Below, one piece after another: positions 1-43,199 of a DNA stretch of 43,199 nt (positions are counted from its first letter, which is position 1; the number at the start of each line of letters is the position of its first letter). The notes under the pieces were generated by a model, which was given only the letters and a program-made list of their open reading frames with translations, was not told where the DNA came from and made no database searches. Source of the DNA: Terriglobia bacterium (GTDB lineage Bacteria; Acidobacteriota; Terriglobia; UBA7540); contig JAIQGA010000004.1 of NCBI GenBank assembly GCA_020072925.1, forward strand, positions 1 through 43,199, read 5' to 3'. The position numbers were made by a program, and so were the translations under genes.

Positions 1-108
1 AAGAAGATTTCCGATGACGAAATGGATCAACTCAACATCAAATACGACAAAGTAAACCCGCAGTGGAACTACACCATCTACCCGCGGACCCCGACAAAGA
101 AGACTTAA
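1..108 (+). CDS. ISAzo13-like transposase, C-terminal fragment (partial)
   Basis: The reading frame is open from the first base and ends with TAA at 106-108, giving the last 35 residues of a protein whose start lies outside the window. The segment DDEMDQLNIKYDKVNPQWNY followed by TIYPR resembles the C-terminal end of ISAzo13-family (Rhodopirellula-type DDE) transposases, which typically close with a basic Leu-Asn, then Trp-Asn-Tyr-Thr-Ile and Pro-Arg. The catalytic DDE residues are upstream and cannot be seen. Its position against a broken restriction-modification gene supports a mobile element. Another DDE transposase family is possible because only 35 residues are visible. Confidence 0.6.
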   Translation, partial: KKISDDEMDQLNIKYDKVNPQWNYTIYPRTPTKKT

Positions 109-135
109 AAGTAAACTTTATTTTGGCTTAAGCCC
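1..135 (+). mobile_element. Right end of an ISAzo13-like insertion sequence
   Basis: The transposase fragment ends at 108. The 27 bases after it are AT-rich and contain the palindrome GGCTTAAGCC (125-134). Directly beyond, the convergent type IIG methylase gene begins in mid-protein. The junction is therefore near 134-138. The left end, the matching terminal inverted repeat and the target duplication are outside the window, so the exact element boundary is inferred, not seen. Confidence 0.5.
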
Positions 136-2021
136 TAAGTATCCAATTCGCTCGTCGCTGTCTCATACTTCGACCGCAGATAATCTGTCTGCGCGTCGGT
201 GAGAAGCGCTCCATACGGCGGGTTGCCGATAACGCAATCGAAGCCGCCGTCGCGCATGACCTGGCCGATGGAGGTAGAGACGGCCCGGTGGGCCGTCTCC
301 CCATTGAGACGTTCCACCGGAACGTCTCTACCCCGGTCATAGACCGGCGCTACAGAAGGGATGAAATTCCAGTCGAAGGCGTTGATGCGGTCGCGCTCTT
401 CGTCGGCGAACAAGACGCCCTGGTTGTAGATATCCGAGCCGATCAGGGAATTCCCGCACATGATGTCGTATTTCAGTTCCGGCAGCAGGTGCTGCTTGGG
501 CGGGAGTTGCGATTGCTCGCCTTCGAGGGCCTTTAGATACAGGCTCATCATGGTAATCTCAACGGCCTGCGGGTCGATGTCCACGCCGAAAAGGTTGTTG
601 CGCAGAATTTTGGCCTTGCGATAGACGGAGAGACGCTTCGCGCCGTCGGGGTCGGTATGCACTTCGCGCATGAAGTCGAGCGAGGGGTGCGCGTGGCGCA
701 CCTCCTGCTCCGGGTGCTCCAGATACCATTGCGTGTGGTAGTCGATGAGGTACTGAAACGCGCCGATGAGAAATGACCCGGAGCCGCAGGCGGGATCGAG
801 GATGCGAATCTTTTCAATCTGCTTGGGCGTCTTGCTCTCGATAATTTTCCCCACCGTGTTCTTGACGATGTAATCCACGATGTACTTGGGCGTGTAATAG
901 ACGCCGCCCGCCTTGCGGACTTCCGGCTTCTCCTCGACCTTGACCTGCTTCGGGGTGAGCCGGATGGTGTTGCCCAGGTAGCGCTCGTAAATCGAGCCCA
1001 GAAGTTCCACGCCAATGACATCGAAGCGGTAAGGGCTTTTGGGTGGGTAAAGGCGCTTGATGATCCGCGCCAGAATTTCCGAGTCAATCTGGATTTCCTC
1101 GGAGAGGTGGAGTTTGAAAATTTCGCCGTTGAAATCCTCGTTGACCTTGTGAAAGAGGGCGTTCAGCCAGTCGAAGATAGGGAACTTGCCGCCGTGGGTC
1201 TCCCATTCCTCGACGACCTCCGCAAGCTGGCGCTTTTCGATGACGTGCCGGTCCTCGGCAATGCGAATAAACACAATGCGGTCGAGCAACCGCTGCACGA
1301 CCTCATTCAATTGCTTGGCGTTGAGGTCAGGATTGCGCTTGTGGATGTCCTTCGCCAGTTCCTCGCGCCAGCCGGTCATTTCATCCAGGAAGACGTCGTC
1401 CACCTGCTTGCGCAAATGCGGAGCGCGGCGAATCTTGGGGAGCAGCGCATCCAGGGAACCCGCACCCACACGCTCTTTCGAAAACTCCCAAAGCTTTTCC
1501 GTGGTCTTCAGGTAATCGCCGTAGGTGAGCTTGAGCAGCAAGCCATCGTCAGGGTTGCGGTCATCGGGCTGGCGAGAGGCATCGTAAAAGCGGAACTCTT
1601 CAAAGTCCGTGAGGATGACGAAGAAGACCTGCCGGGTATTCCAGGCGTATCCCTTCGCTTGCAGGATGTGGTGAGGATTGCTGAGCGCTTCGCAGGGCGT
1701 TTTGGCTTCCACGAAGAACTTGGTTTGCCCTCCGACGCGGAAGTTATAGTCCGGGCGGCCCGTCATCTCGCTTTCGCCGCGTTCGACGATCACCTCGCGC
1801 AGATGATGCGGAAGACCCGCTTCATTTTCAACGTCCCAGCCCAGCGCCTTGAAGAACGGCGTGATGAAATCAATACGCGCTTGCGCTTCACCGTAGGCGC
1901 TCGAAAGGTAATGCGCACGGTCGGCGTCGAACTTCTTGATCAGCTTTTCAAGATTCCCCGCAAAGGTCTGGATTGCGCTCGGCAAAATTCCGCTCCCAGG
2001 AAGAGGCTTCAGTGCCGCCAA
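135..2021 (-). pseudogene. Type IIG (Eco57I-like) restriction-modification enzyme, truncated after the NPPY motif
   Basis: This 628-residue frame starts at a TTG (2019-2021) and carries the N-terminal two thirds of a combined endonuclease/N6-adenine methyltransferase. A PD-(D/E)xK-type nuclease core is visible as PDYNF followed by FFVEAKTP near residues 90-107. The methylase shows the YYTPKYIVDYIV entry segment, motif I (DPACGSGSF) and motif IV (NPPYG). Family members usually run about 900-1100 residues, with a target-recognition domain after NPPY. Here a TAG follows ELDT about 25 residues past NPPYG, exactly where the IS end begins, so the recognition domain is lost and the enzyme should be inactive. 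A palindromic repeat of about 34 codons lies in frame between the FDWNF and MRDGGFDCVIG segments. It stands alone, as expected for a fused R-M enzyme. Upstream on the same strand, 97 bases away, is the TonB receptor gene. Confidence 0.85.
273..355. repeat. Double-hairpin palindromic repeat inside the R-M gene
   Basis: Outer arms GGTAGAGACG (273-282) and CGTCTCTACC (323-332) enclose two hairpins, GACGGCCC-ggt-GGGCCGTC and GACGTTCC-acc-GGAACGTC. A third hairpin, CCGGTCATAGACCGG (333-347), and the bases CGCTACAG follow; this tail resembles the GTAGCGG/CCGCTAC repeats elsewhere in the window. The whole block is translated in frame within the type IIG gene. Confidence 0.8.
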
Positions 2022-2075
2022 GTGTAATACCGCCGAGCGCAGTATTCAAGGCCGACTTGCCCCTTTGGCGTGTAC

Positions 2076-2090
2076 GGTCATCCAATGACC
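2076..2090. repeat. Small palindrome between TonB receptor and R-M gene
   Basis: GGTCATCCAATGACC can form a 6-bp stem with a 3-base loop. It is followed on the plus strand by AT-rich repeats of the form CATTC/GACTCA up to the receptor stop codon. No T-tract is present, so it is not a good intrinsic terminator. Its role is unknown. Confidence 0.35.
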
Positions 2091-2118
2091 TACTCATTCG
2101 CTGACTCAGTCATTCAAT

Positions 2119-5100
2119 TCAATAGAGCAGCTTAAGGGAGAACTGAATTTGCCTCGATGGCCCGGCGGTGCTGCTGATGAGGCCAAAGCCCGAGCCGCGC
2201 ACGATGTTGGAGGGCAGGCCGAAGTTTACAAGATTGAAAACATTGAAGAACTCGGCGCGGAATTGCAGGGTGAGGGCCTCGGCGTTGCCGCGCCGCCCGA
2301 ACGCTGTGTCCTTGATGAGCGAGAGGTCCACGTTATGGTAGCCCGGCCCGCGAAAAGTATTGCGGCCAAGCGTTCCGAAGCGGCCTTGATTCGGGCCGGT
2401 GCCATCCGGCACTCCAATGGGAATGGAGAAGAAGGAACTGTTGTCTGCGCCTCGCCCGAAATAATCTTCGCGCACGGGGCGATGGGTGGAGAAATCCGGC
2501 CGCCCGATTTGGTCAGGGCGATCCGCGCCGTTCGAGCCCGCGCCGGTTTGCTGAATTCCCGAAAACACGGTGAAGGGAGGACCACTCGCGAGCGTGGCGA
2601 TGCTCAGGAGCTGCCACCCTGCGGTCAACTTCTTCCCCAGCGACTGGAGCCAATCGACGCGCTCGAGCGGCAGCGCCTGGATGAGGCTCAGCGTGAACAC
2701 CTGATTGATGTCGAATGTCGAAGGTCCCTTCTCCGCGCCGGGATTGCGCGGGTCCTGCGGCACCGAGGCAATCTCCGGCCCGGGGCCTCCACCCTGCCCT
2801 CCCAACACCGTGCTCGTGTCGTCGAGCGACTTGCTGAAGGTATAACTGGCCTCAAAACCCAGCCCCGCCCGCTCGGAGGTCTTCCCCGCGCCAAGTTGCA
2901 GCGCGTGATAGGTCGAGTGCGAAGGGCTGGTCATCAGGCTTTCCGAACCGTAACCGCCCACAATGCGCCCCGTCGCGTCCCGCTCGGTGAATGGCGAGTA
3001 GGCGGCGTCGGCGCCCCCAAAACCATTGGGATAAATCGCACTGGGAAGATGCACGCCTATGGTGGCGACATACGCGGCGCTCAGGGTAATGCTCTTCTCG
3101 CGGTGTTCGACGCCCGCCGTGTACGTTCCGATATAACCATTACGGAAATCCTGCGCCATCACGAACAGCGAAAGCGGCTGAATCATGTGGCCGGGTGAAA
3201 CGGCCGCCAGGTCGCGCTCGAAACGCAGCAAGTCGAGCTCGGTGTTCGCAGGAACGTCCATGCTGCGGCCGGTGGCGAAGACGAGTTGTCCCGAAGGGGT
3301 GTAAACCGGCGGGAGGTTGAAAGCGGTCACCGCATTCTCAAAGGGAACTGGAGCGCCGGACGACGCCGTGACATAAGGATAGAAAACGAAGGGCGCGCCG
3401 CCCGTCATGAAATTGTCCTGCCAGAGATTGGGGAGAAGGGTGCTGATGGAGCCGCCCGCGCGCAGCACGGTGTTGTCCGTGGCGCGCCACTCGAGGGAGA
3501 GCCTCGGTCCCCAGCCATTCCAGTCCATCGCATAGGGCGGCTGCGGATAGAACAGGACCTTCTGACGAACCCCCGGGTCCCAGTAACGCGCGGGTTGACC
3601 GTCGGGCCCGACGATGAATGCGGACGACGTGAGGTGCTTCGCCTCGCGGATGGGCGTGTTGACTTCGTAGCGCAAACCGAAATTGAGGGTGAGGCGCGGC
3701 GAGGCTTTCCACGTATCCTGGAAGTAAACGTTGTACGCCTCGCGGCGAATGGCGCTCTCACCGATATCTTCGCCCTGAGGGAAAAGGGGCGCGGCCACTG
3801 CGGCCGTATAGGAGTACGGCGAGGCGGTAAGAAAGCCGGTCAATGAATCGGGCAAGGGATCACCAGGAAGGAGATTGTGCAAGCCGCTCATCGAAGCCAT
3901 GGCCACCGGCGCGTACGCCGTGCCGCCTCCGAACGTGTATTGCCCGTTGGGGGCAAGGCCGTAAAACGTCGCGTCACGGTTGAATCGCGCCTCGCCGCCG
4001 AACTTGAACGTGTGCGCGCCGCGCACCCAGGTGAAATTCTGCCGTGCCTGCAACAGAGCCCCGTGAGCGCCCATCACTCCGCCTCCCGGAGCGTTGAAGG
4101 CCTCGTAGAGGCCGTCCGCGAATTTCAGCGCGGGCTGCGTGTGATTCACCGTGGGAAACATTGGCGTGCTGCGGATGACCCCGAAGGACGACTCCGAGAC
4201 GAAGTTGGCCGAAGGAGTGCGCGTGTAGCTCAGTCCGAAGTTCCGCTGGTGGTCGAAAAAGCGAATCGCGAAGCTGGGGTCGATGGCGGTCTGGCTGGGG
4301 TTGGTCAGAGGGCCGTTGACCTGATTGAAATTGAAGCGGGCGAGGAGTCGCGCCTTGGCGGAGATGCGATGGTCGATGCGCAGTGAAAACTGGTCCGTGG
4401 TGGTGGCAACTCTGGAGGAGGTCGCGTAAGTGCGCGCGCCGAATGGCCCCCGGGGATCGTTGGGTCGAGGATAGCCCGCGAGCGCCGGCTCGACGCGCGG
4501 ATCAATGGGCACGACCAGCGTATCGCCGCGGAATGCCGTGGTATCAAGCCCCTGCCGCTCCGCGAGCGTGGGCACAGCGAGAACTTGCGTTGTCCCCAGT
4601 ACCTGCCGAAAACCCTGGTATTGACCAAAATAGAACGTTCGCCCGCGGCCGTCGTACAAACCGGGCATAACCACCGGGCCGCCGTTGGTAAAGCCGAACT
4701 CGTTCCGCACGAAGGGCGGAATGCGCCCAGGTTGCGCCAGCGAACGGCGGTCGAAAAAATTGCGCGCGTCGAATGCCGCGTTGCGCACGAACTCGAACAC
4801 CGAGCCGTGCAGGGCGTTCGTCCCCGACTTTGTGACAATGTTCGTAAACCCTGCGGCGCCCTGGCCAATTTCCGCGGGCAGCACGCCGGAACTTGATTGG
4901 ATTTCCTGGATGGCGTCGACGTTAAAATTGGAGAACGTCGCCCCGCCCATTTCGGGATCGGTGATGTCAATGCCGTCCATGGCAAACACCGCGGTCGTGC
5001 CGCGCTGGCCATTCATCGCAAACTGTTGGGTGAAGTTCGCCGCGCCGTTGGTATCCGTCATGGTTCCCGCCGCGAGCAGCAGCAGTTGGCTGAAGTCGCG

Positions 5101-5547
5101 CTTGTTGAGCGGCAACTCGGAAATATCGCGGCTTGAAAGCCGCTCGCCCTGGCCGGCCTGGCGTGCGCCTTCCGCGGATTGCGGCTCGAATTTCAATTCG
5201 TCGCCGGCGATAAGGCGCAACGTGTCCACCCGCCGCTCGCCGGAGTGAAGCGTCAGCCTCGCCGACGCGCGCGAAGTGCTTCCCTGCCCCTGCACGGCTA
5301 GGGAGTAATTGCCTGCAGGGAGCTCGTCAAAGGAAAAGGCACCGGCAGAATCCGTAACCGTCGTGTACTCCCGCCCGGAGCCCTCCGCGCGCAGCACTAC
5401 AGACGCGCCCGCCAGGTTTTTTCCGGCAGCATCACGCAACAATCCGTGCCAGGAAGCCTGAGAAGTCAGGGCGCGCAAGCCGCATGCGCAGAGCACCAGG
5501 CTGGCCACAAGCGTGAAAACGCACGTCGCTGGTTTTCGATTTCTCAA
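2119..5547 (-). CDS. Oar-like TonB-dependent receptor (about 1142 aa)
   Basis: Outer-membrane receptor expected to import a large substrate using TonB energy; the ligand is unknown. I place the start at TTG 5545-5547 because it directly precedes a signal peptide (RNRKPATCVFTLVASLVLCA). The frame stays open to 5826, but the extra 93 residues there look non-coding. After the signal peptide comes a carboxypeptidase-regulatory-like domain (GLLRDAAGKNLAGASVVLRA, then GAFSFDELPAGNYSL). A plug domain follows (ELPLNKRDFSQLLLLAAG, FAMDGIDITDPEMGGATFSN, NIVTKSGTNALHGSVFEF), then a long beta-barrel ending in an aromatic residue (FSLKLLY). This arrangement is typical of the Oar-like family that is expanded in Acidobacteriota. 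No TonB box is evident. It is divergent from the receptor at 5892. The family is confident; the start is less so. Confidence 0.85.
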   Translation of the reverse strand: MRNRKPATCVFTLVASLVLCACGLRALTSQASWHGLLRDAAGKNLAGASVVLRAEGSGREYTTVTDSAGAFSFDELPAGNYSLAVQGQGSTSRASARLTLHSGERRVDTLRLIAGDELKFEPQSAEGARQAGQGERLSSRDISELPLNKRDFSQLLLLAAGTMTDTNGAANFTQQFAMNGQRGTTAVFAMDGIDITDPEMGGATFSNFNVDAIQEIQSSSGVLPAEIGQGAAGFTNIVTKSGTNALHGSVFEFVRNAAFDARNFFDRRSLAQPGRIPPFVRNEFGFTNGGPVVMPGLYDGRGRTFYFGQYQGFRQVLGTTQVLAVPTLAERQGLDTTAFRGDTLVVPIDPRVEPALAGYPRPNDPRGPFGARTYATSSRVATTTDQFSLRIDHRISAKARLLARFNFNQVNGPLTNPSQTAIDPSFAIRFFDHQRNFGLSYTRTPSANFVSESSFGVIRSTPMFPTVNHTQPALKFADGLYEAFNAPGGGVMGAHGALLQARQNFTWVRGAHTFKFGGEARFNRDATFYGLAPNGQYTFGGGTAYAPVAMASMSGLHNLLPGDPLPDSLTGFLTASPYSYTAAVAAPLFPQGEDIGESAIRREAYNVYFQDTWKASPRLTLNFGLRYEVNTPIREAKHLTSSAFIVGPDGQPARYWDPGVRQKVLFYPQPPYAMDWNGWGPRLSLEWRATDNTVLRAGGSISTLLPNLWQDNFMTGGAPFVFYPYVTASSGAPVPFENAVTAFNLPPVYTPSGQLVFATGRSMDVPANTELDLLRFERDLAAVSPGHMIQPLSLFVMAQDFRNGYIGTYTAGVEHREKSITLSAAYVATIGVHLPSAIYPNGFGGADAAYSPFTERDATGRIVGGYGSESLMTSPSHSTYHALQLGAGKTSERAGLGFEASYTFSKSLDDTSTVLGGQGGGPGPEIASVPQDPRNPGAEKGPSTFDINQVFTLSLIQALPLERVDWLQSLGKKLTAGWQLLSIATLASGPPFTVFSGIQQTGAGSNGADRPDQIGRPDFSTHRPVREDYFGRGADNSSFFSIPIGVPDGTGPNQGRFGTLGRNTFRGPGYHNVDLSLIKDTAFGRRGNAEALTLQFRAEFFNVFNLVNFGLPSNIVRGSGFGLISSTAGPSRQIQFSLKLLY

Positions 5548-5891
5548 AGGGAACTCACTTCTGCAGGGTCGCCAAATGGCTGGCCGTGGAAGATCGTTGC
5601 CAACTTGCGATAAAAAGCTCTCCAGCTTGCACCGGGCCAAGGAATTCGTCAAGACGGCTCTTTGCATGTTGGGAGCCACAGGGCTGGGCGGCAGTGCTTG
5701 CGCGCGCCTCGCAACGACAAATTGACCGGGGGGTGGCCACCGCCGAGTCAATTCTTTCGAACTGCATTGATTTCGGCCGGATCCAATAAGTGACCCCGTG
5801 TCAGATTTTTTGCACGGCGGTGGCACAAATTTGGCAAAAGACTGTAGAATGTATAATTCTCGCAGGTAGTCGCGAGCATCTAAGATTCTTG
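5548..5891. other. Divergent intergenic region between two TonB receptors
   Basis: About 344 bases separate the two receptor starts. I see one plus-strand promoter-like pair (5831-5857) and no repeat or convincing gene. Open frames run across it on both strands but lack family features. Confidence 0.5.
5831..5857 (+). promoter_or_regulatory. Candidate sigma-70-like promoter for the 5892 receptor
   Basis: TTGGCA (5831-5836) and TATAAT (5852-5857) are separated by 15 bases. That is shorter than the preferred 17, but the -10 is perfect. Transcription would start about 30 bases before the ATG at 5892. Confidence 0.4.
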
Positions 5892-8414
5892 ATGGTTATA
5901 CGCACAATCATCCAGGGGCGGCCCCTGGCAAGTTGGCTGTTGCCCATCTTCCTAGCGATTCAGGCCGTCGCCGCAGAACCTCCTACTCAGAGTCTCACGG
6001 GCCAAGTCCTCGACGAGAACAAGGCTGCCGTGTCCGGGGCGGCGTGCACGCTGACAGGGACCGGCTTGTCTTCGCAGGGCCGGACCATCAAGACCGGCGA
6101 GGATGGCGCCTTTGAATTCACGGGATTGACTGTGGGCACGTACCAATTGACCTGTGCCGCGGTGGGATTCGAGCCGGTCGTGACGGATATCAAGATTACG
6201 GACATCCCCCTTCCGCCCGTCCAGGTTCTCCTGCCCCCGGAGGTGGTGCACACGAAGGTGGAAGTGACCGCCAAGGCTTCCGCCATAACGCAGGAAAACA
6301 CTGCCCCGCCTGCCACCATCACTTCGCAACAACTCCATACGCTGCCGCTGGTTGAGCAGAAATTCCTGGCGGCCCTGCCGCTGGTGCCCGGCGTGGTGCG
6401 GACTCCCGACGGGCGAATCAGCATCAAGGGGGTAGCGGAAAATACCGGAATGTTGCTCGTGGATTCCGCGGAAACCGTGGACCCGGTGACGGGCAGCTAC
6501 TCCATCGACGTTCCCCTGGACGCTGTGGAATCCGTGGACGTACAGAAGACCGCCTACCAAGCCCAGTACGGGCGCTTTTCGGGCGGGCTCACCACGGTAC
6601 AAACCAAAGCGCCGCTGAACAATTGGCACTGGGAATTGAACGATTTCGTGCCCAGCCCGCGCGTCAAGAGCGGGCACATTGTGGGCATTGCGGACGACGA
6701 ACCGCGGCTATCATTTACCGGCCCCATCCTCAAGGACAAACTCACTTTTTCGGAATCCGTCGTTTACACCATCAATAAGCAGCCGGTGCGCGGGTTGGCC
6801 TGGCCCAAGAACGAGATCAAGGAAGAAGGCGTCAACTCCTTCACGGATTTCTACTACGTCGTATCTCCGCAGCATCTCGTTACCGCCAACGTGAAAGTAT
6901 TTCCGCTGCGTCGTCAGTTCGCCAACATCAATTCGTTCGTCCAACAGACCGCCTCCTCCGACTATGGCCAGCGAGGCTATTCGGTGGGCTCCACGGACCG
7001 CTATATGTTCAATTCCGGGTCCGTCCTGACCAGCCTGTTTCAATTCACCAAGTTTGACAGCTACGCGCATGGCCAAGGCCCGGCGGACATGCTCGTCACG
7101 CCCAACGGCTGGGGCGGCAACTTCTTCGACGCCTGGAAGCGCTTCAGCACCGAACAGGAGATTTTGGAGAATTTCCAGTACCGCAACTTCGACTGGCACG
7201 GCCGGCACATGGTGAAACTCGGCGGCGACTTCACGCGTCGCGATTATGAGGGTACCACCCAGTCGCATCCGGTCCGCCTGCTGCGGCCCGACGGCACGCT
7301 GGCCGAGTTAATCGAATTTCAGGGGGCCGGACTGCTCAGCGCCGATGACACCGAGTGGGCCGTCTTCGCCCAGGACCATTGGGCTTTCAACAACCAAGTG
7401 GCTCTTGATTACGGCTTGCGCTTGTCCGGGCAGACCATCGGCGAGCACGCCATGATCAATCCCCGATTAGGGTTGGTCTATACGCCCGGCTCGAGCGGCA
7501 AGACCATCCTGCGCTCGGGCATCGGCGTCTTCTACGACCGCGTGCCGCTCCTGGCGGGCGACTTCACGCAGAACCCCGCGCGGGTCGTGACCATTTTCGA
7601 CACGGCCGGCATTCCCACCGGTCCACCCATCGTCTTCAGCAATTTCTATGAAAAGTTCGACCGGGAACACGGCATCATCGTGCCGACCGGTAACCGTCTC
7701 GACAGCACTCCCTACAATCTCACGTGGAACGTCGAATTGGACCAGGAACTGCGGCCCAACGTCGTGGCGCGCGTGAATTACCTTTCCAGCCGTACGTACG
7801 ACGTCTTCGTCATCAATCCGCTCTCGCGGACCAGCGGCGCCACCATGCTGCTGACCAATACCGGCGGGTCGCGCTATCACGAATTGGAAACCACCTTGCG
7901 CTTCCGCACCAGCGAATATGCCGACATCAATGTTTCCTACGTGCGCAGCCTGTCGCGCGGCGACTTGAACACGCTCTCCTCGATCTACGTGCCCTTCGAG
8001 GAGCCGGTGATTCGCCCCAACTTTTTCGGCACCCTGCCCACCAACGCGCCCAACCGATTCGTCACTTGGGGACGCTTCAAGCTGCCCCGGCAGATGACCA
8101 TCAGCCCCGTGCTCGATATCCATGACGGCTTCCCCTGGTCGGCCGTCGATGTGTTCCAGAATTACGTGGGCCAGCCGAACAGCCTGCGCTTTCCGAGCTT
8201 CGCGTCCCTCGACGCGCAGATTACCAAAGATTTCCGCGTCAACTTCCTTCCCTGGGCCAAGAACCACCTTTTCCGCGGCTCGCTGCGGGTTTTCAATATT
8301 ACCAATCATAGTAATCCCCGAGACGTGTATAACAACGTCTCCTCGCCACTCTACAACCAGTTCGTGGGCTTCCAGCACCGCTTCGTGGATGTTTCCCTCG
8401 ACATCGTGTACTGA
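5892..8414 (+). CDS. TonB-dependent receptor with carboxypeptidase-regulatory domain (840 aa)
   Basis: Outer-membrane receptor, substrate unknown. I take the ATG at 5892 because it opens a signal peptide (MVIRTI, then SWLLPIFLAIQAVAA before EPP); the frame is open 34 codons further upstream. A CarboxypepD_reg-like domain follows (SLTGQVLDENKAAVSGAACT, with GAFEFTGLTVGTYQLTC). Next is a plug-like region (LPLVEQKFLAALPLVPGVVR, DVQKTAYQAQYGRFSGGLTT) and a beta-barrel of about 580 residues with repeated aromatic-ended strands, ending FVDVSLDIVY. It is shorter than the divergent receptor at 2119 and not an obvious recent duplicate of it. A double-hairpin repeat 80 bases downstream may end transcription. 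It may be co-transcribed with the radical SAM gene, though the 240-base gap argues against that. Confidence 0.85.
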   Translation: MVIRTIIQGRPLASWLLPIFLAIQAVAAEPPTQSLTGQVLDENKAAVSGAACTLTGTGLSSQGRTIKTGEDGAFEFTGLTVGTYQLTCAAVGFEPVVTDIKITDIPLPPVQVLLPPEVVHTKVEVTAKASAITQENTAPPATITSQQLHTLPLVEQKFLAALPLVPGVVRTPDGRISIKGVAENTGMLLVDSAETVDPVTGSYSIDVPLDAVESVDVQKTAYQAQYGRFSGGLTTVQTKAPLNNWHWELNDFVPSPRVKSGHIVGIADDEPRLSFTGPILKDKLTFSESVVYTINKQPVRGLAWPKNEIKEEGVNSFTDFYYVVSPQHLVTANVKVFPLRRQFANINSFVQQTASSDYGQRGYSVGSTDRYMFNSGSVLTSLFQFTKFDSYAHGQGPADMLVTPNGWGGNFFDAWKRFSTEQEILENFQYRNFDWHGRHMVKLGGDFTRRDYEGTTQSHPVRLLRPDGTLAELIEFQGAGLLSADDTEWAVFAQDHWAFNNQVALDYGLRLSGQTIGEHAMINPRLGLVYTPGSSGKTILRSGIGVFYDRVPLLAGDFTQNPARVVTIFDTAGIPTGPPIVFSNFYEKFDREHGIIVPTGNRLDSTPYNLTWNVELDQELRPNVVARVNYLSSRTYDVFVINPLSRTSGATMLLTNTGGSRYHELETTLRFRTSEYADINVSYVRSLSRGDLNTLSSIYVPFEEPVIRPNFFGTLPTNAPNRFVTWGRFKLPRQMTISPVLDIHDGFPWSAVDVFQNYVGQPNSLRFPSFASLDAQITKDFRVNFLPWAKNHLFRGSLRVFNITNHSNPRDVYNNVSSPLYNQFVGFQHRFVDVSLDIVY

Positions 8415-8497
8415 CCCGGGTACGCGGCCCTGCGGGCTTCTCCTGACCATTGCACAGGAGTGATGACCATCGCGGTGGCGGCATTCTGCGACCGCAA

Positions 8498-8557
8498 TTT
8501 GGAGTGCGGCGGCTTGCCGCCGCTGTCAAAAGCGGGAGCAAGCTCCCGCACTCCAAA
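8498..8557. repeat. Double-hairpin palindromic repeat
   Basis: Outer arms TTTGGAGTGCGG (8498-8509) and CCGCACTCCAAA (8546-8557) are perfect complements. Inside lie two hairpins, GGCGGCTTGCCGCC and GCGGGAGCAAGCTCCCGC. The shape is the same as the elements at 273, 9844 and 13130, but the sequence differs. Confidence 0.8.
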
Positions 8558-8656
8558 GGCGATTAGGCGCTCGACGTGGGCCGCTACAGCAGGCCGCGGT
8601 TTTTCGTCTGGCTTCAGAGTGTGATACGATGGGCGAGTTCAAGGGCGCAGGGGCAA

Positions 8657-9817
8657 ATGCTCAGCAAATACCAGGGCGATCTTGTAAAAATTTGCCATTC
8701 GCTCGGCCGGGAAAAGAAGCTCGGCACAGTGATCTTCTTTGTCACCTCGGTCTGCAACGCCAAGTGCCGGACCTGTTTTTATTGGGAGGAACTCAACCAA
8801 CGGGGCGATCTGAGCTGGGAAGAAATCCAGAAGCTCTCCGCCACCATGCCGCGCTTCACCGACCTGTGGCTTTCGGGCGGCGAGCCGATGCTCCGCAAGG
8901 AACTCACGGATATCATCCACCTCTTCTGCGCGAACAATGGCGTCCGCTGGGTCAATCTCCCCACCAACGGCCTCCTGCCCGAGCGCACGGCCGAGTGGGT
9001 GGCGCGCATTGCGACCGAAAATCCCGAGCTTCAACTCGATTTGAACGTGGCGCTGGACGGGCTGGGGACAATGCAGGATTCGATTCGCGCCGTGCCGGGG
9101 AATTTCGCCAAGACGCTTTCGACGCTGGAAGCCCTGCAACCCTGCCGCCAGCGATTTCCCAACCTGCGCGTGAACGTGAATACGGTGATTTGCGCGGAGA
9201 ATTTCGATCATGTCCTGGAAATCGCGGAATTCGTCAAGGCGCGCTGCGCGGTCGACGGCCACTACTTCAACATCATCCGCGGCAACGCCAAGGACCGAAC
9301 ACTGAAACAGATTCCCGCCGAACGCCTTCCCGCGCTCTACAGGGAAATCCAGAAGATTTACGGGCACTACGCGAACCTCGTCTTCAAGCGGCGTGAGGGT
9401 ATCGCGGGGCGCGTTGCCAAAGCCTATTACCAGGGCACGCTGGCGCTGCACAACCGCATCCAGCTCGAGAACATCGAGGCGCCGCATCCCTGGCCGATGC
9501 CCTGCACCGCCGGGGAGACTGCTCTGGTCATCGATTACAGCGGCGATGTGCGCGCCTGCGAACTGCGCGGCAAGGTTGGCAACCTGCGCGAATGCGGCTG
9601 CGACTTCCGGAAATTCTGGGCAAGTCAATCTCGCCAGCAGGAACTGGCCGCCATCTTGCGCGACCAATGCTGGTGCACGCACGTGTGCTTCATCCACGAC
9701 AGCCTGCGCCACTCCCCCAAGGCGCTCCTCTACGATGTCCCGGTGACTTACCTCGAAACGAAGTTTGCCGCGGGGGAAAACGCGGTTCTCAAGCCTCGCC
9801 CGGCAACCACCTCCTGA
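8657..9817 (+). CDS. Radical SAM protein with SPASM-like C-terminus (386 aa)
   Basis: Cytoplasmic radical S-adenosylmethionine enzyme; substrate unknown. The CxxxCxxC motif binding the catalytic 4Fe-4S cluster is VCNAKCRTCFYW (Cys 33, 37 and 40). A SAM-binding LSGGEP stretch follows (WLSGGEPMLRKEL). The C-terminal third is rich in cysteines (MPCTAGE, VRACELRG, ECGCDF, DQCWCTHVCF), as in SPASM or twitch domains that bind auxiliary clusters, and its GETALVIDYSGDVRACELRG is typical of them. I chose ATG 8657 because AGGGG lies just upstream; a GTG at 8576 in the same frame would start inside repeat-like DNA. There is no small peptide gene nearby that would mark it as a RiPP-modifying enzyme. Minus-strand frames across it are shadows. 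Confidence 0.85.
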   Translation: MLSKYQGDLVKICHSLGREKKLGTVIFFVTSVCNAKCRTCFYWEELNQRGDLSWEEIQKLSATMPRFTDLWLSGGEPMLRKELTDIIHLFCANNGVRWVNLPTNGLLPERTAEWVARIATENPELQLDLNVALDGLGTMQDSIRAVPGNFAKTLSTLEALQPCRQRFPNLRVNVNTVICAENFDHVLEIAEFVKARCAVDGHYFNIIRGNAKDRTLKQIPAERLPALYREIQKIYGHYANLVFKRREGIAGRVAKAYYQGTLALHNRIQLENIEAPHPWPMPCTAGETALVIDYSGDVRACELRGKVGNLRECGCDFRKFWASQSRQQELAAILRDQCWCTHVCFIHDSLRHSPKALLYDVPVTYLETKFAAGENAVLKPRPATTS

Positions 9818-9843
9818 CGGTTGGGGGCCCGTGAAAGATCCCG

Positions 9844-9916
9844 GCTGTAGCGGCGGTCTATGACCGCCGGTCTTCGGTTTCCAAGCATTGCGGCGCTCAT
9901 AGAGCGCCGCTACAGC
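9844..9916. repeat. Double-hairpin palindromic repeat (GTAGCGGCG type)
   Basis: Outer arms GCTGTAGCGGCG (9844-9855) and CGCCGCTACAGC (9905-9916) enclose GCGGTC-tat-GACCGC and GCGCTC-ata-GAGCGC. It lies between the convergent radical SAM and XRE genes and could act as a bidirectional terminator, although it has no T-tract. Confidence 0.85.
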
Positions 9917-9965
9917 GCCCCCATCAGATTTCCTCAAAGCTTCGAAGTCGCGGAATCTCGCGCCC

Positions 9966-10445
9966 TCAAGGAAGCACTTTGGCCGACGGCTGCGAAGCCG
10001 TGAGTGTGCGCACGCCCGCCGCCGCGCGTTCGGAGCTCAACAAGGCGGCCAGCAGCACGTCCAGAGTTTCGAGCAGGCGCGCGTCGGCCGTCTGGACCAA
10101 GTAACTCGCCATGCGCAACAACTGGAGCTGCCGCGGCGAGTAGCTCTCCGTCCCGGGTTGAGGTGGCTTGCCTCGCCCGGCGCGGAGCAAATCCATCACG
10201 CAGTGGCCGGAAGGAGTGATCACGCACTGAAGCGTTCCGGGAGCGCCGGGCCGGTCCTGGAAGAGTTCGCTCACCGGGATGCCCAGCGCGTCAGCAATCT
10301 TCCGCAAGGTTTTGGGCCGCGGCTCCAGCCGGCGGTTTTCGATGCGCGAGAGGTACGAACCGGCAATTCCCGTGCGCTCGCTAAGCTGGCGTTGGGTCAG
10401 CCCTTTCTGATTGCGAACCTGCATGATGCGCGTACCCAGACTCAT
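9966..10445 (-). CDS. XRE-family helix-turn-helix regulator (159 aa)
   Basis: DNA-binding transcription regulator. An N-terminal lambda-repressor-like HTH spans roughly residues 5-60 (RIMQVRNQKGLTQRQLSERT, then YLSRIENRRLEPRPKTLRKI and ADALGIPVSELF). The remaining 95 residues have no recognised domain; they include PRQLQLLRMASYLVQTADAR and LLETLDVLLAALL, which may be helices for dimerisation. The ATG at 10443-10445 is preferred over the in-frame GTG at 10463, because AGGGGA sits about 10 bases upstream of the ATG. Two copies of an ACAYWAATGTAA-like motif lie upstream and suggest self-regulation. The target genes are unknown. Confidence 0.85.
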   Translation of the reverse strand: MSLGTRIMQVRNQKGLTQRQLSERTGIAGSYLSRIENRRLEPRPKTLRKIADALGIPVSELFQDRPGAPGTLQCVITPSGHCVMDLLRAGRGKPPQPGTESYSPRQLQLLRMASYLVQTADARLLETLDVLLAALLSSERAAAGVRTLTASQPSAKVLP

Positions 10446-10478
10446 AGTCGTTTTCCCCTGCACTCATCGGCTCGATCT

Positions 10479-10535
10479 TAACATAAATGTAATAAAATGG
10501 CCCAACGAAATTGATACTCATTGACACTAATGTAA
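10479..10535 (-). promoter_or_regulatory. Duplicated operator-like motif upstream of the XRE gene
   Basis: ACATAAATGTAA (10481-10492) and ACACTAATGTAA (10524-10535) match at 10 of 12 positions and are 43 bases apart, about four helical turns. The first contains the palindrome ACATAAATGT. They lie 36-90 bases upstream of the XRE start codon, where a repressor site is expected. A TAAGAT -10-like sequence on the minus strand overlaps this area. Confidence 0.45.
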
Positions 10536-10830
10536 AAAAGCGTATTGTCAGGATGGAAGAAGGAAGAGCATTCAGGAGTTGATTCGGCTCAAGCTTGGTG
10601 GTGTCTCGGGATCCTGCCGGTTCTTCCGCGGTGCCGAAGCGGAAGGCGGCGTTCGCGAACGCAATGGGCCGCAGAAGGCGGCATGAGCGTAGCGCTCCAG
10701 CGAGCTGGATTCGGGCCGGAGATGAGAGTAGGGGCTTTGAGCAAGCAGTCATAGTTGATCCAGCCCCTCGCCTCCTGTGGGGAGCCCGCCCCACTGGCGG
10801 CAGGATTCCGGATGCTCAAAGTTTAGGTAG
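10536..10830. other. Intergenic region before the 6S RNA, no gene recognised
   Basis: Several short frames cross this stretch on both strands, but none has a ribosome site or family resemblance. It is GC-rich with no clear repeat. Part of it must hold the promoter of the RNA that begins near 10825-10831. Confidence 0.4.
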
Positions 10831-10998
10831 AAAGGGCTGAGGCTGCTCGCCCTGAGCGGTTTGTGGCCCGGGAGGCAAGCGGCGAAGGTGCCGCGAGACA
10901 GGAAACTACCAATAAGCCCACCGACCCGTCCGGGACCTTAATTAGCAACCCCACAATCCTGCCTGATAAGCCCTGAGCCGGACGGGTCTGCCCTTTTT
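10831..10998 (+). ncRNA. ssrS: Probable 6S RNA
   Basis: A rod-like RNA of about 165 bases. The ends pair as AAAGGGC (10831-10837) with GCCCTTT (10990-10996), and T5 ends the transcript. Inside, TTGTGG (10861-10866) pairs with CCACAA (10951-10956), CCCGG (10867-10871) with CCGGG (10930-10934), and GCGGC with GCCGC near 10880-10894. The 5' half has CCCTGAGCGG, and the 3' half has GACCCGTCCGGGACCTTAAT. These resemble the E. coli 6S segments CCCCTGAGCCG and GGTCCGTCCGAGAAGCCTTA in the same order. 6S RNA binds the housekeeping RNA polymerase holoenzyme and represses it in stationary phase. A competing 11-bp helix (10923-10933 with 10978-10988) is also possible. The call rests on recall of the E. 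coli sequence and on pairing by eye. Confidence 0.55.
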
Positions 10999-11216
10999 CA
11001 GATTTAACCATTTCTTCATTTTTTCATTTTCCCATTGCCCACTTGAACCAACAGCGGCACCTTAGTCCTGAGGAGTGGATCCATCAGGCTCGATGATCGA
11101 ATTGCCGCCCTTTAGGATCGAAACTCGCCCTTTTGCAATGGCAAAATGAGAAAATGGCTAAATGAGAAAATGGTCAAATGAATCACTGACTCACTGATTC
11201 AGTTTTCCCTGCTCCC
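10999..11216. other. Repeat-bearing intergenic region
   Basis: This gap holds AT-rich tandem repeats at 11141-11188 and a similar theme in the opposite orientation near 11008-11038. No gene is seen. Confidence 0.45.
11141..11188 (+). repeat. 16-bp tandem repeat, three units
   Basis: The unit GCAAAATGAGAAAATG is followed by GCTAAATGAGAAAATG and a degenerate GTCAAATGAATCACTG. It continues into GACTCACTGATTCAG-type sequence. It ends 29 bases before the Mut7-C start codon. Confidence 0.7.
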
Positions 11217-11705
11217 ATGAATTCTTCCGAGATCTCGTTCGCTGCCGATCGCATGCTGGGCCGCCTGGCGCGATTGCTGCGCCTGCTGGGTTACGACACG
11301 CTCTACGCTCCTAACATGACTCCCGCGCGGCTGCTGGAGATCGCGCGCGCCAGTGGCCGCGTCATTCTCACGCGGGGCAATGCGGAAAAGCGCTTCCCTG
11401 GCGGGCTTTCTCTACTCAGTGTCCGCAGCGAATACGCGCCAGAACAATTACGCGAAGTGGTGAAGAAGTTCGGTCTCGACACCCGCTCGGGGTTGTGGAC
11501 ACGCTGCACGCTGTGCAATGGCGCTATCGAGAGGGTGGGCAAACAGGAAATCGAAGCGGAAGTGAAGCCGCGAGTTTTCCAGGTCTACGACGAATTCTAT
11601 CGCTGCGCTGGATGCCGGCACGTTTACTGGCGCGGCTCCCACGTCGAGCGCATCCTCAGAAACCTTGAGGCACTAATCGAGAAGACAGGGGAAAGTAAGG
11701 TCTGA
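11217..11705 (+). CDS. Mut7-C family RNase-like protein with zinc ribbon (162 aa)
   Basis: Cytoplasmic protein of the Mut7-C (DUF82) family, a PIN-like fold usually predicted to be an RNase; its bacterial substrate is not known. FAADRMLGRLARLLRLLGYD opens the domain, with VILTRGNAEKRF as the second conserved block (Asp and Asn/Arg candidates for the metal site). A C-terminal zinc ribbon is visible as TRCTLCNG and YRCAGCRHVYWRGSH, with two CxxC knuckles. The length is typical for the family. No strong ribosome site precedes the ATG. It is a single gene between tandem repeats and the sat gene. Confidence 0.85.
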   Translation: MNSSEISFAADRMLGRLARLLRLLGYDTLYAPNMTPARLLEIARASGRVILTRGNAEKRFPGGLSLLSVRSEYAPEQLREVVKKFGLDTRSGLWTRCTLCNGAIERVGKQEIEAEVKPRVFQVYDEFYRCAGCRHVYWRGSHVERILRNLEALIEKTGESKV

Positions 11706-11934
11706 GGTGTCAGGTGTTAGGCACCACCCTTACGGCTCGCGACGTACTCAGCGCCATAAACGCGAATACAGACCAAGTCAACATCCAGCGGAGGCCCTCC
11801 CAGGGATTCTGACATCTCACTCGTCGGAACGGGGCGTCTCATGCTAGATTTAATGGCTTACGGCGTTTGATGTGCCAGCACCCGGGGGAGGTGCTCAGGC
11901 AGGGGCGCAATTCTCACAAACGAGGAAGAAGCAA

Positions 11935-13098
11935 ATGAACGAGCCATATGGAGGGCGGCTGGTGAACCGTCTTGCAAGCGGTGAGGCAGCCGCAAAACTG
12001 GAAGCCGAGGCGCGGGGACTCCGGGCCGCCCGGCTGAATCCCTTCGAACTATCTGACCTGGAAATGCTGGCGATTGGCGCTTTCAGCCCCCTGGAAGGGT
12101 TCATGACACGCGCCGACTACACCACGGTCCTGAGAGACCTGCGCCTGGCCAGCGGCCTGCCCTGGACTTTGCCCATTACGCTCGCCGTGACGTCGGACGT
12201 GGCCAAGACCCTGGACGGCGGACCTCGCCTGGCGCTCGCGGACGCGGTGGGCCAGCGCTACGGGATCATTCAGGTCCAGGACGTTTATCGTTACGACCGG
12301 GAAGCGGAGGCCCGGAACGTTTTCCGCACCACGGAGACGAAGCATCCGGGAGTTGCGTATCTGGCCACGCGCGGGGAATTCTATGTGGGTGGACCCGTCG
12401 AGGTCTTCCGGCGGCCCAACGATGACGCTTTCCGCGCCTGGCGCCTGACTCCCGAGGATACGCGCCGCATCTTTGCCGAGCGCGGCTGGCAGCGCATTGT
12501 GGGCTTTCAGACCCGCAACCCCGTGCACCGCGCGCACGAATACATCCAGAAGACCGCGCTGGAAATTGTGGACGGCCTGCTGCTGCATCCTATTTCCGGC
12601 GAAACAAAATCTGATGACGTGAGCCTGGAGGTCCGGCTGCGCTGCTACCAGGTTCTGCTCGAGCACTACTATCCTCGCGATCGCGTGCTGCTCTCGCTCA
12701 ATCCGGCCTCGATGCGCTATGCGGGGCCGCGGGAAGCGATCTTTCACGCGCTGGTGCGCAAGAATTTCGGGTGCACCCACTTCATCGTCGGCCGGGACCA
12801 CGCGGGCGTGGGCAAATACTACGGGCCCTGGGACGCTCAGAAGATTTTCGACGAGTTCAAGCCGGGGGAACTGGGCATTACGCCGTTTTTCTTCGACAAC
12901 GCCTTTTACTGCCGCCGCTGCAATGGCATGGCCACGCCCAAGACCTGCGCGCACGACGACTCCGCGCGCGTGGTGCTGAGCGGCACGCAGGTCCGCGCTA
13001 TGCTGCAAAATGGAGGGCAGTTGCCGCCGGAATTTACGCGGCCGGAAGTGGCGCGCGTGCTGCACGAGGCCTACCGCACCCTGGCGACGACCACCTGA
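11935..13098 (+). CDS. sat: Sulfate adenylyltransferase (ATP sulfurylase), 387 aa
   Basis: Cytoplasmic enzyme that makes adenylyl sulfate (APS) and pyrophosphate from ATP and sulfate, the first step of sulfate activation. The active-site loop QTRNPVHRAHEYIQ (near residue 192) includes the QxRNPxHxxH signature. GRDHAGVGKYYGPWDA (near residue 285) is the second nucleotide-binding motif, and a cysteine pair (CRRCNGM) lies near the C-terminus. The ATG at 11935 follows GAGGAAGAAG at good spacing; the 21 upstream in-frame codons are discarded. The length fits the single-subunit Sat, not the CysDN type. No APS kinase or reductase gene is in the window, so whether the role is assimilatory or dissimilatory cannot be told. 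The downstream double hairpin (13130-13185) may end transcription. Confidence 0.92.
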   Translation: MNEPYGGRLVNRLASGEAAAKLEAEARGLRAARLNPFELSDLEMLAIGAFSPLEGFMTRADYTTVLRDLRLASGLPWTLPITLAVTSDVAKTLDGGPRLALADAVGQRYGIIQVQDVYRYDREAEARNVFRTTETKHPGVAYLATRGEFYVGGPVEVFRRPNDDAFRAWRLTPEDTRRIFAERGWQRIVGFQTRNPVHRAHEYIQKTALEIVDGLLLHPISGETKSDDVSLEVRLRCYQVLLEHYYPRDRVLLSLNPASMRYAGPREAIFHALVRKNFGCTHFIVGRDHAGVGKYYGPWDAQKIFDEFKPGELGITPFFFDNAFYCRRCNGMATPKTCAHDDSARVVLSGTQVRAMLQNGGQLPPEFTRPEVARVLHEAYRTLATTT

Positions 13099-13129
13099 AG
13101 GAGATCACGAAATGCAGTGATGGCGGCGT

Positions 13130-13185
13130 CTGTAGCGGCGCTCTATGAGCGCCGAACAGACGGCGGTCGCAGACCGCCGCTACAG
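13130..13185. repeat. Double-hairpin palindromic repeat (GTAGCGGCG type)
   Basis: Outer arms CTGTAGCGGCG (13130-13140) and CGCCGCTACAG (13175-13185) enclose GGCGCTC-tat-GAGCGCC and GGCGGTC-gca-GACCGCC. It is the same family as the element at 9844. It lies between the convergent sat and glmS genes, so it may serve as a shared terminator. Confidence 0.85.
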
Positions 13186-13225
13186 CCATGACCGTCACTG
13201 TATTTAGTAATCCTCAGTAATCTGT

Positions 13226-15049
13226 CTACTCGACGGTGACGCTTTTGGCGAGGTTGCGCGGCTTATCGACGTCGCAGCCGCGCAACACGGCGCAGTGATA
13301 TGCGAAGAGTTGCAGCGGCACCACGATCAGCATCGGCAGCAGGACTTCGTGGTTTTTGGGCACGGTAATCACGTCGTCCACAAGCGCGTGGAGCTTGGTG
13401 TTTCCCTCGGTGGTCACGGCGACGATGCGCCCGTCGCGGGCGCGGATTTCCTGAATGTTTGAGACGACCTTCTCGTACGACCCGTCCTCGGGAGCCAGCG
13501 CCATGGTGGGGAAGGCAGGATCAATCAGGGCAATGGGGCCGTGCTTCATTTCTCCGGCCGCATAACCCTCCGAGTGAATGTAGGCGATTTCCTTAAGCTT
13601 CAGCGCGCCCTCGAGCGCGATGGGGTACTGATACTTCCTGCCGATATAGAGGAAATGCTCCGCCTGGCAATACTTCTGCGCCAGCGTGCGGATGCCTTCC
13701 GACTGTCGCAGCGTCTCGCGAATCTGGTCGGGAAGTCTTTCAAGGCCGCGCAGGATCGAGGCGCCCTCCTCGTAGGAGAGGTCGCGGCTGCGTCCCACCA
13801 GCAGGGCCATTAAGGTCAAGATCGTCAACTGCGAGATAAAGGACTTGGTCGACGCGACGCCCACTTCGATGCCGGCGTGTGAATAAACGCCAGCGTGTGT
13901 TTCGCGCGCGATGGTGCTGCCCACCACGTTCACCAGTCCGAGCACCAGGGCGCCCTTGCGCTTGGCCTCGCGCAGGGCAGCGAGGGTGTCCGCGGTCTCG
14001 CCGGACTGGCTGATGGCCAGCACCACGGTGTTCTGGCGCAGGTTGAGCTTGCGGTAGCGGAACTCCGAGGCCAGTTCCGTCTCCACGGTCAAATCCGTGA
14101 GCGACTCGAAAACGTAGCGCCCAAAGAGCCCGGCGTAATAGCTCGTGCCGCAACTTACAATAATCAGGTGGCGGGCCTGCTGGAGGCGTTCCTGCACGGA
14201 CTCGAGGCCCCCCAGTTTGGCCACCGCCTCACCATGATTGATGCGGCCGCGCAGGGCGTTCTCCACGGCCTCCGGCTGCTCGAAGATTTCCTTGAGCATA
14301 AAGTGCGGGAAGTTGCCGCGCTCCATAGCCTCCGGACCGATTTCGAGAGGCTTGACTTCCCTGCTGACGGCGCGGTTTTCCAGCGTGGTAATCGCGAAGC
14401 GGCCGGGTTCCAGGCTCGCCATCTCATTGTCTTCCAGGTAGACGACGCGGTCGGTCTGGTGAGCCAGCGCCGAGACGTCGGAAGCGGCCAGGGTTTCGTC
14501 CTCGCCAATCCCCAACACGATGGGGCTGCCGCGACGTGCCACGATGATCTGCTGGGGATGAGCGGTGTGCAGCACCGCCACGCCATAGGTCCCCTGTACA
14601 TCGAGCAAAGCTTTGCGGACCGCAGCTTCCAGGTCCCCCTGATACGCGCACTCGACCAGGTGCGCAAGCGTTTCGGTGTCGGTCTCAGAACAAAACGTGT
14701 GCCCTGCCGCAACCAGGCGCTTTTTCAGCGTCATGTAGTTTTCGATGATCCCGTTGTGCACCAGGAAGATCTTGCCGGAGCAGTCGACATGGGGATGGGC
14801 GTTGGCCTCGCTGGGCTTGCCGTGGGTCGCCCAACGGGTGTGAGCGATGCCCACCGTGCCGGCGGGGCTGTCCTGCCAAACCTGGTTTTCGAGCGCGGCA
14901 ACCTTGCCGACTTTGCGCGCCCAATACGGCGGGGAATTCAGAATCGCGATGCCGCTGGAATCGTAGCCGCGATACTCCAGGCGCTTCAGGCCCTCGATCA
15001 AGACCTCGCGCGCGGACTGCTTGCCGGTATAGGCGACGATTCCGCACAT
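13226..15049 (-). CDS. glmS: Glutamine-fructose-6-phosphate aminotransferase (607 aa)
   Basis: Cytoplasmic enzyme that converts fructose 6-phosphate and glutamine to glucosamine 6-phosphate, feeding peptidoglycan and lipid A synthesis. MCGIVAYTGKQ places the catalytic Cys at position 2 after Met removal, which fixes the start at 15047-15049. GGAGGGG lies just upstream. The class II glutaminase domain is residues 1-220 (HTRWATHG, HNGIIENY). Two SIS sugar-isomerase domains follow (IIVSCGTSYYAGL, VLAISQSGETADT; later GRKYQYPIALEGALKLKEIA). The C-terminus KPRNLAKSVTVE is the family's conserved tail. No glmS ribozyme is apparent in the 107-base leader. Confidence 0.96.
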   Translation of the reverse strand: MCGIVAYTGKQSAREVLIEGLKRLEYRGYDSSGIAILNSPPYWARKVGKVAALENQVWQDSPAGTVGIAHTRWATHGKPSEANAHPHVDCSGKIFLVHNGIIENYMTLKKRLVAAGHTFCSETDTETLAHLVECAYQGDLEAAVRKALLDVQGTYGVAVLHTAHPQQIIVARRGSPIVLGIGEDETLAASDVSALAHQTDRVVYLEDNEMASLEPGRFAITTLENRAVSREVKPLEIGPEAMERGNFPHFMLKEIFEQPEAVENALRGRINHGEAVAKLGGLESVQERLQQARHLIIVSCGTSYYAGLFGRYVFESLTDLTVETELASEFRYRKLNLRQNTVVLAISQSGETADTLAALREAKRKGALVLGLVNVVGSTIARETHAGVYSHAGIEVGVASTKSFISQLTILTLMALLVGRSRDLSYEEGASILRGLERLPDQIRETLRQSEGIRTLAQKYCQAEHFLYIGRKYQYPIALEGALKLKEIAYIHSEGYAAGEMKHGPIALIDPAFPTMALAPEDGSYEKVVSNIQEIRARDGRIVAVTTEGNTKLHALVDDVITVPKNHEVLLPMLIVVPLQLFAYHCAVLRGCDVDKPRNLAKSVTVE

Positions 15050-15114
15050 CGACCCCTCCGCTTGTAGGTTGGGGATGACTTCTCTAGCCCTTGAGTCAAA
15101 GCCGCTATACCGTC

Positions 15115-15136
15115 GGGGCACACCATGGCGTGCCCC
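15115..15136. repeat. Hairpin between the 15157 gene and glmS
   Basis: GGGGCAC (15115-15121) pairs with GTGCCCC (15130-15136). A GCGCTACAGG stretch follows at about 15154. It looks like a half-size member of the repeat class seen at 9844 and 13130. It has no T-tract. Confidence 0.55.
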
Positions 15137-15156
15137 TACCGGGGGCAGCAGCAGCG

Positions 15157-15576
15157 CTACAGGTAGCCCAGCTCACGCGCCAACGTGCGGAACTCTTCAC
15201 CCGCCACGATCAATTCCGCCTGCGTGCCCTCGCCATCGTCCTCGCCAAACGTCCTCTGGCAAACCAGGTTGCCCTCCGCCACACGCCCGGGCATCACAAT
15301 GTCATCGAAGCCATTGCGGAGCGTGCGCTTCAAGAATTCGGCGGCGATGTCCACGAGTTGCTGGTCCCTGAAGGTCTTTTTCTCGTCAGTCCAAATCTCG
15401 GCCAGCGTGGCGCAGGAAATCGCCACCACCACCCTTCGTCCGTTGACCCGGAAATAGCAGTCGATGCTGTCACTGTGCCGGGGCGAGATGCCCGGCATCA
15501 GGCAAACAAACCGAACCTTGACGGGCTCCGGAGAAAGCCTCGATGCGACTTCAAAGGGCGTTACCGTATAGCTCAT
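15157..15576 (-). CDS. Unrecognised conserved-looking protein (139 aa)
   Basis: I do not recognise this gene. It has a good ribosome site (AAGGGGA seven bases before the ATG) and lies 107 bases upstream of glmS on the same strand. The protein has no signal peptide or membrane segment. Its middle alternates strands and helices (VRFVCLMPGISPRHSDSIDC, RRVVVAISCATLAEIW) and its C-terminal half is acidic (RTFGEDDGEGTQAEL). It is probably a small cytoplasmic protein of under 16 kDa. The plus-strand frames over it look like shadows, because this frame has the ribosome site and a natural amino acid mix. Co-transcription with glmS is possible. Confidence 0.65.
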   Translation of the reverse strand: MSYTVTPFEVASRLSPEPVKVRFVCLMPGISPRHSDSIDCYFRVNGRRVVVAISCATLAEIWTDEKKTFRDQQLVDIAAEFLKRTLRNGFDDIVMPGRVAEGNLVCQRTFGEDDGEGTQAELIVAGEEFRTLARELGYL

Positions 15577-15782
15577 CAGTATTTCCCCTTAGTCCAGCCG
15601 CGATAAGCGCGCTCGCAGGAGCGCGGTAAAACGTTGATTATAGCGTATCCGCCAGATTTGAATAGACGCCACTTCGCGCAGTCCCCTATTTTTCTCAGGA
15701 AAGCTGAGGCTTCTCCCTCAGAAAAACCGGCCGACAAACCTCAAATGTCTTGCAACCTTTCCCCTCGACTTTTCGTCTAATA

Positions 15783-15850
15783 GGGTAACTCAACTCTAAT
15801 GACTACCTGGGGAAGTGGGTAGCATAGGGCGACCTGAGTTACCCACTTCC
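15783..15850. promoter_or_regulatory. Two mutually exclusive inverted repeats
   Basis: The segment 15835-15850 reads TGAGTTACCCACTTCC. Its first part pairs with GGGTAACTCA (15783-15792), and its last part with GGAAGTGGGTA (15811-15821). The two helices share the bases TACCC (15840-15844), so only one can form. They lie about 100 bases upstream of the promoter-like pair. Confidence 0.6.
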
Positions 15851-15946
15851 TCCTTCCTAAGCTCGGAAATCAACAAAAAGCAGGGAGGCACTCCGGAGCA
15901 GGCAATTGTTTTGCGCGCATTGGCGGCGTAAACGGTGAAAAACGGT

Positions 15947-15975
15947 TTGCATCCAACGCCAAGGCTGGATATACT
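15947..15975 (+). promoter_or_regulatory. Sigma-70-like promoter of the GAF-PP2C gene
   Basis: TTGCAT (15947-15952) and TATACT (15970-15975) are separated by exactly 17 bases. Transcription from about 15982 would leave a 34-base leader before GTG 16016 and would exclude the upstream GTG at 15935. Confidence 0.55.
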
Positions 15976-16015
15976 CCCAGGCAAGCTCCTAGGCGAACTT
16001 GAAAAGGAAATCTCC

Positions 16016-17803
16016 GTGGCCAAAGTGACTCAGGCTGTGAAGAAAGGAAAGTCTTCCAAACTCGTATCGGAGGCCATCGACCTGGTGCGGGAGGTCGAAG
16101 ACCTGGGGTGCGAATTCTGCACGCCGCTTGAACCGCAAGGAGTGATGGAGGCCCTGGTCAACCGCATCGTCGGGCGCTACGACGTCAACACCGCCGCCAT
16201 CTGGAGGTTGAATGAGACCGGCTCCCAGCTCGAGTTGGGGGCCGCCGCGGGAAGCCCGGAGCTTCCTACGGCCCTCAACAAAGCCGCGCTGGACCAGACC
16301 CTGATGGGAAAGGCGGTGCGAGAGCGCGCGCCGCATATTTATCCGACCAATCACGGCAACGGAGACGAAGTGGCGGCCTGGGCGCACGAACACGGAATGC
16401 GGTTTGTGGCCGTGTATCCGCTCCTCCAGGAGCCACGAGTCCATGGCGTCCTCCTCCTGGCAAGTAACAGAGCCCCTTCCGAATCCCTCCTGGCCCTCTT
16501 CCGCCTCCACGCTCGGCTGGCTTCGGTGGCACTACGCGATGCCGAGCTTTTTTCTTCGACCGTTCGCACGCTGACCAAACTGAGCTTCCTGGTGGAAGCG
16601 ACCAAGGCTCTGGGCTCCACGCTGGACCTGGCGGAACTGCTCGGGCGCATCCTGCATGTCGCCAAGACGCACGCCGACGCGGAACGCGGCACGCTGTTCT
16701 TGGTAGATTACAAGACAGAGGAAATCTGGTCGCTGATCGCGCATGGGCTGGAAAAGCAGGAGATTCGCTTGCCCCTGGGCACGGGCATCGCCGGACACGT
16801 CGCCAAGACGGGCGAGATTCTCAATATTCCTGATGCTTACGCCGATGCGCGCTTCAATCGCGAGGTCGACAAGAAAACCGGCTTCCGCACCCGCAACATC
16901 CTGTGCCTGCCCATCAAGAATAAGGGCGGAAAAATCATTGCGGCGCTGCAACTGCTCAACAAAAAGAAAGGCAGTTTCGGCGACGAGGACATCGAATTCC
17001 TGCTGACCTTGTCCGGGCATATGGCGCTGTCCCTGGAAAACGCTCAGCTCCACAAGGACCTTTTGGAGAAAGAACGCCTGGAGCGCGAGATGGCGCTGGC
17101 GCGCGGCATCCAGCGAAGCCTGCTCCCCGAGTTCACGCCGCTCGTGCAGGGTTTTGACATCGCGCTGCTCAACGAGCCCTGCTTTGAAGTAGGCGGGGAT
17201 TACTACGACTTCCTCAGCCTGGGCCCCAACACATTGCTCGTTGTCATCGCGGACGTCGAAGGCAAAGGCATCAGCTCCGCGATGGTGATGTCCAACCTTC
17301 AGGCGACCCTGCGCGCGCTAGTCTTGCACCTTCACTCGCTCAACGACATCGCCGAAGCATTGAACAAGATGATCTTGACCGACACGCGAGGGGGCAAGTA
17401 CCTGAGCATGTTCCTGGGTCTGCTGGATGTCCGGCGGAAGACCATTCACTACATTAACTGCGGGCACGTGCCGCCGGTGATCGTGCGGCCCGCGCAGCAG
17501 GACCCCATCATGCTCAAGGAAGGCGGGATGGTGATCGGGCTCTTTGAAAACGTTCCTTTCGAGCGCGGACACGCCAAGTTTCAACCCGGCGACATCCTGG
17601 TCCTCTGCACAGATGGCATTACTGAGTCCATGGACGCGCAGCAGGATGAGTATGGTATCGACCGACTGGTCGCCTCGGTGCGGCAAGCCGCCGCTTGCAC
17701 TGCGGGCGAGATCGTCAAGACCGTCAGCACCGATGTGGCCCGCTTCTCCCGCGACGGCACACACCTGGACGACAAGGTGATGATCGCCATCAAGGTGAAC
17801 TAG
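16016..17803 (+). CDS. GAF-GAF-PP2C (SpoIIE-type) Ser/Thr phosphatase (595 aa)
   Basis: Soluble signalling phosphatase, likely acting on an anti-sigma-factor antagonist or similar partner; no partner gene is adjacent. A first GAF-like domain covers about residues 20-175 (VNRIVGRYDVNTAAIWRLNE). A canonical GAF domain follows at about 200-345 (ERGTLFLVDYKTEEIWSLIA, PLGTGIAGHVAKTGEILNIP, FRTRNILCLPIKNK), then a helical linker (LARGIQRSLLPEF). The SpoIIE/RsbU catalytic domain runs to the end (EVGGDYYDFL, VIADVEGKGISSAMVMSNLQ, LCTDGITESMD), with metal-binding Asp residues in GGDYYD, ADVEGKG and TDG. I choose GTG 16016 because AAGGAA lies seven bases upstream and a promoter sits between it and the alternative GTG at 15935 (622 aa). 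No membrane segment is present. Confidence 0.88.
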   Translation: MAKVTQAVKKGKSSKLVSEAIDLVREVEDLGCEFCTPLEPQGVMEALVNRIVGRYDVNTAAIWRLNETGSQLELGAAAGSPELPTALNKAALDQTLMGKAVRERAPHIYPTNHGNGDEVAAWAHEHGMRFVAVYPLLQEPRVHGVLLLASNRAPSESLLALFRLHARLASVALRDAELFSSTVRTLTKLSFLVEATKALGSTLDLAELLGRILHVAKTHADAERGTLFLVDYKTEEIWSLIAHGLEKQEIRLPLGTGIAGHVAKTGEILNIPDAYADARFNREVDKKTGFRTRNILCLPIKNKGGKIIAALQLLNKKKGSFGDEDIEFLLTLSGHMALSLENAQLHKDLLEKERLEREMALARGIQRSLLPEFTPLVQGFDIALLNEPCFEVGGDYYDFLSLGPNTLLVVIADVEGKGISSAMVMSNLQATLRALVLHLHSLNDIAEALNKMILTDTRGGKYLSMFLGLLDVRRKTIHYINCGHVPPVIVRPAQQDPIMLKEGGMVIGLFENVPFERGHAKFQPGDILVLCTDGITESMDAQQDEYGIDRLVASVRQAAACTAGEIVKTVSTDVARFSRDGTHLDDKVMIAIKVN

Positions 17804-18084
17804 CCTCCAACTGCGCCGATACTTACCCACCGGATTTTCGCCGAGCGCGTGGAATCCCGTCAAAAAGAGCCAACGGCTCATGAATACAGCAGAAGTTAAT
17901 CCCACAAAGGGAAGGATTACTCGCGAAGCAGGCACGCCGCGACCTACAGTAAAGCAAGAGCCACAATGAGGTATGCCTTCTGCTGCATTTTCAGGCTACC
18001 CAACTTGAAAATAGACAAGGTTAGAGGAGCTCGGGAGAAGGTCTTCTGGGGTGTGGTGGTGCATTATTGAGGAGACCAGCCTGC

Positions 18085-18390
18085 TCAGCGGGCCGCAACG
18101 GCTAGGGGCCGAACGTCTCTCCTGATGCTGGCCAGTTCTTCATCCTCTACCCTGTCCAGGTCATACTGAAGCTGCAAATTCATCCAAAAATTTGGCGTGG
18201 TGTTGAAGTACTGGGCGAGCCGGAGGGCCGTGTCAATCGTGATTGCACGGCGCTCGTGGAAAACCTCCGCGATGCGTGTTACCGGGACGCGAAGATCGAG
18301 GGCGAGCCTGTTCATGCTCAGGCCCAGCGGCCTCATAAACTCCTCACGCAAAATCTCGCCGGGATGTACTGGCTTCAGAACCTTACGCAT
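18085..18390 (-). CDS. higA: HigA-type antitoxin (101 aa)
   Basis: XRE-fold antitoxin that neutralises HigB and represses its own operon. KPVHPGEILREEFMRPLGLS is the family's N-terminal hallmark, followed by the HTH (NRLALDLRVPVTRIAEVFHE) and the TALRLAQYFNTTPNFWMNLQ block. The start at ATG 18390 is chosen over the in-frame codons up to 18405, because GGAGGGAAT immediately precedes it. It lies 38 bases downstream of higB, in the toxin-first order typical of hig loci. Confidence 0.92.
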   Translation of the reverse strand: MRKVLKPVHPGEILREEFMRPLGLSMNRLALDLRVPVTRIAEVFHERRAITIDTALRLAQYFNTTPNFWMNLQLQYDLDRVEDEELASIRRDVRPLAVAAR

Positions 18391-18428
18391 ATTCCCTCCA
18401 TCCACCTCTCACTCTGTCGATCCGATGG

Positions 18429-18707
18429 TCAGTGGTAGTCGGTTATCTCGACGTTGTAAGCGTCGCCGTCGTTCCACTCGAAACACACCCGCCACTGGTC
18501 ATTAATGCAAATGCTGTACTGCCCTTCCCGGTCGCCATGCAACTTTTCCAGCCGGTTGCCCGGGACGGCCGATAGATCACGGAGTTCCCTCGCCGCACTG
18601 ATCATCTTAAGCTTTCGTTGTGCTGGCCTTTCCACAGCCTCAAATCGCCTGACGCGCTCTCGGTTGAACAGTCGCTCGGTCTCTGCGCAACGAAAGGACT
18701 TAATCAC
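18429..18707 (-). CDS. higB: HigB-type mRNA interferase toxin (92 aa)
   Basis: RelE/ParE-superfamily ribosome-dependent RNase. The protein starts MIKSFRCAETERLFNRERVR, continues with PGNRLEKLHGDREGQYSICI and ends INDQWRVCFEWNDGDAYNVE before ITDYH, matching the HigB family over its full usual length of about 92 residues. The start is GTG (18705-18707). A strong promoter ends just seven bases upstream, so translation may begin at or next to the 5' end of the mRNA. It pairs with the HigA antitoxin downstream. Confidence 0.92.
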   Translation of the reverse strand: MIKSFRCAETERLFNRERVRRFEAVERPAQRKLKMISAARELRDLSAVPGNRLEKLHGDREGQYSICINDQWRVCFEWNDGDAYNVEITDYH

Positions 18708-18713
18708 ACGGGC

Positions 18714-18742
18714 AGAATATAACGCGGTGCGTTAAATGTCAA
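18714..18742 (-). promoter_or_regulatory. higBA promoter with palindromic operator in the spacer
   Basis: On the minus strand TTGACA (18737-18742) and TATTCT (18714-18719) are 17 bases apart. The spacer contains the perfect palindrome TAACGC-acc-GCGTTA (18720-18734), a natural binding site for the HigA dimer that would block polymerase. Confidence 0.7.
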
Positions 18743-18778
18743 GCATTAAGTCTCCCGCGATTTGAGTGGATCAAAAGC

Positions 18779-19558
18779 CTAGCGGCCAAAGAACGTCAGC
18801 CACCGCCGCTTGCGCTTGGGGGCCTGGGGTTCACGAGGTTGAGGCTGGGGTGGCAGAGGAAAATCGTTAATCACCGCGTCGGGGTTGTGCTTCATGATCA
18901 ATTCCGCGATCTCTTCTCCCCTCACCTCGGCCAGCTTCTTGTAACACTCCGCAAGCTGAGGGGGCCGGTGCTTCACATCGTGGGCATCCGACGCGAAGAA
19001 ATGGACCAGGTTCCGGTCGAGCCAATCCTCGGCGAGGGTGCGGGGCTCGGACCCAAAATGGCCGAGAAATGACTGAGCGGTAATCTGGATCAAACAACCC
19101 CGTTCCACCCAGTGAGATACCAATTGAGGTTTGCGCTGGCACACAATGTTACGTTCGGGATGAGTGATAATGGGAATCAAGCCGGCCACTTCCACCTCAT
19201 AGAAAACACGATCGAGTTGGTCTGGAATTAACTGATCCGCCAGTTCAACCAGCAGATACTTCGTGCCGTTAATCGTGAATTCGCGGGGAGACTTCGTGCA
19301 CTGCTGAATATTCTCGTAAGAAAGGTGAAAATCGCAGCCCAATAGCAGTTTTGGCTTCTCGCCCACCGCCGCCTGCAACTCCGCGAGCTTGGCGCGGCTT
19401 TCCGCCGGCTGGAAGGTATACTTGTAATTCGAGTGGGGAGTGGCCACCAAGTGCGTCGTGCCGTCTTCGTCGGCCATCTTGCACATGGCCACGGAGACAT
19501 CGAAAGTCTTGGCGCCGTCGTCAACCCCCCATAGGGGATGGCAGTGGATGTCAATCAT
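18779..19558 (-). CDS. CpsB/YwqE-type PHP-domain tyrosine phosphatase (259 aa)
   Basis: Manganese-dependent phosphatase of the PHP fold. Family members dephosphorylate bacterial tyrosine kinases that control exopolysaccharide export. Metal ligands are visible in MIDIHCHPLWGVDDGA, VATPHSNYKY, GCDFHLSYENI, IITHPERN and FFASDAHDVKHRP. I start it at ATG 19556-19558, the first residue of the conserved block, with GGAGTGCTGGGA just upstream; the 20 extra in-frame codons have no family match. The basic, proline-rich tail (PPQPQPREPQAPKRKRRW) is unusual and may be a docking segment. No BY-kinase or polysaccharide gene is in the window, so its partner is elsewhere. Confidence 0.85.
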   Translation of the reverse strand: MIDIHCHPLWGVDDGAKTFDVSVAMCKMADEDGTTHLVATPHSNYKYTFQPAESRAKLAELQAAVGEKPKLLLGCDFHLSYENIQQCTKSPREFTINGTKYLLVELADQLIPDQLDRVFYEVEVAGLIPIITHPERNIVCQRKPQLVSHWVERGCLIQITAQSFLGHFGSEPRTLAEDWLDRNLVHFFASDAHDVKHRPPQLAECYKKLAEVRGEEIAELIMKHNPDAVINDFPLPPQPQPREPQAPKRKRRWLTFFGR

Positions 19559-20480
19559 TCCCAGCACTCCGCATCCCGGTGATCCATCCATCCTCCAGGA
19601 CACCACGACTTTTGGCATTAAGACTAGTTACCAATAAACCTGCCCTGCCCGAAGATTCGACCTCCCGGGTCTCGCGCTCCTCGCGACACCGAACTCCAAC
19701 GTGCCCTTATGATTTAGCTTAACATGTCCCGCGGAATTTTGTCGCTTTCGCCTGTTGCGTGCGATTTGGTGCCGCGCAGGGGGAATCGAAATCGGCACCA
19801 GGGTCCCTCTCAGAATTCCCATGGGATTGGAACCCATGGGCCTTTGTGCCTGCCCTTGACCGGCGTCTTGCTGGGTTAGGGTAAACTGCGCGTGAAACTA
19901 CAGGATCCTGTCCGGATGAGCGTCTTGTCTGTGGCAGACAGGCTGACACTGGAAGAGCCTGAACTTGCAGAATTCTGTATTCTCCGCTCCCAAATATAGA
20001 AAACAAGAGAGCGACGCAGGGTGCCAAACCCGCCATCGCCACCGCGCATTCTCTCTGACGCATTGACAAACAAACGCTTACGGCAATAGCGAGGCAAGGT
20101 CAAATCACCAGCCTTTTGGAATCCGGCTTGCGCTCAAGAGAATCGAGCTGCATCCGGACGATCCGAGATGATTGCCGGAGCGAGCTCGGAGTTTAGACCC
20201 AAGACCCGACGCTTGGAGGGGGGAGACAGCTTCCCCCTCTTTTCTTTTTGGGCCTTCGCATTCTCACTAACACCTCCGTTTACTTCCACACCAGCCTCCA
20301 GGACTGAGAAAGGACATTGAGTCGAGCGCGTTCCTTTGGCTCCCGGAAACGCCAAATTGTTCCCCATGCGCGGGCCGGGCGGAATGGGAGCATCCTTCGG
20401 CCTTGACTTGCCAATCTGCGCTGGCTACATTGGCCTAGGTGCGAACGAAATCTCATTGCTGGCAGGTGTGACGGTACCGG
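19559..20480. other. Large intergenic region, no gene recognised
   Basis: This 920-base stretch has only short frames without ribosome sites or family resemblance. It contains a small hairpin, CTTGTCTG-tgg-CAGACAGG (19924-19942), and a terminator-like hairpin at 20215-20250. A transcript ending at that terminator, or a long mlaE leader, is possible but not shown. Confidence 0.5.
20215..20250 (+). terminator. Intrinsic-terminator-like hairpin
   Basis: GAGGGGG (about 20216-20222) can pair with CCCCCTC (20233-20239), and the following bases are TTTTCTTTTT. No plus-strand gene precedes it. It would therefore end an unannotated RNA or attenuate a leader of mlaE. Confidence 0.5.
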
Positions 20481-21260
20481 ATGATGAGCACCTGGATGGG
20501 AAGCTTCGTAAAGCGCAAGGTGTTGGCCGTCCAGGATTTCACCTACCTGTTGGTAAGCTCTATCCACAGGATCTTGACCCCCCCAAGGTACGTCGTTGAC
20601 ACGCTCATTCAGATGGACGTCATTGGATTTGGCTCCCTGCCGATTGTCCTGCTGACGGGGTTCTTTACTGGCGGCGTACTAGCGCTGCAGACCTATCGGA
20701 CTCTGAGCACCTTCGGCGAAGTAGGTATTCTCGGGCAAGTGGTAGCCCTCTCGGTGGTGCGGGAACTCGGGCCGGTCCTTACCGCGCTCATGGTGGCGGG
20801 GAGGAACGCCTCCGGCATCGCTTCCGAACTCGGCTCGATGGTGGTCAGCGAGCAGGTCGACGCGATGCGTGCCCTGGGTAGTGACCCGTTGCGGAAACTC
20901 GTGGTGCCTCGGCTGGTGGCGACATTCTTGACCCTTCCCCTTCTGACCATCCTCGCCGACTTCTGTGGCATGGTCGGGGGGTTCTTGATCAGCTTCTACA
21001 CGGTCCGCTTGAGCAGCGACGCATACTGGAAATCCGTTTATCACGCCTTGACCTTCCAGGATATCACCCAGGGTCTGATCAAGCCTTTCTTTTTTGCGGT
21101 GACCATTTCGCTCGTGGGATGCTATTGCGGGTTGCACACGACAGGAGGGACCGAGGGCGTAGGCCGCTCGACCACGCAAGCCATGGTAGTCTCTTCCGTG
21201 CTGATTCTGCTTCTGGATTTCTTCATTACCAAGTTCCTGATTGGAATCCGATTCTTCTGA
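20481..21260 (+). CDS. mlaE: MlaE-family ABC transporter permease (259 aa)
   Basis: Inner-membrane permease of the MCE/Mla lipid transporter, which moves phospholipids between the inner and outer membranes. Five or so hydrophobic segments are visible, including SLPIVLLTGFFTGGVLALQ, FLTLPLLTILADFCGMVGGF and VSSVLILLLDFFITKFLIGI. The family's conserved cytoplasmic loop is present as EQVDAMRALGSDPLRKLVVP, after GRNASGIASELGSM. Two adjacent ATG codons (20481 and 20484) could start it. It is first in the mlaEFD order. Confidence 0.92.
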   Translation: MMSTWMGSFVKRKVLAVQDFTYLLVSSIHRILTPPRYVVDTLIQMDVIGFGSLPIVLLTGFFTGGVLALQTYRTLSTFGEVGILGQVVALSVVRELGPVLTALMVAGRNASGIASELGSMVVSEQVDAMRALGSDPLRKLVVPRLVATFLTLPLLTILADFCGMVGGFLISFYTVRLSSDAYWKSVYHALTFQDITQGLIKPFFFAVTISLVGCYCGLHTTGGTEGVGRSTTQAMVVSSVLILLLDFFITKFLIGIRFF

Positions 21261-21374
21261 TTGCCGGGGTCCCGCGGGGTTAGAATAAGGCTTGCTGGAC
21301 GCCCAGGGAGCGGCAAGGCGCGCAGTAGGGCGCGGGAAACGCCATCCTCGACTGCCCCCCACGGGTCAGCCCCT

Positions 21375-22181
21375 ATGCTCGCAACGCCCGCCATCGAGTT
21401 TCGCAACGTCTCCCTGGTGTTCGACGAAAAGCCGGTCCTGACTCATATCTCCTTCCAACTGGAAAAGAGCGGGTCACTCATCCTCCTCGGGGTGACCGGT
21501 TCGGGTAAGTCTGTCATGCTGAAGCTCATTCTTGGTCTGCTCAGGCCCGATGAAGGCCAAATCCTCGTGGAAGGCCGGGACCTGACGCCCCTCTCCGAGG
21601 AGCAACTCCATCCCATCCGCAAACGCATGGGAATCGTGTTCCAGGAAGGCGCGTTGTTTGATTCGCTGACGGTTCGCGAGAACGTCGCCTTTCGCTTCCG
21701 GGAGGAAGGGTCTACCGACCAAGAGGCTATCGAGCGCCGGGTACGCGAAGTCCTACGCTTCGTCGAGATGGAGGAGGCCATTGAGAAGATGCCCGCGGAC
21801 TTATCCGGCGGCATGCGCCGGCGAGTCTCCATTGCCCGCGCCCTGGTCAGCGACCCCGCCATCATGCTTTACGATTCTCCCACCGCAGGTCTGGACCCGG
21901 TCACCAGCAATACCATAATCGTGCAAATAGCCAAACTGCGGGACGTCCAGCACGTCACCTCTATCGTAGTAACGCACCGTTTGCAGGATTCCTTCATGCT
22001 TGCCAACTTTGTCTATTCGGAACGGGAGCAGAACCTGACTCCGGCCCCGTCCGGTAATCATGGCGGCCCGCGTGCCACCACTCGCTTCCTGGTTCTGCGC
22101 GAGGGCCAGGTTTATTTCGCCGGGAGTGAGGAGGAATTGATACATGCCCCGGACCCTTACTTGAGAAAGTTCCTCGCCTGA
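21375..22181 (+). CDS. mlaF: MlaF-family ABC ATPase with altered Walker B (268 aa)
   Basis: ATPase expected to drive the MlaE permease. Walker A is GVTGSGKS, the Q-loop lies in GIVFQEGALFDSL, the ABC signature is LSGGMRRRVSIARAL, and the H-loop is VVTHRL. The Walker B region reads IMLYDSPTAGLDPVT: the catalytic Glu that normally follows the Asp is Ser. The last 60 residues contain an insert (NLTPAPSGNHGGPRATTR) not usual in MlaF. The ATG at 21375 begins the conserved domain; the frame is open upstream to 21261 but that part is unlike the family. The gap from mlaE is 114 bases and that to mlaD is 62. Confidence 0.9.
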   Translation: MLATPAIEFRNVSLVFDEKPVLTHISFQLEKSGSLILLGVTGSGKSVMLKLILGLLRPDEGQILVEGRDLTPLSEEQLHPIRKRMGIVFQEGALFDSLTVRENVAFRFREEGSTDQEAIERRVREVLRFVEMEEAIEKMPADLSGGMRRRVSIARALVSDPAIMLYDSPTAGLDPVTSNTIIVQIAKLRDVQHVTSIVVTHRLQDSFMLANFVYSEREQNLTPAPSGNHGGPRATTRFLVLREGQVYFAGSEEELIHAPDPYLRKFLA

Positions 22182-22243
22182 GTTCAGCCCCGCCGAGGGT
22201 TGAACTACAATAGTTTCTTGAACTCATCGGAGGGAGATTAACT

Positions 22244-23320
22244 ATGCCGCAACGCCAGCGAGTTACCTGGGCTCAGCTTCGCGTGGGACTGATGGTGATC
22301 ATCAGTCTGGCCATCCTCGCCATCGGGACTTTTTTCATCAGCGGTCAGGTGGGATTCTTCACCCGCCGGTACATCCTGAAGTGCTACCTTTCCTCGGCAG
22401 GGGGATTGCGTGACGGCGCGGAAGTACGCCTGGCGGGAATCGCCATCGGGAACGTGCAGCGTCTGACGGTCACTTCCTTCCCCGAGCCGGAGCGCGCCGT
22501 GGAAGTCGATATGCGCGTCTCCCGGGCCTACCAAAACCAGATCCGCGCCGACTCGGTGGCGACTATGGAGACCGTGGGATTGCTCGGAGATAGTTATGTT
22601 GAAATCAGCCGCGGCAGCCCCGACCAACCGGTGGTCCAGAACGAGGGCGCCGTCAAGAGCTCCGAGGAAGCCGACATCAAGCGCGTGGTTCAGAATGCCA
22701 ACGACGTCATCTCCAATCTGCGTGTTCTCAGCGCCAAGCTCAATGACATCACGGGGCAGATCCAGTCGGGCCAGGGCTCGATCGGCAAGCTCATTTATGA
22801 CCCCAGTTTCTACAACCGCCTCAATAACACCACGGCCGGGATGCAGCGCCTCATGACTCGCGTGGAGAACGGCGAGGGCACGCTCGGGAAGCTCATGTCC
22901 GATGAAGCCCTCTATGACCGCACCGTGAGCTCGATCGACCGCTTGAATCAGGTGATCAACGATATCCAGCACGGCAACGGAAGCATGGCCAAGTTCATCT
23001 CCGACCCTGCTGTCTACGACAACGTGAAGGACGTTACGGCGAAAGCCAACACCCTTATCGACAACATCAATCACGGACAGGGAACGCTGGGCAAGTTGGC
23101 GACGGATCCTCAGCTCTATAACCGCATGAACGAAACCTTCGATCGCATGAATGTCATCAGCACGCGAATCGAGCAGGGCCAGGGCACTCTGGGCAAGCTC
23201 TCGACGGACCCGACGCTTTACAATAACCTCAGCTACAGTTCGCAGTCGCTGAAGGAATTCCTGACGGAATTCCAGAAGAATCCGAAGAAATTCCTGACGC
23301 TCAGAGTGAGAATTTTCTGA
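22244..23320 (+). CDS. mlaD: MlaD-family MCE protein with five tandem repeats (358 aa)
   Basis: Periplasmic lipid-binding subunit anchored by one N-terminal membrane helix (LRVGLMVIISLAILAIGTFF). The MCE domain spans about residues 40-120 (GLRDGAEVRLAGIAIGNVQR, VGLLGDSYVEI). Instead of a simple coiled coil, the C-terminal half is built of five repeats of about 34 residues starting near 174, 206, 241, 275 and 309. The core is GxGTLGKLxxDPxLYxx followed by a helix. GGAGGGAGAT before the ATG is a strong ribosome site. Mla partners MlaA, MlaB and MlaC are not in the window. The protein could span the periplasm, in the manner of longer MCE proteins. Confidence 0.92.
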   Translation: MPQRQRVTWAQLRVGLMVIISLAILAIGTFFISGQVGFFTRRYILKCYLSSAGGLRDGAEVRLAGIAIGNVQRLTVTSFPEPERAVEVDMRVSRAYQNQIRADSVATMETVGLLGDSYVEISRGSPDQPVVQNEGAVKSSEEADIKRVVQNANDVISNLRVLSAKLNDITGQIQSGQGSIGKLIYDPSFYNRLNNTTAGMQRLMTRVENGEGTLGKLMSDEALYDRTVSSIDRLNQVINDIQHGNGSMAKFISDPAVYDNVKDVTAKANTLIDNINHGQGTLGKLATDPQLYNRMNETFDRMNVISTRIEQGQGTLGKLSTDPTLYNNLSYSSQSLKEFLTEFQKNPKKFLTLRVRIF

Positions 23321-23390
23321 GCCCGTGGCAGGCAATTCCCTATTGAGAAATCCTGGATAAGGATCTTGGCGGGAGGGTGGGCGCCAACAG

Positions 23391-24779
23391 CTATTTCAAG
23401 TCTTCAGGCGTGTCGCTGAGGCGGCCCAGCATTTCGTAAAGCCGGTCCAGGGCGTGGTCCACCATGCGCTCCCCGGCGCCCACTTCCACCCAGGTGGTGG
23501 CGCTGGCCGTTCCGTAGCCGCCCTGCGCCGCGGCGGCGACGGTGGGGAAATAGCCGTAGTAACCGTTCGCATAACCAAGAAAAAAGGCGTCGCGGACGGG
23601 ACACCGGTCACGCCAATTGATTTGGAAATCCACAAAGGGCTCGCCCGGCATCGTCATCAAAGCGATCCGCTGGTTGATTAGAACCGTGGCCACCGGCAGG
23701 CGCATTGTCTCCTGAAGGCGGGGCGCGAAGGTCTGGAAGATCTCGGGGCTGGAGGTCAGGAATGCTCGGCGGAGTCTGCCGGCGTCCCAACGCAGATGAA
23801 ACGTGAGCAGGTCTTCCCTGAAATCCAGACTGGCCTGGGGAGCCTCCGCCGTATGAATAGAACGCGCTACCCGCGCCGCTTCCTTGCCGAGTTCCCGACC
23901 CGCACAGTCGCGCTTCTCCACCGCGCCTTCCTTGACCGGAATCGTGGCGTCATAAACGTTGATATCCCCCGGAGCGCCCTGAAGGAAGAAGCAAAGCGGC
24001 GAAGGTGTGGTTCCCTTGAAAGCCTCTTCCACCGTCTCCGTCATCACGCCGGGAAAATCGGCGGAGAATCGAAGGTTGTCGGGGCCGAAGGTAACCGGGT
24101 GGCAGGCGTAATTTACCAGAATCGCCAGGGGCTTCCCGTCCGTGGTGTCCACACGAAGGACTGCAACCGTGGGATCGACCGGGGCCGTGGGCAAACGTTC
24201 CGAGTTGCGCCAGAACATGGTCACCGTTCCATCCGGATTGACCCGCCGGCGATTATAGCCAATGTAGGCGGCTCCGTATCCGACGCCCAGCCGGGCGGGC
24301 ACCGCGTGCTGGCGTGCTTCCTCGATCGCGCGCGCGATCCGGTCGAGGTCCGTCGCTTCCCAGGCCGGCTCGCCACCGGGGTATTCATCCATCACCACCG
24401 GTCCGGCATGTGTATGGGTGGCCTGGACGAGTACGTCGGAGATACCCGCGGACCTCCGCACGCGGTCACGAAGGTGGGCTAGGGAGGTAGGACCGAAGGG
24501 CCGGCCCAGGTCCAGGTCCACATAGGCCAGGCGTTTGTCCCCCAATTCCAGAACCAGCACGCGTGCGAACAGTGGGTCGAGCACGCCCTGGGCCGGGGTC
24601 AGGCGGTCGAAATACCCCCACATCCGCACCCCGGTGGGGGGAGTAATATCGACCCTGGCCACGCCTGCCTTCAGCCCCTCGGCCCATAAAGGCGCAGCGC
24701 CCCATGATGCCGCCAGCACAAGGCCGAGCAAGGCTTCAAGGAAACTGCCCCTGACCCGTTGTCTTCGGTGATTGTCCAT
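23391..24779 (-). CDS. Secreted neutral/alkaline ceramidase-like protein (462 aa)
   Basis: Predicted exported hydrolase of the neutral/alkaline (non-lysosomal) ceramidase N-terminal domain family, which cleaves the amide bond of ceramides in known members. The N-terminus is a signal peptide (FLEALLGLVLAASWGAAPLW before AEG). The domain begins KAGVARVDITPPTGVRMWGY and shows the metal-binding-like VQATHTHAGPVVMDEYPGGE and VNYACHPVTFGPDN. At 462 residues it lacks the C-terminal immunoglobulin-like domain of true ceramidases, so the substrate may differ. GGAG lies 11 bases before the ATG. It is divergent from the PilZ gene at 25292. Confidence 0.82.
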   Translation of the reverse strand: MDNHRRQRVRGSFLEALLGLVLAASWGAAPLWAEGLKAGVARVDITPPTGVRMWGYFDRLTPAQGVLDPLFARVLVLELGDKRLAYVDLDLGRPFGPTSLAHLRDRVRRSAGISDVLVQATHTHAGPVVMDEYPGGEPAWEATDLDRIARAIEEARQHAVPARLGVGYGAAYIGYNRRRVNPDGTVTMFWRNSERLPTAPVDPTVAVLRVDTTDGKPLAILVNYACHPVTFGPDNLRFSADFPGVMTETVEEAFKGTTPSPLCFFLQGAPGDINVYDATIPVKEGAVEKRDCAGRELGKEAARVARSIHTAEAPQASLDFREDLLTFHLRWDAGRLRRAFLTSSPEIFQTFAPRLQETMRLPVATVLINQRIALMTMPGEPFVDFQINWRDRCPVRDAFFLGYANGYYGYFPTVAAAAQGGYGTASATTWVEVGAGERMVDHALDRLYEMLGRLSDTPEDLK

Positions 24780-25291
24780 CGGGGTTTCTTCTCCGGAAAC
24801 GATGTGGTGAAAGCGCTACCCCACGCGGCCTTCGGATAGTCGCGCAAGATCGAGAACGCAAAACCCATACCACCACATTCAGACAAAATCAACTTGGCAT
24901 AAGCTCTGCGCGGGGCGATGCATTCGAACTTTCTCTCGAACATTTTCTTGCCAAGGGGAAAAAGACGCGATATGGTATCGCGGCATAATCGGTGACTGGA
25001 ACTGATAGTAACGTAAAAGATAACCTGGGAAACGAGGCGCGCCCCCGAAAGCGTGCAAGGGTTGTTGCCCGCAAGGACGCAGCACATCGCCTGAAGCGCT
25101 GCTGCGATTCTCGGAGAGCAAAGCTAAGAACTTTGTTGTCGGAAAGGCAGCGAGCGGATGTGCGGCGGTTCGTCGTCGGGGCTCAACCGGCGAAAGGGTT
25201 CTGGCCGGCGGCTTGCTGCCGCCCATCGAGGAAATCACGTTGATGCGCCGCCAGCAACCCTGCCCGACTTTCCACGCGAGGACGGTGTGGC
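24780..25291. other. Divergent intergenic region, no gene recognised
   Basis: 512 bases between the ceramidase-like and PilZ genes. It contains the palindrome CGCGATA-tgg-TATCGCG (24966-24982) and GC-rich, hairpin-prone sequence from 25040 to 25230. I looked for a c-di-GMP riboswitch there and could not fit one. Confidence 0.5.
24948..24982 (+). promoter_or_regulatory. Palindrome overlapping a weak promoter
   Basis: CGCGATA (24966-24972) and TATCGCG (24976-24982) form a perfect 7-bp inverted repeat with a 3-base spacer. A TTGCCA (24948-24953) lies 17 bases before TATGGT (24971-24976), so a bound protein would cover the -10 box. The promoter match is weak. Confidence 0.35.
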
Positions 25292-26146
25292 ATGGTGTCT
25301 GAGGGAAAACGTCGCAGTGACCGCGTTATTCTCGAACTTCCCATCGTGGTCTCGGGGACGGATTGCCTGGGTGAAGCGTTCCTCGAACAGACGCGCACGT
25401 TGGTTCTGAGCCGGCACGGCGCCAAGATTCCCTTGAACCGCAAGCTTGTTCCCGACCAGGAGGTGAGCGTTCGCTGCCATGAGACGGGACGCGAGTCGGA
25501 CGCGCGTGTGGTCGGCCAGATCGGCGGATCGGAGGAGGAGTTTCATTACGGCATTGAACTCCTGGATGCCACCGCGGATTTGTGGGGCATCGAATTTCCC
25601 AAACTGGAAGAGAGCGAGGCCGCCGTCGGGCGCGTCTTGCTCGAATGCATTCGCTGCCGCACACGTGCCCTGACCTACCTGAACGAGTTTGAAGCGGAGG
25701 TGCTGGAAGTGAACCGGCATCTTTCCCGCTATTGCAAGAAGTGTACAGACACGAGCCTCTGGCGGGAAACCCAGCTTTTGCCCGGGGAGAAACTGCCCGA
25801 GGAGGAAGAGAAGAAGCCGGTCGTCGAGCCGGCACCCACACCCAAGCGTACCCGTAACGACCGCAAGCACGTCCGCCTCGATCTGAAGGTCAGCGTCTGC
25901 ATTCGCGCGCCTCAATATGGCGAAGAGATCGCCACCACGGTGAATGTCTCGCGAGGAGGATTCCGCTTTCGCAGCACGCGCCACTACCGCGAAGGATGGT
26001 TGATCGAAGCCGCCCTACCCTATTCGCAGACTTCGGCGAACATCTTCGCGGCGGCGCGCATCGTGTACACCGCGGAGGAGGCGGACGGGCTCAACGTTTA
26101 CGGCGTCCAGTACGTTCCCAAGAACGAGAACTGGGTACGACGCTAA
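25292..26146 (+). CDS. Two-PilZ protein with central zinc-ribbon-like segment (284 aa)
   Basis: Cytoplasmic protein. The C-terminal PilZ domain (from about residue 188) has the c-di-GMP signature: basic RNDRKHVRLDL and, about 30 residues later, NVSRGGFRF. An N-terminal PilZ-like half begins RRSDRVILELPIVVSG and has VLSRHGAKI in place of a clean (D/N)xSxxG, so it may not bind the nucleotide. Between them, ECIRCRTRA (near residue 118) and YCKKCTDT (near 148) give two CxxC knuckles that could bind zinc. An acidic, proline-rich linker (EEEEKKPVVEPAPTPKR) joins this to the second PilZ. No ribosome site is strong before the ATG. Two more PilZ proteins follow within 1.3 kb. Confidence 0.8.
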   Translation: MVSEGKRRSDRVILELPIVVSGTDCLGEAFLEQTRTLVLSRHGAKIPLNRKLVPDQEVSVRCHETGRESDARVVGQIGGSEEEFHYGIELLDATADLWGIEFPKLEESEAAVGRVLLECIRCRTRALTYLNEFEAEVLEVNRHLSRYCKKCTDTSLWRETQLLPGEKLPEEEEKKPVVEPAPTPKRTRNDRKHVRLDLKVSVCIRAPQYGEEIATTVNVSRGGFRFRSTRHYREGWLIEAALPYSQTSANIFAAARIVYTAEEADGLNVYGVQYVPKNENWVRR

Positions 26147-26637
26147 GCCAGGGGGATTTCAGTTTATGCCTGGCCGCCCTTTCGCTTCCTGCCTCCTGCC
26201 GTTTTCTATCCCCTGTCATTGACTCGCGGTTTGATCGAAGGCGTGGAGTGTATTACTTTCAGTAATCGCGCTGCTGGAGCCGCGGAACTGGCAGACGCAG
26301 CAGACTCAAATTTCCATCTTCTGCTATTGCATAGTTTAGCAAGTGTTGTAATGTTGGAGAAACGCCTAGAGGTTGCGACCCTTTCCTACCCCAAACATGT
26401 AGGTACCCGCTACAGTTTCCGCGACAGTGGCAGAACGTCAAATATTTCGATCTGATGCTCAGCGCAGTGACCCCTCCCCTCTCTGTATGCCCACCGCAAA
26501 GCGGCACGTCCTGAGCCAACCCGAACGTGTTGGCGGGGCATTGTGGACGAGCCTCCAGCGAACGGATGGGGCTTGCCTTTTCTCCTTGCCGGGCTTAACC
26601 TGACCCTTAACTCTACAACCAAACCAGTGTCGAGAGG
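26147..26637. other. Intergenic region with a partial tRNA
   Basis: 490 bases. The only recognisable item is a 38-base 5' half of tRNA-Leu (26273-26310). The rest is unassigned. Confidence 0.5.
26273..26310 (+). pseudogene. 5' half of a tRNA-Leu
   Basis: Starts GCTGGAG like the intact tRNA-Leu at 27961 and matches its first 38 bases at 35 positions, including an exact run of 22 bases at the 3' end. The match stops inside the anticodon loop after ACTCAAA. No anticodon stem 3' side, T arm or CCA follows. It is either an attachment-site remnant or a truncated duplicate. Confidence 0.8.
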
Positions 26638-26943
26638 ATGCACGTGGAATCCGTTCCCGTCAACCATCGTCGGTCACCTCGATTACGGCAAGCGGTTCCA
26701 ATTCGCTTTGTAATGGCTTCTGAAGACTACCGACTGGAGCACGAAGCCGTCACGATGGACCGGTCACTGCGCGGCGCAAGGGTTCTGACTGCTGCGCCCT
26801 TGTCCAGCGGAGAGGTGCTTGTGGCCTTTTCGCTGGAGAGATTACGCAGCGCGACCGTAGCTCGCGTGGTTTGGGTGCGTGGAGGAGAGGGCAGCTTCAT
26901 GGGGGCCGCAGGGCTTGAATTCTTGGACTCCTTGCCAAGGTAG
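26638..26943 (+). CDS. Small single-domain PilZ-like protein (101 aa)
   Basis: The protein is essentially one PilZ domain: RRSPRLRQAVPIRFVM at the front, DRSLRGARVLTAAPLSSGEV in the middle and VARVVWVRGGEG near the end. The first Arg cluster and the DxSxxG-like DRSLRG suggest c-di-GMP binding or a degenerate relative. GAGAGG is too close to the ATG at 26638 but well spaced for the GTG at 26644, so the true protein may lack two residues. It is similar in design to the protein at 27116, with the shared phrase VVWVR. Confidence 0.72.
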   Translation: MHVESVPVNHRRSPRLRQAVPIRFVMASEDYRLEHEAVTMDRSLRGARVLTAAPLSSGEVLVAFSLERLRSATVARVVWVRGGEGSFMGAAGLEFLDSLPR

Positions 26944-27115
26944 ACGATGCTCTCCGTTGCGTCGCATGCCCCAAGCCAATCCTGACGTACTGGCGGGGCA
27001 TCTCGCACGGTCACCGTTGCCCCCCTTTCGTCACCAGGGATAGTCCACCCTTTGTTGAAACGAAAGGTCGGTTGTGTAATACTCAAAGGAGAGACGTCCG
27101 GTCTTTGGAGGTGCG

Positions 27116-27406
27116 ATGCATACCTCCAGATTTTCAGTTCCGCGTACAGACCCTCGAATCCGTGTTGGCTTGCCGGTGCGGTTGCGATTTGGATGGAAAG
27201 AGTCCGAGGAAACAAGAGCCTCCATCATCGATGTATCCGAACGCGGCTTGCGCGTGTGCTGCCACGCTCCGCTCCGCATGGGGATGGAAGTTAAGGCTAT
27301 TTTCGAGGATTCCCCGGACGATGCGAAGCTCTACACTGTGGTTTGGGTGCGCGACTCAGAATCCCCCGAGCATGCCTTTGATATCGGTCTCGAACTGAAA
27401 GTCTAA
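27116..27406 (+). CDS. Small single-domain PilZ protein (96 aa)
   Basis: One PilZ domain with DPRIRVGLPVRLRFGW (basic motif) and IIDVSERGLRVCCHAPLRMG (DxSxxG motif), then YTVVWVRDSESPEHAFDIGL. The two motifs are at canonical spacing, so c-di-GMP binding is plausible. GGAGGTG four bases before the ATG is a strong ribosome site. It lacks any effector domain, so it would act through a partner. Its gene is separated from the 26638 PilZ gene by about 170 bases of unassigned sequence. Confidence 0.8.
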   Translation: MHTSRFSVPRTDPRIRVGLPVRLRFGWKESEETRASIIDVSERGLRVCCHAPLRMGMEVKAIFEDSPDDAKLYTVVWVRDSESPEHAFDIGLELKV

Positions 27407-27960
27407 ACAACAGACGCGCGAGTTAGGGGCGGGAAATTGCGCCCAAGGTGTCTTGTTCAATCCCCTGAAACTGAATCCCCCTGCTCCGTCTGGCGTAACC
27501 AGTGGGCGCGTTGAATACGCTTGAGGATCCTCCGCTGAGTGGTCAAACGTGGTCGCAGTCGTCTTCAATAATCATCTGTTTCCCGAACCATCCAACAGGC
27601 TTCAATCGACTCAGCCGAATCAGCCAGTTACGGCCTCGGTTTTGGCAGGGGTTTTCGAACAAAGCAGGCTGTGAATCGTGGAAACTGAAACCCGAGACTA
27701 CGCAGCAATGGCCCGTAAGGAAGCGCCAGCGGCCCGCGGTGAGGCGATATGGGCATAGCCCTGGTCAACCTTGGGATGGCCCACCTTGCGGCCCAACCCC
27801 AGAGACTTTGGAGCGTGCATTTGAGCGCCTGCAAGGATATAATCGACAGGCTATGAGAAGTCTCCCCGAAGCCCCAAAGATGCTGCCTGTCGCTACGGTT
27901 TTCGCTACAGTCGCGACCCAGGCGGCTGAGGCTTTGCGGTAAGTCCTGTCGATTCAATTG
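27407..27960. other. Intergenic region before tRNA-Leu
   Basis: 550 bases. A plus-strand frame (27502-27942) crosses it but lacks a ribosome site and has an unnatural composition. I see no promoter or repeat that I can support. Degraded coding DNA is possible. Confidence 0.4.
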
Positions 27961-28049
27961 GCTGGAGTGGCGGAATTGGCAGACGCAGCAGACTCAAAAT
28001 CTGCCGCCGGTCACCCGGCATGGGGGTTCAACTCCCCCCTCCAGCACCA
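27961..28049 (+). tRNA. tRNA-Leu (anticodon CAA)
   Basis: Acceptor GCTGGAG (27961-27967) pairs with CTCCAGC (28039-28045), followed by discriminator A and an encoded CCA. The anticodon arm is GCAGA-CTCAAAA-TCTGC, giving anticodon CAA, which reads UUG. A long class II variable arm (GCCGG/CCGGC) and the T arm GGGGG-TTCAACT-CCCCC are present. Confidence 0.95.
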
Positions 28050-28285
28050 AGCTTCCCCCTTTAATATCAATTAGATACAAGCCGCTTTTTCCCCGTGTTC
28101 CCTGTGCGTGCCCGTCGTCGAATCGGTTGATCCCACGTCTTACGGACATCTGCTTCAATGGGAACTGAGTGGTGAATCAGTGGTCCTCACGCCTGAGGAG
28201 TCCAGGCGCGAGACATCGCGGCCTCATCAGCCCTTCGGGAATTCCACCCCTCGCCGGGCGAAGTCGTGAACCGCAGGGATAGTTT

Positions 28286-29143
28286 TCAGGGTCGTCCTCC
28301 CACCGTATCAGGGCTGTTTGTTTTGCAGGGGTGTCGTCCAACGAGTGCGGACCGCGTTGAGCCCATGGTCATTTGCAGTGATTCCTTGGGAATGCCGGTG
28401 ATGAAAGGATTGATCAGGGGCTTGAGGAGTGCGGGCACATCCCGCGTGAGGGAGATGGACTCGCACTCGACATAGACGCCGCCGTCTTTCCCTTCGAACC
28501 TCCAGTAGGAATACAATCGCCAAAGGAATCCCCCATCGTGACCGACGGGTTTCTCGCCTTCCCTGGGTGAGTCGGCGTCCGCAACTTCCGCGATGCGCGT
28601 GGAGTAAGAGCGGCTCCAGCAGTGGGTTGCGTCCAGGGGGAAATAGCGAACGTCATGGTCCGTGTTGAGCGTCACGGTGATTATCTTCTTCTTGCGCAAT
28701 CGGTAATAAATCTTGAAATCGTTTCCGTTACGGCTGATAAGACGCGAGCGCAGGACTTCCGGCTTGTAGATGTCCTGGTGGCGATCGTAGTCCTCCACCA
28801 GTTCAAGTGTCTGCTGTAAAGTCGCGCAGGGAACGAAGACCGCGCCCATCCAGTGGTGAATAATACCGTCTGGAGCCTCCAAGACGTGGCCGCTGGCATC
28901 GCGCATCTTCAGCCTTTCCATATAGACATCGCCGCGTCGCAGCAAAGCCAGCGCCTGCGAGCGCTGCGGCCCAGAAAGCCCATCGATGTACAGGAAGCTG
29001 TTGGGACGGATGAGTTCTTTCTGGATGCGCGCCTCGGTAAACTCGACGTATTTCGCGAAGGCCTCGAGCGTTTGCGGTTTCAAGTCAGCGCTCCGGGCTT
29101 CCGTTGTTTGGAGAGCCAGGAGAGCGAGGATGAATCCCAACAT
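28286..29143 (-). CDS. Secreted conserved protein of unknown function (285 aa)
   Basis: An exported protein without a named function. MLGFILALLALQTTEA is a signal peptide beginning at ATG 29141-29143; the open frame extends to 29296 but the added part is not protein-like. The body contains GDVYMERLKMRDASGHVLEA, IIHHWMGAVFVPCATLQQTL, then FKIYYRLRKKKIITVTLNTD and FLWRLYSYWRFEGKDGGVYV before ECESISLTRDVP. The beta-strand-rich second half resembles START/SRPBCC-type lipid-binding folds, which is an inference from the pattern. It lies about 160 bases downstream of the kinase gene on the same strand. Confidence 0.75.
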   Translation of the reverse strand: MLGFILALLALQTTEARSADLKPQTLEAFAKYVEFTEARIQKELIRPNSFLYIDGLSGPQRSQALALLRRGDVYMERLKMRDASGHVLEAPDGIIHHWMGAVFVPCATLQQTLELVEDYDRHQDIYKPEVLRSRLISRNGNDFKIYYRLRKKKIITVTLNTDHDVRYFPLDATHCWSRSYSTRIAEVADADSPREGEKPVGHDGGFLWRLYSYWRFEGKDGGVYVECESISLTRDVPALLKPLINPFITGIPKESLQMTMGSTRSALVGRHPCKTNSPDTVGGRP

Positions 29144-29302
29144 GCGAGTGCCCACGTGGCGAAAGCGTGCCTCCGTCGTGATTTCTTGGGCGGATTGAAC
29201 CAAATCGCCGAGGAACGGAAGGGCCACTCCCCGAAGTTGGCATCCCGATGTTCTGGCCGATGGCGAGCATGGTCCGCGCAAGCGTTTTTGTCGCATATGA
29301 GT

Positions 29303-30838
29303 CTACCTGGTCATCCAAGATGGCGGAGGAGTCGGAGGATAGGAGCTGGGACGGCTTTCCGACCCGGGACCGCTCCCTGTATCAGAGGGTCGTGACGGCC
29401 CGGCTCCGGAACCTCGACCGCCTCGACGACCGTAGGCGCACGTTATCAAGTAGCGCTGCGAAAAAGGCAACAACACCAAAGCGGAAACTCCCATAATCAG
29501 GATGAATCCTGCCTTGAGGAATAGCAGTAATGGCGACACAGCCCATGCTAAGTCGATGATCAAAACCAGAGGGAAAACGCGGTGAAAGAGGCAGCCCAGG
29601 TCTTCGTAATCAAAGGCCGCTGCGGCCAGCAAGTAGATTCGCATCGTGGCTGCCGAACACAGGAAGACCAGCGTGCCCGTAACGAATTGAGTCACTCCGA
29701 GATCCTGAATGAACTTCGGCAATCGATGAGCATTTTCCGGAAGGTAATGAAACGCCGCCGCGTACATCACCAGGTAGCCAATCTGAATCACGGTGAATAG
29801 GGAACAGGCGACTCGCCGTGATACTGGTGGCGGAGGACTGCTATTGCGCTGCAGCCCGGAACCCTTGATGACGTCCCGGAGCTTAGTGAGGTCGGCGAGC
29901 AATTCCTGGACGGAAGGATACCGGTCCTCGGGACGCTTGCGGAGGCACCTGCGAAGGATCCGGTCGAGCTCGGCGTAGTTTGGGCCGAGAGAATCGAGAT
30001 GCGGCAGAGGGGGAACTTCCATGTTCAGGACTCGACGGCGTGCGGAATCACTGTCGCCCCCCGAGGCAAATGGATTGAAGCCTGCCGTCATTTCGTACAA
30101 AGTTAAACCAAGAGAATAAATATCCGTTCGTTCGTCCACCGGCTCAGCGCCCGCTTGTTCGGGAGACATGTAGTCGGGGGTGCCGATTACCATGGCGGTG
30201 GATTTGCCGCTCAAGTCCTCGAAGATCGTCCCTCCTCCATCCTTTTGAACCGATTGGGAGTAGACCTTCACCTTCTTCGCCAGGCCAAAGTCCAGAACCT
30301 TGATATGGCTTGACCCGTCCGGCTGAGGCGTCAACATGATGTTCTTGGGTTTGAGGTCACGGTGAATGAATCCCTTGGCGTGAGCCGCTACTAAGGCACT
30401 TCCGATTTCGATGCCAATGCTTAGGATCTGGTCAATCGAGAAGCGCCTCTGTCCAAGAAGGCTATAAAGAGTTTCCCCCTCTACAAACTCGTAAATGATG
30501 AACACCATCTCGGCGCCGTCATCATATATGTAGGTGCCCTTTACTACGCCGGGATGGTTGATGACGACAGTGGCATGGACTTCGAGGCCTACACGTTGAC
30601 GAAATTGGGGGTCGCGGAGAAGCTCAGGCTTGATTCGCTTGAGCGCTACCGGACCCTTGACATTCATATCGAAGGCGCGATACACGTCGCCCATGCCTCC
30701 ACCATCGATGAGGCCCTCAATCCGGTAACGACCATCCAAAACCTCACCAGGAGAGAGCACACTGCTTTTTCGGGTCTCCCTCGGGAGGCGCCTGGACCCA
30801 GGTTCGTCGTCGGCGCGGGTCTCGTCTTCATCACCCAT
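29303..30838 (-). CDS. Membrane-anchored Ser/Thr protein kinase (511 aa)
   Basis: Hanks-type kinase. The domain spans about residues 38-310 with the Gly-rich loop GGGMGDVYRAFD, catalytic Lys in PVALKRI, HRDLKPKNIML and DFGLAKK, then GTPDYMSPEQAG and DIYSLGLTLYEM. The C-terminal third has four hydrophobic segments (LFTVIQIGYLVMYAAAF, FVTGTLVFLCSAATMRIYLL, FPLVLIIDLAWAVSPLLLFL, GFILIMGVSALVLLPF), so the kinase faces the cytoplasm and has no external sensor domain. The tail after them is Gly/Ser/Pro-rich. I start at ATG 30836-30838, since upstream residues do not resemble the family. It follows the DSP phosphatase gene by about 105 bases, giving a possible kinase/phosphatase pairing. Confidence 0.9.
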   Translation of the reverse strand: MGDEDETRADDEPGSRRLPRETRKSSVLSPGEVLDGRYRIEGLIDGGGMGDVYRAFDMNVKGPVALKRIKPELLRDPQFRQRVGLEVHATVVINHPGVVKGTYIYDDGAEMVFIIYEFVEGETLYSLLGQRRFSIDQILSIGIEIGSALVAAHAKGFIHRDLKPKNIMLTPQPDGSSHIKVLDFGLAKKVKVYSQSVQKDGGGTIFEDLSGKSTAMVIGTPDYMSPEQAGAEPVDERTDIYSLGLTLYEMTAGFNPFASGGDSDSARRRVLNMEVPPLPHLDSLGPNYAELDRILRRCLRKRPEDRYPSVQELLADLTKLRDVIKGSGLQRNSSPPPPVSRRVACSLFTVIQIGYLVMYAAAFHYLPENAHRLPKFIQDLGVTQFVTGTLVFLCSAATMRIYLLAAAAFDYEDLGCLFHRVFPLVLIIDLAWAVSPLLLFLKAGFILIMGVSALVLLPFSQRYLITCAYGRRGGRGSGAGPSRPSDTGSGPGSESRPSSYPPTPPPSWMTR

Positions 30839-30944
30839 GGTGGCCCCCAGAAACTGGATTAATTCACGGCGCGCGCCCGTCTTCCTGCTGCTGGTCCGGG
30901 CGGGGCTTCCTGGCACGCAGCGGGCAAGCCCCTGCTGCTTGGTA

Positions 30945-31490
30945 CTACTTTCTTTCTGGCGTGTCGCCGGCCGGCCGCGGCGGTGTGAATGCGTAGAGTT
31001 GGTACTTCAGACCCCAGTACCACCACCGCATCCCCAGGGCCCGCGCTTCCCGATAGGCGGCACGACCGCTCCAGCCTTCATCAACGATGCGATAGAAGCC
31101 GATCATGGCGCCGGTCCGATCTGCCCCTCTCCGGCAATGAACGAACACAGGCCGGTTCTGGGGATTGCGGATCACCGCCAAGAAGGCCTGAATTGCCTCA
31201 TCGGACACCCGCTTGCCGGGGCTGATCGGAAGGGAGACATACTTCATTCCCAACTGCTCGACGAGACCCTTCTCGTCATTTTCCCCGCGCAGATTGATGA
31301 CCGTCTTGATGCCTCGCCACTTCAAGAACTGAAACCCCGCCGGGGTTGGCTGCCCGCCGCGATACAGGCCCGGCGCCACTTGCCGAAAACGCGGCACTGC
31401 CGCCCCAGCCATCTCAGGGTCTTCCCCGGTTATGCGCACCCCGAGCGCTACCAACCCGGCCAGTAGGACTAAGACCACCGCACGTTTCAT
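30945..31490 (-). CDS. Exported dual-specificity/tyrosine phosphatase-like protein (181 aa)
   Basis: Cys-based phosphatase of the DSP/PTP-like family. The P-loop VHCRRGADRTGAM gives the HCxxGxxR signature, with a possible general acid Asp upstream. An N-terminal hydrophobic segment (VVLVLLAGLVALGVRI) should anchor or export it, so the catalytic part would be periplasmic. The gene start overlaps the stop of the cNMP gene (ATGA at 31487-31490), so the two are translationally coupled. The phosphatase substrate is not known; family members include phosphoinositide-type and protein phosphatases. Confidence 0.85.
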   Translation of the reverse strand: MKRAVVLVLLAGLVALGVRITGEDPEMAGAAVPRFRQVAPGLYRGGQPTPAGFQFLKWRGIKTVINLRGENDEKGLVEQLGMKYVSLPISPGKRVSDEAIQAFLAVIRNPQNRPVFVHCRRGADRTGAMIGFYRIVDEGWSGRAAYREARALGMRWWYWGLKYQLYAFTPPRPAGDTPERK

Positions 31491-31963
31491 GAACGCGGAC
31501 CCAAACCCAGCTTGGTGACGAAGTGCTTGAAGATGCTCACCACGATTTCCATGTTATTGGACAGCAGGGTGTAAAGATCCTCCCCCGTAATGGCGAGCGC
31601 CGTCGTGGGTTCGAGAACCGTCGCGGTCGCGCCACGCGGCTCGCGCGTCAGGACGGAATAGAGTCCCACGGCTTCGCCAGGCCCCACTACTTGGCGCCCC
31701 TTTTTGCTTTCGAAGGTCAGCTCGGCGCTCCCTTCAACCAGCACATAAAAGGTATCACCGATATCGTTTTCACCGAAAATAACTGCCGCGGGAGCAAACT
31801 CCACGACCCGAGCGAGGCCCGCCAGGCGATACAGCTCATCCACCGTTGCCTGCGAGAAGATATCGACGCCCCGGATCAGATCGGCTTTGCGCAGCGTGGT
31901 GAGAGCGAGCGCGCTGTGACGTACTCCTGCGCCCGAGGGGAACAGATTCGATTCATCGCCCAT
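31487..31963 (-). CDS. Cyclic-nucleotide-binding-domain protein (158 aa)
   Basis: A single cNMP-binding (CRP-like) beta-roll without a DNA-binding domain: VDIFSQATVDELYRLAGLAR, then VVEFAPAAVIFGENDIGDTF and YVLVEGSAELTF, with GPGEAVGLYSVLTREPRGAT. The phosphate-binding cassette is not canonical (no clear GE followed by RxA), so it may not bind cAMP. GGAGGG eight bases before the ATG is a strong ribosome site. The gene starts 11 bases inside the end of the NTT-HEAT gene and overlaps the DSP phosphatase start, so the three should be made together. Confidence 0.82.
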   Translation of the reverse strand: MGDESNLFPSGAGVRHSALALTTLRKADLIRGVDIFSQATVDELYRLAGLARVVEFAPAAVIFGENDIGDTFYVLVEGSAELTFESKKGRQVVGPGEAVGLYSVLTREPRGATATVLEPTTALAITGEDLYTLLSNNMEIVVSIFKHFVTKLGLGPRS

Positions 31964-34607
31964 GGGTGATTCCCTCCTCGATTCGGGTTAAGAGCGGCTC
32001 CAATCCGGTGACCTCCGGCCAGCGCCCTTTCCGAACCGCATCGGCAGCGCATTCGCGAAGGATCCGGTCAGGATTACTCAGGCACGCCTCAAGAATCTGT
32101 GCCGTGGTTTGTTCTGTTTTCAGCCAGCGCGCCTTGGGCTCGACGAGTGGGAGAACCACGTCCCTCAGCTTGCCCGGCAGCAGGTTGTCCAATAGTTCCG
32201 TGACCTTGGCCACGGCCAGGCGGTCGCCCTCCCGGAAGACAAGAATGGAGCCAATCGCCGCGCGCGGAGGCAACAGCAGGGCAAGCAGGCGAAAGACCCG
32301 GTCCTTCCCTCGCTCGACCTTGTCCTTGAAAAGCTGCAGCAAGAGGTCTCTGCTGCCATCTCGTGGGTACAATGCGGCGCGAGCTTGCTGGAACCACCTG
32401 GCCTTTTCACCATCTTCGCGGATACGGCAGACGATCTTGTCGGAATGAAAGCGAAGGCCGGGATCGACCAGCCGCAGTTTATCCAACGCACGGATCGAGC
32501 GGTAGCGCACCAACCCGTCGTAATCAAATAGAGCATTCAGCAGGATGTCCACGGAAGCTTGGTCGGGAACATAGGCCAAGACGAGCGGGATGCTTCGCCG
32601 GACCTCGATGTCCTCGCTGGGGTCCTGGAGCGCGTCCGCCAGGGTTCCGAGAATGCGGCGCTCGTACTCGCGCAGCGTCAAGCGCACATCCGGCGCCCAT
32701 TCCGGGTCACGTAGCAGCGGAATGAGAAGGGGAACGAGCTCGCGGTGTCCGGCGCGGCCGGCGCTCAAAATCGCCTGCCTCCTCACCGCCGGATCGGGAT
32801 GCTGGAGCAAACGAAGATGCAGTCCCACTGCCTCGGGGTGGGCGATCTCTCCTAACGCCGCGGCCACATCCTTCCATTGGGTCGAACCTGGTTGCAGACC
32901 ACGAGCAATCTGCTCGAGTTCGTTCCTGACGGTGCCCTTGGGAAGATCGCGGTCATGTCGAATCATGGCCATCAGGGCCGACAACCGCACATGGAGGTCA
33001 GGCGACTGAAGGAACGGTGAGACCGCCGCAGACGGTCGGACCACCGACGCTCGCCTGGCGACAGCGAGGATCGCGCTGGCGCGCATGAGGGAACTGCTGT
33101 CGTTTTGGACACGATCCAGCAGTTCTTGATCGGTGAGCGTCAGAACCTCCATGGCCCTCGCCCGAACACGCTCGGAAGGGTGCCTGATGAACTCGCGCGG
33201 AATCCACTCCGGGTGACGGGCCTGAAGCGCCATCTCCATAGCTGTGAGTACAACTTCCTCATCCTTCGAAGCCAGCAGGGTTTTGACGCTGGGAAGTGAA
33301 TTGTGATCGATGATCGTCCTGATGACTTCTCTACCGAGATCGCGTCCCTCCAACACGGCTTTCCAAAGTGTATGGACATACTCACTCCGGGTGCGGAGCG
33401 CGATACCGACCCATGCCGCCAACAGAACCAGATCGAGAACGCACAAGCTCACTTGACCGCCCTTCAGGGCACGCGTCACCAAGAGCACCAGCAGTGCGCC
33501 CACGCCATCCGCGACGCGCTGCATCACCATATCAATCACCGCTTTGACTTCAGACTTCGTGGATTGCGGTAAGGGGAGATAGAGCAGTTCGGTTGTGGCC
33601 CGATCGACCGAATAGCGGAGGGTATGGTCGCTGCCCTTGAGCACGGCGCCAGCCCAAAGGGCCAAGGGAAATGCCAGGAGGACCAACGTTCCTCCCGTGA
33701 GAGCCAAGGGCAGTACCAGAATCATCCATTTGACGCCGAACTTGCCCACCAACCAGGAGCCTGCTAGCACCTGGAGCAGGAAAGACAATAAGCTGAAGCA
33801 AGCGGTGAAAGATCCCATGAAGCGGGTGATGTCGTTCTTAAGGGGAAAAGCGTGCTTCACGACGTCGGCGAACTGAATCCCCACCACCAGGGTTACGATG
33901 TTGGAAAGCGCCAGCAAAACGACAATCAGTTTCAAATAGGGTGAACTTTTGATGGTCCTGAGAGCCGTCGAGAAATTGATCAGCCTCGGCTTTTTCCCGT
34001 GCGGTGCGCGAGAGTGGCTGTGGCGCGACAGGAGAATCTGCGCAAGGATTCCCGCCAGCACCAGCAGCGGGATGAGCAAGAGCATCAGGTTGTCCGTGCC
34101 CATCGACCGGGCAAGCCGCGCAGCGGCCAGCCCTCCCAAAAAGCTTCCCAGGATTGCCCCGCTCGAAATCAAAGGAAATAGACGCTTCGCCTGGCGCAGA
34201 TCCAGAACCTGGTTGGCCACCGTCCAGACCTGCGTGATCACAATGATCCCGAAGATGCTCGTCCACACATAAAATATCCGGGTGACCGGCGCCCACTGCC
34301 GTCGCACGGCCCACCATTGCAGCAGGACATTCAGGATGAAGAAGAACAGGCTGGCAACGATGATTGCAGCCTGTCCGAGGCGCGCTGCGGCTCGGATGTA
34401 TATCCACACCACGAAGCTGATGACGGCGGCGATGGCCAAGTACACATAAGGCAACTCATAGGCGCTGAACTTGTAGAGGAAGAGTCCATCGCGAATGACC
34501 TTGGTGATGACGTATGAGGCCATGATAAGTGTGAGGTAAGCAAAGAGCAGGAAGGCTGGCGCTTCCTCACCGCGCTCGAGGTTGAGAAAGGAGCGGAGAC
34601 GATCCAT
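31953..34607 (-). CDS. NTT-like (ADP/ATP carrier-type) transporter fused to HEAT repeats (884 aa)
   Basis: Inner-membrane protein. The first 420 residues hold about a dozen hydrophobic segments with the pattern of the Npt1/Npt2 nucleotide transporter family (ASYVITKVIRDGLFLYKF, IYVWT-like WTSIFGIIVITQVWTVANQV, FPLISSGAILGSFLGGLAAA). The remaining 460 residues are HEAT-type helical repeats (for example REFIRHPSERVRARAMEVL, HPDPAVRRQAILSAGRAGHR, LRDPEWAPDVRL). The fusion suggests regulated transport or a sensor rather than an energy-parasite carrier. Substrate residues cannot be assigned by eye. It is first in a compact minus-strand group with the cNMP and DSP genes. The start ATG 34605-34607 lacks a strong ribosome site. 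Confidence 0.82.
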   Translation of the reverse strand: MDRLRSFLNLERGEEAPAFLLFAYLTLIMASYVITKVIRDGLFLYKFSAYELPYVYLAIAAVISFVVWIYIRAAARLGQAAIIVASLFFFILNVLLQWWAVRRQWAPVTRIFYVWTSIFGIIVITQVWTVANQVLDLRQAKRLFPLISSGAILGSFLGGLAAARLARSMGTDNLMLLLIPLLVLAGILAQILLSRHSHSRAPHGKKPRLINFSTALRTIKSSPYLKLIVVLLALSNIVTLVVGIQFADVVKHAFPLKNDITRFMGSFTACFSLLSFLLQVLAGSWLVGKFGVKWMILVLPLALTGGTLVLLAFPLALWAGAVLKGSDHTLRYSVDRATTELLYLPLPQSTKSEVKAVIDMVMQRVADGVGALLVLLVTRALKGGQVSLCVLDLVLLAAWVGIALRTRSEYVHTLWKAVLEGRDLGREVIRTIIDHNSLPSVKTLLASKDEEVVLTAMEMALQARHPEWIPREFIRHPSERVRARAMEVLTLTDQELLDRVQNDSSSLMRASAILAVARRASVVRPSAAVSPFLQSPDLHVRLSALMAMIRHDRDLPKGTVRNELEQIARGLQPGSTQWKDVAAALGEIAHPEAVGLHLRLLQHPDPAVRRQAILSAGRAGHRELVPLLIPLLRDPEWAPDVRLTLREYERRILGTLADALQDPSEDIEVRRSIPLVLAYVPDQASVDILLNALFDYDGLVRYRSIRALDKLRLVDPGLRFHSDKIVCRIREDGEKARWFQQARAALYPRDGSRDLLLQLFKDKVERGKDRVFRLLALLLPPRAAIGSILVFREGDRLAVAKVTELLDNLLPGKLRDVVLPLVEPKARWLKTEQTTAQILEACLSNPDRILRECAADAVRKGRWPEVTGLEPLLTRIEEGITHGR

Positions 34608-35011
34608 GGCGACGTTTCACCGGCCTTCGTTGAATTCCCCGTGAGTCCGGCCACACATCAGGGCTCCTGGGTTTGCACTCGAATTGGACAGGCAATGCAT
34701 GGCGGGCTCAATCGGCCGCGCTCAGGGAAGTTCCGGGGTGTCTCCCGGCGAGGGACGCCGAGCTATCACTGGCGGGATTCTACACTTTTATGGGGTAACT
34801 CGCAAATAAAGTATCAGCCCGTGACCTGAGGGACGAGTTGCCCAGGCCGATAAATTGTCTTGTTCGGTGTGGTGTACGGGCTGTACATTCAGCCCCACCA
34901 GATTTTCTCCGTTAATGTATTGACTTGCTATTTTAGTTCTGATAAAAGGGTAGCACTTTCGGAGTTTCCTCGCCGCCCCTCGCTATCCCGCTGACGGAGG
35001 ATCTGATTGCC
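34608..35011. other. Divergent promoter region
   Basis: About 400 bases. It contains the hairpin GGGCTG-tacatt-CAGCCC (34878-34895) and a possible plus-strand promoter, TTGACT (34920-34925) with TAAAAG (34943-34948) at 17 bases spacing. No gene is seen. Confidence 0.45.
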
Positions 35012-36337
35012 ATGATGCCGCAGTGTCTACGGCGATTCTGGGCGAGGCTTCCGGCATCCAACCGATACGGTTTCACTAGAGCCCGGTGGCCCTGGTGGGG
35101 GATGGTATTGCTGCTTCTGGCGCTCAGCCTGCCGCAGCTTGCAGTTGCACAAGAGGATTCCAGGGCGGCGGAGATCGGGGCCGCGCGCAAGGAAAAATCC
35201 CAAAAGCTTCAACCCGAGAAGTCGTCCAAAACGGAAAGCGCTCTGCTGGCTTTCAAGGATAAGAAGATCCTGGAGCGCATCTCCTACGGCATCGGAGGCT
35301 TGCGGGTCAAGCTGGGCGGCATGGTCCAAGGGGGAGGCTTTGGAATTGGGCCGGAGTATTTTCGGCCTGACCTCGCGAAGGGGAATCTGGTGTTTCGCAC
35401 CGCCGCGCAGGCCTCAATCCGCGGATATCAGCGCTACGACATGGAATTCGGCGCTCCGCATTTTGCGCGCAACAAGTTGTTCTTGAATCTCTTTGGTGTC
35501 CACCACGACTACACGGGGATCAATTATTACGGGCCAGGCGCCGATTCGAAACGCGCCTCGCGGACAGACTTCCGCATTATTGACACCTCCACCGACGGCA
35601 CATTCGGGATTTTGCCTGTCAAGCACATGAAGATGGGTGTGTCGGGCGGCTATTTGCTGGTGACTTTGGGGCCGGGACAGGATACACGCTTCGCCTCCAC
35701 GGATAAGGTTTTTTCACCGCAACAGGCCATCGGCATTGATACGCGCCCCGACTTTGTACGCCTAGGAACATTCGCCGAGTATGACTATCGCGACAATCCC
35801 GGCGGCCCTCGGACCGGCGGCGACTACCTCGTCCAGTTCGACCGTTATTTGGCCCGACCTCGCACCGGCAACGACTTCCGCCGGCTGAAAGTCGATCTAC
35901 AACAGTACGTTCCCGTCTTCAACCGGCGCCGGGTGCTGGCCCTGCACGCTCAGTCCGTGCTGACCTATCCGGATGGCCAGAGTGTGGTTCCCTTTTACCT
36001 CCAGCCGGTTCTCGGCGGCTCGGAAGACCTGCGCGGGTTTCGCTCCTTCCGCTTCTACGACAACAATCTGATCCTGGTGAATGGCGAGTACCGGTGGGAG
36101 GTTTTCAGCGGCCTCGATATGGCCCTGTTCGCAGATAGCGGTAAGGTCTTTCATCGCCACGCGGACTTGAACTTCCGCAACATGGAAGCTGACTTCGGAT
36201 TCGGCTTTCGCTTTAACGTTCGTAACAATGTCTTCATGCGCATTGATACAGCATTCAGTCACGAAGGTTTCCAGGTATGGTTCAAGTTCAACAACGTTTT
36301 TGGTGACGAGCGCATTCGCTCTTCAAGATTCCGGTAG
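35012..36337 (+). CDS. Omp85-superfamily (D15-like) outer-membrane barrel (441 aa)
   Basis: Outer-membrane beta-barrel. The N-terminus has basic residues and a signal segment (MVLLLLALSLPQLAVA before QED), then a basic/acidic linker with no POTRA domain. The barrel is rich in aromatic-ended strands. It has the superfamily's lid-loop-like motif, GGSEDLRGFRSFRFYDNN followed by EYRWEVF. A missing POTRA region makes it unlike BamA; it is closer to the small D15-only proteins. Two adjacent ATGs occur, and GGAGG lies 11 bases before the first. It is followed 23 bases downstream by the secreted kinase-like gene. Confidence 0.82.
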   Translation: MMPQCLRRFWARLPASNRYGFTRARWPWWGMVLLLLALSLPQLAVAQEDSRAAEIGAARKEKSQKLQPEKSSKTESALLAFKDKKILERISYGIGGLRVKLGGMVQGGGFGIGPEYFRPDLAKGNLVFRTAAQASIRGYQRYDMEFGAPHFARNKLFLNLFGVHHDYTGINYYGPGADSKRASRTDFRIIDTSTDGTFGILPVKHMKMGVSGGYLLVTLGPGQDTRFASTDKVFSPQQAIGIDTRPDFVRLGTFAEYDYRDNPGGPRTGGDYLVQFDRYLARPRTGNDFRRLKVDLQQYVPVFNRRRVLALHAQSVLTYPDGQSVVPFYLQPVLGGSEDLRGFRSFRFYDNNLILVNGEYRWEVFSGLDMALFADSGKVFHRHADLNFRNMEADFGFGFRFNVRNNVFMRIDTAFSHEGFQVWFKFNNVFGDERIRSSRFR

Positions 36338-36360
36338 ATTCCGGAGTGGAAGGCTGCATC

Positions 36361-37992
36361 ATGGCCACCGACGGTTTGCGAAGCGGAAAAGCATTGTGGG
36401 GAATGACACTACTCTTGCTTCTCGCGGCCCCGGAGTTGGGAGCGGTGAAGTTCCACGCCGACGATCCTCTGCAAAAAGAACCCGCGCCCATGAACGCCCC
36501 GAACATCAAACCTCGGAAGCTGAGCGATTACTATGACTTTTTCCAGAACACTTTTGCCAAGCCGGGCCATCCGAAGAAAGGGAGCAAGCGCCTTCCTGCG
36601 CAGGGCGTGAACACTCTCGGCGAAGTTCCCGACAGCCCCTGGTATACCAACCGGCATGGGAAGACGCCCATGACGATTCAGGAATTGGTCCGTGGACCCG
36701 GTGGCGAAAACCAGCCCGACACCAGCGGCCCGCTCACCGTGGTGGCGGCCAAGACCGAAGGCGTGATGCCCGGGTTTACGATGAAGGATGCCAAGGGTCG
36801 CAAATACTTTGTGAAATTCGATCCGCTCACCAACCCGGAGATGGCGACCTCGGCCGACGCCATTGGCGCGAGGTTTTTTTACGCGCTCGGCTACAATGTT
36901 CCCGAGACTTACATATTCACCTTTACGCGGGAGCAACTCGTGATCGCCCCGGATGCCACCATCAAGGACGCGCGGGGAAAGCGACGCCCGATGAATGACC
37001 GGGATGTGACGGACCTCCTCCTCCAGGTTCCGCAGAGGCGGGATGGCCGCTACCGGGCGGTAGCCAGCGTGTTCCTTCCCGGGAGTGTCGGCGAATTTCG
37101 TTACCACGGCACGCGTTCTGATGATCCCAACGATGTTGTCGCGCATGAAAACCGGCGTGACCTGCGGGGCTTGCGCGTCTTCTGCGCCTGGCTGGGTCAC
37201 GACGACTCGCGTGCCATCAACACGCTGGACAGGCTTGTCCAGGAAGACGGCACTCAATTCCTCCGGCACTACCTGATCGACTTCGGCGCCATTCTGGGGA
37301 GTGATAGCAACTGGCCGAATAGCCCTCGCTCCGGCAACGTGTACTGGTTCGACTGGAAGACGTCCGCCGCGCAGTTCTTCTCGCTCGGTCTGGACGTTCC
37401 GCGCTGGGCGCGCGCCAAGTATCCGCACCTCCCCGCCGCGGGCCGCTTCGAGTCGGCAATCTTCGACCCCGAGCGCTGGGTGCCCTTCTACCCCGATCCG
37501 GCTTTTGACAATTGCCTCCCCGATGACGCCTTCTGGGCCGCCAAACAGGTCATGGCTTTCTCGGACGAGCAAATTCGAGCGATCGTAAAGACAGGCGAAT
37601 ACAGCGATCCGGCCGCGGAGAAATGGGTCGCCGATTGCCTCATCGCGCGGCGGGACAAGATCGGGAAAGCCTATTTCGCAAAAGTGCTCCCCCTGGACCG
37701 TTTCGCGATCCGACAAGATCGCCTGGTCTTCGAAGATCTGGCTGTGAACCACAAATTCAGCGCAGCGCGTGATTACACCGTTCAGTGGTCGCGGTTCAAC
37801 AACCAGACCGGACAGAAAACTCCGTTGCCCGGAGAAACGACCCTGGCATTGCCCCGACAACTTCAGGAAGCCTCGTCGGGCGAGTATTTTGCCTCCGACA
37901 TTTTTGGCGGCGAGAAGCGGAAGTCTGTTACAGTCTATCTCCGCAAGAAAGCCGGACAGGTCGAAGTGGTGGGCATCGACCGCACTTGGTGA
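36361..37992 (+). CDS. Secreted protein with kinase-like motifs (543 aa)
   Basis: I do not recognise this family by name. The start is ATG 36361, because GGAAGG lies seven bases upstream, and a signal peptide (ALWGMTLLLLLAAPELGA) follows. The mature protein shows features of a kinase-like fold. GFTMKDAKGRKYFVKFDPL gives a strand pair with a lone Lys, SADAIGARFFYALGYNVPE follows, then VASVFLPG. AWLGHDDSRAINTL resembles a D-x4-N catalytic loop, and HYLIDFGAILGSD has a DFG. HipA-, PI-kinase- and FAM20-type kinases share such spacing. If real, it would phosphorylate a periplasmic protein or lipid, although ATP is absent from the periplasm. It sits between an Omp85 barrel and a PAP2 phosphatase. 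Confidence 0.7.
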   Translation: MATDGLRSGKALWGMTLLLLLAAPELGAVKFHADDPLQKEPAPMNAPNIKPRKLSDYYDFFQNTFAKPGHPKKGSKRLPAQGVNTLGEVPDSPWYTNRHGKTPMTIQELVRGPGGENQPDTSGPLTVVAAKTEGVMPGFTMKDAKGRKYFVKFDPLTNPEMATSADAIGARFFYALGYNVPETYIFTFTREQLVIAPDATIKDARGKRRPMNDRDVTDLLLQVPQRRDGRYRAVASVFLPGSVGEFRYHGTRSDDPNDVVAHENRRDLRGLRVFCAWLGHDDSRAINTLDRLVQEDGTQFLRHYLIDFGAILGSDSNWPNSPRSGNVYWFDWKTSAAQFFSLGLDVPRWARAKYPHLPAAGRFESAIFDPERWVPFYPDPAFDNCLPDDAFWAAKQVMAFSDEQIRAIVKTGEYSDPAAEKWVADCLIARRDKIGKAYFAKVLPLDRFAIRQDRLVFEDLAVNHKFSAARDYTVQWSRFNNQTGQKTPLPGETTLALPRQLQEASSGEYFASDIFGGEKRKSVTVYLRKKAGQVEVVGIDRTW

Positions 37993-38021
37993 AACACAAA
38001 AATCTTTAGCTCCAGGCCGCA

Positions 38022-38960
38022 GTGGGAACCACTTCATTGAAGAACCGCTCCCGTTGTTTAATCCTTGTTCAGGTGGTCGCAATGCTCCTTCTGGCCGGCC
38101 GAGGGGCACTGGCCAACGACCCGGATACTCCCCTCCAGGAGCAGCCTTCGGCCTCTGCGGAAGAATCGAAAGACCAACAGCAGGATGCGGCGGCTTCGTC
38201 AAACGCCTCATACACCGTGAGGGGGTTGCCGGGTGAAATCTTCCGAGACCAGAAATTCATCTGGCTGCGCCCTTTTCGGTTGGAGCGTGAGGACGCATCC
38301 TGGTTGGCATTGATTGCTGGTGCCACTGCCGGGATGATCGCGACCGACCGGCGTGTGGGCCAAAGCCTTACCCGATCGCCACCGGGCTCCGGCTATGCCT
38401 TCAGCAACCGTGCGGGACAACTAGGTGGCGCCTTTACGGACGTGGGGGTCGCGGGTGCCTTTTATCTTGTGGGCCACTGGCGCCAAGATGAAAACACACA
38501 ACTGACGGGACTTCAGGGTTTTCAGGCGCTCGCCGAGAGTTTAGTCGTCGTCGAGGTCCTGAAGGTTGTAACCCAGCGCCCCAGGCCTGCGCAGCCCGGC
38601 GGCCGGGTGCGCATTCACGGTGCCGACGGTCAATTCTTCACGGGCGGATACTCTTTTCCTTCTGGCCACGCGGCGGGAGCCTGGGCCCTCGCGGCGGTGA
38701 TCGCGGAACGACATCGCCACAGCCCGTGGGTGCCAGCGACTGCTTACAGCCTGGCGGGACTCGTGTCTGCGGCACGCGTCACCGACCGCCGACATTTTCC
38801 CTCTGACGTTTTTGTCGGCAGCGTGCTCGGATATCTCATTGGTCGCCATGTAGCACACCAGCATTCGAGCGAATCTTCCAGCAGGCTATCACACCTTCGT
38901 CTCCAGCCCTTCGCGCCACCGGGCAGAGGCTCTGCGCTCGAACTCTCCTGGCAGTTCTAA
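38022..38960 (+). CDS. Exported PAP2-family phosphatase (312 aa)
   Basis: Type 2 phosphatidic acid phosphatase fold. The three catalytic motifs are present: KVVTQRPRP, PSGHAAG and ARVTDRRHFPSDV. The N-terminus is hydrophobic (CLILVQVVAMLLLAGRGALA) and should be a signal peptide. A Gln/Glu/Ser-rich linker follows (SASAEESKDQQQDAAASS). The GTG at 38022 is the first in-frame candidate; a TTG at 38037 is possible. Expected role: periplasmic dephosphorylation of a lipid or polyprenyl phosphate. It lies 29 bases after the kinase-like gene, on the same strand. Confidence 0.88.
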   Translation: MGTTSLKNRSRCLILVQVVAMLLLAGRGALANDPDTPLQEQPSASAEESKDQQQDAAASSNASYTVRGLPGEIFRDQKFIWLRPFRLEREDASWLALIAGATAGMIATDRRVGQSLTRSPPGSGYAFSNRAGQLGGAFTDVGVAGAFYLVGHWRQDENTQLTGLQGFQALAESLVVVEVLKVVTQRPRPAQPGGRVRIHGADGQFFTGGYSFPSGHAAGAWALAAVIAERHRHSPWVPATAYSLAGLVSAARVTDRRHFPSDVFVGSVLGYLIGRHVAHQHSSESSSRLSHLRLQPFAPPGRGSALELSWQF

Positions 38961-38978
38961 TCGCGAATTGCTGGACGC

Positions 38979-39448
38979 ATGGCGGGCAAAGACTTGGCCG
39001 GCTGTGTGGTCGGTCAGTTGCTTGGCGCAACGGCGGCGGCTGCCGTTTTGGTGGTCATCGCTAAGGCCTTTTGAGCGGTTACAGTCTCGCCAGCAGCGGC
39101 TTGGGTCAGAACAGGTGGGGCGAAGGCTACGTGGGGGGATATGCGCTCTCTGCCGCCGTGGTCTTCGAACTGGCCGCAACTCTAATTTTTGTCATTGTCA
39201 TCTTAGGTTCAACACAGGGCGGAGCGCCGACGCAAATGGTGGGATTGGCGATCGGGATCACGCTGGTGGCGATCCACATCTTCGGGATCAAAATTACGGG
39301 AGTCTCGGTCAATCCTGCTCGTGGCCTGGGTTCGGCGCTTTTCGTGGGCGGCAAGGCCATCTCCCAGGTATGGAAGTTTCTGATTGTTCCGAGCATCGGT
39401 GGAATCCTGGGGCGAACAATTTTCCGCACCAAGGTCCTGGCTGTGTAG
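38979..39448 (+). pseudogene. Aquaporin (AqpZ-like) gene remnant, N-truncated and frameshifted
   Basis: An aquaporin lacking its first half. From 38979 one frame reads AGKDLAGCVVGQLLGATAAA, which resembles the region after the first NPA, and then meets TGA at 39072. The next frame begins at TTG 39071 with SGYSLASSGLGQ, and continues to VSVNPARGLGSALFVGGKAI, holding the second NPA box and ending at 39448. The frames differ by one base, so an indel near 39068-39072 broke the gene. The first NPA and helices 1-2 are missing, and the remnant starts 18 bases after the PAP2 stop codon. Confidence 0.82.
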
Positions 39449-39953
39449 GTTCGTCCGGCTTGTGCCTCATTCAACCTCCTCTGCTCGCTCGAAGCCCGCA
39501 GCGAGTTGTGTGGCGCGAGGTTTGTCTACTGTGCGGCGAACAAATCCAGTCACCCGCTTTCGCGAGGCACGAGCCTCGCCGTTGGTCTTGGTAACCGCGC
39601 GGCCAAAGACCAACGCTAACAAAGCGGGATTGCGCGTTTCTCTTGGACTTAGTTCTGGGGCGGCTCGAAATGGAGAGCGAAGTTGTTCCCTCTCAGGCCG
39701 CGGTGAGCTGCACCGTAAAGTGGAGGCATCGGGTGGCGCTTGGTGAGCCAAAGACCGCTCCCGCAAAAAGAATTGCGACATTGCAGGATTACTAAGGATA
39801 GCGGCTGGATGTATACTTACCGGGACGCGGAAGACCAAAATGGACATTCCGGCTGATGCGTTTGAGCTCACGAACCCTCGCCGGCGATCGGTACCGTGGG
39901 CGACGAAGGCCTGTGGACGCACAGGTCCAGTGATCCCAATGGGAGAGGTTCTT
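39449..39953. other. Intergenic region after the aquaporin remnant
   Basis: 500 bases with no gene I can support. Short frames occur on both strands. A frame opening at 39840 runs into the DUF3300 gene, but its first 38 codons are unlike the family. Confidence 0.4.
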
Positions 39954-41279
39954 ATGCGAAAAGCTTTGGCCTTAACGCTGGCGCTTTGCCTGCTCAATGT
40001 TTCCGGTCTCGCCGCCGCTGCGGCGAGCCCCGCTCCGGCTCCACGACCTTTGCCGCAAGAGGATCAGGGTTACGTTCCGTACTCTCCGGAGCAACTCGAC
40101 AACCTGCTCTCGTCTATCGCGCTCTATCCTGACCCGCTGCTGGCCCAGCTTCTTCTGGCGGCGACCTTTCCAGACCAGATCGACGAAGCGGCACGCTACG
40201 TGCGCGCGTACGGCTCCAACGGTATCGACGACCAACCCTGGGATGTGAGCGTGAAGGCGGTCGCGCACTACCCTTCCGTCGTTTCGATGATGGCCGACCG
40301 ATTGGATTGGACCACGGCGCTCGGCCAGGCCTACGTGTACCAATCCACCGACGTGATGACTTCCGTCCAACGTCTGCGCGCCATGGCGCAGGCGCAAGGC
40401 AATCTGGTCACCACCCCCCAGCAGCGAGTGATTGTCGAAGGCGGCGTCATTCGCGTGTGGCCGGAGAATCCGCGGCTCATTTACGTTCCCGTGTACGACC
40501 CGGCGATTGTCTACGTTCGCCGGCCGCTCTTGGGCGTCGCCATCAGCTTCGGCATCGGTCTCCTGATCGGCGCATGGCTCAACCACGATTGTGACTGGGG
40601 CAGGCACCGAGTTTACTATACGGGTTGGAGTGGAGGTGGATGGGTCGGGCGCTCGCGGCCGTACGTGCAAGTAACCAACGTTTACGTCAACAACCGATAC
40701 ACGAACGTCGTCGTCAATCGAACCGTTGTGAACCGGCCGGTGAACTACACGGCGATCAACAATTATAATTCCGTGCACCGCGACGTGAGGTTCGACAATC
40801 ACGCTCGAAATGTTCCGCCCCCTAACACGAATTATCGCCCCGTCAACCGGAATATCGATCGCAACATCAATACGCGCGATCCCAGGCTCGATCAGTACCG
40901 AGGGCACCAAAACCAGCCGCAACCTGCTCAGCAAGGCGACAGGGTGCAGTACAATCGTCCAGGGGTGGGAGAGGCAAACCGCACGGCCGCGCAACCCGCA
41001 AGGCCCGCACCTCAGGGGAACCAACGGAATCAACCTTACGTACCTGCCCGTCCGCAGGTGAATCAGCCCGCCTCCCCGGCGGCACAGCGCCAGGCGCAGC
41101 CGGCGCCTCACGCATTTGGGAGAGGCGAGGGTGGATTCCCCGCCAAAGAAGCATCCCAACGTGGGCAGGAGAGCCGAGCCAGCAAACCCAGCGCTCCCAC
41201 TCGGCCCGCGCCAGGCCGTGAGAATCGCGGCAACGAGAAGCGTGTCAATGAGAATCGTGGCAACGAGAAACGCAAATGA
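39954..41279 (+). CDS. DUF3300 domain protein, secreted (441 aa)
   Basis: Exported protein of the DUF3300 family, function unknown. The start at ATG 39954 follows GGAGAGG and begins a signal peptide (MRKALALTLALCLLNVSGLA). The DUF3300 core is YSPEQLDNLLSSIALYPDPL, LAQLLLAATFPDQIDEAARY, AVAHYPSVVSMMADRLDWTT and GQAYVYQSTDVMTSVQRLRA, ending VYDPAIVYVRRP. A hydrophobic stretch (VAISFGIGLLIGAWLNHD) and a long Asn/Arg/Gln/Pro-rich low-complexity tail follow, ending in repeats of ENRGNEKR. The tail may bind polyanions. It is paired with a DUF2950 gene 71 bases downstream. Confidence 0.9.
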   Translation: MRKALALTLALCLLNVSGLAAAAASPAPAPRPLPQEDQGYVPYSPEQLDNLLSSIALYPDPLLAQLLLAATFPDQIDEAARYVRAYGSNGIDDQPWDVSVKAVAHYPSVVSMMADRLDWTTALGQAYVYQSTDVMTSVQRLRAMAQAQGNLVTTPQQRVIVEGGVIRVWPENPRLIYVPVYDPAIVYVRRPLLGVAISFGIGLLIGAWLNHDCDWGRHRVYYTGWSGGGWVGRSRPYVQVTNVYVNNRYTNVVVNRTVVNRPVNYTAINNYNSVHRDVRFDNHARNVPPPNTNYRPVNRNIDRNINTRDPRLDQYRGHQNQPQPAQQGDRVQYNRPGVGEANRTAAQPARPAPQGNQRNQPYVPARPQVNQPASPAAQRQAQPAPHAFGRGEGGFPAKEASQRGQESRASKPSAPTRPAPGRENRGNEKRVNENRGNEKRK

Positions 41280-41350
41280 GATCCAGAGGGCTTCATGCGA
41301 TCTGCGCAGGTAAACGCCGCGAGAAGGTCCATGCAGGAGGGTAGAGTACG

Positions 41351-42403
41351 ATGATAGCTAATCCAGAGATGAGGTCGCACCGGTGGATGCTAGGCGCGCC
41401 GGATGTCCGGAGTGGGGTGATCTGCCTGGCTGTCGCGCTGGTCTTAGCTCAACTGCTTGGCTTCGCGACTCGCCTCCGGGCGAAGAGCGGGGCGCAGGCT
41501 GCGCCTCAAGAGACTTTCGCGTCCCCCCAGGAAGCTATGTCAGCACTCGTTCGGGCCGTGGAGGGGCGAGATCAGAGTGCCCTCGCTATGATTTTTGGGC
41601 CCGATTTCAATCAGTTCCTCTCCGGTGACCCGGTCGAAGACAAGAAGGACTTAGATGATTTCGCCGCTGGCCTCCAGGAAAACGCCCAACTCCGGGAAGA
41701 CAGCGACGTCAAGTACACGCTCCTGGCCGGGACGAATAATTGGCCAACACCAATTCCCATCGTGAAGCGCGGCGAGAATTGGGTGTTCGATACGAAGGCC
41801 GGGCTCGAGGAGATTCTTAACCGACGGATCGGGGAGAACGAACTCTCAGCGATCAATACCTGCCGGGCTTACGTTCTGGCCCAATGGGAGTATTACACCG
41901 GCGACGATGGCGATAACGATGGCCTCGCCGAATACGCCCAGAAATTCTTCAGCTCCCCTGGCCAGCACGATGGGCTTTATTGGGAAACCTCCGGGGACGA
42001 AAAACCAAGCCCCTTGGGCCGCCTCGTGGCAGAAGCGCGGGCCGAAGGTTACGGCCCAAAGGCCCAGGTTAGCGGGGACAGGGCAAAGACAGAGCAAACT
42101 GAACGCCAGAGTTCCGGGGGCCCGCGGCATCCCTACCACGGGTATTATTTCAAGATCTTGACGCGCCAAGGGCCCAGTGCCCCAGGCGGAAAGTTCAACT
42201 ACATTATCAACGGCAACATGATCGCGGGATACGCGCTCGTTGCCTACCCGGACAAGTGGGGGAACTCCGGGGTGATGACGTTTATCGTCAACAACCAGGG
42301 CCGCGTGTACGAAAAAAACCTTGGCGAGAACACCGCGAAGATTGCCAGCTCGATGACCGACTATAATCCGGACCCCAGTTGGAAACTCGTAGAGGGACAG
42401 TAA
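41351..42403 (+). CDS. DUF2950 family protein, secreted (350 aa)
   Basis: DUF2950 protein, function unknown. An N-terminal membrane or signal segment (VICLAVALVLAQLLGFA) precedes FASPQEAMSALVRAVEGRDQ, then the characteristic GRLVAEARAEGY and GYYFKILTRQGPSAPGG, with YALVAYPDKWGNSGVMTFIV near the end. AGGAGGG lies nine bases before the ATG. It follows the DUF3300 gene, a pairing often seen in Acidobacteriota and Proteobacteria, so they probably act in one periplasmic complex. A weak hairpin (CCGGCAAAACCGG) lies just after its stop codon. Confidence 0.9.
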   Translation: MIANPEMRSHRWMLGAPDVRSGVICLAVALVLAQLLGFATRLRAKSGAQAAPQETFASPQEAMSALVRAVEGRDQSALAMIFGPDFNQFLSGDPVEDKKDLDDFAAGLQENAQLREDSDVKYTLLAGTNNWPTPIPIVKRGENWVFDTKAGLEEILNRRIGENELSAINTCRAYVLAQWEYYTGDDGDNDGLAEYAQKFFSSPGQHDGLYWETSGDEKPSPLGRLVAEARAEGYGPKAQVSGDRAKTEQTERQSSGGPRHPYHGYYFKILTRQGPSAPGGKFNYIINGNMIAGYALVAYPDKWGNSGVMTFIVNNQGRVYEKNLGENTAKIASSMTDYNPDPSWKLVEGQ

Positions 42404-42627
42404 GTATCCGCCGGCAAAACCGGTGGGTTCCCTATTGATCCACACGAACGGTTTACAGTCATGACCCAGTGGGTCGGTCGATTTCTAAGCAGTTGAGAGT
42501 GAAGTTGATCGGAATTACGTCTTCTGGGGTGCTCGGATACGCGCCATCGTAGAAGATGAACATCCTTTGGGGGTCAATCTCAACTACACCGCAGAACGGG
42601 TTTCCACGATCCCGCACGCGGAAGCCG

Positions 42628-42840
42628 CACCGCATCGCCAGCCGGCCGTTCAAGTTGGAGGAGGCGCTGGACCTGGCCATTCAGATCGCCGATGCGCTCG
42701 ATGCGGCGCATGCCAAAGGCATCATCCATCGCGACGTCAAACCCGCAAACATTTTCGTCACGACGCGGGGCCAGGCAAAGATTTTGGACTTCGGACTGGC
42801 GAAACTCGCCCCCGCCGGGCCCCAGGCTACCGCAGGCATG
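42628..42840 (+). pseudogene. Ser/Thr kinase gene fragment
   Basis: A piece of a Hanks-type kinase, starting near [17 protein letters not shown] and running through [20 protein letters not shown] (HRD catalytic loop) and ILDFGLAKL (DFG). The N-lobe (Gly-rich loop and catalytic Lys) is missing upstream, and the P+1 loop and the rest of the C-lobe are missing downstream; an open frame spans 42556-42915. It cannot be an active kinase. It is not the 5' or 3' part of the kinase at 29303, whose HRD region differs. Confidence 0.75.
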
Positions 42841-43020
42841 GGCGCCTCGGCCTTGCCCACCGCCGGCAGCTCTGAAGATATCCCACGCGCCCAGCGCATA
42901 GTTGATTCGGCGTAAGGCGTGTGGCTGATTTCCAATTCCATTCGTGCAACCGTGCGTGTCTCCCCGGAGTATCGTGTGCAGGGCGAGAAAAGTCCCCCCA
43001 AGCGGCGCCACCAGATACCG

Positions 43021-43131
43021 CCTAGTGCCGTTCCAACTTTTCGCGCCTAATCCGCGTAAGCCAAGTACCATCCGATGCTGGGCAGGAGATAAGCGGAATT
43101 CATCGCCCTATTAAGTTGGAACGGCACTAGG
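43021..43131. mobile_element. MITE-like element with 19-bp perfect terminal inverted repeats
   Basis: CCTAGTGCCGTTCCAACTT (43021-43039) and AAGTTGGAACGGCACTAGG (43113-43131) are perfect complements flanking 73 bases with no frame. The inverted CTAG at each end could be a 4-bp target duplication, as made by some IS5-group elements. The element is too small to encode a transposase. Confidence 0.75.
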
Positions 43132-43199
43132 CTTGCGGTCGTTGGATGAACTTCCCTCCCACTCGTCAACTCTGCATTGCCGCGAAGGCCGCGGCAGCC

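Follow-up and report, generated by a model that had tools for sequence, protein, structure and literature searches.

A predicted exported kinase-fold family paired with an Omp85-superfamily barrel and linked to NTT-family transporter genes in acidobacteria

We describe a so far unnamed family of proteins, here called KIN, which sequence analysis and modelling predict to be exported kinase-fold proteins and which is found in many acidobacteria. Computation showed that the KIN gene forms a conserved pair with the gene of an Omp85-superfamily outer-membrane barrel (BAR) and that it is linked to genes of NTT/TLC-family transporters. The KIN-NTT-BAR gene set is suggestive, though no proof, of a mechanism for phosphorylation outside the cytoplasm. 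ATP is commonly assumed to be absent from the bacterial periplasm. In addition, no role has been assigned to the NTT carriers of free-living bacteria (PMC5381601). Where an exported, active-looking kinase fold is found together with an NTT and an outer-membrane barrel, both questions, i.e., periplasmic ATP and the role of NTTs, become testable. With this family, a large soil phylum also gains an undescribed set of putatively exported kinase-fold proteins.

The window, by which we mean the whole stretch of DNA analyzed, comprises 43,199 nucleotides of a Terriglobia bacterium contig (JAIQGA010000004.1). The parts of the gene set are of known kinds; the KIN family and the gene combination are new to Pfam, NCBIfam and the open-access literature searched, in which no description of such periplasmic kinases or of a BAR-KIN-NTT gene set was found.

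Gene layout and the predicted kinase fold of KIN

The relevant genes of the window are as follows:

29303..30916, minus strand: Ser/Thr protein kinase (PF00069, E 3.9e-40)
30945..31490, minus strand: dual-specificity/PTP-type phosphatase with a hydrophobic N-terminus (PF22741, E 5.2e-23)
31487..31963, minus strand: cyclic-nucleotide-binding domain (cNBD) protein (PF00027, E 4.4e-17), immediately after the NTT-HEAT gene
31953..34607, minus strand: NTT/TLC-family transporter domain fused to HEAT repeats (NTT-HEAT), 884 aa (PF03219), divergent from BAR
35012..36337, plus strand: BAR, Omp85-superfamily outer-membrane barrel, 441 aa (Pfam Omp85 match)
36361..37992, plus strand: KIN, predicted exported kinase-fold protein, 543 aa counted from the ATG at 36361
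38022..38960, plus strand: PAP2-superfamily phosphatase, 312 aa, GTG start (PF01569 match)

The coordinates bear out the three co-directional, closely spaced genes of the initial annotation, with gaps of 23 bases between BAR and KIN and of 29 bases between KIN and PAP2. The KIN open reading frame has an alternative GTG start at 36346. One strongly hydrophobic N-terminal stretch is present at the start of each of the three proteins, and the PAP2 protein (PF01569, E 2.4e-22) contains KxxxxxRP and PSGH motifs.

Profile searches with KIN yielded no family match in Pfam or NCBIfam, in agreement with the earlier remark that it resembles no nameable family, and comparison with the PDB by sequence gave nothing credible. 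An AlphaFold2 model, with an alignment of 71 KIN relatives as input, reached a pLDDT of 92 and a pTM of 0.90. By AlphaFold2, Foldseek and VIA-align, the model has a two-lobed kinase fold. Foldseek ranked Fam20C/Fam20A first (E 8.5e-6), followed by CtkA (2e-3), while VIA-align gave, over model residues ~110-442, a Z of 14.9 for CtkA (rmsd 4.2, 231 aligned), 13.8 for Fam20C, 13.7 for PI4KII and ~11-12 for HipT/HipA. Given that these Z values lie close together, we place KIN in the CtkA/Fam20/PI4KII/HipA branch of the kinase fold and not in one family. A viral fold library returned generic kinase-fold matches only. Fold prediction and a fold search, which the initial annotation had proposed as a check, both came out kinase-like, and its refuting outcome, a fold of another kind, did not occur.

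The model and sequence suggest a plan of a signal-like N-terminus (1-28), a kinase core (~110-442) and a beta-rich C-terminal domain (~445-543). A signal-like N-terminus is seen in the sequences of the window KIN and its relatives, and export by this signal sequence is predicted. Apparent KIN fusions in ~1000-aa frames at loci L010 and L035 (the latter the same gene as L028) were rejected as shadow readings of an upstream gene in high-GC DNA.

The kinase motifs noticed at the outset (VKFD, D-x4-N, DFG) proved to be real and conserved in 69-71 of the 71 relatives, with K152 kept in 69/71, D282 in 70/71, N287 in 69/71 and D307 in 71/71. Assigned by motif order, not by superposition, K152 is the beta3 Lys, D282 the catalytic base, and N287 and D307 the metal ligands. 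All four are intact in the window KIN. In a more diverse set, 48 of 63 homologs retained all four and 15 had lost at least one, so that the family looks mostly active, with a degenerate fringe. A pseudo-kinase sensor, one of the roles first suggested, therefore fits only a minority of the relatives. Computation thus shows KIN to be, as modelled, a kinase-fold protein with mostly intact active-site residues in its family.

In GTDB genomes, 485 KIN relatives were found by scanning, and almost all of the best 79 of these 485 loci are titled Acidobacteriota. Of 297 sampled Acidobacteriota genomes, 61 matched at E 1e-3; for some of these, the match was solely to a related family of shorter proteins. 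Plasmids and viral contigs contained no KIN relatives. One of the best 79 loci is titled Arcobacter and is probably a mislabelled bin.

Conserved gene neighbours of KIN

BAR matches Pfam PF01103 (Omp85) with 47.9 bits (cut-off 24, E 1.8e-12). Its AlphaFold2 model (pLDDT 86.6) has 16 predicted strands with an RGF motif between strands 11 and 12, and only helices, in a short N-terminal segment, precede the barrel; there is no POTRA domain. By Foldseek, the nearest structures are BamA/TamA (E 6e-13). Among the best 79 of the 485 loci, BAR adjoins KIN in essentially all that are not cut by contig ends, including those with tandem copies of KIN (L049, L061) or with a second pair (L071). When all open frames around KIN in these 79 loci were clustered, BAR was present in 77 loci, an NTT-containing cluster in 58 and PAP2 in 13, with the remaining clusters being sparse or shadow frames only. 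The divergences of BAR and KIN are correlated (r 0.79, reached by 0/2000 permutations), and those of KIN, BAR and NTT correlate at r 0.75-0.81; such correlations could also arise through common descent alone. Physical contact between KIN and BAR is conceivable.

Of the BAR-KIN-PAP2 trio initially proposed, BAR and KIN are neighbours family-wide; PAP2, however, lies within 10 kb of KIN in only 13 of the best 79 loci and is not a constant third member. The window-type NTT-HEAT gene and the cNBD gene are linked to BAR-KIN also in L047, L050 and L062, and a Ser/Thr protein kinase of the same broad family lies beside the BAR-KIN/NTT genes in L046, L050 and L062. The dual-specificity/PTP-type phosphatase, which is linked in L050 only, is possibly a further member of the gene set.

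NTT/TLC-family genes occur near KIN in about half of the best 79 loci; direct BLAST and profile searches found them in 42 loci, compared with 58 by clustering. In 24 loci, the NTT/TLC match is co-directional with KIN and begins 36-245 bases behind it, and in 8-12 loci the NTT is upstream of BAR. In ~14 loci, there is a second NTT, HEAT-fused and oriented towards the first, ~3 kb downstream; a Ser/Thr protein kinase (~30% identity) adjoins this second NTT in many loci. Stand-alone and HEAT-fused NTTs are thus both found beside KIN, on either side and in either orientation. Among the 79 NTT genes of the 49 KIN-bearing genomes, 20 are no more than 6 kb away from a KIN versus 0.32 expected, i.e., an enrichment of ~60-fold that assumes 5-Mb genomes (Poisson tail ~4e-29, with shared ancestry ignored). 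As a control, 18 loci of the related family of shorter exported kinase-like proteins had no NTT within ~6 kb. Along the KIN tree, a quick tree with SH-aLRT support only, there are 20 switches between presence and absence of an NTT, so that the KIN-NTT linkage does not go back to one inherited arrangement.

The 22 downstream NTTs searched all match PF03219 at E 0.1 or better (67.9 bits for the first). A profile built from them finds both the Chlamydia NTT of solved structure (E 1.8e-18) and the plant carrier. The window NTT-HEAT protein matches PF03219 with 57.7 bits (cut-off 21) and the solved plastid NTT 9j3j at E 9.1e-18. That a kinase fold outside the cytoplasm would lack ATP was the puzzle raised by the initial annotation; the linked NTT-family transporter, which it had missed, is a candidate answer.

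Proposed mechanism and alternative readings

Our preferred reading, which we put forward tentatively and at somewhat less than even likelihood, is that of an envelope phosphotransferase module, consisting of exported KIN and BAR, supplied with donor nucleotide via its own NTT and reversed by PAP2 where present. KIN, with its kinase fold of the HipA/CtkA-Fam20-PI4KII branch, would be exported and would act as a phosphotransferase, forming one functional pair with the POTRA-less BAR either within the periplasm or at the outer membrane. It would phosphorylate an envelope or surface component, be it lipid, glycan or protein. The adjacent NTT-family carrier would bring the phosphate donor across the inner membrane, most likely ATP for ADP or similar, and PAP2, where present, would take the phosphate off again. 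The catalytic activity, donor and substrate of KIN are putative, as are the direction and cargo of the NTT. We regard as doubtful, though quite conceivable, a dedicated system in which the NTT would export ATP to the periplasm and so feed KIN, which with BAR would phosphorylate outer-membrane or surface components. Such a system would be a counterpart of the Golgi, where Fam20 kinases use imported ATP.

No NTT was found in the flanks of KIN in 34 of the 79 loci (~40%). In alignments of the linked carriers to solved NTTs, some charged positions differ (e.g., FYVxAELWG is changed to FYIWVGIFN), and their cargo may therefore not be ATP. We take K155, E245, E385 and K527 to be essential in the plant carrier, and at least two of them are seemingly not conserved in the linked NTTs; we know of no NTT of the linked carriers' clade with a tested substrate. 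The prediction that degenerate KIN copies would be without an NTT failed as stated, with an NTT at 15/48 intact versus 4/15 degenerate copies (p = 1). A post hoc comparison, on which we do not rely, found an NTT at 0/8 copies without D282, N287 or D307 versus 19/55 (one-sided p 0.046). The loci without NTT, the changed charged positions and the failed prediction weaken the envelope-module reading. The same three observations favor an alternative that we consider rather unlikely, namely that KIN is an active exported phosphotransferase with a donor other than one from the linked NTT, such as leaked or extracellular ATP, polyprenyl- or poly-phosphate, or SelO-like AMP transfer, the NTT being linked otherwise, e.g., for nucleotide scavenging. 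An NTT linkage ~60-fold above chance that recurs in different arrangements speaks against this.

The missing POTRA domain of the BAR model, together with the almost invariable position of KIN beside BAR, would also agree with KIN serving BAR as a binding partner, scaffold or chaperone and replacing the POTRA domain, with a nucleotide pocket that is regulatory or vestigial. The retention of the gene in the 15 of 63 homologs that have lost a catalytic residue is in line with such a role, as are some KIN copies with C-terminal extensions. Real protein seems to be encoded only in the extensions of L012, L013, L036 and L037; Pfam searches with the L013 and L036 extensions gave no match. However, conservation of the catalytic Lys, Asp, Asn and Asp at 97-100% in the 71 relatives is hard to explain without catalysis, and we judge this alternative to be unlikely.

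The gene order seen in the window, with a cNBD gene behind NTT-HEAT, was described by Major and colleagues (PMC5381601) and is widespread in bacteria; they state the functions of fused NTT forms to be unknown and note that tests have covered only a small fraction of the NTT diversity. As a further alternative, the NTT, cNBD and Ser/Thr-kinase genes could form a stress/signalling cluster of no relation to BAR-KIN that lies beside it by inherited gene order. The accessible part of the article describes the arrangement without KIN, and common descent, too, would be expected to give agreeing gene trees. We nevertheless consider this alternative very unlikely, given that two NTT types occur beside KIN, on one side or the other and in both orientations, that the tree has 20 state changes, and that 20 NTTs lie within 6 kb of KIN versus 0.32 expected.

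Comparison with known systems

CtkA, an H. pylori kinase, resembles KIN in its kinase fold and is the best VIA-align match, and both CtkA and HipA/HipT share with KIN the D-x4-N motif and a later D. KIN differs from them in its predicted export, its pairing with an Omp85 barrel and its C-terminal beta domain. Among the 71 relatives, eight brushed HipA_2 (PF20613; best E 5e-4) and five HipA_C (PF07804; best E 5.6e-3); in a more diverse set of 25 relatives, 12 brushed HipA_2. These minority matches, at E 5e-4 to 1 overall, point the same way as the fold evidence, but weakly. The window KIN itself matches neither the HipA_C nor the HipA_2 model, and an hhalign profile comparison found no sequence match to E. 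coli HipA.

Fam20C is the best Foldseek match (VIA Z 13.8) and, as a Fam20 protein, has a kinase fold working outside the cytosol. Fam20 proteins are, however, eukaryotic and disulfide-rich, whereas the window KIN has only three cysteines, and identity is ~10%. The window KIN had no Pfam match to the Fam20C family at E 1, nor was that family among those listed for the 71 relatives. PI4-kinase type II, a cytoplasmic membrane-associated lipid kinase, resembles KIN over the kinase core (Z 13.7), also at ~10% identity.

The linked carriers match the plastid/Chlamydia NTT/TLC family (PF03219) and its solved structures (PDB 9j3j, 9j3n), from which they differ in some charged positions. For the NTT-HEAT-cNBD arrangement, the accessible part of PMC5381601 makes no mention of linkage to an exported kinase-fold protein or an Omp85 barrel. 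Finally, BAR resembles BamA/TamA in its 16-strand barrel with an RGF motif; whereas those proteins have POTRA domains, BAR has a short helical N-terminus.

Genes around the cassette

The phosphatase gene upstream is flanked by a Ser/Thr kinase gene and by the genes for a cyclic-nucleotide-binding domain protein and NTT-HEAT (a transporter domain of the NTT/TLC family fused to HEAT repeats), and this phosphatase linkage recurs in locus L050. This gene and those downstream of the cassette formed by the Omp85-superfamily barrel (BAR), the exported kinase-fold protein (KIN) and PAP2 are as follows:

30945-31490: phosphatase of the PTP/dual-specificity type whose N-terminus resembles a signal sequence
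38968-39448: aquaporin (MIP) gene remnant, recognized by a partial family match and a broken frame
39840-42403: adjacent DUF3300 and DUF2950 proteins
42556-42915: short open frame with a Ser/Thr protein kinase catalytic core (15 protein letters, not shown), without the full domain

In the MIP remnant, the family match is confined to the second half (profile 126-221), and the frame is interrupted between ~39070 and ~39080. The kinase-core frame is probably a gene fragment.

KIN loci and paralogs

One KIN locus, L110, belongs to a record that carries the title Arcobacter sp. The genes of L110 are ordered as in the Bryobacterales loci, and the bin is therefore probably mislabelled. Four KIN paralogs (L012, L013, L036, L037) have altered catalytic residues and an extra 400-600 aa at the C-terminus. 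Judged by eye, these extensions are related; the two that were tested had no Pfam match.

A shorter exported family

A second, shorter exported family (~330-400 aa; L031, L033, L034, L125-L142; P0001-P0003) was found in the same phylum as KIN. A BAR-type barrel lies immediately upstream of the gene in two of 18 loci, and none of the 18 has an NTT within about 6 kb. Its relationship to the KIN kinase core comes from hhalign (E 3.8e-14, probability 98); the K, the D-x4-N motif and a later D are all retained.
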